From positions 1-51,746 of IMG/VR virus record IMGVR_UViG_3300046532_002939: a stretch of 51,746 bases of DNA, one strand, 5' to 3'. The translations under genes and the position numbers were made by a program. The stretch comes from a virus. Of this stretch, positions 1 to 51,746 are shown one piece after another (within the stretch, counting starts at the first letter, position 1; each line of letters begins with the position of its first letter). The notes beneath the pieces were generated by a model, which saw only the letters and a list, made by a program, of their open reading frames with translations, ran no database searches and had not been told where the DNA came from.

Positions 1-249
1 AATAAGGAAAAAGCCGCTGTAATGAGCGAGCTACTAGAGTCTGTTGAGACTAAAAAATTAGCATCTCAATTTGACAAATATCTACCAGCAGTATTAGGTG
101 GTACTAATTCAGTTAAAACAGCAAAAGTTGTAACTGAAGCCGTTGAAGCTACTGGGAATAAGAAATCTGTAAGTCCTTCTGTAGAAGCCGAAGATAGTGG
201 CGCATTTGCTACTGTAATCGAGTTGAAGAAGCTTGCAGGGCTTAGATAA
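1..249 (+). CDS. 22: Prohead core scaffolding protein gp22, C-terminal fragment (5' truncated)
   Basis: The frame is open from base 1, so the gene starts outside the window; the ATG at 22 is internal. The visible part reads NKEKAAVMSELLESVETKKL and continues to a short acidic stretch and the ending IELKKLAGLR. In T4-like phages gp22 is the main protein of the prohead core: it scaffolds capsid assembly and is degraded by the gp21 protease. Identity rests on the position directly before gp23 and on resemblance to the C-termini of marine T4-like gp22 proteins. The terminal LAG(L) motif recurs in other proteins of this window. The gp21 protease gene would be expected just upstream. Confidence 0.75.
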   Translation, partial: NKEKAAVMSELLESVETKKLASQFDKYLPAVLGGTNSVKTAKVVTEAVEATGNKKSVSPSVEAEDSGAFATVIELKKLAGLR

Positions 250-279
250 CTTAACTTACCCATAGGAGAATAAGGTAAA

Positions 280-1452
280 ATGAAAACAGCATTATTAGAA
301 GGCCGCTGGGGCGAGACAAAAGATGCCCTGCTAGAAGGTCTATCAGGAACTAAAAAATCCACAATGAGTGTAATCTTAGAAAATACTAAGAGATCACTTT
401 TAAGTGAAGCAACATCAGGCGCAACACAAGCCGGTAACGTAGCAACTCTAAACAGAGTTATTCTACCAGTTATCCGTCGTGTTATGCCAACAGTTATTGC
501 TAACGAAATCGTTGGTGTTCAGCCAATGACTGGACCAGTATCACAGATCCACACATTACGTGTACGTTATGCTGATACAGTTGCAGGCGATGCGGCAGCA
601 AATGGCGCAGTTGCAGGCGAAGAAGCATTATCACCATTTAAGGTTGCTACTGCTTATTCCGGTACATCAGCTGGTGTTGCCGCTAATACTTCGGTATTAG
701 AAGGTGCCGCTGGAAACAGAATTAACGTTCAGATCATGAAACAAACTGTCGAAGCAAAGTCACGTAAGCTATCAGCTCGCTGGACATTTGAAGCGGCACA
801 AGACGCACAAGCAATGCATGGTATTGACGTTGAAGCAGAAATTATGCAAGCACTTGCACAAGAAATTACTGTTGAAATTGACCAAGAAGTTCTTGGATCA
901 CTACGTTCATTGGCATCTACTGGATTCAGCTACGATCAAGCCGCTGTATCAGGTACTGCTACTTTCGTTGGTGATGAGCATGCCGCGTTAGCAGTTATTG
1001 TTAACAGAGCCGCTAACAGAATCGCTCAGCGTACACGTCGTGGCGCTGGTAACTGGGCAGTTGTTTCACCAGCCGCTCTAACAGTTCTACAAAGTGCTAC
1101 AACTTCTGCATTTGCTCGTACAACTGAAGGTACATTTGAAGCACCAACTAACACAAAGATGGTTGGTACTCTTAACGGTGCAATGAAAGTGTTTGTTGAT
1201 TCATTCGCTTCCGACTCTGCTCCAGTACTAGTTGGTTATAAGGGTTCTGCAGAATCAGACGCCGCGGCATTCTATTGCCCATACGTGCCATTAATGAGCA
1301 CAGGCGTTGTACTAGATCCATCTACACTAGAGCCAGTAGTAGGCTTTATGACACGTTACGGATACATTGAACTTACAAATACTGCAAGTTCTTTGGGTAA
1401 CGCGGCTGATTATCTAGAGTCAATTAGCGTATCTAACTTATCATTCATCTAA
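280..1452 (+). CDS. 23: Major capsid protein gp23
   Basis: A 390-residue protein that forms the hexameric capsid lattice of T4-like heads. The body is HK97-like: an N-terminal prodomain, then a region around residues 60-100 (RRVMPTVIANEIVGVQPM) that is highly conserved in T4-like gp23. A predicted prohead protease site of the T4 type (L/I-x-E before A/G) lies at LSE43-A44, so about 43 residues should be removed on maturation, fewer than the 65 removed in T4. It starts 30 nt after gp22 with the ribosome site AGGAG at 265-269. A GC-rich hairpin terminator follows the stop. It is shorter than T4 gp23 (521 residues), as usual for marine relatives. Confidence 0.95.
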   Translation: MKTALLEGRWGETKDALLEGLSGTKKSTMSVILENTKRSLLSEATSGATQAGNVATLNRVILPVIRRVMPTVIANEIVGVQPMTGPVSQIHTLRVRYADTVAGDAAANGAVAGEEALSPFKVATAYSGTSAGVAANTSVLEGAAGNRINVQIMKQTVEAKSRKLSARWTFEAAQDAQAMHGIDVEAEIMQALAQEITVEIDQEVLGSLRSLASTGFSYDQAAVSGTATFVGDEHAALAVIVNRAANRIAQRTRRGAGNWAVVSPAALTVLQSATTSAFARTTEGTFEAPTNTKMVGTLNGAMKVFVDSFASDSAPVLVGYKGSAESDAAAFYCPYVPLMSTGVVLDPSTLEPVVGFMTRYGYIELTNTASSLGNAADYLESISVSNLSFI

Positions 1453-1481
1453 GTCTAACTTAGAAGGTTTGATAGCCAATC

Positions 1482-1510
1482 TGGAAAGGTCCTTCGGGGC
1501 CTTTCCTTTT
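1482..1510 (+). terminator. Rho-independent terminator after the capsid gene
   Basis: The arms GGAAAGGTCC and GGGCCTTTCC enclose a short TTCG-containing loop and are followed by TTTT. It lies about 30 nt after the gp23 stop and would end the highly transcribed capsid mRNA. Confidence 0.8.
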
Positions 1511-1513
1511 GGC

Positions 1514-1521
1514 CATAAATA
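1514..1521 (+). promoter_or_regulatory. T4-type late promoter box CATAAATA (leaderless geometry)
   Basis: CATAAATA matches the T4 late consensus TATAAATA in seven of eight positions. Its first base lies exactly 13 nt before the ATG at 1527. T4 late boxes span -13 to -6, so transcription would begin on the A of the start codon. Confidence 0.6.
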
Positions 1522-1526
1522 GTTAT

Positions 1527-1868
1527 ATGCTACTAGATTTAAAATATTTTAAAGGATCTGAAGACCTTATATCGAGTACCGCTTGGGTTGTTGGCGGCAC
1601 CGGGCCTTGCGTTGGAGATGTACTTAATCAAATATCCTCAACTAGCTTTAAAGTAAAAACTACCGAAGGAACTAGCGATTGCGTACTTTCTAAACGAGTA
1701 CGAGGCCCCGGCCAAATGGCAATAACTGCTACGCACACAGAAATAGGTGCGTTTAATATCTTAGAAATACTACCTGAATCAGTTTTACATGCAAATGGTA
1801 CAAAGTACAACTGGGTTATTGGTGCTAGGAACGCATTTGCCAACACCGTTGGCTTAGTTTCCTTATAA
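1527..1868 (+). CDS. Unknown small protein after gp23
   Basis: I do not recognise this 113-residue protein. It is mixed alpha/beta in appearance, has no signal peptide or membrane segment, and contains two cysteines. I chose the ATG at 1527 over a TTG at 1509 because the TTG lies inside the hairpin and T-run of the preceding terminator. No Shine-Dalgarno sequence precedes 1527, whereas a late promoter box ends 6 nt before it, so the mRNA may be leaderless. Its place between the capsid gene and the fibre genes, under late control, suggests a virion or assembly role. That is inference. Confidence 0.65.
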   Translation: MLLDLKYFKGSEDLISSTAWVVGGTGPCVGDVLNQISSTSFKVKTTEGTSDCVLSKRVRGPGQMAITATHTEIGAFNILEILPESVLHANGTKYNWVIGARNAFANTVGLVSL

Positions 1869-1879
1869 CTTTTTCTACG

Positions 1880-1887
1880 CATAAATA
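1880..1887 (+). promoter_or_regulatory. Late promoter box CATAAATA for the fibre cluster
   Basis: CATAAATA lies 41 nt (first base) before the ATG at 1921, giving a conventional leader of about 28 nt. It is the first of the late boxes driving the fibre genes. Confidence 0.6.
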
Positions 1888-1920
1888 CTAGAAGAAAACG
1901 AGAGTAAGGTTAATATAAAA

Positions 1921-2451
1921 ATGCCAGCAATTAAAAAAGTAAACGATCATTATTATATCACAGCTCCTGAAGTTACTATAACAGGTAATCTAACTGTTAG
2001 TGGCGCCCAGGCAAGTGTTACTTCAACCGACAGTGTTATTACAGATAAAGTAATTGTACTGAATAATGGCGAAGCTAGTGCAGGTATTACTGGAAATGCA
2101 GTATCGGGAATTGAAGTTGATCGTGGCTCATTAGCAAATGCATCACTTGTATTTGATGAAGCTACGGATAGATGGAGACTTTCAGTTGACGGCGGAACTA
2201 CATACCTATATATTGTCACTTCAGCCAATGCAGTTCAAAGTAATGAAGTTATTGATGATACTACTCCAGAGTTAGGCGGAAACCTTGAGACAGGTAGCTT
2301 TGCTATTAATAATGCATCCAGTAATGTGTCAATATCATTAGCTAATGAAGATAACGGACGTAGCGGTGTATATGTTACTAACGATACAGTTACTAACGCA
2401 GAACTCGTAACAACAAAACAAGCTATGCTCTTTGCATACGTATTAGGATAA
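1921..2451 (+). CDS. Fibre-like virion protein with shared N-terminal module
   Basis: A 176-residue, Thr/Ser/Asn-rich beta protein. Residues about 20-90 carry a module found in other fibres of this window: GNLTVSGAQASVTSTDSVI, then a D-x-VIVLNNG segment, an I-E-V-D-R-G segment and an A-x-LVFDEATDRW segment. Copies occur in the proteins at 8594, 13139 and 15332. Similar modules are common in fibre proteins of marine T4-like phages. The C-terminal third (PELGGNLETGSFAINN) resembles short repeats of phage tail-fibre shafts. It probably belongs to the adsorption apparatus; the exact location on the virion cannot be read from the sequence. Confidence 0.65.
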   Translation: MPAIKKVNDHYYITAPEVTITGNLTVSGAQASVTSTDSVITDKVIVLNNGEASAGITGNAVSGIEVDRGSLANASLVFDEATDRWRLSVDGGTTYLYIVTSANAVQSNEVIDDTTPELGGNLETGSFAINNASSNVSISLANEDNGRSGVYVTNDTVTNAELVTTKQAMLFAYVLG

Positions 2452-2455
2452 GAAA

Positions 2456-2764
2456 ATGGCAATTCAAAACACTACATTAACAAGCACCGCCCAAAACTTA
2501 TTGCCTACCTCAGGTGTGCGAGCAGTTACAGCGGTTTATTTTCAGAATAATCACAGTGGTGCAGTATCAGTTGATATACATGTTATACCATCGGGTACTA
2601 CAGCGGCAAATTCAAATCGAATTTATAAAGAAGTTAGTATTGCCACTGGTGACACATTAATTATTAGTACAGAAAAAATTATATTAGCAACTGGAGATAT
2701 GCTCCAGGCTACTGCATCTGTAGACAACGTTGTGTTTGCAACATCTAGTTATACAACATTTTAA
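2456..2764 (+). CDS. Small virion protein, probable fibre accessory
   Basis: A 102-residue beta-rich protein, starting 5 nt after the previous stop and followed 13 nt later by the next fibre gene, so it is translated as part of the fibre operon. It has a regular pattern of beta strands (VTAVYFQNNHSGAVSVDIHV and similar) that could form a small jelly-roll or Ig-like fold. There are no cysteines and no signal peptide. Small proteins of this type occur beside fibre genes in marine myophages. A tip, decoration or trimerisation role is plausible but not shown. Confidence 0.5.
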   Translation: MAIQNTTLTSTAQNLLPTSGVRAVTAVYFQNNHSGAVSVDIHVIPSGTTAANSNRIYKEVSIATGDTLIISTEKIILATGDMLQATASVDNVVFATSSYTTF

Positions 2765-2777
2765 AGGTTAAGTAGAC

Positions 2778-3224
2778 ATGGCATATTATCTAAAAACACC
2801 AGGTAAAGTTGGAAACGAATCACCAACTAAGGCAGTGCAAATTCCTGTATCAACTGGTGCCGGCGATTCTCCCCCGGTGTTACAAGACGGCATGCTTAGA
2901 TATAACTCTATTACTAATTGTATTGAATTTGGTATTAATAATGCATGGAGAAAAGTAGCAAAAGTTGGTAATGCAACAATTGCAGTACAGGATACAGTTG
3001 GTAACGGCTCAATCACAGCATTTGCATTAGATCAATTGGTAGCAGATGTTACTGATATAGTAGTGTATGTAGGTGGAGTTTATCAACAACCTACAGCAAA
3101 CTATACAGTAGCAACCAACGCCGGAGTGACAACTCTTACATTCACAAGTCCACCTCCATCGCCTGGAGTGAACCCAAACAGAATTGTAATATTGTATAAT
3201 GTAAACAGCACTGACGCAGTCTAA
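2778..3224 (+). CDS. Fibre protein with MLRYNS and bead-like modules
   Basis: A 148-residue protein with two recognisable modules. The first, around residues 38-60 (DGMLRYNSITNCIEF followed by AWRKV), is the short MLRYN..E.xxxxxW motif seen in many phage fibres and repeated in the proteins at 6620 and 8594. The second, residues about 70-145, has the pattern GxGSxTAFxL, VYVGGVYQQP, NYTV, TLTF. It forms a small beta domain that is also repeated in those two larger fibres. This protein therefore looks like two fibre modules encoded alone, a likely fibre tip or connector. Confidence 0.6.
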   Translation: MAYYLKTPGKVGNESPTKAVQIPVSTGAGDSPPVLQDGMLRYNSITNCIEFGINNAWRKVAKVGNATIAVQDTVGNGSITAFALDQLVADVTDIVVYVGGVYQQPTANYTVATNAGVTTLTFTSPPPSPGVNPNRIVILYNVNSTDAV

Positions 3225-3239
3225 GGAGCATTTGATAAA

Positions 3240-6200
3240 ATGGCACTTGGCAGAATCTCAGGAGCGATGCTACAAGGGAATCTAGAGCGTGATGGTAGCG
3301 ACCTGGCGTTTGAAACTGATTTACTTTATCTTGATGTAGCTAACAATAGAATTGGTATTAAGAATACCACTCCAGCTCATAATTTAGATGTTGCTACGTC
3401 AGGAAAAATTGGTGATATTGTCATTAGTGGATCTGGCATATCGTCTGCATCTCAAATTAATTTAGGTGCACCAGCAGACATTACACTGTCAGGCGGATCA
3501 AACGGATTTGTACTTAGTACAGATGGCGCAGGAACATTATCGTTCCAGAGTTTATCAACTATCATTGGCACATCTGGTACTGATGGTATGGGTGTTGTGT
3601 TAGGCACCCCTACAGATAGCAGTCTAATAACAGAAGCGGCATGGGACGGTTGGCTAACAACTACTAAAGTAACCGATGCTATTGACAACTTAAATCAAGT
3701 TGCATTAAACATTGCAAAATCTACATACGTTGGACAAGCAGATTTTACTGCAAGCAGTGTAGCAGGACCAAGTCCGTTAGCTATTACGTTCTCATCTTCA
3801 TATACCGGCAACGCAGATACCTTTTACTGGGATTTCGGAGATGGTAGTAATAGCACACAAGAAAACCCTTCTCACACATATGTAGACAATCTTGGCGGAC
3901 AGTATACAGTAGTATTTAGAGCAAGTAATAGTTCAGGTACATTTAGTGGAATTCCAGCTAGTGGTGCCATTGGTAGTTACGACGATGTTTCTAAAACCAA
4001 TCATATTACATTATATACTCCAAATCCAATTCCATTATTTACAATAGCTGATACCGATATTAATGACGGTGCAGTTGCTTCGATTACAAACGGAAGTTCA
4101 TACACAACTAGTTTTGATCTAGATTGGGGAGATAGCACACAAGAAACTCCATCTAATACTTGGACAACAGAAACTCATGTGTATACAAACTCTTCCGGCG
4201 ATACACAATATGCAATACAATTAGATGCTACTAGCACTACAGCAGGACCAAGTCCTGTAACAGTTACTGGTACACCAGAGAATATTAGAATACACAGTAC
4301 TCACTCTCCAACGTTTAGTGCTAACTCATTGGTATTAGCTAATGAAGAATCTAGCTCAGGCGGAGTTGTTACTTTTACTAATACAACAGCAACAAGCCCT
4401 GGTGCAACATCTACATTTAGTACTAATAGATATAAATGGACGTATGGCGACGGTGGGGTTGATGAGATTAATATTCAATCAGGTGTAGCCGGAAATCCAG
4501 GTTCTGTTAAACAACACACATTTGCATTAAGTTCAACTAATCAACAAAATGGCGTTTCACAAACATTTCCAGTAACATTAACAGTTATTAACCAACATAG
4601 TACTAGTCCGTTTATTAGTGGTTCTACAACAATCAAAATTGAACCCGATGTTAGATCAAATTTTTCAGCAGTAGCACAACGTATCAGCGATCGGTCTGGC
4701 GATAACAACCAAGACCTTTACCTCTTTAATGATTACAGAGATAATTTTGATAGAGCGGCTGTTACATTTACATCAACAGCAGAACATGCCGACACATATA
4801 ATTGGACATACGGCGACGGCACAACGTCAGGAACAATTAATGAAGGATCCCCAGGAACTACATCTGGAGGCACAATTAATAAGACATATACAGCAAGTAC
4901 AGTTGGAAACAAAACAGTTAGCCTTTTAGTAAATGGAACTCCTGATACCTTAGCACAAAGTGACACAGATACTAAAACTAACTATATACAAATTAATAGT
5001 AATCCACCTGCACCAGGCAGTTTAAGTGCAAAAACATTGAGTTTAAGCACAGGCAATCAACAACACCAAGGAACTGATGTTAGATTAGCCGTAGGTGCAA
5101 CTGACAATAGCGGCGGCAATATTCCATCAGCCGGCAATAGTGTAGTACGTTATGTTAGCGGTTGGTCAACAATTATAACCAATGCAGTAACAGATGTTGA
5201 CACCGATTTAACTGGTTCGTTAACAGCTAAAATTAATAATGTTTCTAGTGGTACGTTAACTTTTAATATAACAGATGACCAAAGCGGTACGTTTGACCAA
5301 TTGGTAATTACAGATGACAGAGATGCACATGATGCAATTAGTTCATCCACTTATCCAACTGGTTTCTTTAGAGCATTTGATGCATATATTAGCACATCAT
5401 TTGCAGGCTTGTCAACCGGATTTTCAGATTTTAGATTAGACCATTCTAGTGGAGGCAATACTAATAGTACTGGATTCTTAAAAGACGACTTAGCATCAAA
5501 TCCAACATTAGATATTAACAGTGCTACAATATCACAAGTTTTAAATGGTTCAATAAGATATATATCAGGTATTCCATACTATAGTAATTCTAGTAACAGT
5601 ATTAGAATGTCTGGCGTTGCAGTTACTAACTGGATTGGGCAAGCATATCGAAACGGATCAAACTTCTTCATTGAAGATGGCCCAAACAGCGAAAGCACAA
5701 CACAATCAATATTGTCTACCCAATCTAAATCATATACAGATATAGATGGAGCATCTACTATGCTCACTGGAGGCATTCCTATAGCAGGCACAGGCCAATC
5801 ATCTTCGTATGTATTAGGTAACATTGACTTTTCTATTAATAGCTCAGCTAGAGCAGTTGCACAAGTACAAGCAGTTATTAGAAATGTTAATGGTAGTAGT
5901 AACACTGTTATATTCCCAACAAAATTTAATGTGTATAGTCAGTCTATATCAGGATTTGACGAAGAAGATATTGATGTTCCAAGCTCATTAGGAGGTACAT
6001 ATACTGATAACGGTAAACGTGTAGCACTAGCATTAGCTGGAGACAATCCTTCATATACTGCCGCAGACTTTTTTACAAATAATGCCTTCGCTGGAGCCAC
6101 CCAAGTTGTAGGTACAGATGAAGCTATAGTACGTTGGGGCTTACTAAAACACTTTGACGACGCAGACTTTACAAGCGGATACCTTCCACTTGGTCCTGAT

Positions 6201-6620
6201 TTAATAACAGGCCGTAGTGGTGCTCAGTATTTTACATTTGCATTTAGACGAACCAATTTAGCAAACTTTGATATTAATTTAACAACTTCCACAGGCATTG
6301 CAGGTATTTGGCTTGCCGCTCCTGGAACAGGAATTGATGCGTCAGCTAGTCCAACTAATGGTTGGATTGATGGCAATGCTAGTTATGCGGGTGCAGGACT
6401 TCCTGGATCGGACACCGGCCAAGGTGGCAACGGAGATGTCGGGTGTGCATTAACATCGTCTGACAGAGTTCCAGTTAACACAGCAATTAGTAACACATCA
6501 TACACTATGACTTTAGGTAGTGAGAATTTGTCTAATGCTACTGGCAAGAATTGTTTAATTAGAATTAGGCTTGATAACGGGCAATCGTTAACTTCTGTTA
6601 GTATAGAGGCGGCGGCATAA
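3240..6620 (+). CDS. Large adhesin/fibre protein with several PKD-like domains
   Basis: A 1126-residue virion protein. The N-terminus (DLLYLDVANNRIGIKNTTPA, about residues 28-47) is the fibre-attachment motif frequent in T4-like marine phages. Four PKD-type beta sandwiches follow, recognised by FYWDFGDGS, DLDWGDS, YKWTYGDGG and YNWTYGDG with trailing HTY/HTF strands, spread over residues about 165-560. The last 500 residues are beta-rich, end in an apparently unique receptor-binding part (about residues 880-1126) and show no repeats. PKD domains commonly mediate protein or glycan contacts in surface proteins. The next gene's ATG overlaps its stop codon, so the two are translationally coupled. 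Confidence 0.75.
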   Translation: MALGRISGAMLQGNLERDGSDLAFETDLLYLDVANNRIGIKNTTPAHNLDVATSGKIGDIVISGSGISSASQINLGAPADITLSGGSNGFVLSTDGAGTLSFQSLSTIIGTSGTDGMGVVLGTPTDSSLITEAAWDGWLTTTKVTDAIDNLNQVALNIAKSTYVGQADFTASSVAGPSPLAITFSSSYTGNADTFYWDFGDGSNSTQENPSHTYVDNLGGQYTVVFRASNSSGTFSGIPASGAIGSYDDVSKTNHITLYTPNPIPLFTIADTDINDGAVASITNGSSYTTSFDLDWGDSTQETPSNTWTTETHVYTNSSGDTQYAIQLDATSTTAGPSPVTVTGTPENIRIHSTHSPTFSANSLVLANEESSSGGVVTFTNTTATSPGATSTFSTNRYKWTYGDGGVDEINIQSGVAGNPGSVKQHTFALSSTNQQNGVSQTFPVTLTVINQHSTSPFISGSTTIKIEPDVRSNFSAVAQRISDRSGDNNQDLYLFNDYRDNFDRAAVTFTSTAEHADTYNWTYGDGTTSGTINEGSPGTTSGGTINKTYTASTVGNKTVSLLVNGTPDTLAQSDTDTKTNYIQINSNPPAPGSLSAKTLSLSTGNQQHQGTDVRLAVGATDNSGGNIPSAGNSVVRYVSGWSTIITNAVTDVDTDLTGSLTAKINNVSSGTLTFNITDDQSGTFDQLVITDDRDAHDAISSSTYPTGFFRAFDAYISTSFAGLSTGFSDFRLDHSSGGNTNSTGFLKDDLASNPTLDINSATISQVLNGSIRYISGIPYYSNSSNSIRMSGVAVTNWIGQAYRNGSNFFIEDGPNSESTTQSILSTQSKSYTDIDGASTMLTGGIPIAGTGQSSSYVLGNIDFSINSSARAVAQVQAVIRNVNGSSNTVIFPTKFNVYSQSISGFDEEDIDVPSSLGGTYTDNGKRVALALAGDNPSYTAADFFTNNAFAGATQVVGTDEAIVRWGLLKHFDDADFTSGYLPLGPDLITGRSGAQYFTFAFRRTNLANFDINLTTSTGIAGIWLAAPGTGIDASASPTNGWIDGNASYAGAGLPGSDTGQGGNGDVGCALTSSDRVPVNTAISNTSYTMTLGSENLSNATGKNCLIRIRLDNGQSLTSVSIEAAA

Positions 6621-8380
6621 TGGCCATTTCAGATACCCAAAAAGTTGACTACCTCTTTAAGAAACTAGGTTATGGTGTTACTAAAACAGATACACTAGCG
6701 TTTAAACGAGCGTTCAACGAAAGTATAAGTTCTCCATTACTATTACGTGGTGATAAAGTTTGGCAACAAGCCGCTAACATTCCTGGAGTTAAACCAGCTT
6801 CATCTTCATCACTAATACAAATTTATGATGACAGCGGAAGTGGTTCAGCAACCATTGAAAGCACAGAAGATATTACAGCAAGTGATAATAGAACTTGGAA
6901 AACTGGAGTAACTGATTGGGTTCCGCCAGAGTTTGGCGCAACTTACTTAGTTAAAGTTTATATTTCGACTACCGCAGACACAACACCGCAAACAACCGGA
7001 ACTCAGTTACTTTCGGCAGGTAGTGGCAACGACGATGAATGGTTCTTTGATTATCAGAGTGGCGTAGTTCATTTTATTGGAGAAAACTTACCAACCCAGA
7101 TAGCGTCGGGCGTCAGTGGAAAGAGTGTATTTGTAACAGGTGCAAGGTATATTGGAGCATTTGGAGTAGGTACTGGAGCGTCAGGTGGCGCCATTGGCGA
7201 CTTAACAATCTCAGGAACTACAATTAGTACTGCGTCAGGAACTAATAATAATATTATACTTGATCCTGATGGATCGGGCGAGGTTGTTATTTCAAGTGCC
7301 CAGATCTCAGGATTAGCAGATCCAACTGATGCACAAGATGCCGCTACTAAAGCCTATGTAGATACTGGAATTACTAATAGCGTAGCATCATTAACTCCTG
7401 ATTCTATATACGATGGTAATACAAATGCTACAGCCAATGATACTATTGGTGCTGAAAAAATATCAATTACAATTAACGGAGTACAGACGTCAGAGTTTGT
7501 TAGTACTGGATTAAGTTTAGATCAAATTAATCCTTATAGTAGTGCAACAGGTGTAATTGCATTTAACACAACTTCAGCAATTAGTATTCCTGCTGGTACT
7601 ACTGCACAAAGACCAGCTACAGGGACAACAGGAGATCTTCGATTCAATTCAGATGTTTCAGACATTGAATTTTGGAATGGATCTGGCTGGGCAAAACCTG
7701 GATCATTATCCGTTGGTGCAGAAACAATTACACCAGACGGAACTAGTATAACTTATGTACTCTCAAATTCATGTACAGTTGAAACAATTATTGTTTCATT
7801 AAACGGTGTTATACAACATACAAATTCTTATACAGTGTCTACTGTATTTGCTACTCAAATTAGTTCAATTACATTTGGCCAAGTTCCACAGACAACTGAT
7901 GAAATTAACATCAGATACTTAACTCTTGAAGTAGGATTTTTTACTAACTATAGAAGCAACTTATCATCTGATCCTACTGCAAGCACAACGGCCAGCGCCG
8001 GCGACTACTGGATTAATGACAAAGGTCAATTTTTTATATACGAACTTGCCACCGGCTGGCACACAGTAAGCACGGATCCTATTACTACTGTTAGTGTACC
8101 AACTTCAGTAACTAGTATGTTCACATTTGCAAAAGCTGAATACAGGAGTGCTGAATTTTTAGTACAAAGTGTTAATGGAACAGACTATCAAATTAATAGA
8201 ATATTATTAATACACGACGATACTACAGCATCTATTAACAGTGTCTTATTAACTGCTGATGGAACTACAGAGTTTATTACAATAACAGCTACTATTGTTG
8301 GAGCCAATATTTTATTACAAGGTATAAGCACAACAGGAACAAGTACAGTTACTATTAGATCAACACTAATACCAGCGTAG
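6620..8380 (+). CDS. Tail fibre protein with conserved attachment N-terminus
   Basis: A 586-residue protein coupled to the preceding gene by an ATG/TAA overlap. Its first 60 residues (MAISDTQKVDYLFKKLGYGV then SPLLLRGDKVW) are a strongly conserved start of fibre proteins in T4-like marine phages, presumably the baseplate-binding end. The middle has an IILDPDGSG..VxISSAQI segment and a DAATKAYVD segment typical of phage tail fibres. A LRFNSDVSDIEFWNGSGW module and a VSLNGVIQHTNSYTV module follow. The last 100 residues (EYRSAEFLVQSVNGTDYQI onward) are shared with the C-termini at 8594 and 15332, suggesting a common trimerisation or tip domain. Confidence 0.75.
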   Translation: MAISDTQKVDYLFKKLGYGVTKTDTLAFKRAFNESISSPLLLRGDKVWQQAANIPGVKPASSSSLIQIYDDSGSGSATIESTEDITASDNRTWKTGVTDWVPPEFGATYLVKVYISTTADTTPQTTGTQLLSAGSGNDDEWFFDYQSGVVHFIGENLPTQIASGVSGKSVFVTGARYIGAFGVGTGASGGAIGDLTISGTTISTASGTNNNIILDPDGSGEVVISSAQISGLADPTDAQDAATKAYVDTGITNSVASLTPDSIYDGNTNATANDTIGAEKISITINGVQTSEFVSTGLSLDQINPYSSATGVIAFNTTSAISIPAGTTAQRPATGTTGDLRFNSDVSDIEFWNGSGWAKPGSLSVGAETITPDGTSITYVLSNSCTVETIIVSLNGVIQHTNSYTVSTVFATQISSITFGQVPQTTDEINIRYLTLEVGFFTNYRSNLSSDPTASTTASAGDYWINDKGQFFIYELATGWHTVSTDPITTVSVPTSVTSMFTFAKAEYRSAEFLVQSVNGTDYQINRILLIHDDTTASINSVLLTADGTTEFITITATIVGANILLQGISTTGTSTVTIRSTLIPA

Positions 8381-8593
8381 TGTGTCGTTATTAGCTATCT
8401 CTGCTAAATATAGTTAGCAACATGTAACCGTTATTTTACTTCGTTCGCTCCAAAATTTCCCTTAAAAATTTTCCTACAAAAGAAGAGCCCTGTGGGAGGT
8501 TTTCTCACGACTTCGGTAAATACACTTAATACAGAATTGAGAATGTATTCGAAGCTAGTAGAAAAATAAGAATCATTTAGGAGCATAATAAAA
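8381..8593 (+). promoter_or_regulatory. Intergenic leader with late-type boxes before the giant fibre gene
   Basis: These 213 bases hold no gene. Two late-type boxes are visible: GCTAAATA at 8403-8410 and GGTAAATA at 8515-8522. The second leaves a leader of about 65 nt before the ATG at 8594, which has the ribosome site TAGGAG at 8579-8584. No clear terminator is seen. Confidence 0.4.
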
Positions 8594-11500
8594 ATGGCTA
8601 TTACACGTATTTTAAATAACCAGATTACGGATAGTACGATCACTGCCGCAAAGATCGCATCTGGTACGTTGACGGGGGGTTTGTTTGCAACTAACCTAAC
8701 GTTAAACAGTAATGTTACCATCTCAGGTAACTTAACCGTAAGTGGTACAAGAAGCACAGTATCAAGCACGAACACCTTTGTTAATGATCCATTAATTGTA
8801 TTCAATAACGGATACACCGGATCGCCAACTTACGATATTGGTATTTTAGCTAACAGAAACCTTGCTAACTTAGATGGAAATGCAGTTAACACTGCTCTAG
8901 TGTGGGTTGAGGCGGATGATAAATTTGAAGCAATTGCAACTACTGAAACTGGCGGTACAGCAGGTGCAATTAATAGAACAGCATATGTTGACTTCCAAGC
9001 AAAAGATATTGATGGTGTAACAGTCACAGGCACAACACTAACTGATGGTACATTAAGTGCCGCTTCAGGAAGTATTACAGGTGCAGTAAATATTACAGCA
9101 AGTGGAACAATTACAGGTGATTTAACTGGTGATGTAACTTCAACTGGAACTTCTACTCTTGCAACAGTTGATATTAATGCTGGTGCTATTGACGGAACAA
9201 CCATTGGTGCAACTGCCGCTTCAACAGGTGCATTTACAACAATCACAGCTTCGAGTACATTAAGTGCAGTTGGCATAACTGACACAGGCACAACAACGCT
9301 TGGCACTGTTGACATTAATGGCGGTGCCATTGATGGAACAACTATTGGTGCTACAACACCTAGTAGTGTAGCATCAACAACATTAGGCGCAACTGGCGCA
9401 GTAACACTTGTTGGTGGAACAACAACTATTGGCATAGCCGACATTAACAGTGGTAACATTGACGCAACAATTATTGGTGCTTCAACAACTGCCGCAGGTA
9501 GCTTTACAACAATTGGTGGTACTGTTATTACAGCAAGTACTAACTTTGCAGGAAATATTACTGGTAACGTAACTGGTAACTTAGACGGTATTATTGGTGG
9601 TAACACACCAGCCGCAGGTAGCTTTACAACAATTGGTGGTACAGTTATTACAGCAAGTACTAACTTTGCAGGAAATATTACAGGCGATGTAACTGGTGAT
9701 GTAACTGGTGATGTAACAGGTAATGTAACAGGTAATGTTAGTGGTAATGTAACTTCAACTGGAACTTCAACTTTCACAACAATTGATGTTAACGGCGGCG
9801 CTATTGACAATGCTATTATTGGTGCAAACGTTCCATTAGCAGGTAGCTTCACAACAGTTGGTGGTACTACTATTACAGCAAGTGCTAACTTTGCAGGTGA
9901 CATTACAGGTGATGTAACTGGCGACGTAACTAGTACTGGTACAAGTACATTTACAACAGTTGACATCAATGGCGGCAATATTGACGCAACAATTATTGGT
10001 GCTACAACTCCAGGCGCAGGTAGCTTTACAACAGTTAATGCTTCTGGTGCAATCACTGCCGACTTAACTGGTGATGTTACAGGTAACGCTGATACAGCAA
10101 CAGCTCTAGCAACAGGTAGAACTATTGCAATCACTGGCGATGCAACATATACATCAGGATCATTTGATGGAACAGGCAATGTAACTGGTGCATTAACATT
10201 AGCGGCTAGTGGAGTAACAGCCGCAACAGTTGGATCTGGAACAGCAATTCCAGTTATTACTGTTGATGCAAAAGGACGTATTACATCAACTTCAACAGCC
10301 GCAGTAACAGCCGGCTTATTGGCTATGGCAGGTGACTCGGGCACTGACAACGTAACAGTTGGTACTGATACACTAACCTTTGCTGGTACAACAAACGAAG
10401 TTGTAACTACAGTAACAGACAACCAAGTACAAATTGGTTTACCGGACAACGTAACAGTTGGTGGAAACTTAACAATTAGTGGTGACTTAACAGTTGATGG
10501 TACAACTACAACAGTTAACACAACTAACCTTGAAGTTGAAGATCCATTGATGTTCTTAGCAACTGGTAACGGTGGCGCTGACTTAGTGGACATTGGTTTC
10601 TACGGACTATATGACACAAGTGGCTCACAAGACTTATACGCAGGACTATTTAGAGATGCTGGAGATGGCAAATTTAAATTCTTTAAAGATACACAAGACG
10701 TTCCAACTACAACAGTGGATACAAGTGGTACAGGCTATGCAGTCGCATCACTAGTAGCAAACGTAGAAGGTACTACCGACGGTGCTCATAATGGTACAGT
10801 TGGTGCAACAACTGCCGCAACTGGCGCATTTACAACAATCAGTGCTAGTGGAACAATCACTGGTGATGTAACTGGTGACTTAACTGGAATTGCAAGTCAA
10901 GCAACAGCATTACGTACAGGTAGAACTATTGCAATTACAGGAGATGGAACTTATACATCGGGGTCATTTGACGGTAGTGCAAACGTAACTGGTGCATTAA
11001 CATTAGCGGCTAGTGGAGTTTCAGCAGGCTCATACGGCGACGCCTCAAACGCAGTTGCATTAACAGTTGATTCCAAAGGACGAGTTACAGCAATCTCAAC
11101 AAATGCAATTGCCGCAACTTACTCAATTACTGGTGATAGTGGATCAAAGACTATTGCATTAGCATCTGAAACAATTGCTTATACAGGTGGTACTGGTGTA
11201 ACAACCGCAGTATCCGACGCTGGAGATTCAATTACATTTGCAATTGGACAAGCAGTTGGACTATTTGACAACGTATCATTTACAACAATTGGTGGTACTG
11301 TTATTACAGCAAGTACTAACTTTGCAGGTGATATAACTGGTGACTTAACTGGTGGTGCAACAATTGGTGCAGGTAAAACATTAGATGTAGATGGTGTTGT
11401 AGATATTGATGCAAGTTCAGGTAACATGGACGGCGTTATTATTGGTGCAACAACAACTGCGGCAGGTTCATTTACATCAATTAATGCAAGTGGTGCAATT

Positions 11501-13066
11501 ACAGGTGACTTAACTGGTACAGCAGATGTTGCTACAGCAGTTACTTTAGTTGCTTCTAACAGCACAGACTCTGCACATTACATTAACTTTACTGATTCTG
11601 CAACAGGCAACGAGAATATTAGAACTGATACAGGACTTACGTTTAATCCAAGTAGTGATACATTAACAACTACAACGTTTAGTGGTGCATTAACTGGTAA
11701 CGCAAGTACAGCTACAGCATTTGCAAGTACTATGACACTTTCCTTAGGCGGAGATTTAAGTGGTTCAGTTGCATTTGATGGATCTGGCAACGCTACATTA
11801 AACGCAACTATTGCCGCAGATAGTATTGCACTCGGAACTGATACCACTGGAACTTATGTTTCAAGTATTACAAACGGTGATTACATTACAGGTGGTAACG
11901 GTGGTAGCGAAGGCGCCGCATTAACACTAGCAGTTGATGCTACTACAGCAAATACAGCAAGTAAAGTTGTTGCACGTGATGGTAGCGGTGACTTTGCCGC
12001 AGGCACAATTACTGCCTCATTAACAGGTGACGTAACTGGCAACTTAGCAGGTAATGTAACGTCAGCAGGAACAAGTTCTTTTGCAACTGCAACGTTTAGC
12101 GGTGATTTAACTGGTAACAATGCAGGCACCGCAGGTGTTGATGTGTTATGGTCAGGCGATACAAAAGCTGGACTATTTAGAGTAGTTGCAAGCTCAACAT
12201 ACGATCAAGTTATTGTTGGTGGAGATTCTACTTCTGGAGACTTAGTAACAGGAGCAACATTAAGAATTGTTGGTACTGATTCAATACAGATTCCAGCAGG
12301 TAGTACTGCACAACGTCCAGGCACTGGTGCAACTGGTATGTTACGTTACAACACTACTTCCGGCGCAACTGAAATCCACAATGGTAGCCAATGGGCTGCC
12401 TTAGCCACAGACTTTACTGTTATTACACATGATGGTTTTAACGGTGACGGTAGTACAGTTGCATTTACTATGTCTGAATCAACTACTACAGCAGGTGTTA
12501 TGGTTAGCATTAACGGTGTTATCCAAATTCCAACTACTTCGTATACTGTAAGTGGTGCTACACTAACATTTGATGAAGCACCAGCAACTGGTGATGTTGT
12601 TGATGCAAGAATCATTACAACTACTGCTACAGTAGATGCAATGAGCTCGGCTAACACTTTCATGAAACTTGATGCGGCAAATACTGCAATTAATGTATAT
12701 ACCGGAACGTCCGCGGCGGCAGTAACAAGTTTCTGGGACGTAGATGGCGCATATGTTGAAAACAAAACTGGTGTTAGTGTAACAAGTACAATAGCAAACA
12801 TTGCAACGTTTGCATTAGCAACTTACAGATCAGCTAAGTTTGTTGTACAAAGTACAAACGGAACTGATTATCAAGTTGATGAAGTACTTGTCATACACGA
12901 CGGAACTACAGCAACAATGACATCATATGGTCAAACAGTTGCCGCTGGAACTACAGCGTTTATGACATTAACAGTAGACATTGATAGCGGAAACGTTAGA
13001 CTAAGAGGAACTAGCGGTAGTGGAACTTCAACTGTAAGAGTTGCAAAGAACTACATCGTAGTATAA
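8594..13066 (+). CDS. Giant repetitive tail fibre protein
   Basis: A 1490-residue fibre. The N-terminal region carries the GNLTVSGTRSTVSSTNTFV / VNDPLIVFNNG / LVWVEADDKF module (about residues 44-118), with a second copy near residues 630-700 (GDLTVDGTTTTVNTTN, VEDPLM). Between and after them are many degenerate repeats of about 40-50 residues built from ITGDVTGDVTSTGTSTFTTV and IDxTIIGATTPxAGSFTTI. These repeats probably fold as a long beta-helical or triple-stranded shaft. Near the end come a MLRYNTTSGATEIHNGSQW module, a GDGSTVAF..VSINGVIQ bead and the shared C-terminal YRSAKFVVQSTNGTDYQV domain. Some repeats are nearly identical in DNA, so repeat number may vary. A strong hairpin terminator follows. 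Confidence 0.8.
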   Translation: MAITRILNNQITDSTITAAKIASGTLTGGLFATNLTLNSNVTISGNLTVSGTRSTVSSTNTFVNDPLIVFNNGYTGSPTYDIGILANRNLANLDGNAVNTALVWVEADDKFEAIATTETGGTAGAINRTAYVDFQAKDIDGVTVTGTTLTDGTLSAASGSITGAVNITASGTITGDLTGDVTSTGTSTLATVDINAGAIDGTTIGATAASTGAFTTITASSTLSAVGITDTGTTTLGTVDINGGAIDGTTIGATTPSSVASTTLGATGAVTLVGGTTTIGIADINSGNIDATIIGASTTAAGSFTTIGGTVITASTNFAGNITGNVTGNLDGIIGGNTPAAGSFTTIGGTVITASTNFAGNITGDVTGDVTGDVTGNVTGNVSGNVTSTGTSTFTTIDVNGGAIDNAIIGANVPLAGSFTTVGGTTITASANFAGDITGDVTGDVTSTGTSTFTTVDINGGNIDATIIGATTPGAGSFTTVNASGAITADLTGDVTGNADTATALATGRTIAITGDATYTSGSFDGTGNVTGALTLAASGVTAATVGSGTAIPVITVDAKGRITSTSTAAVTAGLLAMAGDSGTDNVTVGTDTLTFAGTTNEVVTTVTDNQVQIGLPDNVTVGGNLTISGDLTVDGTTTTVNTTNLEVEDPLMFLATGNGGADLVDIGFYGLYDTSGSQDLYAGLFRDAGDGKFKFFKDTQDVPTTTVDTSGTGYAVASLVANVEGTTDGAHNGTVGATTAATGAFTTISASGTITGDVTGDLTGIASQATALRTGRTIAITGDGTYTSGSFDGSANVTGALTLAASGVSAGSYGDASNAVALTVDSKGRVTAISTNAIAATYSITGDSGSKTIALASETIAYTGGTGVTTAVSDAGDSITFAIGQAVGLFDNVSFTTIGGTVITASTNFAGDITGDLTGGATIGAGKTLDVDGVVDIDASSGNMDGVIIGATTTAAGSFTSINASGAITGDLTGTADVATAVTLVASNSTDSAHYINFTDSATGNENIRTDTGLTFNPSSDTLTTTTFSGALTGNASTATAFASTMTLSLGGDLSGSVAFDGSGNATLNATIAADSIALGTDTTGTYVSSITNGDYITGGNGGSEGAALTLAVDATTANTASKVVARDGSGDFAAGTITASLTGDVTGNLAGNVTSAGTSSFATATFSGDLTGNNAGTAGVDVLWSGDTKAGLFRVVASSTYDQVIVGGDSTSGDLVTGATLRIVGTDSIQIPAGSTAQRPGTGATGMLRYNTTSGATEIHNGSQWAALATDFTVITHDGFNGDGSTVAFTMSESTTTAGVMVSINGVIQIPTTSYTVSGATLTFDEAPATGDVVDARIITTTATVDAMSSANTFMKLDAANTAINVYTGTSAAAVTSFWDVDGAYVENKTGVSVTSTIANIATFALATYRSAKFVVQSTNGTDYQVDEVLVIHDGTTATMTSYGQTVAAGTTAFMTLTVDIDSGNVRLRGTSGSGTSTVRVAKNYIVV
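9491..9681 (+). repeat. 120-bp-spaced direct repeat in the fibre gene
   Basis: Bases 9491-9561 and 9611-9681 are 71-nt direct repeats with a single difference (act/aca at the twenty-third codon region). A third partial copy lies at 11279-11331. They encode the AAGSFTTIGGTVITAS segment of the shaft repeat, a 40-residue period. Recombination between copies would change fibre length in frame. Confidence 0.8.
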
Positions 13067-13076
13067 TAAAAATAAT

Positions 13077-13112
13077 AAGCTAGGGTGGGATGTCCTGCCC
13101 TAGCTTAATTTA
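13077..13112 (+). terminator. Rho-independent terminator after the giant fibre
   Basis: A perfect 9-bp stem, AAGCTAGGG (13077-13085) with CCCTAGCTT (13098-13106), is followed by AATTT. The T-run is short but the stem is strong. Confidence 0.65.
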
Positions 13113-13138
13113 ACACAGCCTATGGGAGATATGGAACA

Positions 13139-15226
13139 ATGGCAAATAGTAATTTCGTAGTTAAAAATGGTTTAACCGTTGGAGCATTAACAATTGATGC
13201 ATCGAATGGTAACATCACAACAACAGGCACCATAACAGGTGACGTAAACACTAGTACAATCGCACAGAACGATACTAGTCTTGCAATTAACGACTCAGGG
13301 TCTAGCAGTACTTTTGTAGTTACTGTTGATGGAACGAGTCTTTTCAGTATTACTGGAGACGGCATTATTCCGTCGGTTAACTCCAACGGAACAACAGGTT
13401 TTGACTTAGGTAGTTCATCATTTGCATGGCGCGACTTGTATGTGTCTGAAGGATCTTTATATGTTAACGGACAGAAAGTGTTATCTGATAACTCAGGTAC
13501 AATTACAGTCTCAGCTGATACTAACCAAAATATTTCAGTACAAACAGCAGGATCAGGCGATATTGAATTAGACGCTACTGGTTCGGGTCTTGTAGCAATC
13601 AAGAGTACATTACAGATTGAAGACGGCGTTAATATCACTAACAGTGGTGGTAATGCAATTTCTTTTGCTAATAGTATTGACGTTGATGCAATTGAAAGCA
13701 GATCAACTGACACTAACTTAACACTTTCAGCTAACGGCTCAGGTATTGTTACAGTTAACGATTCATTGACAGTCACAGGTGACTTAACAGTTTCAGGAAC
13801 TACAACAACAGTTAATTCAGAAACAATCAACTTAGCAGACAACATCATCCAAATTAACAGTAACTTTACATCTGGTACACCAACTGAAGATGCTGGACTA
13901 ACAGTTTTAAGAGGCGGTTCTGCTTCTAAGACTCTACTTTGGGCAGAAAGTACTGATCGTTGGACAGTTGGATCTGAATCTTTTGTAGCTGGCACATTTA
14001 TTGGTGATTTAACAGGCGATGTAACAGGTAACGCAGATACAGCAACTACTCTTGCAACTACAAGAGCAATTCAGCTTACTGGTGCCGTTACTGGTACTGC
14101 AAACTTTGACGGTAGTGCGGCAATTACTATTTCTACAACTGCTACAGCAGATCCAACCATTACACTAGGTGGTGATTTAAGTGGTGCTGTAACACTAACA
14201 AACTTAGCAAGTGGTACATTAACTGCAACTGTTGGCACACTTAACCAAAGCACAACTGGTAGTGCGGCCACGCTTACAACTGCAAGAGCAATTGAAGTAA
14301 GTGGTGCTGTAACTGGTACTGCAAACTTTGATGGTAGTGGTGCAATTAACATTAGTACAACTGCTACAGCAGATCCAACCATTACACTAGGTGGTGATTT
14401 AAGTGGTGCTGTAACACTAACAAACTTAGCAAGTGGTACATTAACTGCAACTATTACCAAAGATCCTATAGTCTCACTAACAGGTGCAGTCACAGGTAGT
14501 GGTACAATGACCAATCTTGGTAATGTAAGTATTGCTACAACTGCTACAGCGGATCCAACAATTACACTAGGTGGTGATTTGTCAGGTAGTGCTACACTTA
14601 CTAACTTAGGCAATGCTACACTAACAGCAACTATTGTAGCTAACTCAGTTGCATTAGGAACTGATACTACAGGTAACTATGTAGGAGCAGGTGCAGTAAG
14701 TGGTGTAGGACTAAGCGGTAGTGTTAGTAGTGAAGGTGGAACATTTACTGTAACATCAAACGCAACTAGTGCAAATACTGCAAGTGCAATTGTAGCAAGA
14801 GATGGCTCAGGTAACTTTAGTGCAGGCGTTATTACTGGTACAGCAACTGCCGCTAGATACGCTGATTTGGCAGAACGTTACGAAGCAGAATCTACAGTAG
14901 AACCAGGTACAGTTGTACACTTTGGTGGTTCTAAAGAAATCAAAGAATGTGATGAAGATATGTGCTCACGTGTAGCAGGTATTATTAGTACAGCACCAGC
15001 TTACATGATGAACTCAGACGCTGGTAATGACGAAACTCATCCATACGTTGCATTAAAAGGTAGAGTACCGTGTAAAGTTCAAGGTACAGTACAAAAAGGC
15101 GACATGATGGTTTCAGCTGGTAATGGTAAAGCAAGAGCAGAAGCAAACCCAACAATGGGATCTGTAATTGGTAAAGCATTAGCAGATAGCGAAGGCGAAG
15201 CAGTTATTGAAGTTATAGTACTTTAA
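13139..15226 (+). CDS. Tail fibre protein with conserved C-terminal domain
   Basis: A 695-residue fibre. Around residues 205-290 it carries the shared module (GDLTVSGTTTTVNSETINL, DNIIQINSNF, TLLWAESTDRWTVG). Residues about 290-560 are long repeats with ITGTANFDGSAAITISTTATA-like and TADPTITLGGDLSG sequences. The final 120 residues begin ARYADLAERYEAESTVEPG and run through TVVHFGGSKEI to VIGKALADSEGEAVIEVIVL. This is a conserved terminal domain of many phage fibres, reminiscent of the peptidase-G2-like intramolecular chaperone family; I cannot confirm autocleavage. The start has GGGAG at 13123-13127. Confidence 0.75.
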   Translation: MANSNFVVKNGLTVGALTIDASNGNITTTGTITGDVNTSTIAQNDTSLAINDSGSSSTFVVTVDGTSLFSITGDGIIPSVNSNGTTGFDLGSSSFAWRDLYVSEGSLYVNGQKVLSDNSGTITVSADTNQNISVQTAGSGDIELDATGSGLVAIKSTLQIEDGVNITNSGGNAISFANSIDVDAIESRSTDTNLTLSANGSGIVTVNDSLTVTGDLTVSGTTTTVNSETINLADNIIQINSNFTSGTPTEDAGLTVLRGGSASKTLLWAESTDRWTVGSESFVAGTFIGDLTGDVTGNADTATTLATTRAIQLTGAVTGTANFDGSAAITISTTATADPTITLGGDLSGAVTLTNLASGTLTATVGTLNQSTTGSAATLTTARAIEVSGAVTGTANFDGSGAINISTTATADPTITLGGDLSGAVTLTNLASGTLTATITKDPIVSLTGAVTGSGTMTNLGNVSIATTATADPTITLGGDLSGSATLTNLGNATLTATIVANSVALGTDTTGNYVGAGAVSGVGLSGSVSSEGGTFTVTSNATSANTASAIVARDGSGNFSAGVITGTATAARYADLAERYEAESTVEPGTVVHFGGSKEIKECDEDMCSRVAGIISTAPAYMMNSDAGNDETHPYVALKGRVPCKVQGTVQKGDMMVSAGNGKARAEANPTMGSVIGKALADSEGEAVIEVIVL
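14134..14452 (+). repeat. Long direct repeat in the 13139 fibre gene
   Basis: About 97 nt at 14134-14230 recur without change at 14356-14452, offset 222 nt (74 codons). A third, diverged copy starts near 14538. The repeat encodes TATADPTITLGGDLSGAVTL. Identity at the DNA level between copies points to recent duplication or gene conversion. Confidence 0.85.
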
Positions 15227-15248
15227 TTACATATTGATACGTTAAATT

Positions 15249-15273
15249 GAAAAAGGGCCTGTTGGCCCTTTTT
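15249..15273 (+). terminator. Rho-independent terminator
   Basis: AAAAGGGCC and GGCCCTTTTT enclose a TGTT loop and form a classic hairpin with a T-tract, 25 nt after the 13139 gene. Confidence 0.85.
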
Positions 15274-15291
15274 CTACGACTAGCATAAACG

Positions 15292-15299
15292 TATAAATA
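15292..15299 (+). promoter_or_regulatory. Consensus T4 late promoter TATAAATA
   Basis: An exact TATAAATA lies 40 nt (first base) before the ATG at 15332, directly after a terminator. It is one of the two perfect late boxes I found here. Confidence 0.75.
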
Positions 15300-15331
15300 C
15301 ATGCGAGAGTTATAATACTAGGAATTACAAT

Positions 15332-15934
15332 ATGCCATTAACAAGACCAACTGCATCGCAGGTTAATTTTGCTGTAACTGATATTAGTGACCCTCTCCTA
15401 CGAATTAATAGCGGGGAGACAGGAACAGCTGACAAAGATGCAGGTATTGTTATTGAACGCGGCAATGATACTAATGTTGCATTGCTATGGGACGAATCGG
15501 CTAACGAATTTGGGCTAGTTAATACATCAGAATCTGGATCAACATCTGGTAATGTAACTATAGCAAGTTATGCAAACTTACACGCTGGAACAGTTGGTGT
15601 TGGTGAAGTAAGTGTTTTAGAAACAGTAGCAATAACTTTAGCTACAACAACACAAACTGCTATTGACACTTTCTCGGTTAGTACGTACAGAAGTTGTAAG
15701 TATGCAATTCAGGCAACTAATACTGTAACAAGTGAATATCAAGTAGTTGAAGTGTTATTAATACACAATGGATCAACAGCATACATTACTACATACGGAA
15801 CAATCTATACTGGTAGTGCAGAATTGGCAACCTTTGCTGTAGATATTAGTAGCGGAAGTGTTAGATTATTAGTAACTGGAGCAAGTGCAAATAGCACACA
15901 ATATAAGATAACGAGAATGAGTACAGTTGTATAG
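15332..15934 (+). CDS. Short fibre protein made of shared N- and C-terminal modules
   Basis: A 200-residue protein that joins two modules found separately in the larger fibres. Residues about 8-75 contain DPLLRINSG, DAGIVIERG and VALLWDESANEFGLV. Residues about 98-200 contain the YRSCKYAIQATN, YQVVEVLLIHNGSTAYIT C-terminal domain. It therefore looks like a minimal fibre without a shaft and has its own perfect late promoter. It may be an alternative tip, a chaperone-like partner or a short tail fibre. Function is inferred from modules only. Confidence 0.6.
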   Translation: MPLTRPTASQVNFAVTDISDPLLRINSGETGTADKDAGIVIERGNDTNVALLWDESANEFGLVNTSESGSTSGNVTIASYANLHAGTVGVGEVSVLETVAITLATTTQTAIDTFSVSTYRSCKYAIQATNTVTSEYQVVEVLLIHNGSTAYITTYGTIYTGSAELATFAVDISSGSVRLLVTGASANSTQYKITRMSTVV

Positions 15935-16108
15935 CCTCAGTGATAACTCTGCCTGTTGTTATCTAAACTGTTTATTTTAGTTACCTATAGGGTGTTTTTT
16001 ATTATCTTTTAACTCCGTATGGATGCCTATGTTTGAGTTGGGTACAACTGTTTATCGAATGTAAAATGTTTGTATTATCGCTAGTATTTCCAACTTAGAT
16101 CATTATTG

Positions 16109-16116
16109 AATAAATA
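16109..16116 (+). promoter_or_regulatory. Late promoter box AATAAATA
   Basis: AATAAATA lies 46 nt (first base) before the ATG at 16155, followed by AAAGGAGC at 16138-16145 as ribosome site. The rest of the 220-base gap from 15935 holds nothing I can name. Confidence 0.55.
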
Positions 16117-16154
16117 GTGTTAATAGAAGAACACCTTAAAGGAGCAAGAGCCAT

Positions 16155-16838
16155 ATGTATACTATTGAGCAAAAATTTCGTGCCTCGTACGCTGGAGAAG
16201 ACATTACCACTATCTTAAAATTTGAAAATGGACAACAGCCGCCAGTTAAAGAATGGGTGGCTAATAATGTATTTAACAACTACGTTACTACACAAGCAAT
16301 CGTTATAGGCGGTGGCGAAACAAGTTTTAGACGAAATTTATTAACAAAAATTAAAAATCATAGAGGCGGTTTGTTATCTGCTAACAAGCTACAAACATAT
16401 GGTACAAACGATACTTGGAAGCATATCAAATGTGATTTTCTAGTTGCTATCAGTGATGCCAATGTTAAACCAATTGTTGATGCAGGCTATTGCAACGATA
16501 ATATTGTATACACCAGCTCAAACATGATTCTAGACTATCCAGGAAAAATGTACTTAGTACCACAAGATCCACCATGGAACAGTGGTGCTATTGCGGCCTA
16601 CTTAGCGGCATTTGATGGACATAAGAAAGTGTTTCTATTAGGATTTGAAGCTGACTCAGGAATAGATAAACCGTTCTGGGTTAAGTCGGCAAAAATAGTA
16701 TTTGATACTTACCCTGAAACTGAGTTTGTATATATTACAGATCAGGCCGCTGGTCTTATTCCAACCGAATGGGACGGAAGTTCAAACGTTAGACATATTG
16801 ATTTAGACACCTTTATCAAGGAAGCTGACATCGGTTAA
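16155..16838 (+). CDS. Rossmann-like protein, possibly DUF115/MptE-like
   Basis: A 227-residue soluble protein. It shows an N-terminal IVIGGGETSFRRN strand-turn-helix (about residues 50-62), a DFLVAISD strand and a later SGAIAAYLAAFDGHKKVFLL segment (about residues 141-160) followed by GFE. That last pattern recalls DUF115 (6-hydroxymethylpterin pyrophosphokinase MptE-like) proteins, which are often linked to glycosylation. The assignment is tentative because I cannot run a profile search. Its 3' end overlaps the convergent NUDIX gene by 36 nt. A GC-rich hairpin 55-80 nt past its stop could end its transcript. Confidence 0.5.
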   Translation: MYTIEQKFRASYAGEDITTILKFENGQQPPVKEWVANNVFNNYVTTQAIVIGGGETSFRRNLLTKIKNHRGGLLSANKLQTYGTNDTWKHIKCDFLVAISDANVKPIVDAGYCNDNIVYTSSNMILDYPGKMYLVPQDPPWNSGAIAAYLAAFDGHKKVFLLGFEADSGIDKPFWVKSAKIVFDTYPETEFVYITDQAAGLIPTEWDGSSNVRHIDLDTFIKEADIG

Positions 16839-17297
16839 TTCTTGGATTGTTTCAAGTTTTTTAATAATATTATCAAATTTAAAAGAACGCCATACCCCCG
16901 GATGTAAAGGCCGGGGGTATTTCTTTATCGGCACCCAACAATATCCTTGGTGTTCTTCGTTTAACGTTGGTAAGAATTCTTCTTCAACTATACCCAAATA
17001 TGTGTGAAACACAAATTTTTCGTTATTACTAGTAAATGTTTCTAATGGACTAATTTTTGGTATACTAACATCACCAATCTCTTCTTGCATTTCTCTAATG
17101 AGTCCCTGGATTGGTGTTTCATTAGATTCAACCTTGCCGCCGGCTAACCCCCAGGTATTTCCAAAGTTTCCGCTGTCTTCTCTTAATAAGAAAAGATAGC
17201 GTTTAGTAGATTTAGCATAGACCATGCATCCAGTGGCTACTAGAGTACGAGTCGCCACTCGCCTTCTCGGTACAGGCCTTCGATGCTTTTTGTCCAT
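16803..17297 (-). CDS. NUDIX hydrolase
   Basis: A 164-residue protein with a complete NUDIX box around residues 53-75: G-x5-E-x7-REMQEEIG. This binds Mg2+ and hydrolyses nucleoside diphosphates linked to a group X. Substrates in phages include oxidised dNTPs, dinucleoside polyphosphates and NADH; none can be chosen here. Assigned start M1 lies inside the end of gp15 (58-nt overlap) and has no clear ribosome site. A downstream ATG at 17225 would remove the first beta strand, so I prefer 17297. Gene order gp14-gp15-NUDIX on the minus strand suggests one transcript. Confidence 0.85.
   Translation of the reverse strand: MDKKHRRPVPRRRVATRTLVATGCMVYAKSTKRYLFLLREDSGNFGNTWGLAGGKVESNETPIQGLIREMQEEIGDVSIPKISPLETFTSNNEKFVFHTYLGIVEEEFLPTLNEEHQGYCWVPIKKYPRPLHPGVWRSFKFDNIIKKLETIQELTDVSFLDKGV
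16892..16926 (+). terminator. Hairpin terminator inside the antisense NUDIX gene
   Basis: A perfect 10-bp stem, ATACCCCCGG (16892-16901) with CCGGGGGTAT (16911-16920), is followed by TTCTTT on the plus strand. It lies 53 nt after the stop of the 16155 gene yet within NUDIX coding sequence read from the other strand. Confidence 0.6.
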
Positions 17298-18697
17298 TCG
17301 TTATTATGCCATTTGTATTGTGTATTTGTATTTAAGTTAGTTACGTACTGTACATCATTTTGTGTACTGGCGTCAAACACAACTCTCCAGGTATTGTCGG
17401 ATATATCATATTCGATAATATCATTTGCCTTTGCAATGAAATTGCGATTTGCTCCACCCCCCCATGCATCAGCACTTTCGGTATTAATACCGCTACCAAT
17501 ATCTCCTAATGTTAAGTATCTAACATTAGTTCCGTTACGGGCTACGGGTCTTCCTTGTCCTGGAGAATACACATCTGACGAGTCATACATTAAGTCTATT
17601 AGGTTATTATTAAACGGATCAATAATTGCATCAATACCACCGTCTACTGTATTAGCTGGAAAACTGTCCGAATCGGTTGATGTTACTAATAATTGCCCAG
17701 TATTTGCAGGGTTAAAGTTAACAAACAATGTCATTTCGTAAGTTCTGCCAATGTCTGTTAATCTAATTTCTGTTAGTCCTGGTTGTAACGTACCGTAATG
17801 GTCAATTAAACTAGCCCAATTAGATTCGTTTCCATTTGATATAGTTAAATCACCAGTGGGTCCAGACGAGACTGCTTCGTTCTTTAACAACGATATTTTA
17901 TCTCCTGCATAGATAATACTAAATCCATATGGTTCAACAATTCTACGAGACAAGTAAGAAGCATCATCAATTACATCTCTTCTAATTGCTCCAGTGGAGT
18001 CGTATACACTAGATACTGCACTTAAAATAACACCAAGTCGTTTTACTCTAGATGGCGGACTAATCCAAATTGGAAGACTGAATGTCATAGTTGATATACT
18101 AATATCATTGTTACCATTCATTGGGACTGTTCTACTATCCCATCTAGTATTAGTTAACCGAACTGCACTTATACTAGTCCAGTCAATATAATTCTCTGTA
18201 CTTTGAATTTCAAGAGATGGATTAAATAATGTAGCAATTTGTTCAAGCAACTGTAACTTCTGTTCTGTACTACTTGTCCATATATCTAAACTGAGTGTTA
18301 ATTCATACGGTACTGGCATTGGACGTTCGACTGTATAACTATCAAATTCACTTTCATTATATGCATTTGTATCGTTATCAAACCTATGTTGTCTTAGGCT
18401 AATCTTATTAACATGAAATGGTTCTTGCATTCTCCCTTGATCGTATACAAGATCGGTAATATACACAGACATCGCTGGAACGCTAGGCATAGTATTTTCG
18501 CTATTATTCTGAAGAATTGACTGGGCCTGTCGACTTGAGTCTCCGTACATTACAGGAACACGTTGAATAGCAGTAGCACCTGCAGGAGTGTCGGACCCAA
18601 ATTCTACATAAAAGTTACTTACCATACGAATAAATTGTTGGACAAATCTACGTATTTGTCCGTCGTAGTAAAAATTTTGATGATTAGTCTCAGCCAT
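17240..18697 (-). CDS. 15: Tail sheath stabilisation/completion protein gp15
   Basis: A 485-residue protein. In T4, gp15 caps the contractile sheath and joins tail to neck. The N-terminus (MAETNHQNFYYDGQIRRFVQ then SNFYVEFG, VPVMYGDSSRQ and NSENT) matches the conserved start of gp15-like proteins in marine T4-like phages, as I remember them. It is longer than T4 gp15 (272 residues); the extra length lies in the C-terminal half. It overlaps gp14 by 8 nt, which indicates translational coupling. Weaker alternative: another neck protein. Confidence 0.75.
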   Translation of the reverse strand: MAETNHQNFYYDGQIRRFVQQFIRMVSNFYVEFGSDTPAGATAIQRVPVMYGDSSRQAQSILQNNSENTMPSVPAMSVYITDLVYDQGRMQEPFHVNKISLRQHRFDNDTNAYNESEFDSYTVERPMPVPYELTLSLDIWTSSTEQKLQLLEQIATLFNPSLEIQSTENYIDWTSISAVRLTNTRWDSRTVPMNGNNDISISTMTFSLPIWISPPSRVKRLGVILSAVSSVYDSTGAIRRDVIDDASYLSRRIVEPYGFSIIYAGDKISLLKNEAVSSGPTGDLTISNGNESNWASLIDHYGTLQPGLTEIRLTDIGRTYEMTLFVNFNPANTGQLLVTSTDSDSFPANTVDGGIDAIIDPFNNNLIDLMYDSSDVYSPGQGRPVARNGTNVRYLTLGDIGSGINTESADAWGGGANRNFIAKANDIIEYDISDNTWRVVFDASTQNDVQYVTNLNTNTQYKWHNNEWTKSIEGLYREGEWRLVL

Positions 18698-19895
18698 TGT
18701 TATCCGCCTTTGGAGTGAACGCCTTAGATAAGCTCTGACGTTCTTGAAGTGTATTAGTTGAATCTGCTGGATCTACATATGTAGTATTGTTACGCATAAA
18801 TGATGCTCTCTGAGTCTGGTTCCCACTTGCATTGTTTGTTATGTTAGTACGTAAATCGTCGACTTGTTTAACCCAGCGTTTACCGTCGTATTTAAATAAC
18901 CTATTAGGTAAAAAATCAATTCGTAAGTAGTGATCGCCAATAGCTGGCGACGCTGGGAAAGATAAACCTGAACCGATCGTTCCATCAAATATTGCTTGTG
19001 TTAAGTAACCCTCAACTCGTTGTTCTGTATTTTGCGTTGTTGCAGAATCGTTAGAGGCATTAATTGGAGCACCAGTGGTATCAGTACTCTTACTTTCGCC
19101 GGTGTCATCAGCAGTAATACCAATGTCGTCTGCACTTGGCAGATCGTCTGTTGTAGTAAATTCTTTTAATTCAAATATATGCTCAACATCAAATCCTGAC
19201 TTAGGCACTTCTGCTTCGGCTTGTTGGATAACAGCATCATTAATAGCAATGTTTTTATCATACGTACTAAGAATTTGACTAATTGTTGTTGAATTTCCTT
19301 CAACAGCAATTTTATTAAGAATGTCTTTGTATTCTTGTGAGTCTACCATTGGATCAAACTTAACACGCCATAAATGAGGCCACCAAGTTGGAGTAAAGCC
19401 TTCTGATGCAAAACTAGCATCTCCGGCTACATAGTATCTTTTTAACGCCGCTGGTAACTCTTCGTCAAGGGCATTAAAATCTTTAAGGTGTGGCAATTCC
19501 ATAACATCACCAGCTATAATTTTACGTCCAAGGCGCGAAACCATATCGTTGATATGGAACGTTACAATAATAGTAGCACCGGTTAAGAATATACCAAATT
19601 GTGATAAGTCAAAATCACTATCGCCGCGTGTGTAGTGAGCACGTAGTTCGTATACGTCATCATCATATTTGCGGTCTCGGTTTTCTACAAAAAGTAAGTC
19701 TTGTATATTCTGTTCGCTTTGTGTTGCATATGAAGGTGTAGTAACATCTCCTATATTTCCTTGATCTTTAGTGCCAACATACTTATGTAGGTGAATACCA
19801 GTTCCACCAATGGTGAACATTTCAGAGATTCGACGATCCATAAACTTGTAATCGTTGCTATGTTGTCCGTCTTTCCAGAGGCTAATTCTAGGCAT
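18690..19895 (-). CDS. 14: Neck protein gp14
   Basis: A 401-residue neck protein needed with gp13 to close the filled head and attach the tail. The start MPRISLWKDGQHSNDYKFMD, then ISEMFTIGGTGIHLHKY, NIQDLLFVENRDRKYD and FDLSQFG, is the hallmark of gp14 in marine T4-like phages. The C-terminal 150 residues are polar and probably disordered (DDLPSADDIGITADDTGESK). Transcription runs leftward, with an AATAAATA late box 39 nt upstream. Gp13 sits on the opposite strand 1.4 kb away, so the T4 order 13-14-15 has been broken by an inversion. Confidence 0.8.
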   Translation of the reverse strand: MPRISLWKDGQHSNDYKFMDRRISEMFTIGGTGIHLHKYVGTKDQGNIGDVTTPSYATQSEQNIQDLLFVENRDRKYDDDVYELRAHYTRGDSDFDLSQFGIFLTGATIIVTFHINDMVSRLGRKIIAGDVMELPHLKDFNALDEELPAALKRYYVAGDASFASEGFTPTWWPHLWRVKFDPMVDSQEYKDILNKIAVEGNSTTISQILSTYDKNIAINDAVIQQAEAEVPKSGFDVEHIFELKEFTTTDDLPSADDIGITADDTGESKSTDTTGAPINASNDSATTQNTEQRVEGYLTQAIFDGTIGSGLSFPASPAIGDHYLRIDFLPNRLFKYDGKRWVKQVDDLRTNITNNASGNQTQRASFMRNNTTYVDPADSTNTLQERQSLSKAFTPKADNNG

Positions 19896-19926
19896 TTTTC
19901 CTGGCTTCCTTATTCATTTATACTCT

Positions 19927-19934
19927 TATTTATT
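19927..19934 (-). promoter_or_regulatory. Late promoter box for gp14-gp15-NUDIX
   Basis: Read on the minus strand the box is AATAAATA, 39 nt (first base) before the gp14 ATG, with AGGAAG near 19905-19910 as ribosome site. A second weaker match (TATAAATG) lies just downstream of it. Confidence 0.55.
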
Positions 19935-19965
19935 GAAATGTTTACCACCGTGGTTAAATAAAAGG

Positions 19966-19993
19966 TTGACAAACACTCTGTATGTGTTATAAT
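19966..19993 (+). promoter_or_regulatory. Sigma70-type early promoter
   Basis: TTGACA (19966-19971), a 16-bp spacer and TATAAT (19988-19993) match the bacterial sigma70 consensus at every hexamer position. It is divergent from the gp14 late promoter and drives the 20029 gene. Confidence 0.85.
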
Positions 19994-20028
19994 AGTGTTT
20001 GTATTGTAAAAAATAGGAGTCATATCCG

Positions 20029-21273
20029 ATGGCAGTTACTAAGAATAAGCTAAGAGCACCAACAAAACGAAAAACACCCAGGGCAAAAGCTCATATTCGT
20101 CGTGGTAGCAAATTAGTAGAACCAAGTTGGGACGGATGCGAAACTTGGTCTGGTGAAGTGTACCATAAGTTTGTACGTCAAACAGCAAGCTGGTATTATT
20201 CTGAATTTAAACATGCTGATCTACAGCCGTTTCTCTGGGATTGGATGAAAGATAACGGGTATACTTTAACAGAAATTAAACAAGCAAAAGCCGCGCCAGG
20301 ACATAGTATCTCAACAGTAGCCTGTTATAATGCACGGATGCTAACACTAGGTCGCTTAGACTACTACGAACCACATGACGAGTATTGGCAGAGCCTTGCT
20401 GGAACTATGGGAACGACAAAGCCATGCAATGAATGGGTACGAAGTGCAATCCAGGTAGCAATAGATCTTGGCAAGCCGTTGGTAGCACAGAAAGAAGCTG
20501 ACGACAAAGCCGCTAAAGCAAAAGGTTCCTATTACAGGCCAACAATCCAAGATCGCCTAAATGAAAAAGTTGACGAAATCCTTGGAGAACTTGAAGGTCG
20601 CTACGACGAAGTAATTATGGGATCTAAGAGTGCTAAAGCAGATGCATACAAATTATTCCAAGATGAAAAGTTGCCGCAAGCTAAGATTAGTAATGTTGTT
20701 GAGTTTATACAGAAACACAAAGAAGGTCTAGAAGCCGACTGGAAAGATCTTAAAAAAGGTGACGAGCAGTGCAAAGAAGCTTATGCACACATGAAACCAG
20801 CAGATTGGAAACGCCATATTGCATGGTACGAGGATGTACTAGCAGATTGTCAGAGTTTTGCACAACTTAAAAAGACTACACGTAAAGCTCGTGTTAAGAA
20901 GATGCCAAGCAGAGATAAACTTGTAGCCAAACTCAAGTATAAAGCAACAGACGATACTGTAAAAGTAGCAAGTATTAACCCTGTTACTATTATTGAAGCT
21001 GAAGTGCTTTGGGTATATAATACTAAAACACGTAAACTTGGCAAGTACGTTGCTGAACAACATCACAGGCTTGGGGTTAAAGGTGCTAGTATTATTGGAT
21101 TTGACGAAAGTCAAAGTGTTCAAAAGACATTACGTAAGCCTATTGAACAACTAGCTACCTTCCAAAAAGCTAATAAGATTAACCTTCGGAAGTTTATGTC
21201 TACTATTAAAACCACCGAAACAAAACTTACAGGTAGGATAAACAACGAAACGATTTTACTTAAAGTCGAGTAA
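20029..21273 (+). CDS. Unknown 414-residue basic protein under early control
   Basis: Not recognised. The N-terminus is very basic (KNKLRAPTKRKTPRAKAHIR). Residues about 30-150 are rich in Trp and Tyr (ETWSGEVYHKFVRQTASWYY), and a helical, charged middle part follows (residues about 170-310). The last 100 residues form a compact mixed domain with EVLWVYNTKTRKLGKYVAE and KGASIIGFDESQSVQKTLRK. The composition suggests nucleic-acid binding. A full consensus sigma70 promoter implies early expression, so takeover of host processes or replication is more likely than a virion role. AGGAG at 20015-20019 supports the start. Confidence 0.7.
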   Translation: MAVTKNKLRAPTKRKTPRAKAHIRRGSKLVEPSWDGCETWSGEVYHKFVRQTASWYYSEFKHADLQPFLWDWMKDNGYTLTEIKQAKAAPGHSISTVACYNARMLTLGRLDYYEPHDEYWQSLAGTMGTTKPCNEWVRSAIQVAIDLGKPLVAQKEADDKAAKAKGSYYRPTIQDRLNEKVDEILGELEGRYDEVIMGSKSAKADAYKLFQDEKLPQAKISNVVEFIQKHKEGLEADWKDLKKGDEQCKEAYAHMKPADWKRHIAWYEDVLADCQSFAQLKKTTRKARVKKMPSRDKLVAKLKYKATDDTVKVASINPVTIIEAEVLWVYNTKTRKLGKYVAEQHHRLGVKGASIIGFDESQSVQKTLRKPIEQLATFQKANKINLRKFMSTIKTTETKLTGRINNETILLKVE

Positions 21274-21285
21274 CAAAAGAATCCT

Positions 21286-21293
21286 GCTAAATA
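21286..21293 (+). promoter_or_regulatory. Late promoter box GCTAAATA for gp13
   Basis: GCTAAATA lies 34 nt (first base) upstream of the gp13 ATG, 13 nt after the end of the early gene. Confidence 0.5.
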
Positions 21294-21319
21294 CATTATA
21301 TTAATAGTAGGATTCTCCA

Positions 21320-22189
21320 ATGGCAACACCAAAATCTGGATTAAATAATGATGGTACTGTAGTTACCGATAGCTTGTTTGATGCCGGTACCGGCACTGGC
21401 GCAGGTCAAATTGAGTTTGACGGATCTTCATTACCAGCAGTAAATTTGCTTAAAAAACAAATTGAAGATTACGCTCGGTTAAAGTTAGGTGATGGATTAG
21501 TTGATGTTGAGCTTGATAAAGAGCATTATGATCTTGCAATAGCAAATTCTCTTACTAAGTTTCGTCAGAGAAGCAGTGCCGCAACAGAACAAAGTCATGC
21601 ATTCTTAAAGCTATTACCAGAAACATCAGAGTATATTTTACCGTCGGAAATTATGACAGTTAATGCAGTGTATCGTAGAGGGATTGGGAGTGTAACAGGA
21701 AATACTGCTACACAGTTTGAACCATTCTCAGCAGGATACATGAACACATATATGCTAGTAGCTGGGCGTGTTGGCGGCCTATTAAGTTACGAACTATATG
21801 CACAATACCAAGAACTAGCAATGACTATGTTTGGTGGCTACATTCAGTTTAACTGGAATAATTCTAACAAGAAGTTAACAATTATTCGTAAAATTCCACA
21901 AGGAAGCGACGAAGTAGTTGGGTTACTAGTAAACAATTATAAACCAGATCTAATGTTATTAAATGATCATATGGTTTATCCATGGTTGCAAGACTATGCA
22001 TATTCATTTGCTAAACGTATACTTGGCGAAGCACGTAGCAAGTTTGCAAGTATTGCAGGACCAAGTGGCGGTACAGCCTTAAACGGCCCAGCATTAATTT
22101 CAGAAGCTATGGCAGAGTTAGACGCACTTGAGCAACAATTAAAAGATTATGTAGATGGCGGAATGCCTCTAACATGGGTTACAGGGTAA
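21320..22189 (+). CDS. 13: Neck protein gp13
   Basis: A 289-residue protein, close in length to T4 gp13 (309). The start MATPKSGLNNDGTVVTDSLF and the C-terminal region around AKRILGEARSKFASIAGPSG with the ending DGGMPLTWVTG are diagnostic of gp13 in T4-like phages. Gp13 and gp14 form the neck complex at the portal vertex after DNA packaging. It carries a late promoter box and a short leader. The small basic gene at 22195 begins 5 nt after its stop. Confidence 0.85.
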   Translation: MATPKSGLNNDGTVVTDSLFDAGTGTGAGQIEFDGSSLPAVNLLKKQIEDYARLKLGDGLVDVELDKEHYDLAIANSLTKFRQRSSAATEQSHAFLKLLPETSEYILPSEIMTVNAVYRRGIGSVTGNTATQFEPFSAGYMNTYMLVAGRVGGLLSYELYAQYQELAMTMFGGYIQFNWNNSNKKLTIIRKIPQGSDEVVGLLVNNYKPDLMLLNDHMVYPWLQDYAYSFAKRILGEARSKFASIAGPSGGTALNGPALISEAMAELDALEQQLKDYVDGGMPLTWVTG

Positions 22190-22194
22190 GCATT

Positions 22195-22497
22195 ATGAGA
22201 GCATATGATTTCCTACCAGAAAGTACTGAGCAGTCATTAGAAGAACACGAACTTGTTTGGGCTAAAACCAAACGTGGTCCTGTAATGAAATGGCGTTGTA
22301 AAAGTGGTATGCGTAAAGGTAGAGTCGTTCCGGCTGTAATAGATTGTAGTAAACCAATAGACATTAAAGCACGTGAGCGTATGAAGCTAACACGCAAAAA
22401 CACCCAGCGAGCCGCCGCACGTAAGTCCAAAAAAACTAAACGAGTTAATCCATATAGTCGTTTGGCAAAAATGCTTAACAAATCCAGAAGAAGATAG
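22195..22497 (+). CDS. Small basic protein, candidate internal head protein
   Basis: A 100-residue protein with a very basic second half (TRKNTQRAAARKSKKTKR, then NKSRRR), probably DNA-binding. Its N-terminus MRAYDFLPES resembles the T4 capsid-targeting sequence MKTYQEFIAEA: M-[KR], an aromatic, F-[LI]-x-E, and a small residue after the Glu. LPE9-S10 fits the L/I-x-E pattern cut by the T4-type prohead protease. I start at 22195 rather than 22174, which lies inside gp13. I infer packaging into the prohead; the family itself is unknown to me. Confidence 0.6.
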   Translation: MRAYDFLPESTEQSLEEHELVWAKTKRGPVMKWRCKSGMRKGRVVPAVIDCSKPIDIKARERMKLTRKNTQRAAARKSKKTKRVNPYSRLAKMLNKSRRR

Positions 22498-22526
22498 TTG
22501 ACAACACTGTAATTTCTTGCTATAAT
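22498..22526 (+). promoter_or_regulatory. Sigma70-type early promoter
   Basis: TTGACA (22498-22503), a 17-bp spacer and TATAAT (22521-22526): perfect consensus hexamers at optimal spacing. It overlaps the end of the preceding basic gene and drives the kinase gene at 22557. Confidence 0.9.
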
Positions 22527-22556
22527 ACTTGTACACTTAAACTGTAAAGGATTATA

Positions 22557-23111
22557 ATGAGCTTACCAAAGTTATTAGTAGTTGGTCACGGGCGTCACGG
22601 CAAAGATACAGTCTGTGCAATGCTAGAACAATATGGATATACATTCCAGTCAAGTTCCAAATTCTGTTCTGAACTATTCATTTTTAAGGAACTAAAAAAC
22701 AAGTACGGTTATGCAGACGAAGAAGAGTGCTTTGAAGATCGGCACAATCATCGTACTGAATGGTACGACATGATTCACGGCTATTGCAGTGATGACCTAG
22801 CTAAACTAGGTAGAAGTTTATTTTTTAAACATGACATTTATTGCGGATTGCGTAATAAACGTGAATTCTTTGCAATGCAAAATGAAGAAATTTTTGACTA
22901 TGCTATTTGGGTAGATCGGTGTGATCATTTACCTACCGAAGATCCAAGTAGTATGAGCATTGAACAGTGGATGTGCAATTATACCATTGATAACAATGGT
23001 GATTTAGCCCGTTTAACAAACAATGTTCATATACTAATGAAGACGCTACTAGTAAACAATAAAATTAAATCTAATATGAAGATTCTTAAAAATCACCAAT
23101 CTGTGGACTAA
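22557..23111 (+). CDS. P-loop kinase, dNMP kinase-like
   Basis: A 184-residue protein with a Walker A loop G10-HGRHGKDT18 directly after the first beta strand, then FQSSSKF, which matches the start of T4 gp1-like deoxynucleoside monophosphate kinases. These enzymes phosphorylate dNMPs for phage DNA synthesis. A DYAIWVDRCDHLP segment near residues 119-131 fits the core strand and a basic residue of this fold. It is expressed from a perfect early promoter, as expected for nucleotide metabolism. It is shorter than T4 gp1 (241 residues), so the exact substrate is uncertain. Its end overlaps the convergent zinc protein gene by 26 nt. Confidence 0.7.
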   Translation: MSLPKLLVVGHGRHGKDTVCAMLEQYGYTFQSSSKFCSELFIFKELKNKYGYADEEECFEDRHNHRTEWYDMIHGYCSDDLAKLGRSLFFKHDIYCGLRNKREFFAMQNEEIFDYAIWVDRCDHLPTEDPSSMSIEQWMCNYTIDNNGDLARLTNNVHILMKTLLVNNKIKSNMKILKNHQSVD

Positions 23112-23436
23112 CAACCCAGGCTAGCCTACTTGTATATATTTCAATTTTACAATTAGAGCATATTGTTTTAAGATTAAAGCTATCAACACTGGATAAGTTT
23201 CCATCTACATGGAACACAAACATTTGTTTAGATGACTTTGACTTGAAGTTACATTTCTCGCATCTGTCTTTTTTGCGATAGCCCATACGGTACCACTGCG
23301 GCGCCGCCGGCTTTAACTTCTTCTTCTTGCGACTGCAAGAATCGCACACTTTCCTGTAATATGTTTTGTTGCCCTTACGACAATTAATGGCTACAGGCCT
23401 TTCTTCGCACACAGGGCATATTTCTCTATCGTTCAT
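23086..23436 (-). CDS. Small double zinc-ribbon protein
   Basis: 116 residues from the ATG at 23436. Four cysteine pairs are spaced as two treble-clef or ribbon motifs: CPVC with CDSC, then CEKC with CSNC, separated by a basic KKKKLK segment. The layout resembles HNH-like or zinc-ribbon nucleic-acid-binding proteins that are common in T4-like marine phages, but I see no complete HNH catalytic set. An upstream ATG at 23454 would overlap the late promoter box. The ATG at 23436 coincides with the predicted transcription start, so the mRNA would be leaderless. Confidence 0.6.
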   Translation of the reverse strand: MNDREICPVCEERPVAINCRKGNKTYYRKVCDSCSRKKKKLKPAAPQWYRMGYRKKDRCEKCNFKSKSSKQMFVFHVDGNLSSVDSFNLKTICSNCKIEIYTSRLAWVVSPQIGDF

Positions 23437-23441
23437 ACATG

Positions 23442-23449
23442 TATTTATT
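23442..23449 (-). promoter_or_regulatory. Late promoter box AATAAATA (leaderless geometry)
   Basis: On the minus strand AATAAATA starts 13 nt before the ATG at 23436, the spacing that places the T4-type start site on the first base of the codon. Confidence 0.55.
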
Positions 23450-23465
23450 AGCATACCTTAATTAA

Positions 23466-23487
23466 GGGCAGACTAACTGCCCACTTT
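23466..23487 (+). terminator. Short hairpin in the divergent gap
   Basis: GGGCAG and CTGCCC enclose a 5-nt loop, followed by ACTTTT. A weak terminator or leader hairpin between the zinc-ribbon gene and the sheath gene. Confidence 0.35.
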
Positions 23488-23499
23488 TGGGCCACAATC

Positions 23500-23507
23500 A
23501 ATAAATA
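23500..23507 (+). promoter_or_regulatory. Late promoter box AATAAATA for the tail sheath gene
   Basis: AATAAATA lies 87 nt (first base) before the gp18 ATG, giving a long leader of about 74 nt that ends with AAAGGAAG as ribosome site. Confidence 0.55.
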
Positions 23508-23586
23508 CATTTAAGTAAAAGAGATAGTATGGTTTGATACATTCTCTTTTGTAGAACATTATATATGTAATAAAGGAAGAAAAAAA

Positions 23587-26500
23587 ATGGCATTAATTTC
23601 ACCAGGTTTAGAGCTTAGTGTTACCGATGAGAGTGCATACGTACCAGGTGCCGTCGGAACAGTACCTCTAGTATTCCTAGCAACAGCACAAGACAAAATT
23701 TATACAGGCACGACAGTTGCCGCTGGTACATCTAAAGCTAACGCCGCTCAATTGCAAGCGTTCACTAGCCAACGTGAAATTGTCACTCAACTTGGCGCTC
23801 CAATATTTAAACAGAGTGCAAGCGGAACACCAATTCATGCTTCACCATTAAACGAATACGGATTAATGTCTTCTTACTCCGCACTAGGACTTAGCAACAG
23901 ACTATATGCTATCCGTGCAGACGTTAACTTAACTGAGCTTGAAGCAACTAGTGTTCGACCAATTGGTGATCCAACTAATGGAACAATTTGGTTAGACTTG
24001 GGTTTAACCGATTGGGGAATTTACGAATGGAATGCTACAACTAGCAAATTTGTTAAGAAAGTTCCAATTATTATTGACACCGATGAGGAAATTAACCCAG
24101 CTACATTAGGCACAGGTAATTATCCACAAACAGGACTTGGAAGCAACGGTGATTATGCAATAGTTACAGTTGGTAGTAAAACCGCCACTGCTCAGAACAG
24201 AATTTATAAGAAAGACTACATAGGTTACTGGAGACGCTTAGGAATTGATAACTGGTACAGTTCAAATCCATCTATACAAGCAACAGTTGCAAACCCAACT
24301 CTAGTTACTGCTGAAACAATTACTCTTAATGGAGTTACTATTACACTAAGTGGTACAACAGTTACAACCCTTAAAGCGGCATTTGATGCGGCGGCAGGAT
24401 TAACAGGTATTACAACATTCATTTCAAATGGTACATTACAGATTTTTGCTGATACTACAGCAAAATCAAACGGTGTTGATGCTGACGGTAAACTTGCTAT
24501 TGCAAACGGCACAGGCACAATGCTTGCACGTTTAGGCATTACAGCAGGAACATACAATGGTCCAGATTTATTCCACGGAACATATGTTGACGTTCCAGCG
24601 TGGAGAGCATCAGATACAGACCCAAGGCCATCAGGTAGTGTTTGGATTAAAACTTCTACATTAGGTTCTGGTATGAACTTAAACCTTAAGAAGTATAACA
24701 TTGAAACAGATAAGTTCACTGCAGAAGCAGTTACAGTTGGCGAAGACTTTGCTAAAATTGGTTTTGCATTAGATCCTAACGCAAATACATTTAGTACTCC
24801 TTTTGGTACTAAAGTTGCAGTTCATAGAAAAGGTGGAACAGCCGGTAATGATATAAGACTATTTCAAAGAAGAGCAGTTGGCAAGGCAATAAGCAATGGT
24901 ACACCAACTGGACTTAGCGGCGGTGGAACTATAACAGTTACAACTACTAAGAGTGGATTTGACACTTTCTTTACATATTCATTGACAATGGGCGTTACAG
25001 TTACTACTGCAAACGACTGGGCAACAAGATTTTCTTCTTACGGTATTCCGGAAGTTTCTTGTACAGCAAACGCAGATGGAACTATAACAATTACTCATGA
25101 AACTGGTGGTGTTGTTACACTTAAAGATGTAACTGGCACTATGGTTAGTGGCGCCGGCTTTACATCAGCTAACTTCCTTGATGATGGTGCTGGAACTATT
25201 ACTTTAAGTAACTGGAACCTTGTTAAATACGAAGCAAGTATTACTAAGCCTTACAAAGAGCCAGTAAACGGTACATATTGGTACTACGGTGATGCAACTA
25301 CAGTTGACATTATGATTAATGATAATGGTTGGAAAGGTTATAAGAACCTAAGCAACGATGCACGTGGTTATAACTTAGGAAACACTGACCCAGGTGGGGT
25401 TGTTGTTACAGCAAGTAAGCCAATTTCACAGTCCGACGGTACTGCATTAGTAGCAGGCGATCTTTGGTTAGATACAAGTGACTTAATTAACTACCCAAAA
25501 CTTTATCGTTATACATCTACTAGTGAGTTTGTTGCTATTGATGCAACAGATAGATTTAGTCAGAACGGTATTGCTTTTGCAGATGCACGTTGGGACGGAG
25601 CAGGCACAACAGACGTTGTAGCAAGTAACATGCCAACTACTAAGAGCTTGTTAACAAGTAACTACACTGACTTAGATGCTCCTAACTACAAATTGTATCC
25701 AAGAGGATTACTACTTTGGAACACAAGACGTAGTGGCTTTAACGTTAAGAAGTTTGCTAACGAATACTTTAACGATAATAGTTTTCCAGGAAAATCACTA
25801 CCAGCTATCAAAGATACTTGGGTTAGTGTTTCAGGGTTAATGGATAGCCAGGCACCATTTATGGGTACTGCCGCACAACGCAACATGGTTGTTAAAGCTA
25901 TGAAGTCAGCAGTTGATGCAAATATTCAAATTCGTGAAGAGCAATTTGCTTATAACTTAATTACTGCTCCTGGATTTCCAGAAGTAATTCCAAATATGGT
26001 AGCACTTAACAACGATCGTAAGAATACAGCGTTTGTTATTGGTGACACTCCAATGCACTTACCAGCAAATAGCATTGCGTTTGCTAACTGGGCTAACAAC
26101 ACTAACGGCGACGGCCTAAGTACAGCAGATCCGTACTTAGCTGTTTACTATCCTTCCGGTAAGACAAACGACCTTTCTGGAAACACTATTGTTATGCCAC
26201 CAAGTCATATGGCATTACGTACATACATCAGAAACGATAATGTAAGTTATCAATGGTTTGCACCAGCAGGTGTTAGACGTGGATTAATTGATAATGCCGC
26301 TGATATTGGTTATGTTAACCAAACAACAGGTGGCTTTGTTAGAAATGCTATTAACAATGGTTTACGTGATGCACTTTACGAGAACAGGATTAACCCATTT
26401 ACAATCCTTCCAGGTGTTGGATTAGTATGTTGGGGACAAAAAACCCGTAACCCAGTTGCGAGTTCAATGGATAGAGTTAACGTTGCAAGACTAGTTAACT

Positions 26501-26790
26501 ATATCAGAACAATCCTTGCAAATGTCGGTAACGCATTCTTGTTTGAACCAAATGATAAGATTACAAGAGACCAGATTAAGAATATCATTGAAGGCGCAAT
26601 TAACGACTTGATTGCAAAACGTGGTATATACGATTACCTTGTTGTATGTGACGAAACAAACAACACACCGACTCGTATTGCACGTAATGAACTATATGTT
26701 GATATAGCAATCGAGCCAATGAAAGCAGTTGAATTCATATATATTCCAATCCGCTTAAAGAACCCAGGTGATATTGCCGCAGGGGTCTAA
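23587..26790 (+). CDS. 18: Contractile tail sheath protein gp18
   Basis: A 1067-residue sheath protein. The N-terminus (MALISPGLELSVTDESAYVP) and the C-terminal sheath core (NRINPFTILPGVGLVCWGQK, then RVNVARLVNYIRTILANVG and FEPND) are typical of T4-like gp18. It polymerises around the tail tube and contracts on adsorption. T4 gp18 has 659 residues; here about 400 extra residues are inserted in the surface-exposed middle (roughly 150-650), rich in Thr/Gly and with short repeats such as TVTTTK and DGTITITHETG. The core residues at both ends are intact, so the insert probably decorates the sheath exterior. Confidence 0.9.
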   Translation: MALISPGLELSVTDESAYVPGAVGTVPLVFLATAQDKIYTGTTVAAGTSKANAAQLQAFTSQREIVTQLGAPIFKQSASGTPIHASPLNEYGLMSSYSALGLSNRLYAIRADVNLTELEATSVRPIGDPTNGTIWLDLGLTDWGIYEWNATTSKFVKKVPIIIDTDEEINPATLGTGNYPQTGLGSNGDYAIVTVGSKTATAQNRIYKKDYIGYWRRLGIDNWYSSNPSIQATVANPTLVTAETITLNGVTITLSGTTVTTLKAAFDAAAGLTGITTFISNGTLQIFADTTAKSNGVDADGKLAIANGTGTMLARLGITAGTYNGPDLFHGTYVDVPAWRASDTDPRPSGSVWIKTSTLGSGMNLNLKKYNIETDKFTAEAVTVGEDFAKIGFALDPNANTFSTPFGTKVAVHRKGGTAGNDIRLFQRRAVGKAISNGTPTGLSGGGTITVTTTKSGFDTFFTYSLTMGVTVTTANDWATRFSSYGIPEVSCTANADGTITITHETGGVVTLKDVTGTMVSGAGFTSANFLDDGAGTITLSNWNLVKYEASITKPYKEPVNGTYWYYGDATTVDIMINDNGWKGYKNLSNDARGYNLGNTDPGGVVVTASKPISQSDGTALVAGDLWLDTSDLINYPKLYRYTSTSEFVAIDATDRFSQNGIAFADARWDGAGTTDVVASNMPTTKSLLTSNYTDLDAPNYKLYPRGLLLWNTRRSGFNVKKFANEYFNDNSFPGKSLPAIKDTWVSVSGLMDSQAPFMGTAAQRNMVVKAMKSAVDANIQIREEQFAYNLITAPGFPEVIPNMVALNNDRKNTAFVIGDTPMHLPANSIAFANWANNTNGDGLSTADPYLAVYYPSGKTNDLSGNTIVMPPSHMALRTYIRNDNVSYQWFAPAGVRRGLIDNAADIGYVNQTTGGFVRNAINNGLRDALYENRINPFTILPGVGLVCWGQKTRNPVASSMDRVNVARLVNYIRTILANVGNAFLFEPNDKITRDQIKNIIEGAINDLIAKRGIYDYLVVCDETNNTPTRIARNELYVDIAIEPMKAVEFIYIPIRLKNPGDIAAGV

Positions 26791-26803
26791 ATAATCAATA
26801 AAA

Positions 26804-26840
26804 ATCGACAACTAAGGCTTAACTGGTCTTAGTTGTCGAT
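26804..26840 (+). other. 13-bp inverted repeat between sheath and tube genes
   Basis: ATCGACAACTAAG (26804-26816) and CTTAGTTGTCGAT (26828-26840) are perfect complements around an 11-nt loop. No T-tract follows, so it is either a weak terminator or an mRNA-stabilising or processing hairpin. Confidence 0.6.
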
Positions 26841-26848
26841 ATAATACA

Positions 26849-26856
26849 GATAAATA
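26849..26856 (+). promoter_or_regulatory. Late promoter box GATAAATA for the tail tube gene
   Basis: GATAAATA lies 32 nt (first base) before the gp19 ATG; the leader contains AAGGAG at 26866-26871. Confidence 0.6.
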
Positions 26857-26880
26857 CTTCTGTATAAGGAGAACATAACA

Positions 26881-27497
26881 TGTCAGTTGCAAGTTTAACA
26901 AAATTTACAGTTCCATTAGCTACAGACCAGAGTCCAACCTCACAAGGTCTGTTAATGCCAAAACTAAGCTATCGCTTCCGCGCCAGCTTTGATAACTTTG
27001 GTGTTAGTCAACCTAAATCGGAACTGACAAAACAAATCGTAAGTATCGCTAGACCACAGGTTGCATTCAACCCAATTACTATTGACACTTACAACTCAAA
27101 AGTTTACCTACAAGGTAAACCGGAATGGCAAGAAACATCAGTCACATTACGTGATGACGCTGGTGGAAACGTTGCACGCCTAGTAGGTGAGCAAATTCAA
27201 AAGCAATTTGATTTCTTAGAACAAGCAAGTGCCGCATCAGGTATTGATTATAAGTTCTTGCTACGTTACGAAGTATTAGATGGCGGAAATGGATCATTAG
27301 ACCCACAAATCCTTGAAACATGGGAAATGGTTGGTTGTATGCTTTCAAACGTTAACTACGGTGAGATGGCTTACGATAATAATGAGCCAGCAACAATCCA
27401 GTTAAGCATTAGATTTGATAACGCAATACAATCACCAGTTGGTGTTGGTGTTGGTACGTTAGTTGGAAGATCAGCCGCAGGAGCAATTACTGGTTAG
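26881..27497 (+). CDS. 19: Tail tube protein gp19
   Basis: A 205-residue protein, slightly longer than T4 gp19 (163). It stacks as hexamers inside the sheath to form the DNA conduit. The order sheath-tube is preserved, and the internal segment IVSIARPQVAFNPITIDTYN with KPEWQETSVTLRDD is typical of gp19 in marine T4-like phages. The C-terminal part includes NYGEMAYDNNEPATIQLSIR, a conserved tube strand pair. A terminator hairpin follows at 27581. Confidence 0.85.
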
Positions 27498-27580
27498 TAT
27501 TAATTTATACCAGATGACTCAATATAAAAATAAAAGTATAGTAAACAGCTAAAAAACTGTAAAATAAATTTGTTAACACT

Positions 27581-27614
27581 GAAACCCGGATAGAAATATT
27601 CCGGGTTTCTTTTT
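27581..27614 (+). terminator. Rho-independent terminator after gp19
   Basis: GAAACCCGGA (27581-27590) pairs with TCCGGGTTTC (27600-27609) and is followed by TTTTT. The next late promoter begins 3 nt after the T-tract. Confidence 0.9.
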
Positions 27615-27616
27615 GA

Positions 27617-27624
27617 GATAAATA
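27617..27624 (+). promoter_or_regulatory. Late promoter box GATAAATA (leaderless geometry)
   Basis: The box starts exactly 13 nt before the ATG at 27630. There is no room for a Shine-Dalgarno sequence between the terminator, the box and the codon. Confidence 0.65.
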
Positions 27625-27629
27625 CTATT

Positions 27630-28940
27630 ATGAACATTAACCAATTTTTAAAACAGTTTTCAACAGGTGATCAGCTCAAAGATTATAGTCATGCGAGTAA
27701 GATATACGTTGCTGACAACTTTAGACTATCTCCTAAATATGGCTTTCTCTACCATGTAGCGTTTGACTTAAATCCCGGCATTACAAAAACTCCAAATTCC
27801 GAGCAGTTAGAACTTGGTATGATGGTAAAGCAGGTTAATTTACCGGGCTTTAAGGTTAATGTTAAAAAGCAAAACGCTTACAATAGATGGAATTACACTC
27901 AGACAAAAATTGATTACGAGGAAGTAAGACTTACATTCCACGACGATAGTGCTGATGTTGTACGAAATTTCTGGTATGATTACTATAGTTACTATTACAG
28001 AGACAGTGACTATTACGATAGTGTCTATAGACAAGGTCATAAGTATGCGCCGTCAGTGGGTGCGGCATGGGGTTATACCCCACGTAGTTACCCATCAATG
28101 AATCCAGTAGATGAATTTTCTGCGTCACCAACTATTGATGCCCAGTTACAATTTATAAATGCAATTCACATTTACAGTTTTCATCAAAAGAGATTCAGTA
28201 AGTACACATTAATAAATCCAATCATTAGTTCATTTAAGCATGGTGAGCACGAAGCAGGAGCTGGCGACTCGTTACTATCGCATGAAATGTCAGTAAGCTA
28301 CGAAACAGTTAAGTATGCAACAGGTACAGTTACAGGGAATAATGTTAAAGGCTTTGCTGACTTACACTATGATAAATCACCAAGTCCGTTAACACCAGCA
28401 GGCGGCGGCACTAATAGTATTGCCGGTCCAGGAGGTCTACTTGAAACAGCAGACGAAATCCTTGAAGATTTAGCCGAAGGTAACATATCAAGTGCATTAG
28501 TAAAAGGAAGTAGAGCATTAGCTAACTTTAAGGGTGCTGATCTTAAAGCAATAGCAAGTGGTGAATTAGGACAAATAGGAAAAGATATCTTAAGTGGGCA
28601 AAATCCATTAGATAGATTAAATGTACCTGGCGTTAGTAATTTAAGCACAGGCCCATTAGCAAAAGGATTAAAGCAAATTGGTTCATCTGTTGGTGGTGCA
28701 ATTGACACAGGATTCTCCTCTATTGGCGGGTTAAGTTCGTCGGTATCTAGCAATGGTAGCTTATTAAGTCAAGCATCAAGTTTTGCTAGCCAAGCAAAAG
28801 GTGCATTGAGTAGTCCTGTTAACGCCTTACCACTTATAGACCGAGCCGTATCGTTTGGAAACGCAGTATCAGTTGCATCAGCAAAAGCAAAAGAAGTAGA
28901 AGTAAGAAGTCAACTTAATCAGATAAGCACAATAACATAA
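27630..28940 (+). CDS. Tail-tube-like baseplate protein (gp48/gp54-like)
   Basis: A 436-residue protein. Residues 1-240 have the tube fold signature: KQVNLPGFKVNVKKQNAYNR, then EEVRLTFHDDSADVVRNFW with a Tyr-rich stretch, and SFKHGEHEAGAGDSLLSHEM with VSYETVKYATG. In T4, gp48 and gp54 are tube-like proteins that sit on the baseplate hub and start tube polymerisation; this gene follows gp19 and fits that role. Residues 250-436 are Ser/Gly/Ala-rich and low complexity (GGLSSSVSSNGSLLSQASSF). Which of the two T4 proteins it replaces cannot be told. It is probably read from a leaderless mRNA. Confidence 0.7.
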   Translation: MNINQFLKQFSTGDQLKDYSHASKIYVADNFRLSPKYGFLYHVAFDLNPGITKTPNSEQLELGMMVKQVNLPGFKVNVKKQNAYNRWNYTQTKIDYEEVRLTFHDDSADVVRNFWYDYYSYYYRDSDYYDSVYRQGHKYAPSVGAAWGYTPRSYPSMNPVDEFSASPTIDAQLQFINAIHIYSFHQKRFSKYTLINPIISSFKHGEHEAGAGDSLLSHEMSVSYETVKYATGTVTGNNVKGFADLHYDKSPSPLTPAGGGTNSIAGPGGLLETADEILEDLAEGNISSALVKGSRALANFKGADLKAIASGELGQIGKDILSGQNPLDRLNVPGVSNLSTGPLAKGLKQIGSSVGGAIDTGFSSIGGLSSSVSSNGSLLSQASSFASQAKGALSSPVNALPLIDRAVSFGNAVSVASAKAKEVEVRSQLNQISTIT

Positions 28941-29326
28941 TGTCATATAACAACATCTTAACAAATATTACCAGCCCTGATGTTTCTAGTACAAACAACA
29001 AAGTAAACGGGTTCTTTACTAATTATTTTGACCGTATAGTTGATATTAGCGGCCCAGAGAATGATGTTATTATTTCTCATTTTGAATTGTACACAAAAGG
29101 AAATAAGGTTGCGGCTAGAGCGTTAGCAAGTGCAGTTATTTTTACAGCACAAAAGTTACAAGCAGAACCAATGGCGGTTCTTGAAGATTTTAAAAAAGTA
29201 CCAATAAACAGTTTAAGTAGTTATCTTTGTATGTACTTAAATCTTAACAGACAAGGTACTAGTTTACTAGGAGTTAATAATGCTAAGGTTCGTAACAAGT
29301 ACGTCGAACGTAGCATTTTACCATGA
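28940..29326 (+). CDS. Unknown conserved virion-type protein
   Basis: A 128-residue, mostly helical protein. Its ATG overlaps the stop of the tube-like gene and its own stop overlaps the start of the gp4 gene, so all three are translationally coupled. Visible segments are NNKVNGFFTNYFDRIVDISG, AARALASAVIFTAQKL and the terminal YVERSILP. I cannot assign a T4 counterpart; position suggests a baseplate or assembly component. Found beside tail genes in relatives as far as I recall, but no function is known to me. Confidence 0.6.
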   Translation: MSYNNILTNITSPDVSSTNNKVNGFFTNYFDRIVDISGPENDVIISHFELYTKGNKVAARALASAVIFTAQKLQAEPMAVLEDFKKVPINSLSSYLCMYLNLNRQGTSLLGVNNAKVRNKYVERSILP

Positions 29327-29760
29327 GCAATAACTACTCTCAAGGTAAATTTCAAGTAAAAAATCCAGAGAAGTATGTAGGAAAAGGTGTTCCTACATTT
29401 AGAAGTAGCTGGGAACATGTTTTTATGTCATTTTGCGATAACAACCCCAATATACTTAAATGGGCAAGCGAAGCAGTACGTATTAACTACAAGAACCCTT
29501 TTACTAATAAACCTACTATCTATGTCCCAGACTTTTTAATATATTATATTGACCGCAATGGTAAGCATTGTGCAGATCTAATTGAAGTTAAGCCTAAAAA
29601 AGAAACAAGTTTAACTGAAGCAAAAAGTCGTAGAGATCAAGCATATACTATACTTAATATGGCTAAATGGGAAGCCGCTAAAAATTGGTGTAAGCAAAAA
29701 GGCTTAAACTTTAAAATAGTGACAGAAGAACAAATTTTCCATCAAGGGAATAAACGATAA
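29323..29760 (+). CDS. 4: Head completion protein gp4
   Basis: A 145-residue protein, almost the length of T4 gp4 (150). It has the endonuclease-like core of this family: FRSSWEHVFMSFCDNNPNIL, then the YVPDFLIYY strand with the key Asp, and DLIEVKPKKE with the E-x-K pair. Gp4 (also called gp50) finishes packaged heads before tail joining and has a TnsA/PD-(D/E)XK-like fold. Overlaps the previous gene by 4 nt. A terminator with a T-run follows the stop. Confidence 0.85.
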   Translation: MSNNYSQGKFQVKNPEKYVGKGVPTFRSSWEHVFMSFCDNNPNILKWASEAVRINYKNPFTNKPTIYVPDFLIYYIDRNGKHCADLIEVKPKKETSLTEAKSRRDQAYTILNMAKWEAAKNWCKQKGLNFKIVTEEQIFHQGNKR

Positions 29761-29790
29761 CATACAACGTTTTTAGTATATGATAAACTT

Positions 29791-29817
29791 AAAAGGCGGT
29801 CTCGGGTCGTCTTTTTT
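29791..29817 (+). terminator. Rho-independent terminator after gp4
   Basis: AAAAGGCG pairs with CGTCTTTT (one G-U) and runs into a T-tract of seven. Confidence 0.75.
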
Positions 29818-29836
29818 TATGACTACGTAATATTGT

Positions 29837-29844
29837 CGTAAATA
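29837..29844 (+). promoter_or_regulatory. Late promoter box CGTAAATA for gp16
   Basis: The box lies 34 nt (first base) before the ATG at 29871, directly after the gp4 terminator. Confidence 0.5.
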
Positions 29845-29870
29845 CATTAAACTATACAAGGCATCTAGGT

Positions 29871-30404
29871 ATGACTAAAAAATTAGAAGAATTCTTTAAT
29901 GTAGATACAGTAGATTTACACGAGTCCCAATATGATAATAGTAGTCCACCAGAAGTTAATACTGAAGTAGTAAAATCTGAAATTGAGTCTGGTGTAGATA
30001 CTATTAGGGCAGTTAATACTGCTATTGATAAGATTGACTTTGCTTTACCTACTATTAGAGATTTAGAAGCAAGCGACGACGAAATGGACGAACTTGCTTC
30101 AATTGCACAAGAAAAATTCCAAGACCTTATGGATCTAGGTATGAATGTAGAACCAAGGTTTAGTGGTGTAATTTTACAGACTGCTAGTACATTACTTGGA
30201 CATGCTATTACTGCTAAAACGGCTAAGATGGATAAGAAGTTAAAAATGGTTAATCTACAGTTACAGAAAGCTAAACTTGATCATCAAATTAGAAAAGACG
30301 CAGGCGAATCCGAAGATGGAACTATAGAGGGCACGGGCATAGTAGTCGATCGTGCTACTTTATTAAATGAAATTCTTGCCGCCAGCAAAAAAACAGATAG
30401 TTGA
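29871..30404 (+). CDS. 16: Small terminase subunit gp16
   Basis: A 177-residue protein, near T4 gp16 (164). The central helical oligomerisation region is the conserved part: DEMDELASIAQEKFQDLMDL, then GVILQTASTLLGHAITAKTA and KMDKKLKMVNLQLQKAKLD. Gp16 rings recognise DNA ends and regulate the gp17 motor. The order gp4-gp16 is as in marine T4-like phages, but gp17 here lies 5.9 kb downstream, separated by small late genes, PiT, PurC, a lipoprotein and HNH. A late box for the next gene overlaps its stop codon region. Confidence 0.85.
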   Translation: MTKKLEEFFNVDTVDLHESQYDNSSPPEVNTEVVKSEIESGVDTIRAVNTAIDKIDFALPTIRDLEASDDEMDELASIAQEKFQDLMDLGMNVEPRFSGVILQTASTLLGHAITAKTAKMDKKLKMVNLQLQKAKLDHQIRKDAGESEDGTIEGTGIVVDRATLLNEILAASKKTDS

Positions 30405-30410
30405 TAAATA
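30403..30410 (+). promoter_or_regulatory. Late promoter box GATAAATA
   Basis: The box overlaps the stop codon of gp16 and lies 39 nt (first base) before the ATG at 30442. It drives the group of candidate internal head proteins. Confidence 0.55.
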
Positions 30411-30441
30411 CACTATAAAACGAAACAAAGGTGATTGTTTA

Positions 30442-30897
30442 ATGAAAACATTTCAGACATATTATTTCGAAGCTGATAAAACATACCAGTTTCGTATCAA
30501 GTTAGCAGGCCTGGAGCCTAAAGGGGAAACTCTTGATCGTATCAAGAGTGCAATTGATGTATTCCAAGTTGAGACAGTTGGTAAGAGCAAGCGTAACCCA
30601 GTTAGTGAACAGCCTGAATTTCCGCGACACGGACCAATTGAAACATTCAACATTGATGTAAATGTTAAGTACCCAGCAACACCTGAAGGTATTCATCACC
30701 TATTAGTAACTAGAGCAATGATGTCAACAAGCGACGTTGTAGTTGCTCGTGCAGGTGAAGATTTTGATGTAGTCGAAGAAGCAACTGAAGAAAATGATAA
30801 AGGCTACCAAGAAACTGTGGGTCAGAAAAGAGTTGATAGTATGCTAAAAGACTTTACTAACAATTCAACTAAATTTGATATTGCTAAGGAAAAATAA
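30442..30897 (+). CDS. Candidate internal head protein with T4-like targeting sequence
   Basis: 151 residues from the ATG at 30442; the longer frame from 30367 would run through gp16 and the late promoter. The first eleven residues MKTFQTYYFEA align with the T4 capsid-targeting sequence MKTYQEFIAEA in seven positions, including the Glu-Ala of the cleavage site, although the P3 residue is Tyr rather than Leu/Ile. The body is a compact alpha/beta domain containing TYQFRIKLAGLEP and IETFNIDVNVKYPATPEG. A short acidic C-terminus follows. Similar unnamed proteins occur near terminase genes of marine T4-like phages. Packaging in the prohead is inferred. Confidence 0.6.
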   Translation: MKTFQTYYFEADKTYQFRIKLAGLEPKGETLDRIKSAIDVFQVETVGKSKRNPVSEQPEFPRHGPIETFNIDVNVKYPATPEGIHHLLVTRAMMSTSDVVVARAGEDFDVVEEATEENDKGYQETVGQKRVDSMLKDFTNNSTKFDIAKEK

Positions 30898-30898
30898 A

Positions 30899-31567
30899 AT
30901 GGATTTAAAGAAACTTACTAATAAACTAAAGCATATTGAAGAGTTTGCTGAGTTAGGTATTCTAACTGAAGGCTACTACGAAATGCCGTCAATGGATAAA
31001 GAACGTTACACTGATTTGAGCCAAGAAGGCCTCGAAGGTCCGTTCATGACCCGTAGTGGTAAAGTAATATACTACGATCCCAAAGAAGGAAAGTATTACG
31101 ATCGTGATAGTGATATGTATCTATCATATGAAGAGTTTCAGGCATACGACAAAAGCAAGCCAGATGACTATAAGATTACCAAGATGGAATTGCCCACGGA
31201 AGCGGCACCACTTGGTCAGCCCAGCAAAGGACAAAATTTTGATCCTGCAATAATTAAGAAAATGCTAGGTCAAAAAGACAAAGAAAAAGAGCAGGACAGT
31301 GTTGGCAAAAAAATTAGACTCAGACGTGAAGATGAAGAAGATACCGATGACAGTGGAATGACACAAGCACAAAAAGATAGATTTGATGTACTTTATCAGG
31401 CATTAAAAGACGGCCCAGAGCACAACGAAATTAAACGTAAAATCCAAAGCCCAATTGCTACCGACGGCGATTATCATTCAATGGTTAAACGTAAAGCAAT
31501 GGAAAGTAAGAAAGCTACTGATTCATTCTTAACTGATTATAAATCTATTATGGTGCGTACAAAATGA
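30899..31567 (+). CDS. Unknown acidic protein, candidate head-core protein
   Basis: 222 residues from the ATG at 30899, which follows the previous stop by one base; a start at 30875 would overlap. An N-terminal amphipathic helix (MDLKKLTNKLKHIEEFAELG) leads to LTE24-G25, a match to the prohead protease pattern L-x-E before G. Next comes a Tyr-rich part with TRSGKVIYYDPKEGKYYDRD. The C-terminal half is highly charged and probably disordered (GQKDKEKEQDSVGKKIRLRR). The stop overlaps the next ATG by 4 nt. Function unknown; late operon position and the cleavage motif suggest a head-associated role. Confidence 0.55.
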   Translation: MDLKKLTNKLKHIEEFAELGILTEGYYEMPSMDKERYTDLSQEGLEGPFMTRSGKVIYYDPKEGKYYDRDSDMYLSYEEFQAYDKSKPDDYKITKMELPTEAAPLGQPSKGQNFDPAIIKKMLGQKDKEKEQDSVGKKIRLRREDEEDTDDSGMTQAQKDRFDVLYQALKDGPEHNEIKRKIQSPIATDGDYHSMVKRKAMESKKATDSFLTDYKSIMVRTK

Positions 31568-32874
31568 AAAATTTTAAATCATATCTAAATAATGGGCAAG
31601 AGGAAATCTTGGTTAATCCTGACAGTAATGAGGACCAAGGAAAAACACTCAAACTTGACGAACAGCAGGACTCTAAGGATTTAAGTGAAGAACAAGTTTA
31701 TGCTTACCAAAACGACGAAGTGTCATGCGACGACGATGCAGACATTGTTGGCGAAGAACTAAACGCTATTATGAAGTTAGCAGGAGTACCTGCAACGTCT
31801 AAGAAAAAAGTTTGTAAAGATTGTGGATGCAAAATGGATGCTCCAGATTCAAATTGTGGTTGCGGACACGATTCATCTGACAAAGAAGGTAGCTGGTGGG
31901 TTGATGAACAGCCAATAAACCTTTACAATAACGATGTTGACGTAGAAGAAGCAGTTACAGGCACAAACAGAATTACAGACATGGAAGAGCTTAATCTTTA
32001 CGGTGAAGAAGACATAGCAAATAATAGTCAAATGAGTGCAGAAGAACTTAAAGATGCGTTAATTGCTGATATCGATCATTTAATGGATAAAGCCGGAGAT
32101 GACTTTACTGACAATGATTACATTGTAGATGAAATGGGAGATCTCTTTGCCAACATGCATCTTAAAGCCGACGACGAAACATTAAGTTGTTATACTACAA
32201 TCAGAGATATGATTGATGAAGACCCAGCAAACGTTTATGAAGCAGGTGAAAAATGTCTTAAAATCTTAGGTGCTCCCGCCCGCATGGAGATGGGTCATGA
32301 TATTGCAGAAGCATTAAAGGTTGGACAAAAAGTCAAAGTCAAAGACAACGGTGAAATGGTTTCTGGTGTTATAACAAATGTTGGTTCAGGCAAAACATTG
32401 GGTGTTGCTGATGTAGAACTACCAGATGGACGTATCAATGTGTATGATACGGATAAAATCATTGATGAAAATAATGAAGATACGTTACAACCATCTAGAA
32501 TTCCAAGATGGCGTGCTCCTGATAATAAGCCTGCCCGGGGTTATAATGTAAACCGCTCAGAGCTAATGAAAGGCGCCAAAGAAAAGAAGAAGAAGGAAGC
32601 TGATCAACTAGCAAGAATTAGGACATTAGCATTTGGTGAAGATAAAGCAATTGAAGAAAGCTATACTGCTATTGGTAAAACATTTGATGAAATGTTTAAC
32701 ATGATGGGCCGTTTACTAAAAATTACACGTCAAGACGGTGTATTAAGTAAGATGGTAGACCGCGAAGGCGGCGACCCAGCATGGATTACTGATGCTAATC
32801 AAAAATTAATTGAAGCGATGGAAGCCATTGAAGAAGCACACAGGTTTAGTTACAGGGAAGACCCTAGCGAATGA
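31564..32874 (+). CDS. Unknown large acidic protein with LAG motif and zinc-ribbon-like cysteines
   Basis: A 436-residue, strongly acidic protein in an ATGA-coupled late operon. The start MKNFKSYLNNGQEE loosely resembles a capsid-targeting sequence. Residues 65-75 are ELNAIMKLAGV, the motif also seen at the end of gp22. Residues about 82-102 hold a cysteine cluster (VCKDCGCKMDAPDSNCGCGH), possibly zinc-binding. Residues about 256-300 contain a small beta domain (VGQKVKVKDNGEMVSGVITN). The C-terminus is helical with DEMFNMMGRLLKITRQDGVL. Not recognised as any named T4 protein. A core or internal head role is inferred from motifs and location. Confidence 0.55.
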   Translation: MKNFKSYLNNGQEEILVNPDSNEDQGKTLKLDEQQDSKDLSEEQVYAYQNDEVSCDDDADIVGEELNAIMKLAGVPATSKKKVCKDCGCKMDAPDSNCGCGHDSSDKEGSWWVDEQPINLYNNDVDVEEAVTGTNRITDMEELNLYGEEDIANNSQMSAEELKDALIADIDHLMDKAGDDFTDNDYIVDEMGDLFANMHLKADDETLSCYTTIRDMIDEDPANVYEAGEKCLKILGAPARMEMGHDIAEALKVGQKVKVKDNGEMVSGVITNVGSGKTLGVADVELPDGRINVYDTDKIIDENNEDTLQPSRIPRWRAPDNKPARGYNVNRSELMKGAKEKKKKEADQLARIRTLAFGEDKAIEESYTAIGKTFDEMFNMMGRLLKITRQDGVLSKMVDREGGDPAWITDANQKLIEAMEAIEEAHRFSYREDPSE

Positions 32875-33227
32875 GAGCTTCTGAGTTTATATACGAATCA
32901 AAAAATCGTCTACGTAAAACAGCACAGCATGCTATTCCGGCGGCCCACACATGGGCTACAGACTTTTATGGTGCATATCGATTTGGGTTAGCATTAGCAG
33001 GTTCTCCAGACGGTCCGGATATGCCAGAAGTTGGACCTACAGCAGGTAGAATGACAACAGTAGCATACTCCGATGGCGATCAAGCAATACTTGATAAAGC
33101 CGCTAAGAGAATGGGTATTAAAAAGAAAGAGAAATTAACTAAAGGCAATAAGAGTCAAGAGATGCCCGACGTTAATACAAAAAGCCCATTTACTCCTAAA
33201 GGTCCAGTTAAACGTAAGAACAAATGA
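32871..33227 (+). CDS. Small basic protein with capsid-targeting-like start
   Basis: A 118-residue protein overlapping the previous gene by 4 nt. MRASEFIYES mirrors the T4 targeting sequence, with IYE9-S10 in place of IAE10-A11. The rest is basic and low in predicted structure, ending in KGPVKRKNK, and contains a Gly/Pro-rich stretch (LALAGSPDGPDMPEVGP). A basic internal protein that condenses or accompanies packaged DNA is plausible. The start differs by one codon length from the T4 sequence. No database family comes to mind. Confidence 0.55.
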   Translation: MRASEFIYESKNRLRKTAQHAIPAAHTWATDFYGAYRFGLALAGSPDGPDMPEVGPTAGRMTTVAYSDGDQAILDKAAKRMGIKKKEKLTKGNKSQEMPDVNTKSPFTPKGPVKRKNK

Positions 33228-33421
33228 CCAGATATAGAAACGAGTTAAGCGAACTTGTTAAACTGGCTGGCATCAAACAAGAATCCCCAGAAGACAACAT
33301 CACTGATACTGCTAAAGAAAAAGCAGAATACCAACGTAAAAACAATGTTGAACCAGGCACTGACCAATGGTTCAAACTTTGGTTTGCTCGCCCTAAACTT
33401 ACTGGCGAACAGCCGTTTTAA
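33224..33421 (+). CDS. Short protein with LAG motif
   Basis: A 65-residue protein, last in the ATGA-coupled series that begins at 30899. The N-terminal third is ELSELVKLAGIKQE, the same motif as in gp22 and the proteins at 31564 and 38435. The C-terminal half, VEPGTDQWFKLWFARPKLTG, is aromatic and looks like a conserved binding segment. It may be a small head-core component. A second frame from 33255 overlaps it and is rejected. Confidence 0.5.
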   Translation: MTRYRNELSELVKLAGIKQESPEDNITDTAKEKAEYQRKNNVEPGTDQWFKLWFARPKLTGEQPF

Positions 33422-33464
33422 TCAATTCCGTAATAAAACTTTAATATTTAAATTTTGCATCCAG

Positions 33465-33472
33465 GTTAAATA
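33465..33472 (+). promoter_or_regulatory. Possible late box GTTAAATA
   Basis: GTTAAATA lies 46 nt (first base) before the TTG start of the phosphate transporter gene. It could place this metabolic gene under late control. Confidence 0.4.
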
Positions 33473-33510
33473 AAGTTGAATAACACTTACTAAGTTACGA
33501 GGCTTTTGAA

Positions 33511-34476
33511 TTGGATCAAATAACGTTATGGATGGCCGTTGGCTTTCTATTTGCCGGATACTCAGTTATTGCAAACGACAGTGTACAAACACTAGGTACA
33601 TGGATTGCAAGTAACAGTCAAAGATTCCATTGGACAACTATGTGGTGCTCTGCTAGTGCAGTTTTACTTTGGGCACTTTGGTATGGTTGGACTGTAAATG
33701 GGGGCGATATTAGTTATGGCAGATTAGACAAAATACCATTCCAAGAAGTTAAATGGTATCACGCAATGGCACCATTGGTGTTGTTGCTGTTAACAAGAAT
33801 AGGCGTACCAGTTAGTACGTCTTTTTTAGTTTTAAGTGCATTTGCAAGTACATTTGTATTAGAGAAGATGCTAGTAAAAAGCATAATGGGATATGCAGTT
33901 GCCGCAATATTTGCATATGTATTATGGATACTAATTGCAAAATGGTTAGATGAACGCAACAATCCTGTTAGAGAATCACATAAACCATATTGGCGAGTAG
34001 CACAATGGGTTACTGCTGGTTTCTTATGGTGGACTTGGTTAGCACATGATATTGCAAACATAGCAGTATTTCTACCACGCCAAGTACCGTGGGATATGAT
34101 GGTACTAGTTAGTTTAGTGTTTATTGTAGGTCTTGGATTTATGTTCCGCGAAGGTGGCGGTAAGATTCAACAGATTGTATTAGAGAAACAACATACTAGA
34201 TACGTTAGAAGTGCAACAATTATTAATGCCGCTTACTTTATATGTTTACTTTTCTTTAAAGAACTAAACAATATTCCAATGTCAACTACATGGGTATTTG
34301 TTGGAATACTATGTGGACGTGAACTTGCAATAGGAACATTAAGCAACGGATCATACAGATTAAAGCATGTGTTTCCTATTGTAGGAAGAGACTTTATGAA
34401 GATGATGGTAGGATTAGGAGCATCATTAGGTATTGTATTACTAATACATTATGTTCTTGTTCCTAACGGATTTTAA
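33511..34476 (+). CDS. PiT-family inorganic phosphate transporter
   Basis: A 321-residue integral membrane protein with about nine hydrophobic segments. The PiT signatures are visible: GYSVIANDSVQTLGTWIAS near residue 17, GVPVSTSFLVLSAFAS near residue 103, HDIANIAVFLPR near residue 178 and IPMSTTWVFVGILCGRELA near residue 253. PiT carriers move phosphate with H+ or Na+ across the inner membrane; a phage copy would support nucleotide synthesis in phosphate-poor seawater. The best start is TTG at 33511 with ACGAGG upstream; an ATG at 33532 is an alternative. It is followed 15 nt later by purC, so the two are co-transcribed. Confidence 0.85.
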   Translation: MDQITLWMAVGFLFAGYSVIANDSVQTLGTWIASNSQRFHWTTMWCSASAVLLWALWYGWTVNGGDISYGRLDKIPFQEVKWYHAMAPLVLLLLTRIGVPVSTSFLVLSAFASTFVLEKMLVKSIMGYAVAAIFAYVLWILIAKWLDERNNPVRESHKPYWRVAQWVTAGFLWWTWLAHDIANIAVFLPRQVPWDMMVLVSLVFIVGLGFMFREGGGKIQQIVLEKQHTRYVRSATIINAAYFICLLFFKELNNIPMSTTWVFVGILCGRELAIGTLSNGSYRLKHVFPIVGRDFMKMMVGLGASLGIVLLIHYVLVPNGF

Positions 34477-34491
34477 CAAAGGATAAAAAGA

Positions 34492-35190
34492 ATGTCAGGC
34501 ATTGATTTATTATACGAAGGTAAAGCAAAACAAATATATTCAACTGAAAGCGACCGCCATGTTATTATGTACTTTAAAGATGACGCTACTGCTGGTAATA
34601 GAGCAAAAGAAGCAAAGTTTGATGGCAAAGGTGCATTAAATTGTAGTATCACAACTAAACTATTTAATAAAATAAATGTACCAACACATTACGTTAAGAC
34701 ATTGTCTGACAGGGAGATATTAGTTAGGAAAGTAGATATTATTCCTATTGAAGTTATTGTTCGTAATAGGGCCGCTGGTACATTTTGTAAACGATATGGA
34801 CTAGAGGTTGGAACAAAACTAGCACAACCTATTATTGAATATTGTGTTAAGGATGATGATTTAAATGATCCACCAATTTGCGAAGAAGCTATTCTTGCTT
34901 TAAAATTGTGTAGTAGAGAGCACTTACACAATATGCATTCTCAGACCGAATACATCAGAACCTTTCTAACTAGTCTTATGGAAGAAATTGGATTTGAATT
35001 AATAGACTTTAAATTAGAGTTTGGCATCACTAACGACGGCCAACTAGTTCTTGCAGATGAAATATGTCCTGACACTATGCGACTATGGAAAGACAATCAG
35101 AGTTATGATAAGGATCTATTTAGATTAGATTCGGGTGATTTGCTTGCAGGTTATAGAGAAGTTAACCAGCGTTTGGATAACATTGTATAA
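34492..35190 (+). CDS. purC: SAICAR synthetase PurC
   Basis: A 232-residue protein of full length for bacterial PurC (about 237). It joins aspartate to CAIR using ATP in purine biosynthesis. Motifs: LLYEGKAKQIY (residues 5-15), YFKDDATAGN (27-36), EVIVRNRAAGTFCKRYG (about 86-102) and DEICPDTMRLW (about 194-204). All are conserved catalytic or nucleotide-binding stretches of this family, so it should be active. Together with PiT it forms a purine/phosphate supply unit. A phage-carried purC is known from marine T4-like phages. Confidence 0.95.
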   Translation: MSGIDLLYEGKAKQIYSTESDRHVIMYFKDDATAGNRAKEAKFDGKGALNCSITTKLFNKINVPTHYVKTLSDREILVRKVDIIPIEVIVRNRAAGTFCKRYGLEVGTKLAQPIIEYCVKDDDLNDPPICEEAILALKLCSREHLHNMHSQTEYIRTFLTSLMEEIGFELIDFKLEFGITNDGQLVLADEICPDTMRLWKDNQSYDKDLFRLDSGDLLAGYREVNQRLDNIV

Positions 35191-35227
35191 AGATTACAGA
35201 TTTTGGTTAAATACTTACTATAAGTGC

Positions 35228-35256
35228 TTGACATACATGCTCACTTATACTATAAT
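35228..35256 (+). promoter_or_regulatory. Sigma70-type early promoter for the lipoprotein gene
   Basis: TTGACA (35228-35233), a 17-bp spacer and TATAAT (35251-35256): perfect consensus. A late-type box GTTAAATA lies just upstream at 35206-35213. The ORF beginning at 35224 would run through this promoter, so the downstream ATG is preferred. Confidence 0.9.
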
Positions 35257-35280
35257 GCGATAGTTGAAAAGGAACTGAAC

Positions 35281-35532
35281 ATGATGAAATTCTTAACAGT
35301 CATTGCACTATTAACTACAGTAGCTTGTACACCAACTTATAAAAAAGGCGAAGTTGCTTATGATTTTGTAGGTTGTCATACAGTAGGACCTGAAAATCCT
35401 AAGAACGGCGAAACAGCATGGGCTATTTGGCCTGGTAATAAGTTAAAAGAAGGGCAGAATCTCTACTTTAAACAAGTTAATAGTGAGACACTTAAAATTG
35501 GTAAGGTACAAACGGCAACCCCGTGTGACTAA
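35281..35532 (+). CDS. Small predicted lipoprotein
   Basis: 83 residues (start 35281, AAGGA at 35269-35273). MMKFLTVIALLTTVAC is a signal peptide of lipoprotein type: two Met, one Lys, a hydrophobic stretch and a Cys at residue 16. The mature part is small with two more cysteines and a WAIWPGNKLKEGQNLYF segment that could form beta strands. Strong early expression and export resemble phage lipoproteins that block superinfection (T5 Llp type), but I see no sequence evidence beyond that. Alternative: a membrane-modifying or nuisance-neutral protein. No SPII consensus Leu at -3 (it is Thr), so lipidation is likely, not certain. Confidence 0.7.
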   Translation: MMKFLTVIALLTTVACTPTYKKGEVAYDFVGCHTVGPENPKNGETAWAIWPGNKLKEGQNLYFKQVNSETLKIGKVQTATPCD

Positions 35533-35697
35533 ATGAACGACACTGACAAAAAATCACTTCCCATTGTTAACAAATCTAACGACCAACTTAACAATGGGAA
35601 GTATACCCAACGAGCATGGGATAGAATTGTAGGAATTGGAAAAGTTCCGCTTAAATATAAGCATATTAATCTAGATAAGAAGTCAGAGAAAGACTAA
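35533..35697 (+). CDS. Small basic protein, 54 residues
   Basis: An ORF too short to stand out by length: MNDTDKKSLPIVNKSNDQLN at the start, then WDRIVGIGKVPLKYKHINL. It begins at the base after the lipoprotein stop TAA, so coupling is likely. No family recognised. A 15-bp perfect inverted repeat lies within the first third of the gene. The end overlaps the convergent HNH gene by 32 nt. It may be real or a by-product of the structured region. Confidence 0.4.
   Translation: MNDTDKKSLPIVNKSNDQLNNGKYTQRAWDRIVGIGKVPLKYKHINLDKKSEKD
35556..35602 (+). other. 15-bp perfect inverted repeat
   Basis: ACTTCCCATTGTTAA (35556-35570) and TTAACAATGGGAAGT (35588-35602) flank a 17-nt loop. No T-tract follows, so it is not a standard terminator. 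It may end or protect the lipoprotein mRNA. Confidence 0.7.
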
Positions 35698-36214
35698 ATT
35701 CTTGAAGCCCTAAGTAAGGTAACCATTCTTCTCTAAGTTTAATTCTACTAGGACGTTTGCGCCATTTGCTTACTAAGTGATAGTATTCTGGACTAAACGG
35801 AGCTCGGATTGGTTTTTGAATCTTAGATCCTTTTTTAGAATTACAAGTCCTGCATGCAGTTACACAATTTTCCCAGCCATAAAATCCACCAGCACTCTTA
35901 GGAATAACGTGATCTATCGTTAAATCTTTTGATTCGAATACATCAGAACAATATTGACACTGATACATATCACGTAAGTATAAGTTTGTTCGTGTAAACT
36001 TAACATTTTTCATTGGGTTAAAGTATTCTTGTGTAACACAAATACTAGGAACATTATAGCTAATACTAGGGCTACGAACAACACGGTCTTCATAGTCTTT
36101 AATCACAGTGACTTTTTCTAAGAAAACTAGTTTAATAGCCTGTTGCCAGCCAATTATACTCAATGGAATAATTGAGATTGGCTCGTAGTTTGCGTTAAGT
36201 AATAGAGTGTCCAT
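35666..36214 (-). CDS. HNH endonuclease
   Basis: A 182-residue protein. The N-terminus NANYEPISIIPLSIIGWQQA is typical of free-standing HNH proteins. The HNH core is complete: zinc pairs C86-x2-C89 and C121-x2-C124, catalytic D101-H102 in the segment LTIDHVIPKSAGG, and N116 and N125. It lies divergently next to the large terminase gene, a position often seen for HNH genes in phages, where some assist packaging-related cutting; others are homing enzymes. No splice or intron signature is seen around it. Confidence 0.85.
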   Translation of the reverse strand: MDTLLLNANYEPISIIPLSIIGWQQAIKLVFLEKVTVIKDYEDRVVRSPSISYNVPSICVTQEYFNPMKNVKFTRTNLYLRDMYQCQYCSDVFESKDLTIDHVIPKSAGGFYGWENCVTACRTCNSKKGSKIQKPIRAPFSPEYYHLVSKWRKRPSRIKLREEWLPYLGLQEFSLSLTSYLD

Positions 36215-36297
36215 TAGTAATACTTATTTGGGTTGTCGGTGGTGATAAGTACATGTATATATTCTAATAGTATACTAATAGAGGAATTTAAGTTATA

Positions 36298-37863
36298 ATG
36301 AGTAAAAGTTTAGAAGGTGTATTGATTAAGCCGGCCCACCGGAAGGAAACATTCTCACACCAACAAATTAAGGAATTTGCATTATGTGCGGATCCAGTAA
36401 CTGGTCCAGCATATTTTCTGTCGCATTACTTTTATATTCAGCATCCTACTAGAGGAAGACTGTTATACGATCCATTTGATTACCAAGACGAACTAATTGA
36501 TATCTACCATAACAATCGTTTTAGTATTAACTTACTAGGTCGACAAATGGGTAAAACAACTACAGCCGCCGGCTACTTGTTATGGTATGCAATGTTTATT
36601 CCAGATGCAACAATTCTAATTGCCGCACACAAGTATACAGGCGCACAAGAAATTATGCAACGTATACGATATGCATACGAGCTTTGTGCTAATCATATAC
36701 GTGCTGGTGTTACTAGTTATAACAAAGGTTCAATAGATTTTGAAAATGGATCACGTATTGTAAGCACAACTACTACCGAAACGACCGGACGTGGTATGAG
36801 TATTACATTGCTATACTGTGATGAGTTTGCATTTGTTCGTAATACTATTGCTCGAGAGTTTTGGACTAGTATTAGTCCTACACTAGCTACTGGCGGTAAA
36901 GCTATTCTTACTAGTACACCTAACTCGGATGAAGATCAATTCTGGTTAATATGGTCAGGCGCAAACAAAACTCAAGATGAGTTTGGTAATCAAACTAAAC
37001 TTGGAGTTAACGGCTTTAAAGGATATATGGCTACATGGGATAGGCATCCTGATCGTGATGAAGCATGGGCAACCCAAGAGAGAGCTAGTATTGGCGACGA
37101 ACGATTTAAACGTGAGCACGAATGCGAACCTATTATATACGATGAAACTCTAATTAGCGGAATTAAGTTAATTGAAATGGATGGTGTTGAGCCAATTGAA
37201 AAGCAAGGGCAAGTACGTTGGTATAAAAAACCACATCCAGATCATCAATACGTTGTAGCATTAGATCCTAGTCTAGGAACCGGCGGAGATTTCTCTGCTA
37301 TACAAGTATACGAAGTTCCAAGTTTAATACAAGTTGCCGAATGGAAACACAATAAAACTGTAATACAGCGTCAGATTGTTATTTTAAAAGAGATTGTTAG
37401 TTATATATACGATATTGTAGGTAATAGTGATAGAATCTATTATAGTATTGAAAACAATACACTTGGAGAAGCTGGGCTAGTAAGTATTGCAGAAATTGGT
37501 GAAGAGAATATACAAGGAGTGTTTTTAAGCGAGCCTGCAAAAGTAGGAAGCTCGCGACGATACAGACGTGGATTTAATACCACTGCTAAGAGTAAACTAG
37601 CAACCTGTTCTAAGTTTAAGATGTTATTAGAAACAGACAGATTAACAGTAAGCAGTAAAAATCTTTTATCAGAATTAAAAACTTTTGTTAGTCATGGGGC
37701 GAGCTTTAGTGCTAAACCAGGAGAACACGACGATCTTGTAATGAGTACAATGTTAGCAGTACGTATGATCCAGTTACTTCAGAACTTTGACTCAGACCTT
37801 GACGAGAGATTAAAAGATAGCATGGATGACTACATCGAACCAATGCCGTTTATTGTAATTTAG
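36298..37863 (+). CDS. 17: Large terminase subunit gp17
   Basis: A 521-residue DNA packaging motor with nuclease (T4 gp17: 610). The ATPase domain has Walker A GRQMGKTTTAAG from residue 81 and Walker B LLYCDEFAF about residues 170-178. Coupling motif STPNSDEDQFW follows. The C-terminal RNase H-like nuclease domain begins near residue 315 with VVALDPSLGTGGDFSAIQVY, whose Asp is catalytic; a second acidic site is near YSIENNTLGEAG and a third near GEHDDLVMS. The protein lacks about 80 N-terminal residues compared with T4. It is the best anchor for classifying this phage. Confidence 0.95.
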   Translation: MSKSLEGVLIKPAHRKETFSHQQIKEFALCADPVTGPAYFLSHYFYIQHPTRGRLLYDPFDYQDELIDIYHNNRFSINLLGRQMGKTTTAAGYLLWYAMFIPDATILIAAHKYTGAQEIMQRIRYAYELCANHIRAGVTSYNKGSIDFENGSRIVSTTTTETTGRGMSITLLYCDEFAFVRNTIAREFWTSISPTLATGGKAILTSTPNSDEDQFWLIWSGANKTQDEFGNQTKLGVNGFKGYMATWDRHPDRDEAWATQERASIGDERFKREHECEPIIYDETLISGIKLIEMDGVEPIEKQGQVRWYKKPHPDHQYVVALDPSLGTGGDFSAIQVYEVPSLIQVAEWKHNKTVIQRQIVILKEIVSYIYDIVGNSDRIYYSIENNTLGEAGLVSIAEIGEENIQGVFLSEPAKVGSSRRYRRGFNTTAKSKLATCSKFKMLLETDRLTVSSKNLLSELKTFVSHGASFSAKPGEHDDLVMSTMLAVRMIQLLQNFDSDLDERLKDSMDDYIEPMPFIVI

Positions 37864-37872
37864 GGAGTATAA

Positions 37873-38409
37873 ATGGAATTAACAAAAATAAACAATTATT
37901 TGTATCAAGTTAGCAATATCGTGCCTGATCACATTTCTAAAGACATCTCGGAGATAATTCTTCCGTATTATGAATCTAATAAAGCACAATGGTCCACGCA
38001 AGAGGCACAAGAAGACTTTAAACGCACAATGACAACTGCACACCCTCTTTGTGCAATTGTAGAAGAAAGTATTAGACATGAACTTCCGTATATTAACGAA
38101 ACGTTAGGATATAAATGGAATGACGTTGCTGGTACTCGATTCTGGCTTGATTTTCCAGGATTTAAATGTCCGTTGCATTTAGATGGCGATTTACCTATTG
38201 CAATGCAACTGTTCTGGACAGGAGAAAGAGCTACATCATTTTACAATAGTAATAACGAAAATGATTTACTATTTGAATTTCCAATGACACCAAATACAGG
38301 ATATTTGATGTTAAACCCAGTTCCTACAGAAAATACGCTATGGCACGGAATGTGTCACACAACAACACTTACACGATTGTCAAGTTACACGTATTTTGTC
38401 AAGGATTAA
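37873..38409 (+). CDS. 2OG-Fe(II) oxygenase-like protein
   Basis: A 178-residue protein with the iron-binding triad of 2-oxoglutarate dioxygenases: H102-x-D104 in KCPLHLDGDLP, H158 in LWHGM, and R168 in TRLSSY that would bind 2-oxoglutarate. The double-stranded beta helix is supported by AMQLFW and GYLMLNPVP strands. Such genes are common in T4-like marine phages; substrates (protein, nucleotide or sugar) are unknown. Begins 10 nt after gp17 with GGGAG, so it is co-expressed with packaging genes. Confidence 0.75.
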   Translation: MELTKINNYLYQVSNIVPDHISKDISEIILPYYESNKAQWSTQEAQEDFKRTMTTAHPLCAIVEESIRHELPYINETLGYKWNDVAGTRFWLDFPGFKCPLHLDGDLPIAMQLFWTGERATSFYNSNNENDLLFEFPMTPNTGYLMLNPVPTENTLWHGMCHTTTLTRLSSYTYFVKD

Positions 38410-38421
38410 TTTTATAAGTTA

Positions 38422-38429
38422 GGTAAATA
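38422..38429 (+). promoter_or_regulatory. Late promoter box GGTAAATA (leaderless geometry)
   Basis: The first base lies exactly 13 nt before the ATG at 38435, with no ribosome site in between. Confidence 0.6.
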
Positions 38430-38434
38430 GTATT

Positions 38435-40063
38435 ATGAAAGATATAGTCAACATTTCACAAGAATTATTCAATAAGATCCGTAGTCGTTTTACTGATGTC
38501 TCGTTAGGCGATCAAAGCGGTAAAAATACTAGCGACCCTAGTAATGCTCGGTTCTTTAATTTTAATTATTTGTCACATGGCAAAAAAGATTTTGGTAATG
38601 TAACAATTAGTCTAATTGATGAGAAAAGTTTAAAAGTATATTTTAATAAGGATATTGCTACAAATTTAGATACCGAAGATCAAGATGATTGGTTTAAGTT
38701 CTTGCGTGATATGCGTAAGTTTGCTAAAAGATCTGTGCTTGGTTTTGACACACGAGATATTAATCGTAGTTCATTAGAGCTACGTGATATTATGCAACAG
38801 TCTGCTAACCAAGGCATTCAAACAACCGACGAAGATATACAGGAAAGTAAGATGTACGGAACAAAAAGAAAAAGTTATGATCATGTTGGTGAAACCCGTC
38901 TTATTATTAAGCATATTAATATGGTAGACGAAGAAAAACGTGGATCAAGAACACGCAACATTGACGCAGTGTTTGTAGAAACAGCCGAAGGCGAACGGTA
39001 CAAATTAAGAACAACTAACCTACATGGTGCTCGTGCCATCGGTCAACATGTTGCACAAGGTGGAACTATAACTGACGACCGTACAGAAGAAATTTATAAT
39101 ATGGTAATTGAGATGCAACAACTAAGCAAGTTCTTACGTGCAACTCGAAACACTAGTACATTTGAAGATGCTGACATTCCGCATATGGTAGAAGCAGTAC
39201 GAGTTCGTTATACTGAAGTACAACGTGGACTTAAAACAATGCGTGGCCCAAAAGGATATAACAAGTTTTGGGATGGATATGCGCCTTCAGAAAATATGGA
39301 TTTGGATAGTAGTGATGCACTCAAAGAAAGATTTACTACACGTTTCCTTGACCAGCGTATAGAAGAAGCATTACCTTTTGTATATAATGCATACCATAAA
39401 ATGACTGAAGCATCAAAACTAACACAATCCACTACAGATGAGATTGACAGTTGGGCAGATAGTATTGCTATTCCGGGCGAAGTAAAAGAGACCAAAATCC
39501 AAGAAGGTACCTGGCATCTTCCATCTACTAGCGAAGAAGTTGAAATCTTTAAAAAGATTATGTCCAAACCGTTAATGTTTGGTAACGAAGGTGATGACGC
39601 AATTAATGCTATTGGTGAAGTATTTGGTGATGACACATTATATGATGATTTGTTTTCGGCATTTGAGGTTAAAGGCCCCGAAGGTGATGCTCGTGGCGTA
39701 ATTGTACAATGGTTTACAGGCGTTTGGAAAGAGTTTACAATCGGCGGCGAGGACTACCCAGAGCAGGAAGAGTTTAAGGAATATCTAGATCAAATTGGAT
39801 CTTGGTTACGTACTTGGTCTCCAGAAGACAACACCGACGTTGAGCCAGCACCTGCTGATGCAGAAGGTCCAGATGAAGAGCAACAAGATCGTACTACGGC
39901 AACATCAACAGATGAAGATGATTCTGGGATGACAACTAAAAGAATGGCCATGCTAACAACTGCTATCGGAAAACACACAATCCAAAGTTTACCAAAAGCT
40001 ACTAAGGTTGAGTCTGTGTTTGATGAACTTACTTCTATTAGACAACTAGCCGGCCTCAAATAA
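38435..40063 (+). CDS. Unknown 542-residue protein with C-terminal LAG motif
   Basis: Not recognised by function. Residues 1-100 are mixed alpha/beta with NITKIRSRF-like basic helices; residues about 140-240 contain an RxETRLIIKHINMVDEEKRG strand pair and TEEIYNMVIEMQQLSKFLRA. The middle is helical. Residues about 460-510 are an acidic low-complexity linker (PAPADAEGPDEEQQD, STDEDDSGM). The last twelve residues, ELTSIRQLAGLK, match the end of gp22. That shared tail and a late, probably leaderless mRNA suggest a head-core or internal virion protein. Homologues are common in marine T4-like phages as far as I recall. Confidence 0.6.
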   Translation: MKDIVNISQELFNKIRSRFTDVSLGDQSGKNTSDPSNARFFNFNYLSHGKKDFGNVTISLIDEKSLKVYFNKDIATNLDTEDQDDWFKFLRDMRKFAKRSVLGFDTRDINRSSLELRDIMQQSANQGIQTTDEDIQESKMYGTKRKSYDHVGETRLIIKHINMVDEEKRGSRTRNIDAVFVETAEGERYKLRTTNLHGARAIGQHVAQGGTITDDRTEEIYNMVIEMQQLSKFLRATRNTSTFEDADIPHMVEAVRVRYTEVQRGLKTMRGPKGYNKFWDGYAPSENMDLDSSDALKERFTTRFLDQRIEEALPFVYNAYHKMTEASKLTQSTTDEIDSWADSIAIPGEVKETKIQEGTWHLPSTSEEVEIFKKIMSKPLMFGNEGDDAINAIGEVFGDDTLYDDLFSAFEVKGPEGDARGVIVQWFTGVWKEFTIGGEDYPEQEEFKEYLDQIGSWLRTWSPEDNTDVEPAPADAEGPDEEQQDRTTATSTDEDDSGMTTKRMAMLTTAIGKHTIQSLPKATKVESVFDELTSIRQLAGLK

Positions 40064-40122
40064 TTTTCCTTACATAATTCTCCGATATAACCAAAAAGAT
40101 TCTCTTTTGGTTAAAAAAGCCA

Positions 40123-40151
40123 TTGACTGATAAGTAAAACTAGCATATACT
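40123..40151 (+). promoter_or_regulatory. Sigma70-type early promoter for gp32
   Basis: TTGACT (40123-40128), a 17-bp spacer and TATACT (40146-40151). A leader of about 55 nt follows to the ATG at 40210, with AAGGAG at 40196-40201. Confidence 0.75.
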
Positions 40152-40209
40152 GTGTGTATGTGCTTAGGCAATATAGCAAACATTATGGCACAAACAAGGA
40201 GAAACTATC

Positions 40210-41223
40210 ATGGCTACACTAGCTGAAATTCGTGCAAAATTAGCATCGCAAGAGACCCGAATGGGGTCTAACCAAAGTGGCGGAGACAATGCTGTCTATG
40301 CTCACTGGAATGCCGCAGAAGGAACTACTTCTCGGCTTCGATTCCTACCAGACGCAGACACCAAAAATGATTTCTTTTGGGCTGAACGAAATATGATTCG
40401 TTTGCCTTTTAATGGAATTAAAGGTGACGTTAATAGTAAACCACAAATTGTACAAGTACCTTGTATTGAAATGTGGGAACCAAATGCCTGCCCAATTTTG
40501 GCAGAAGTACGTACATGGTTCAAAGATTCAAGTCTTGAAGACATGGGTCGTAAGTATTGGAAGAAGCGTTCATACGTATTCCAAGGCTTTGTACGTGATG
40601 GTGCATTAGGAGACGATAATGCTCCTGAGAATCCAATTAGACGTTTCATGATTAGCCCACAAATCTTTAACATTGTTAAAGCGGCTCTTATGGATCCAGA
40701 GATGGAAGAACTTCCAACTGATTACGAACGTGGACTTGACTTTAGTGTTGTAAAGACATCCAAGGGTGGCTATGCAGACTATAGTACTTCAAAGTATTCT
40801 CGTAAGGAGAGTGCATTGAGTGCAGTTGAAACTGCGGCAATTGATCAGTTTGGATTGCATAATCTATCTGACTTCCTTCCTAAACGACCAAACGAAACGG
40901 AACTAAAGGTTATTGTAGAGATGTTTGAAGCATCTGTTGATGGCCAAGCATATGATCCGGAACGTTTTGGTGCTTACTATAAGCCCTCGGGTTTTCAGTA
41001 TAAAGCAAGTGCAACTGACACAACACCAGCACCTAGTGCTACAGTAGCGTCAACACCAGCACCTGCAACTGCACCAGTAGTTGAGGTTGAAGTAGTAGCA
41101 ACGCCGGAACCAGTGGCAACACCTGCTCCAGCACCTGCTCCAACTGCGGCACCTGCAGAAAACTCCGGCAAACGAGCCGAAGACATTCTTGCAATGATCC
41201 GTAACCGACAAACTACTTCTTAA
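40210..41223 (+). CDS. 32: Single-stranded DNA-binding protein gp32
   Basis: A 337-residue protein (T4: 301) that coats ssDNA in replication, recombination and repair. The N-terminal basic B-domain (LAEIRAKLAS) and OB core (RLRFLPDADTKNDFFWAERN, IRRFMISPQIFNIVK, GLDFSVVKTSKGGY) are clear. The T4 zinc site has three cysteines and one histidine; here only C85 and C94 remain in the equivalent loop, with Leu97 where the third Cys would be, so zinc is probably not bound in the T4 way. Residues 275-320 are an Ala/Pro-rich linker, and the C-terminal tail is basic-neutral rather than the long acidic tail of T4. It has its own early promoter. Confidence 0.9.
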   Translation: MATLAEIRAKLASQETRMGSNQSGGDNAVYAHWNAAEGTTSRLRFLPDADTKNDFFWAERNMIRLPFNGIKGDVNSKPQIVQVPCIEMWEPNACPILAEVRTWFKDSSLEDMGRKYWKKRSYVFQGFVRDGALGDDNAPENPIRRFMISPQIFNIVKAALMDPEMEELPTDYERGLDFSVVKTSKGGYADYSTSKYSRKESALSAVETAAIDQFGLHNLSDFLPKRPNETELKVIVEMFEASVDGQAYDPERFGAYYKPSGFQYKASATDTTPAPSATVASTPAPATAPVVEVEVVATPEPVATPAPAPAPTAAPAENSGKRAEDILAMIRNRQTTS

Positions 41224-41244
41224 ACTAACAGCCTAAGCAATATA

Positions 41245-41267
41245 GGGGGAGTCTCTACGACTCCCCC
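41245..41267 (+). other. Hairpin between gp32 and uvsX
   Basis: A perfect 9-bp stem, GGGGGAGTC and GACTCCCCC, with a 5-nt loop. No T-run follows, so it may attenuate or process the message rather than end it. Confidence 0.65.
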
Positions 41268-41288
41268 AACTTAGAGAGGAAAATAATA

Positions 41289-42401
41289 ATGGCAAAACCG
41301 TTCGACGTAAGTAAATTTAGAAAAGATATTACAAAAGGAATTGACGGATTAACCGTTGGTTTCCATGACCCAACTGATTGGGTTGGCACAGGCAACTATG
41401 CACTTAACTATCTTATTAGCGGAGACTTTAATAGAGGTATTCCGATGGGCAAGGTAACAGTTTTTGCAGGCGAATCTGGAGCAGGTAAGAGTTACTTTGC
41501 ATCTGGTAACATTGTAAAAGCCGCACAAGATCAAGGCATTTTTGTTGTGCTAGTTGATACCGAAAACGCACTTGATGAGTCGTGGTTGAAAGCACTTGGT
41601 GTTGATACCGATGAGGGCAAACTACTTAAATTAAGCATGAGCATGATTGATGATGTTGCTAAAACAATTTCAATGTTTATGAAAGATTATAAAGCATTAC
41701 CAGATGGCGAACGTCCTAAGGTATTGTTTGTAATTGATAGTTTAGGAATGATGCTTACTCCAACAGATGTTAATCAGTTTGAAGCAGGCGACATGAAAGG
41801 TGATATGGGTCGTAAGCCTAAAGCACTAACAAGTCTTGTACGCAATACTGTTAATATGATTGGTAGTTATAACGTAGGCATGGTGTGTACAAACCACACG
41901 TATGCTTCACAAGATATGTTTGACCCAGATGACAAAATATCAGGTGGTCAAGGATTTATCTATGCATCAAGTATTGTTGTTGCTATGCGTAAACTCAAGC
42001 TCAAAGAAGATGAAGACGGCAACAAGATTAGCCAAGTTATGGGTATTCGAGCCGCATGCAAAGTAATGAAAACACGTTACTCAAAACCATTTGAAAGTGT
42101 ACAAGTTAAGATCCCATATGAAACAGGAATGAATCCCTATTCTGGTTTGACTGATTTGTTTGAGCAAAAAGGCTTCCTTAAGAAGTCAGGTAATATGCTA
42201 AGTTACATTGCCGTAGACGGCACAGAGACTAAGCAATTTCGAAAGGCATGGGACCGTAATAATAATGGATGCCTTGACCTAATTATGGCTAACTACAATG
42301 AACCTACTGACTCCATTGATAATGAGGACAAAGAAGATACCTCAGATGAACTTTATCTTAAGGGAACCATTGAGCAGTTAGAGGAAAGAAACGAATTATA
42401 A
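41289..42401 (+). CDS. uvsX: RecA-like recombinase UvsX
   Basis: A 370-residue strand-exchange protein (T4: 391). Walker A GESGAGKSYF lies near residues 62-71 and Walker B VLFVIDSLGMM near residues 146-156. CTNHTYASQDMFDPDDKISG resembles the L2/loop region of UvsX. It forms filaments on gp32-bound ssDNA and starts recombination-dependent replication. The C-terminal tail is acidic (DSIDNEDKEDTSDELYLKG). The order gp32 hairpin-uvsX-small genes-uvsY is compact and co-directional, so these are likely expressed together. Confidence 0.95.
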   Translation: MAKPFDVSKFRKDITKGIDGLTVGFHDPTDWVGTGNYALNYLISGDFNRGIPMGKVTVFAGESGAGKSYFASGNIVKAAQDQGIFVVLVDTENALDESWLKALGVDTDEGKLLKLSMSMIDDVAKTISMFMKDYKALPDGERPKVLFVIDSLGMMLTPTDVNQFEAGDMKGDMGRKPKALTSLVRNTVNMIGSYNVGMVCTNHTYASQDMFDPDDKISGGQGFIYASSIVVAMRKLKLKEDEDGNKISQVMGIRAACKVMKTRYSKPFESVQVKIPYETGMNPYSGLTDLFEQKGFLKKSGNMLSYIAVDGTETKQFRKAWDRNNNGCLDLIMANYNEPTDSIDNEDKEDTSDELYLKGTIEQLEERNEL

Positions 42402-42413
42402 CGGAGATTAAGC

Positions 42414-42665
42414 ATGGACGAAGATTTCGATTATCTTGTTACAACATATAATATTGTTAAAGATTATGTCCCAGCAGGACAAATGCAAGGCGCCGCCGAT
42501 CATTTAATGGGCGTAATCGTTGATACCATGGAAGAAGAAGAACTTAGAGACTTTGTTTTATCAGCAAGTTGTAAATACCTTTCAAAAGCATATGCTGAAT
42601 ACGACATTGAAGATGAAGTTAGCGATGACGAAGACGAGATTGGGAGTGATTACGATAACTATTAA
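42414..42665 (+). CDS. Small acidic protein after uvsX
   Basis: 83 residues; N-terminal helical domain (FDYLVTTYNIVKDYVPAGQM, then DTMEEEELRDFVLSA) and a strongly acidic C-terminus (EDEVSDDEDEIGSDYDNY). Starts 12 nt after uvsX with CGGAG as ribosome site. Similar short genes sit beside uvsX in marine T4-like phages. The acidic tail suggests DNA mimicry or binding to gp32 or UvsX, but this is inference. Confidence 0.6.
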   Translation: MDEDFDYLVTTYNIVKDYVPAGQMQGAADHLMGVIVDTMEEEELRDFVLSASCKYLSKAYAEYDIEDEVSDDEDEIGSDYDNY

Positions 42666-42676
42666 AAGGATAAATT

Positions 42677-42868
42677 ATGGAAAATGTAACTCATAAAACA
42701 AGTGATAAGGTCTGGGATTATGATGCCATTGATAAACAACGCAATGAAGAATGGGGTGGCATCCACAAGTTAGTTACGGATCATGCAGTAGAGAAGCGTG
42801 TAACAGCAGAAGAGATTGCTAAACGAAACTCTATATTTTACAACCATAGAGAAATCAACAAACACTAG
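42677..42868 (+). CDS. Small charged protein in the recombination operon
   Basis: 63 residues, no recognised family. Mainly one helix (GGIHKLVTDHAVEKRVTAEE) with charged ends. It begins 11 nt after the previous stop with AAAGGAT upstream and ends 15 nt before uvsY. Likely real because of tight packing and a good ribosome site, function unknown. Confidence 0.5.
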   Translation: MENVTHKTSDKVWDYDAIDKQRNEEWGGIHKLVTDHAVEKRVTAEEIAKRNSIFYNHREINKH

Positions 42869-42883
42869 GCAAGGAAAGTAAGA

Positions 42884-43339
42884 ATGTGGTATAGTAGAGT
42901 AGTTAAAGATTTAAATGAGTTACCAAAGTTTATTTCTTTCTACGAAAAGGAGTTAGAGTCAGCAAAAGCAGATGTCACAGTGTCTGGAGTTGTTGAACGT
43001 AACCTTAAAGATATGCCAGGTATTACTGAGCACCGTTTTAATCAGTTACAAGAGATTGAAGCGGTGCTTAACTATCTTAATATACAATTACGTAAAATAC
43101 GAAGAAAACACTTTCAAAAATACTTAGAAGGATATGCTAGAGCATTGAGTAGCAGAGACGCTGAGAAGTATGTTGACGGTGAAGATGAAGTCATTGACTT
43201 TGAAACAATAATTAACGAAGTAAGTTTAGTACGAAATAAGTGGCTTGGAGTACACAAAGGTTTAGATAATAAACAGTGGATGCTTGGTCATATTGTTAAA
43301 CTTAGAACAGCCGGAATGGAAGATGTCGCGTTACTCTAA
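42884..43339 (+). CDS. uvsY: Recombination mediator UvsY
   Basis: 151 residues (T4: 137), rich in helices. UvsY loads UvsX on gp32-covered ssDNA. The C-terminal part HFQKYLEGYARALSSRDAEK, then VDGEDEVIDFETIINEVSLV and LDNKQWMLGHIVKLRTAGM, is the conserved UvsY signature in marine T4-like phages, as I remember it. Location beside uvsX supports this. Its end overlaps the start of the next gene by 17 nt. Confidence 0.85.
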   Translation: MWYSRVVKDLNELPKFISFYEKELESAKADVTVSGVVERNLKDMPGITEHRFNQLQEIEAVLNYLNIQLRKIRRKHFQKYLEGYARALSSRDAEKYVDGEDEVIDFETIINEVSLVRNKWLGVHKGLDNKQWMLGHIVKLRTAGMEDVALL

Positions 43340-43604
43340 TTTAGAAAAATGGAGCGCCGTTAGAGATATTAAGCCTTGCTCTGGCATACCAACAGTTATT
43401 GATATGCGTCATAGTAGAGATCAACTTGATACTCTAGCAAATCAAATTCTCCACTATCCTTTATTAACATCACATACTTCTCCTACATTAAATACATTAT
43501 TACAGCAGTTTGATGAGAAATTGCATACTTATACTCAGTTAGTCACAATGGAGACGTTAAAGCATGGACCAGTTTACAAGCCCGTATCAAAGTCATTTAC
43601 ATAG
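43323..43604 (+). CDS. Small unknown protein overlapping uvsY
   Basis: 93 residues from the ATG at 43323, which lies within the end of uvsY; a start at 43284 would deepen the overlap. Helical, with CSGIPTVIDMRHSRDQLDTL. It overlaps the methyltransferase gene by 41 nt at its end, so it sits between two coupled genes. No family recognised. Confidence 0.5.
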   Translation: MSRYSNLEKWSAVRDIKPCSGIPTVIDMRHSRDQLDTLANQILHYPLLTSHTSPTLNTLLQQFDEKLHTYTQLVTMETLKHGPVYKPVSKSFT

Positions 43605-44322
43605 TTTAGAAACATTAAACTTAATATATCAGTATGATAGTTTTCTTGACAGTTTAACTAATATTGCTGACCTAGGATGCGGTGCTGGAGTAGATCTTAA
43701 TTGGTGGTCCACATTAACAACAAGAGACGAAGTGGCCCGCCCACACAATTATAATGTGTACGGTGTTGATAAAAAACTTAACCTTGAACCTCGTTTTTTA
43801 GAAAACGATCGAGTTTTCCCAATTGAAGCAGACTTTGAACAAGAAGGAGTATTCTCAACTCCGGTAGATTTAATTTGGTGTCATGATGCATTTCAGTTTG
43901 TTAAGAACCCAATGCAAACACTAAAGAACTGGAATAAACTTTTAGTTAAAGATGGTATGTTAGTTATTATCATGCCACAGTTGTCAGGGTACGTAAATAA
44001 CAAGCATAGTCAGCGTGTATACACTGGAGTGGTGCATAGTTACAATACATTAAATATGATGTACATGTTAGCACTAAATGGGTTTGATTGTAAAGATGCT
44101 TATTTTTACAGAGATCCACTTGATGTTATAAATCCGTGGATACATATTGCAGTGTATAAAAGTAGTGATCCGTTAGATCCTGATACTACGTTACTTGAAC
44201 TAGCTTCACAGAACCGGTTAAATCCAAGTGCTGAGACGTGCCTTAAAAAGTATGGGCACCTAAGGCAAGAAGAGATTTACACTACTTGGTTTGATAAAGA
44301 TTGGTATAGATTAAAATCATGA
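43564..44322 (+). CDS. SAM-dependent methyltransferase
   Basis: A 252-residue class I methyltransferase. Motif I is IADLGCGAGVDLNWW (about residues 33-47), the acidic end of strand 2 is YGVDKKLNLE, and the post-motif strand is LIWCHDAFQF with LLVKDGMLVIIMP as motif III. The substrate cannot be read; the next gene overlaps its stop (ATGA) and encodes a sugar-linked fusion, which suggests glycan or nucleotide-sugar methylation. Confidence 0.75.
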   Translation: MDQFTSPYQSHLHSLETLNLIYQYDSFLDSLTNIADLGCGAGVDLNWWSTLTTRDEVARPHNYNVYGVDKKLNLEPRFLENDRVFPIEADFEQEGVFSTPVDLIWCHDAFQFVKNPMQTLKNWNKLLVKDGMLVIIMPQLSGYVNNKHSQRVYTGVVHSYNTLNMMYMLALNGFDCKDAYFYRDPLDVINPWIHIAVYKSSDPLDPDTTLLELASQNRLNPSAETCLKKYGHLRQEEIYTTWFDKDWYRLKS

Positions 44323-45083
44323 GAGTTGCACTAGTTACAGGTGGCTTTGATCCAATTCACAGCGGCCACATTAAATTAATACAAGATGCTAAACAGCACG
44401 GCGACGAAGTTTGGGTTGGTGTTAATAGTGATGAATGGTTAATTAATAAAAAAGGTTTTGTCTTTCAATCCATGTCTGATCGAGTTGCTATTGTAACAGC
44501 ATTAGCTGGAGTAAGTAAAGTTATCTCGTGGGATGATTCATCCGGCGATGCAGGCGGTGCAATTTTTAAGTCAATATCATTAGGGGCTACACATGTTTCA
44601 TTTTGCAACGGTGGAGATAGAAACGAAGCATCTTTACCAGCAACTGAAAAAGTATGGGCCACAAGACTAGATTGTGACTTCGTTTACGGCGTGGGTGGCT
44701 CAGACAAGGTTAATAGTAGCTCCTCAATTGCCGAGAATATTAAGTCTCCTAAAACAGTACGCTCTTGGGGATATTATAGAGTGTTACATGAAGTTGTTGG
44801 TTGTAAAGTTAAAGAACTAACAGTAGATCCTGGACAAAGTTTAAGCATGCAACAACACGAACACCGTAGTGAGTTTTGGTTGGTCTCCTCAGGCGGTGCA
44901 ATTATAAACACACAAACAGAAGACAACCCACCTACAGTTCTTCAAATACATAACAGTACTTTCATACCTGCAGGTATGTGGCATCAGTTAATTAATCCAT
45001 TCCCTGAGCCGTGCAGAATTATTGAGATACAATATGGTGTCAACTGTGTTGAAGAGGATATTAAAAGATTTGAAGAAAAATAA
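44319..45083 (+). CDS. Nucleotidyltransferase-cupin fusion (sugar-phosphate enzyme)
   Basis: 254 residues with two domains. Residues 1-140 are a cytidylyltransferase-like fold with GGFDPIHSGHIKLI, that is the HxGH motif at residues 14-17, as in RfaE/HldE or glycerol-3-phosphate cytidylyltransferases. Residues 147-250 are a cupin of the mannose-6-phosphate isomerase type II kind: SWGYYRVLHE, MQQHEHRSEFWLVSSG with metal ligands near H180 and H182, FIPAGMWHQLINP and IIEIQYG. The combination suggests handling of a hexose or heptose phosphate. A phosphomannomutase-like gene occurs at the window end. A bidirectional terminator follows. Confidence 0.75.
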   Translation: MRVALVTGGFDPIHSGHIKLIQDAKQHGDEVWVGVNSDEWLINKKGFVFQSMSDRVAIVTALAGVSKVISWDDSSGDAGGAIFKSISLGATHVSFCNGGDRNEASLPATEKVWATRLDCDFVYGVGGSDKVNSSSSIAENIKSPKTVRSWGYYRVLHEVVGCKVKELTVDPGQSLSMQQHEHRSEFWLVSSGGAIINTQTEDNPPTVLQIHNSTFIPAGMWHQLINPFPEPCRIIEIQYGVNCVEEDIKRFEEK

Positions 45084-45106
45084 AGGGGACTAAGTCCCCT
45101 TTATTT
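45078..45106. terminator. Bidirectional terminator between convergent genes
   Basis: AAATAAAGGGGAC pairs with GTCCCCTTTATTT around a TAA loop; A- and T-tracts on both sides make it work on both strands. Confidence 0.9.
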
Positions 45107-45107
45107 A

Positions 45108-45317
45108 TTATGTGTCTAGCTTCATGTAATCTGGTCTATACTTTAAGATTTCATTTTTTGTTGCTGGATCTAAAAATGCCCATTGCTGACGTAATACCGA
45201 AGCAGATCTCGCTTCTCCGTACTTAACAGTTGCAAGGCAAAACTTTTGCCAAGCTCTACGAAATAAGTCGCATACAGTACAACCAAATGATTGTACGTTT
45301 GATACTAACGCATTCAT
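45108..45317 (-). CDS. Small protein coupled to the DUF3563-like gene
   Basis: 69 residues, start overlapping the previous stop by ATGA. Segments: CTVCDLFRRAWQKFCLATVK, then VLRQQWAFLDPATKNEILKY. Helical, no signal peptide. Not recognised. Its downstream end meets the bidirectional terminator. Confidence 0.5.
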   Translation of the reverse strand: MNALVSNVQSFGCTVCDLFRRAWQKFCLATVKYGEARSASVLRQQWAFLDPATKNEILKYRPDYMKLDT

Positions 45318-45514
45318 GGTCTGTATCCTCCATAACGAGATGAAGTTGGAAAGTGTATATCTTTTAAACGACGCTCTAAATCAGCATGGTCGGTACTCTG
45401 AGCAAGGTATCTTTCAATATCTTGAGCAGACGAAACAGCACTGAATACGTATAGAAATGGTTTACCAATTGCAGTTAAGGCCGCAATGATTGTTCCGACA
45501 AGTTTACTAATCAT
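45314..45514 (-). CDS. DUF3563-like small protein
   Basis: 66 residues from the ATG at 45514 with AGGAG upstream (the preceding TTG is not needed). An N-terminal hydrophobic helix (LVGTIIAALTAIGKPFLYVF) is followed by IERYLAQSTDHADLERRLKD, which closely matches the core of DUF3563, a short proteobacterial family of unknown function. A late box CATAAATA lies upstream at 45585-45592 on the minus strand. Confidence 0.6.
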   Translation of the reverse strand: MISKLVGTIIAALTAIGKPFLYVFSAVSSAQDIERYLAQSTDHADLERRLKDIHFPTSSRYGGYRP

Positions 45515-45584
45515 CAAATTCTCCTGTGTGATATGATGTATGTTGGTGTAATTTTGTGTGTTAAGTAATATTATTACTCAATAA

Positions 45585-45592
45585 TATTTATG
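45585..45592 (-). promoter_or_regulatory. Late promoter box CATAAATA
   Basis: Minus-strand CATAAATA, 78 nt (first base) upstream of the DUF3563-like start, driving the two small leftward genes. Confidence 0.5.
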
Positions 45593-45667
45593 TTGGGGAA
45601 GGATTAAAAACCAGAAAATCTGCCATACAATTGGTAAAGACAGTCATGCGTTTTAAGCAGGGACGTA

Positions 45668-45871
45668 TTATGTCCAGGGGCGTCCGGGCACTAGGCCACC
45701 GGAATTAGCGTTATCAGTAACTGAATTATCACCCTCGTATACAGTAGGTAACTGAGAAAGGTTTAGTGTATTTCTTCTACCAGTTGTTCCTCGTTTTACT
45801 CGTGCAAGTTCTAACTTAGCAAGTTGCCTAAGATTCTTATTTGCCATAGTTGAAATACCGTTGTTAGCCAT
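45668..45871 (-). CDS. Small basic unknown protein
   Basis: 67 residues; MANNGISTMANKNLRQLAKL then RVKRGTTGRRN and a Pro/Gly end (GGLVPGRPWT). It has a leftward late box GCTAAATA at 45900-45907 (minus strand), 36 nt before its start, and AGAGG as ribosome site. A second in-frame ATG at 45847 is possible. The 150 bases between this gene and 45514 hold no gene. Confidence 0.45.
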   Translation of the reverse strand: MANNGISTMANKNLRQLAKLELARVKRGTTGRRNTLNLSQLPTVYEGDNSVTDNANSGGLVPGRPWT

Positions 45872-45963
45872 TTATATTACCTCTTTAAAATACTATTATT
45901 ATTTAGCCAATGACGAATTAATAATCAAATAATCAAAAAATCAAAAAAACATGAAAAAAGAGG

Positions 45964-45992
45964 TTGACGTAGAGCCTAACATAGTGTATAGT
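45964..45992 (+). promoter_or_regulatory. Sigma70-type promoter for the tRNA cluster
   Basis: TTGACG (45964-45969), a 17-bp spacer and TATAGT (45987-45992). It lies 20 nt before the first tRNA. Confidence 0.75.
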
Positions 45993-46012
45993 ATATAAAC
46001 AATGCAGAACAA

Positions 46013-46102
46013 GGACAGTTGGCTGAGCGGCTTAAAGCGGGGGATTACTAATCCCTTGTACGAGCAATCGTACCGTGGGTTCGAATCCTACACTGTCCGC
46101 CA
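46013..46102 (+). tRNA. tRNA-Ser with anticodon ACT
   Basis: A class II tRNA: acceptor GGACAGT/ACTGTCC, D-arm, anticodon stem GGGGA/TCCCT with loop TTACTAA, long variable arm (GTACGA/TCGTAC), T-arm GTGGG/CCTAC, discriminator G and encoded CCA. The loop places ACT (46047-46049) at positions 34-36. The long variable arm and G73 fit serine. A34 is unusual in bacterial Ser tRNAs. Confidence 0.85.
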
Positions 46103-46124
46103 TCATTCGGTAACCGGAGTTGAA

Positions 46125-46352
46125 ATGACACACCCAGAAACGTACGAATTAACACGAGATGAATGGTCAAACCTTAACCGGGCATTATGTGGTGCAAGAT
46201 TAGAAATGTACGGAGCAGGGTATCCTGTAGGTAGCAATCGTAAAGCAATACAGAATAGACGATTACTCCGTACTAACGATGCATTGGATATCATCTCAAC
46301 AGTTTATAAACGAGCTGAGGAAAAGATAAGTAACTTATCAACAATTTCATAA
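46125..46352 (+). CDS. Small protein between tRNA genes
   Basis: 75 residues from the ATG at 46125 (CCGGAG upstream); an apparent longer frame from 46002 runs through the tRNA-Ser gene and is not a valid start. Sequence: THPETYELTRDEWSNLNRAL then GNRRLLRTNDALD-like helices. Helical, not recognised. It would be expressed with the tRNAs from the early promoter. Confidence 0.5.
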   Translation: MTHPETYELTRDEWSNLNRALCGARLEMYGAGYPVGSNRKAIQNRRLLRTNDALDIISTVYKRAEEKISNLSTIS

Positions 46353-46359
46353 ATTACAT

Positions 46360-46436
46360 CTGCCCTTAGCTCAGCTGGATAGAGCAACAGCCTTCTAAGC
46401 TGTAGGTCGTAGGTTCGAATCCTACAGGGCAGGCCA
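46360..46436 (+). tRNA. tRNA-Arg (TCT)
   Basis: Acceptor CTGCCCT/AGGGCAG, D-arm GCTC..GAGC, anticodon stem ACAGC/GCTGT with loop CTTCTAA (anticodon TCT), T-arm GTAGG/CCTAC, CCA encoded. It reads AGA/AGG, codons common in AT-rich phage genes. Confidence 0.95.
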
Positions 46437-46440
46437 AATT

Positions 46441-46527
46441 GCGAGCGTGGCGGAATAGGTAGACGCAACAGACTTAAAATCTGTTATCTGTATAGGTGTG
46501 TGGGTTCGAGTCCCTCCGCTCGCACCA
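46441..46527 (+). tRNA. tRNA-Leu (TAA)
   Basis: Acceptor GCGAGCG/CGCTCGC, anticodon stem ACAGA/TCTGT with loop CTTAAAA (anticodon TAA), long variable arm, T-arm with TTCGAGT, A discriminator and encoded CCA. It reads UUA, the favoured leucine codon here. Confidence 0.95.
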
Positions 46528-46546
46528 TTTTTACCAAGGTTACCGA

Positions 46547-47008
46547 ATGATTACGAAAAAAGACTTGAAGTATATTGACACGGCGTTTGAAATTGCTAAA
46601 GCCACACTTCCTGTGCGTGGAAGTCGAATAGGTGCTGTTTTAGTTAGACGCAACCGTGTCATTGGAGTAGGGTTTAATCATTATAAATCTCATCCCTTCC
46701 AGAAAGAATATTCTAAAAACGATGAAGCTATCTTCTTTCATGCCGAAGTTCATGCTATTAAAAATGCTCTAAGCAACGTAACTGTTGACGACCTAGCAAA
46801 ATCTACTTTGTATATTGCTCGTGCTAAGAAAGGTACAGCATTTAAAGAAGGTAAATGGCGTTACGGTGCTAGTCGACCGTGTACAGGATGTGCTAGTTGT
46901 ATAAATGAGTTTGGAATACCTAATGTGGTATATACAGATGAAGATAATAAAATAATCGAAATAGATAATTATACTAAACAACTAATTGGATATTCAAATG
47001 AAGGATAA
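46547..47008 (+). CDS. Cytidine/dCMP deaminase-family enzyme
   Basis: 153 residues from the ATG at 46547 (the apparent upstream start lies inside tRNA-Leu). The zinc site is complete: H65-A-E67 in FFHAEVHAIKNAL and C112-x2-C115 in SRPCTGCASC. The Glu shuttles protons in the deamination. The family includes dCMP deaminases, which feed dTMP synthesis in T4-like phages, but also other nucleotide deaminases; the short length and lack of the T4 dCTP-binding residues leave the substrate open. Confidence 0.8.
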   Translation: MITKKDLKYIDTAFEIAKATLPVRGSRIGAVLVRRNRVIGVGFNHYKSHPFQKEYSKNDEAIFFHAEVHAIKNALSNVTVDDLAKSTLYIARAKKGTAFKEGKWRYGASRPCTGCASCINEFGIPNVVYTDEDNKIIEIDNYTKQLIGYSNEG

Positions 47009-47011
47009 ATA
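47004..47011 (+). promoter_or_regulatory. Late promoter box GATAAATA (leaderless geometry)
   Basis: The first base lies 13 nt before the ATG at 47017. The box overlaps the stop codon of the deaminase gene. Confidence 0.6.
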
Positions 47012-47016
47012 AAGTT

Positions 47017-48114
47017 ATGCGATACACAGATTTTAAAATACGACCTATTGAAGATCCGTTACACAGTGCTCTAGTAGAGTACACTGACCTCAATGTAGCA
47101 AAAAAATCAATTCTTGACACTATTTCAAATATTGATACAAATATGACCGACGAGGCATTACGTAAACAGAATGAAGAACTATTATATAAAATCTATACTA
47201 TTCTCAATAAGAGTAATGTTATTGATCGAGTAAGTTCTATTATTCCAAATTTACTTAAAGGTGAATATCCTCAGAAACAGGTATTAGAAATTGCTGGGCT
47301 ACTTGCAGACGCTCCACTTAACTTTAAAGAGAAACTTGCATTTGCTGAAAACTTATCAACAAATAAGGTTATTGATGAAAAAGTATTACTAACACCAGGT
47401 ACATATACTATTGATGCATTATGTCATAATAATGCAATTAATAAAACTGTTTTTGATTATATGAAATCATACGGTGTTGGACAACAGATGAAAGGTCCAT
47501 GCGAGCATGCATTGGCTATTTTAAATTCAGAGATTAGCATTAAAGGCAAAGGCGACGTTACCATTGGTAGTGTTCCAGTTGAAATTAAAGCGGCCATTGG
47601 ACCCACTGGTGCAGGTGGAAGATTTGGTGAGTCGGGTGAAGTGCCAAATGTAGATAGAATTTTAGCAGTACTTGATAGCTTTGACTGGCTTAAAGGTCCA
47701 TTAGATGAGCAACGTGCAAAATCTAAAAACGGTGCATTGAACTTAGAAGCATTAGTTAATGTAGTTAACAGTGTCCCAGACTTACCACCAGCCGAGCGAA
47801 CAAAGCTAGGCAACTCTTTGTTTACATTAATATTTGGTGCAGAAGGTAACTTAGTTGCACAAGTATTTAATAGACCTGGCGCAACACCAGCAGACGTGTA
47901 CAACGCTTTTGTTAAATCAAACTTTAATTGGTATAAGAATAGTGACATGGGCGGTCGCTGGGAAGTAATTGCTGGTATTAACTTTAAATTTAATGCAATT
48001 GGTGTAATGGCAAATGCCGACGACCTCGACAAGATTAACAGAGGCAAGTCTACAATTTATATTGTATACGGCAAGCCAATGGAAATGCTATATCAGTTTA
48101 ATCCACGAGCCTAA
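47017..48114 (+). CDS. Unknown 365-residue protein with PD-(D/E)XK-like motif
   Basis: The segment GKGDVTIGSVPVEIKAA places D180 and E189-x-K191 in the arrangement of PD-(D/E)XK nucleases, followed by a Gly-rich ARGFG-like turn (GPTGAGGRFGESG). N-terminal residues MRYTDFKIRPIED look like a capsid-targeting sequence, though no clear L/I-x-E site follows. Residues 40-130 are helical. The C-terminal 80 residues (RPGATPADVYNAFVKSNFNW, INFKFNAIGVMANADDLDKI) are alpha/beta. Late and probably leaderless. A virion-carried nuclease is a reasonable guess; this is inference. Confidence 0.5.
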   Translation: MRYTDFKIRPIEDPLHSALVEYTDLNVAKKSILDTISNIDTNMTDEALRKQNEELLYKIYTILNKSNVIDRVSSIIPNLLKGEYPQKQVLEIAGLLADAPLNFKEKLAFAENLSTNKVIDEKVLLTPGTYTIDALCHNNAINKTVFDYMKSYGVGQQMKGPCEHALAILNSEISIKGKGDVTIGSVPVEIKAAIGPTGAGGRFGESGEVPNVDRILAVLDSFDWLKGPLDEQRAKSKNGALNLEALVNVVNSVPDLPPAERTKLGNSLFTLIFGAEGNLVAQVFNRPGATPADVYNAFVKSNFNWYKNSDMGGRWEVIAGINFKFNAIGVMANADDLDKINRGKSTIYIVYGKPMEMLYQFNPRA

Positions 48115-48116
48115 TA

Positions 48117-48761
48117 CTACTTCTTAAATCCAAAAAAACGTTTAGCTTTAGTCCATAAACTTTCTCGAGGTTTTTCAACTTCAACAATTTCTCTTTTAAT
48201 TGTTTCAACCTCAATGGGCACTTCTACAATTTTTTCAACTTCAACAAGTTTAATGGTTTCGTTATAAACTGGAACCATAATTTCTTTTTCAACAATCTTT
48301 TCAACTTCAATAGTTTTATAACTAATCTCTGGTTGGACTTCAAGCTGTGTTGGTTCATTTGTTGATTCGTCGCTAACAATTGAGGATTTATCTCTAATGC
48401 TCTGACTAACCACATTCCCAATACTATCTCCTGCAGACGCCAATTCCCAGAATACTCTATCGTAAGTCTGACTCCGTTGTTTGTTAATTTCAATGACCAG
48501 TGCTTCTTTTATCTGATCAAGGTCTCCGACTACTTTAATAATTCTGTCAGCTGAGTTCTTAATTTCATCTAAATCAAATTCAATGTTAGGATTAGTAAGT
48601 TTAATACCTAATGCATCTTTATCTTTAACAGTAACAGTAATATAACAGTTATTTACCGCACATTGTACGCCGCCATTGGTAGCGTCAATATCGTTGTGAT
48701 AATATTGTAATTTATAAAACGGCAAACTAACTAGCCGTAATCTTTCACGGGCTTCATTCAT
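48117..48761 (-). CDS. Unknown protein with Val-Glu-Lys repeats
   Basis: 214 residues, convergent with the 47017 gene. N-terminal 110 residues are globular (YKLQYYHNDIDATNGGVQCA, IKVVGDLDQIKEAL). The C-terminal third is repeats of EVEKIVEVP/EVEKIVEKE type, probably an extended coiled or beta-like stalk, ending in a basic amphipathic tail (LWTKAKRFFGFKK) that could touch membrane or nucleic acid. Late box at 48767-48774. Not recognised. Confidence 0.55.
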   Translation of the reverse strand: MNEARERLRLVSLPFYKLQYYHNDIDATNGGVQCAVNNCYITVTVKDKDALGIKLTNPNIEFDLDEIKNSADRIIKVVGDLDQIKEALVIEINKQRSQTYDRVFWELASAGDSIGNVVSQSIRDKSSIVSDESTNEPTQLEVQPEISYKTIEVEKIVEKEIMVPVYNETIKLVEVEKIVEVPIEVETIKREIVEVEKPRESLWTKAKRFFGFKK

Positions 48762-48766
48762 AAATG

Positions 48767-48774
48767 TATTTAAC
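48767..48774 (-). promoter_or_regulatory. Late promoter box GTTAAATA (leaderless geometry)
   Basis: Minus-strand GTTAAATA whose first base (48774) lies 13 nt before the ATG at 48761. Confidence 0.55.
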
Positions 48775-48963
48775 CATTAAAAAAGATAGAGTATTCTTAT
48801 GTTTTGAGTAAATAACACTGAGGCAAATTGTATATACAAATAACCAAAAATAAAAAACTAATACCGACAACAAACCGCTATAGTGAATCTCTTGAAGATT
48901 TTGGCGGCTTTTTCTTTTGCTCTCTGTTGGATTAGATTATATAATATAAGGAAGATTAATCAT

Positions 48964-49875
48964 ATGAGAAATAATACATTATTCGGAGCAATGGTTGCTA
49001 CCGCATTAGTTTTATCAACTGGCAGTGCATACGCAGACACAGACTCAGTACTAAGTTCTGTGAAGGTAAAAGTCTTTGGTGAAGCTCGTGCGTTTATCGA
49101 AGCGAGTGATGCTACAAATGTTGATGCAGAAATTAAGTCAACTGATTCAAAGCTAGGAGTTAAATTTAACTCCGAAGGCCCAATTGGTGTCTTTGGTGAA
49201 CTAAGTGCTGACGTAGCTGTTAATGGTAATGGAACAGACGACTTAACTACACGATTTGGTTATGTTGGTGTCAACACTCCATTCGGTGACGTTAGCCTTG
49301 GCAAGCAAATGAGCATCATGGAAATCTATGTTGATAAAGCAGATATCTTTATGAACGGTGGAAACCAATCTGTTCAGAAGCAAGATTTTTTCCAAAAGAA
49401 TAGTTTAAAGTACATGGGTACGTTTGACAAAGTTAGTGTTGGTGGATTAGCAGTTATGACTGATGATTCCTCTAATAAAGACATTGATAGCTGGCAACTT
49501 GGTGCTGGATACGAAGGCGAAGGATATGTTCCATCTATTGGTGTAGCATATGCACGTGATGCCATTAATGACATTAATCATTATGGTATTGGTTTATCTA
49601 AGACATTAAATAAACTCTCACTTGCTGGAAGTTTTAGTGTTAAAGATCAACTAGTTGATGTAACTGGTTACGAATTAGTAGCTGGCTATGCTGTTTCAGA
49701 TGCACTTACTGTTAAAGGTGGATACGGCGATACCGATACAGCAGGAGACGATGGTCTTGTAACTGCAGGAGCTGAGTATATGTTACTTAAAGATGCATTA
49801 GCTTTTACTACAGTTGATTATGATGTAGACGCATCAAACTACACACTTAGAACAGGACTTAGTATTTCTTTCTAA
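48964..49875 (+). CDS. Outer-membrane porin
   Basis: 303 residues from the ATG at 48964 (GGAAG upstream); the longer frame from 48883 adds an unlikely N-terminus. Signal peptide: RNNTLFGAMVATALVLSTGS then AYA before DTDSV. The mature part is a general-porin barrel: GEARAFIEAS, DSKLGVKFNSEGPIGVFGEL, TTRFGYVGVNTPFGDVSLGK, alternating strands throughout, and a C-terminal Phe (TLRTGLSISF) as used by the BAM complex. It resembles Gram-negative porins such as OmpU/OmpC-type. A phage copy would be exported to the host outer membrane; see findings. A terminator follows at 49903. Confidence 0.85.
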   Translation: MRNNTLFGAMVATALVLSTGSAYADTDSVLSSVKVKVFGEARAFIEASDATNVDAEIKSTDSKLGVKFNSEGPIGVFGELSADVAVNGNGTDDLTTRFGYVGVNTPFGDVSLGKQMSIMEIYVDKADIFMNGGNQSVQKQDFFQKNSLKYMGTFDKVSVGGLAVMTDDSSNKDIDSWQLGAGYEGEGYVPSIGVAYARDAINDINHYGIGLSKTLNKLSLAGSFSVKDQLVDVTGYELVAGYAVSDALTVKGGYGDTDTAGDDGLVTAGAEYMLLKDALAFTTVDYDVDASNYTLRTGLSISF

Positions 49876-49902
49876 TTGTTTTTAAATAAAAGTAAACTAT
49901 TA

Positions 49903-49930
49903 AAATAGGCTCTTAATTGGGCCTATTTTT
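49903..49930 (+). terminator. Rho-independent terminator after the porin gene
   Basis: AAATAGGC pairs with GCCTATTT, loop of ten, then a T-tract of five. Its sequence resembles the terminator at 50400-50440. Confidence 0.85.
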
Positions 49931-49959
49931 TTGACGAAATAAATACACATACATATAAA
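49931..49959 (+). promoter_or_regulatory. Overlapping sigma70-type and late promoters
   Basis: TTGACG (49931-49936), a 17-bp spacer and TATAAA (49954-49959) form a sigma70-like promoter. Inside the spacer lies the late-type box AATAAATA (49938-49945). Both could serve the gene at 49988. Confidence 0.55.
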
Positions 49960-49987
49960 TTTGTATGATTATCAAGGAGGAACTAAT

Positions 49988-50392
49988 ATGTACGTAACAG
50001 AAGCAATGATCCAAAGCATGGAAGAAATGAATAGAAATGCTGGGGATATGGAAAAATCCATTAAAGCAATGATGGAGACAGAAGGAAGAATGCACGGAGT
50101 TGAATTAGATCGACGTCATTCAGCAAGAGATATGTGGGCAAAACTAATGGTCCATATGCAAACTGCGGCACCTACAAGTTCGATGATGACCGAAGTTGCA
50201 ATGCCAATGGTAGACCCAAACATGCACATGCATGAGGATGGATCCGAGCATTCACATGACGATGGTAACATGGCTCATGTCCATGACGATTCAGCTGAAG
50301 CAGGAACAACTGCACCTGACGTAGTTTATGGTGAAGATTCCGAAGGTAACAGAATCCTTACTGAAGATCCGAATACACCAACACAAAGCTAA
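49988..50392 (+). CDS. Methionine- and histidine-rich protein
   Basis: 134 residues from the ATG at 49988, preceded by AAGGAGG (49975-49981). The first 50 residues form a Met-rich helix (MIQSMEEMNRNAGDMEKSIK, MMETEGRMHGVELDRRHSAR). Residues about 72-100 hold MPMVDPNMHMHEDGSEHSHD and then DGNMAHVHDDSAEA: many Met, His and Asp in a disordered stretch, as in metal-binding proteins. The C-terminus is acidic. No signal peptide. Two similar terminators flank the gene. Function unknown; metal buffering or binding is inferred. Confidence 0.6.
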   Translation: MYVTEAMIQSMEEMNRNAGDMEKSIKAMMETEGRMHGVELDRRHSARDMWAKLMVHMQTAAPTSSMMTEVAMPMVDPNMHMHEDGSEHSHDDGNMAHVHDDSAEAGTTAPDVVYGEDSEGNRILTEDPNTPTQS

Positions 50393-50399
50393 AATGTTA

Positions 50400-50440
50400 A
50401 ATAGGCTCTAAGACTTTATATGCTTTGAGCCTATTTTTCT
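50400..50440 (+). terminator. Rho-independent terminator
   Basis: AATAGGCTC and GAGCCTATT form the stem around an 18-nt loop; TTTTCT follows. It shares AAATAGGCTCT with the terminator at 49903. Confidence 0.8.
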
Positions 50441-50488
50441 GAATTAATAAGTATTATGCGAACCAACTAAGGAAAAGCGAATATACAT

Positions 50489-50698
50489 ATGTCTCCAGCT
50501 GAGCTTAAAGAAGCAAATCGGTTATTTTGGATAGTCAAAAGCCGGTTAATTCCCGACACATGGGATTGTCAAACAATTAAAGATATGCATGCTGATTTTT
50601 TTAAGAGATTGTGGTACAACGAAGAAGCATATATCCACGAAGAGGGGTTTGAAGAATCTTACCAAAAAAAAGTTGACCTAATCAAATTAAAAGGTTGA
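50489..50698 (+). CDS. Small unknown protein before the tmRNA
   Basis: 69 residues with AAGGAAAAG about 15 nt upstream. Helical: SPAELKEANRLFWIVKSRLI then MHADFFKRLWYNEEAYIHEE, several Trp and a basic end. Not recognised. Its last codons overlap the tmRNA promoter -35 element. Confidence 0.5.
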   Translation: MSPAELKEANRLFWIVKSRLIPDTWDCQTIKDMHADFFKRLWYNEEAYIHEEGFEESYQKKVDLIKLKG

Positions 50699-50725
50699 CA
50701 ATCTGTATATAATGTAGTATAAATA
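50695..50725 (+). promoter_or_regulatory. Dual sigma70 and late promoter for the tmRNA
   Basis: TTGACA (50695-50700), a 17-bp spacer and TATAAA (50718-50723); the -10 is part of a perfect late box TATAAATA (50718-50725). Early and late RNA polymerase could both initiate near 50731. Confidence 0.75.
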
Positions 50726-50730
50726 TAATA

Positions 50731-51015
50731 CAATGTTGAAGCATAACAAACATTGCACAGGACCTGGGGGCAGTACCCAGCGCCTCCACCATAAGCACAT
50801 TAAGCAGAATGTACAATTTGGTTTAAGCAGAATGTGCTTATGATGGGGGCGATATAGGATCGACTGGCAAGTAGTAGGAATGTGGAGTTGTCCGGATGTA
50901 AGCTCGGTTAACGCGAACAAAACGACAATTGCAAACGATAATTTTGCATCTGAGGATTTTGCCCTAGCGGCTTAGTTACTCTGGGCGGGTACTGCCTGGA
51001 AACAGAAGTGCCACT
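50731..51015 (+). ncRNA. ssrA: Circularly permuted two-piece tmRNA (precursor)
   Basis: tmRNA rescues stalled ribosomes by trans-translation. Here the acceptor half precedes the coding half, as in alphaproteobacteria. Acceptor half (to 50791): a 7-bp hairpin CAATGTT/AACATTG (50731-50755), T-stem CTGGG/CCCAG with 7-nt loop (50764-50780), then CGCCTCC, A and encoded CCA. Coding half (from 50845): GGGGGCG pairs with CGCCTCC with a G3-U70 wobble, the alanine identity of tmRNA, and GGATCGACTGGC resembles the tmRNA D-region. The tag frame 50931-50975 (gca...gct, tag) gives ANDNFASEDFALAA. Exact 5' and 3' ends are not fixed. Confidence 0.92.
50791..50841 (+). repeat. Processing hairpin between tmRNA halves
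   Basis: ATAAGCACATT (50791-50801) pairs perfectly with AATGTGCTTAT (50831-50841), stacked just beyond the acceptor stem. Inside the loop, TAAGCAGAATGT occurs twice (50801-50812 and 50824-50835). This segment would be cut out when the two mature pieces form. Confidence 0.8.
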
Positions 51016-51066
51016 TACACACACGGTGTGCTATTATCGCATACCAAACACAACAGGAGAACTAAA

Positions 51067-51306
51067 ATGACTGCTAATAAAAACCCGTTCGAGATTAGAC
51101 TCGAAATTCTTAAGATGGCTAAAGAAATGATGGATCGTCAATACGACGAACAAGTTAACCTAGCTCATGACATGATGTCTGACTTTAAAGAGCAAGGTAA
51201 AACTGCTACAGAGTTTCTTAACGAGTACACACCAAAAATGTACCAGCCAACTGAAATTATGGAAAAGGCCGCCGAGCTTTATAGTTTCGTTACTAAAAAA
51301 GATTAA
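51067..51306 (+). CDS. Small helical protein after tmRNA
   Basis: 79 residues from the ATG at 51067 (AGGAGA upstream); a start at 51028 lies before the tmRNA tail and is unlikely. Sequence: NPFEIRLEILKMAKEMMDRQ then FKEQGKTATEFLNEYTPKMY. One or two amphipathic helices. Similar short proteins are common in T4-like marine phages but without known role. A strong terminator follows. Confidence 0.6.
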   Translation: MTANKNPFEIRLEILKMAKEMMDRQYDEQVNLAHDMMSDFKEQGKTATEFLNEYTPKMYQPTEIMEKAAELYSFVTKKD

Positions 51307-51315
51307 TTAAAATTA

Positions 51316-51361
51316 AGTAAGGGTGGGCGTCTAGTATTAAGAATATCCCACCCTTACCTTT
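51316..51361 (+). terminator. Strong rho-independent terminator
   Basis: GTAAGGGTGGG pairs with CCCACCCTTAC around a long loop, then CTTTAAT. Confidence 0.8.
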
Positions 51362-51379
51362 AATGTTAAGGAAATTACA

Positions 51380-51746
51380 TTGGCAATAGCATTTTTATTT
51401 GATGTAGACGGCACACTTACTCCAAGCCGGCAGATGATGGACCCTAAATTCAAAGAATGGTTTATTGATTTTGCAAGTAAGAATTACGTAGGATTAGTTA
51501 CTGGTAGTGATTATCCTAAAACAGAAGAACAAGTAGGCAAAGATGTTTGCCATGCAGTAGGTAGAGTATATAATTGTTTAGGTAGTGACATTTGGTCCCA
51601 AGGTAAAAACATTTATACTAATCCATGGGCACTACCTGATAATCTACATTACTTTTTATTAGAGAAATTGTTTGAAAGTTCGTACCTTGTGCGAGCCGGC
51701 AATCATATTGAACATAGACCGGGTATGGTTAATTTTTGTGTAGTTG
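51380..51746 (+). CDS. Phosphomannomutase-like HAD protein (3' truncated)
   Basis: The frame from TTG at 51380 (AAGGAA at 51368-51373) runs open off the window edge, about 122 residues. It begins with FLFDVDGTLTPSRQMMDPKF, HAD motif I with both Asp. Motif II is VTGSDYPKTEEQVG. Near the edge, HIEHRPGMVNF matches the substrate-binding stretch of eukaryotic-type phosphomannomutases (IEFRNGMLN in human PMM2). PMM converts mannose-6-phosphate and mannose-1-phosphate. The relationship to the nucleotidyltransferase-cupin gene suggests a sugar pathway. Other HAD type IIB phosphatases remain possible. Confidence 0.7.
   Translation, partial: MAIAFLFDVDGTLTPSRQMMDPKFKEWFIDFASKNYVGLVTGSDYPKTEEQVGKDVCHAVGRVYNCLGSDIWSQGKNIYTNPWALPDNLHYFLLEKLFESSYLVRAGNHIEHRPGMVNFCVV

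Follow-up and report, generated by a model that had tools for sequence, protein, structure and literature searches.

A circularly permuted two-piece tmRNA gene with a putative hybrid promoter in a T4-like phage genome fragment, and protein genes in the tmRNA spacers of related phages

A two-piece tmRNA gene in a T4-like phage

We identified a complete circularly permuted two-piece tmRNA gene of the alphaproteobacterial type in the IMG/VR virus record IMGVR_UViG_3300046532_002939, which is 51,746 bases long and is referred to as a whole as the window. The gene is preceded by the motif TTGACA-N17-TATAAATA, a putative hybrid of a sigma-70 and a T4-type late promoter. We consider it likely that this is a phage ssrA gene, transcribed from the hybrid promoter through infection, whose two-piece product rescues ribosomes with the SmpB of the host. 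In related phages, the spacer between the two tmRNA pieces holds small protein genes, a nesting that is well supported and of which we are highly confident. Two-piece phage tmRNAs are already known as a kind and are not rare; the features that we found unreported are the hybrid promoter in place of a 5' hairpin and the spacer protein genes.

The known occurrence of such genes is substantial. Among isolate phages, tmRNA was reported in 402 of 18,146 genomes, and 53 of 133 unique phage tmRNA structures are two-piece, 50 of the 53 coming from marine or aquatic samples (PMC9004378). The tmRNA database holds 79 phage sequences (PMC11915505). In our scans, at least 120 IMG/VR viral stretches match one acceptor pattern; the search patterns favor alpha-type acceptor arms, coding pieces were located by regular expressions, and the contigs are partly redundant, so distinct counts are used where given. 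The view in the original prediction that phage tmRNA genes are rare is thus out of date for aquatic phages.

Judged by its genes, the window derives from a T4-like phage. It encodes a Gp23 major capsid protein (E 1.5e-95), large terminase, tail sheath, and tail tube, as well as a UvsX-like recombinase and a single-strand DNA-binding protein. The closest terminases from isolates are about 52% identical (Pseudomonas phages of the Paride/PA5oct group and Sinorhizobium phage Phosso). Three records have terminases 83-84% identical to that of the window (L211, L212, and L213), and each has a tmRNA. Among 50 records of terminase relatives, 5 gave a tmRNA match, 4 of them above the cut-off; as these records are mostly fragments, the tally does not establish tmRNA as present or absent throughout the relatives. 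No SmpB gene was found in 10 records (the window and nine related records, most of them fragments).

Detection and anatomy of the tmRNA gene

The gene occupies positions 50729-51017 on the plus strand (Table 1). It is matched by Rfam model RF01849 (alpha_tmRNA; 50675-51017, plus strand, 114.5 bits, E 1.4e-30, gathering cut-off 50 bits) and by RF04321 (tmRNA_permuted; 50729-50975, 114 bits, E 1.4e-21, cut-off 47 bits), and ARAGORN calls a permuted tmRNA* with the tag ANDNFASEDFALAA. Together with the phage context (Gp23, terminase, and tail sheath), these matches bear out the original prediction of a phage-encoded permuted two-piece tmRNA at 50731-51015, coordinates that are right to within a few bases but leave out the promoter. 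The parts it listed (acceptor half, T-arm, CCA, hairpin, GGGGGCG, D-like region, and tag frame) are all there; it did not include the promoter, the loss of the 5' hairpin, or the protein genes that relatives carry in the spacer.

Table 1. Features of the tmRNA locus and its flanking genes (window coordinates)
Feature	Position	Strand	Basis	Remark
69-aa phage gene	50489-50698	+	sequence	directly upstream; TGA stop inside -35 box
Putative hybrid promoter TTGACA-N17-TATAAATA	50695-50725	+	sequence	sole hybrid in window
Acceptor piece	50729-50791	+	RF04321 and RF01849 alignments	includes 5' strands of inter-piece helices
T-arm	50764-50780	+	sequence	
Acceptor 3' strand	50781-50787	+	sequence	CGCCUCC
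Discriminator	50788	+	sequence	A
Encoded CCA	50789-50791	+	sequence	
Intervening spacer	50792-50844	+	sequence	53 nt, expected to be removed
5' acceptor strand	50845-50851	+	sequence	GGGGGCG
Coding piece	50845-51017	+	RF01849 match	acceptor-stem G1 to about mature 3' end
Tag frame	50931-50975	+	ARAGORN, sequence	ANDNFASEDFALAA + TAG
79-aa NPFEIR family gene	51067-51306	+	family comparison	starts 275 nt past acceptor end

The acceptor half precedes the coding half, and the two form a 7-bp acceptor stem; the T-arm and encoded CCA are followed, in the coding piece, by a resume codon and a tag frame with a hydrophobic end and a stop. The predicted G3-U70 wobble is present in the sequence and in the alignments. 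Every permuted tmRNA compared, 108 viral and 110 bacterial, has it as well, with U70 set by the search pattern, so the wobble is diagnostic rather than unusual. The fold of the whole gene is more stable than shuffled sequences (z -4.3).

The spacer of the window contains no ORF and forms one long hairpin that prolongs the acceptor stem by 10 bp (UAAGCACAUU/AAUGUGCUUA). The free energy of this acceptor/spacer hairpin is -43.1 kcal/mol versus a shuffled mean of -24.6 (z -5.75), and the hairpin is compatible with the predicted cutting of the precursor into two pieces by tRNA-processing enzymes. The spacer also carries a perfect 13-nt direct repeat (TTAAGCAGAATGT, at 50800-50812 and 50823-50835), perhaps a deletion or duplication scar. 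ARAGORN overlooks permuted tmRNAs that Rfam detects in three other records (L211, L212, and L097), so tallies of phage tmRNAs that rely on ARAGORN alone are likely underestimates.

A putative hybrid promoter in place of the leader hairpin

The window gene shares with alphaproteobacterial ssrA (RF01849; Caulobacter type) the permuted order, the acceptor arm, G3-U70, and a tag of the form ANDN...AA. Unlike the window, the bacterial genes have a 5' hairpin and the element CUAUGG.gAUAAACG before the inter-piece helices, short spacers, and no TATAAATA. From comparison of viral and bacterial upstream sequences, hairpin and element are absent in the window and the promoter stands there instead; phage tmRNA genes begin just downstream of the place that the leader occupies in bacteria. 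As the leader lies outside the general RF04321 model, its loss marks a variant and does not bar membership among permuted tmRNAs.

Within the promoter, the -35 box TTGACA lies at 50695-50700 and TATAAATA at 50718-50725, the latter serving both as a sigma-70 -10 box and as a putative T4-type late promoter, a reading based on motif and conserved position. The sigma-70 arrangement TTGACA-17-TATAAA (50695-50723) was missed by an automatic promoter scan because the scan requires T as the last -10 base. T4 late promoters have an 8-bp TATA box at -10, as here, and lack a conserved -35, whereas phage tmRNA promoters keep a -35 box at 17 nt (PMC2988020 for T4). Transcription is predicted to start about 5-7 nt after TATAAATA, near 50730, which is where the RF04321 match begins as well (50729).

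The motif is widely conserved at this place. Among 111 distinct viral tmRNAs, 80 have TATAAATA at a distance of 27-43 nt upstream of the acceptor arm (34-42 nt in 76 of the 80), and in 53 of the 111 TTGAC. lies exactly 17 nt upstream of TATAAATA. Scanned with the same pattern, bacterial tmRNAs have no TATAAATA in this position, neither in a first set (0/113) nor in an independent class-wide sample (0/60; 0/173 overall). Base composition as the cause is ruled out by three observations: none of the 31 bacterial loci below 45% GC within the sample of 60 has the motif, shuffled viral upstream sequences give a mean of 1.5 occurrences (0.015 with TTGAC.-N17 added), and the local density of TATAAATA in the same viral loci predicts 0.2 within that position range. 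The window itself contains two exact copies, versus 7.4 by chance, so the motif is not simply frequent.

Could the element be a plain sigma-70 promoter, with TATAAATA merely a good -10 box and no late transcription? The exact 17-nt spacing of TTGAC. in the 53 viral tmRNAs is what this reading expects, and the authors of the Melnitz genome call its tmRNA promoter early (PMC9004378). However, the TA that follows TATAAA is superfluous for sigma-70, yet all eight bases are kept in the 80 loci, and about 27 of these copies lack a properly spaced TTGAC. Elsewhere in the window, the motif NATAAATA also marks gene starts: 9 of its 15 sites lie closely upstream of a gene start on the matching strand, so it looks like a working late promoter, and the sites likely constitute a late-promoter set (examples are 1880, 15292, 16109, 26849, 27617, and 49938 on the plus strand and 19934 on the minus strand). 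We therefore regard a plain sigma-70 promoter as rather unlikely, and favor a promoter that would be used both early and late in infection.

A second alternative is that the gene is a captured remnant of host ssrA, left by imprecise excision or recombination and not maintained by selection. Prophages often integrate at ssrA. An exchange of genes along these lines was raised for Melnitz (PMC9004378), but the intact tag frame and stem, the phage-specific promoter and hairpin loss in many loci, and conservation of the tmRNA in the relatives with 83-84% identical terminases already contradict this explanation, which we consider very improbable. A hybrid promoter kept at a fixed position, where bacteria carry the leader hairpin, speaks for a need for the tmRNA early and late in these phages and against a passenger gene.

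Proposed function in ribosome rescue

From gene anatomy and promoter conservation we infer how the tmRNA would be transcribed, processed, charged, and used. T4-type late transcription depends on machinery comprising gp55, gp33, and the clamp. Host sigma-70 would read the promoter early and this phage machinery late, so that synthesis of the tmRNA would continue from the beginning to the end of infection. With RNA polymerase starting about 5-7 nt past TATAAATA, nearly where the acceptor piece begins, the phage would have no need of the bacterial leader hairpin. Host RNase P and 3' nucleases would then excise the spacer hairpin, and the base-paired pieces would be charged with alanine through G3-U70 and bind host SmpB. 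The product is predicted to rescue ribosomes on broken mRNAs, adding ANDNFASEDFALAA as a degradation tag. In sister phages, the spacer is put to a second use and houses a small protein gene.

The tag retains the ANDN start and the LAA end, both of which had been predicted. Three other records have the identical tag (L106, L162, and L211; that of L211 was read from the DNA). Contigs from 84,980 species of bacteria and archaea contain no match to the pattern ANDNFASEDFA, and a bacterial source of the tag was rejected on this exact core. Among the sampled tags, none of 56 distinct viral ones recurs among 92 distinct bacterial ones. These results lend some support to the suggestion that the middle of the tag may differ from that of the host. 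In L106 (161-1099) and L162 (7185-7850, in a 116-kb viral contig), a near-identical tmRNA with the same tag adjoins a gene for a probable TRAP-transporter solute-binding protein, as read from the translation.

Such differences could indicate that the phage tmRNA competes with or replaces that of the host, redirecting tagging rather than freeing ribosomes, for example toward faster or different proteolysis of host proteins. This option was proposed for Melnitz (PMC9004378). It is consistent with the lack of shared tags, with the absence of the tag core from the bacterial genomes searched, and with the higher frequency of [DE][FY]ALAA tag ends in viruses (17/56 versus 5/92 in bacteria). However, tags vary widely among bacteria too, and with the ANDN start and LAA end kept, ordinary ClpXP-type degradation by host proteases is expected. 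We consider redirected tagging unlikely and ribosome rescue the probable role.

Through the conserved promoter, the purpose of a phage tmRNA becomes testable in the cultured phage Melnitz (Methylophilales phage EXVC044M, MZ577097; PMC9004378). Like the window, Melnitz has an alpha-type two-piece tmRNA (RF04321, 113.4 bits) behind TTGACA-N17-TATAAATA. The Melnitz spacer, in contrast, is 142 nt long and contains an unannotated ORF, whereas the shorter spacer of the window is empty. In Melnitz, gp33 lies downstream and a glutamine riboswitch follows the tmRNA rather than lying within it; in the window, the NPFEIR gene is downstream, and the riboswitch is absent from 50200-51746 at E 5. A second cultured phage, Mosig (Pelagibacter phage EXVC030M, MT647606), is also T4-like and has a two-piece tmRNA followed by a small gene. 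It is a marine phage with the tag GEDNFALAA and gp33 directly downstream of the tmRNA, and the hybrid-promoter pattern was not found upstream.

Protein genes in the tmRNA spacers of relatives

Viral spacers are long, with a median of 92.5 nt versus 34 and 27.5 nt in two bacterial samples. Among the 56 viral spacers that reach 90 nt in length, 25 contain an ORF of at least 25 aa led by a Shine-Dalgarno sequence, whereas shuffling gives a mean of 4.6 such spacers (maximum 10). This excess, together with low dN/dS values, rules out chance as the origin of the spacer ORFs. We identified four families. Family A (MFKWL...KADAKIPKYLSG) is present, without annotation, in Melnitz, where the spacer ORF begins MFKWLSKTRLVV. 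Families B and C were found too, the latter beginning MDEVILWEFRKRCVEYICINNYS, and family D is a short hydrophobic protein (...YILWSICADLLLIAG...). Single spacer ORFs outside families A-D, including that of L211, may be chance products.

Scans of viral contigs revealed stretches encoding relatives of A (18), C (73), and D (251). Of these, 171 homologues were examined for nesting (all of A and C, and the best 80 of 251 for D), and 139 proved to lie within a permuted tmRNA: 18/18 for A, 49/73 for C, and 72/80 for D. Several D copies scored as un-nested are cut at contig ends or adjoin a coding piece whose acceptor half the pattern missed. Phage genomes also carry family C as a free-standing gene at other places, which demonstrates that C is a genuine gene rather than a by-product of tmRNA sequence. 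The median dN/dS is 0.17 for A, 0.11 for C, and 0.10 for D (10, 30, and 41 distinct sequences), and third positions account for 56-59% of the differences in the three families, values that indicate purifying selection on the spacer genes. A search of 50,697 isolate phage records gave no match to family C or D, and neither family has a convincing PHROG.

In D, the stop codon is a UGA in 72 of 72 and falls just short of the start of the coding piece (UGAU/GGGGGCG). In C, all 46 of 46 stops lie inside the mature coding piece, mostly as ...MGAK-stop (AUGGGGGCGAAAUAG encodes M-G-A-K-stop), and the same is true of 13 of 18 in A. For protein genes to occupy the spacer of a structural RNA, and to stop shortly ahead of its mature part or within it, is an unusual arrangement that current annotation overlooks, as the Melnitz example illustrates. 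The open-access PMC literature searched yielded no description of a tmRNA spacer with protein genes. The closest parallel is a tRNA gene within the spacer of a permuted tmRNA, likewise a second gene in the intervening sequence (PMC11915505). That case concerns a tRNA and a single MAG, nominally archaeal, whereas the phage cases are protein genes and recur in many phages.

Where the stop lies in the mature tmRNA, as in C and most of A, translation and RNase P cleavage would be mutually exclusive. Speculatively, a cut spacer could act as a nonstop mRNA, to be rescued and tagged by its own tmRNA in an arfA-like feedback. That many aquatic T4-like phages have such a bifunctional tmRNA gene, with a nested protein read off the shared precursor and an arfA-like feedback loop, is a doubtful extension of the nesting itself.

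Within the group of the window, spacer content varies while the tmRNA persists: the window spacer is empty, the spacer of the sister L211, whose tag is identical, measures 146 nt and contains a candidate 47-aa ORF, and the gene directly upstream of the window promoter resembles (compared by eye) an ORF in the tmRNA spacer of L096.

Neighboring and other genes

Homologues of the upstream 69-aa gene also precede the tmRNA in L211 and L212, and occur in L335 and L336 with no tmRNA nearby. The downstream 79-aa gene was considered as a candidate gp33 and rejected: it is not similar to gp33 of Melnitz, and neither PHROG nor Pfam offers a convincing match. It belongs to a separate family (NPFEIR). 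NPFEIR genes start about 270-300 nt past the tmRNA acceptor end in the window and in L093, L110, L132, L167, L181, L186, and L194. A relative occurs in Roseobacter phage CRP-9; no tmRNA was found in the CRP-9 stretch fetched.

Several other genes of the window merit mention. A porin of the Gram-negative type (48883-49875, plus strand; Pfam Porin_4, E 1.2e-24) has weak similarity to OmpU structures and to the porin of Pelagibacter phage HTVC008M, and could serve to change the host surface or exclude other phages. SAICAR synthetase (purC; 34492-35190, plus strand; Pfam E 3.4e-73) is an auxiliary gene of purine synthesis. At 44319-45083 (plus strand), a cytidylyltransferase-like domain is fused to a cupin domain of the mannose-6-phosphate isomerase type. 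A 1490-aa ORF (8594-13066, plus strand), the N-terminal part of which matches tail-fiber and decoration families, shares part of its length with a 587-aa ORF encoded in the other direction (8830-10593, minus strand). ARAGORN also identified a plus-strand tRNA cluster of Ser (anticodon ACT; 46013-46102), Arg(TCT) (46360-46436), and Leu(TAA) (46441-46527); the ACT anticodon is odd, as relatives have Ser(GCT) at that place.
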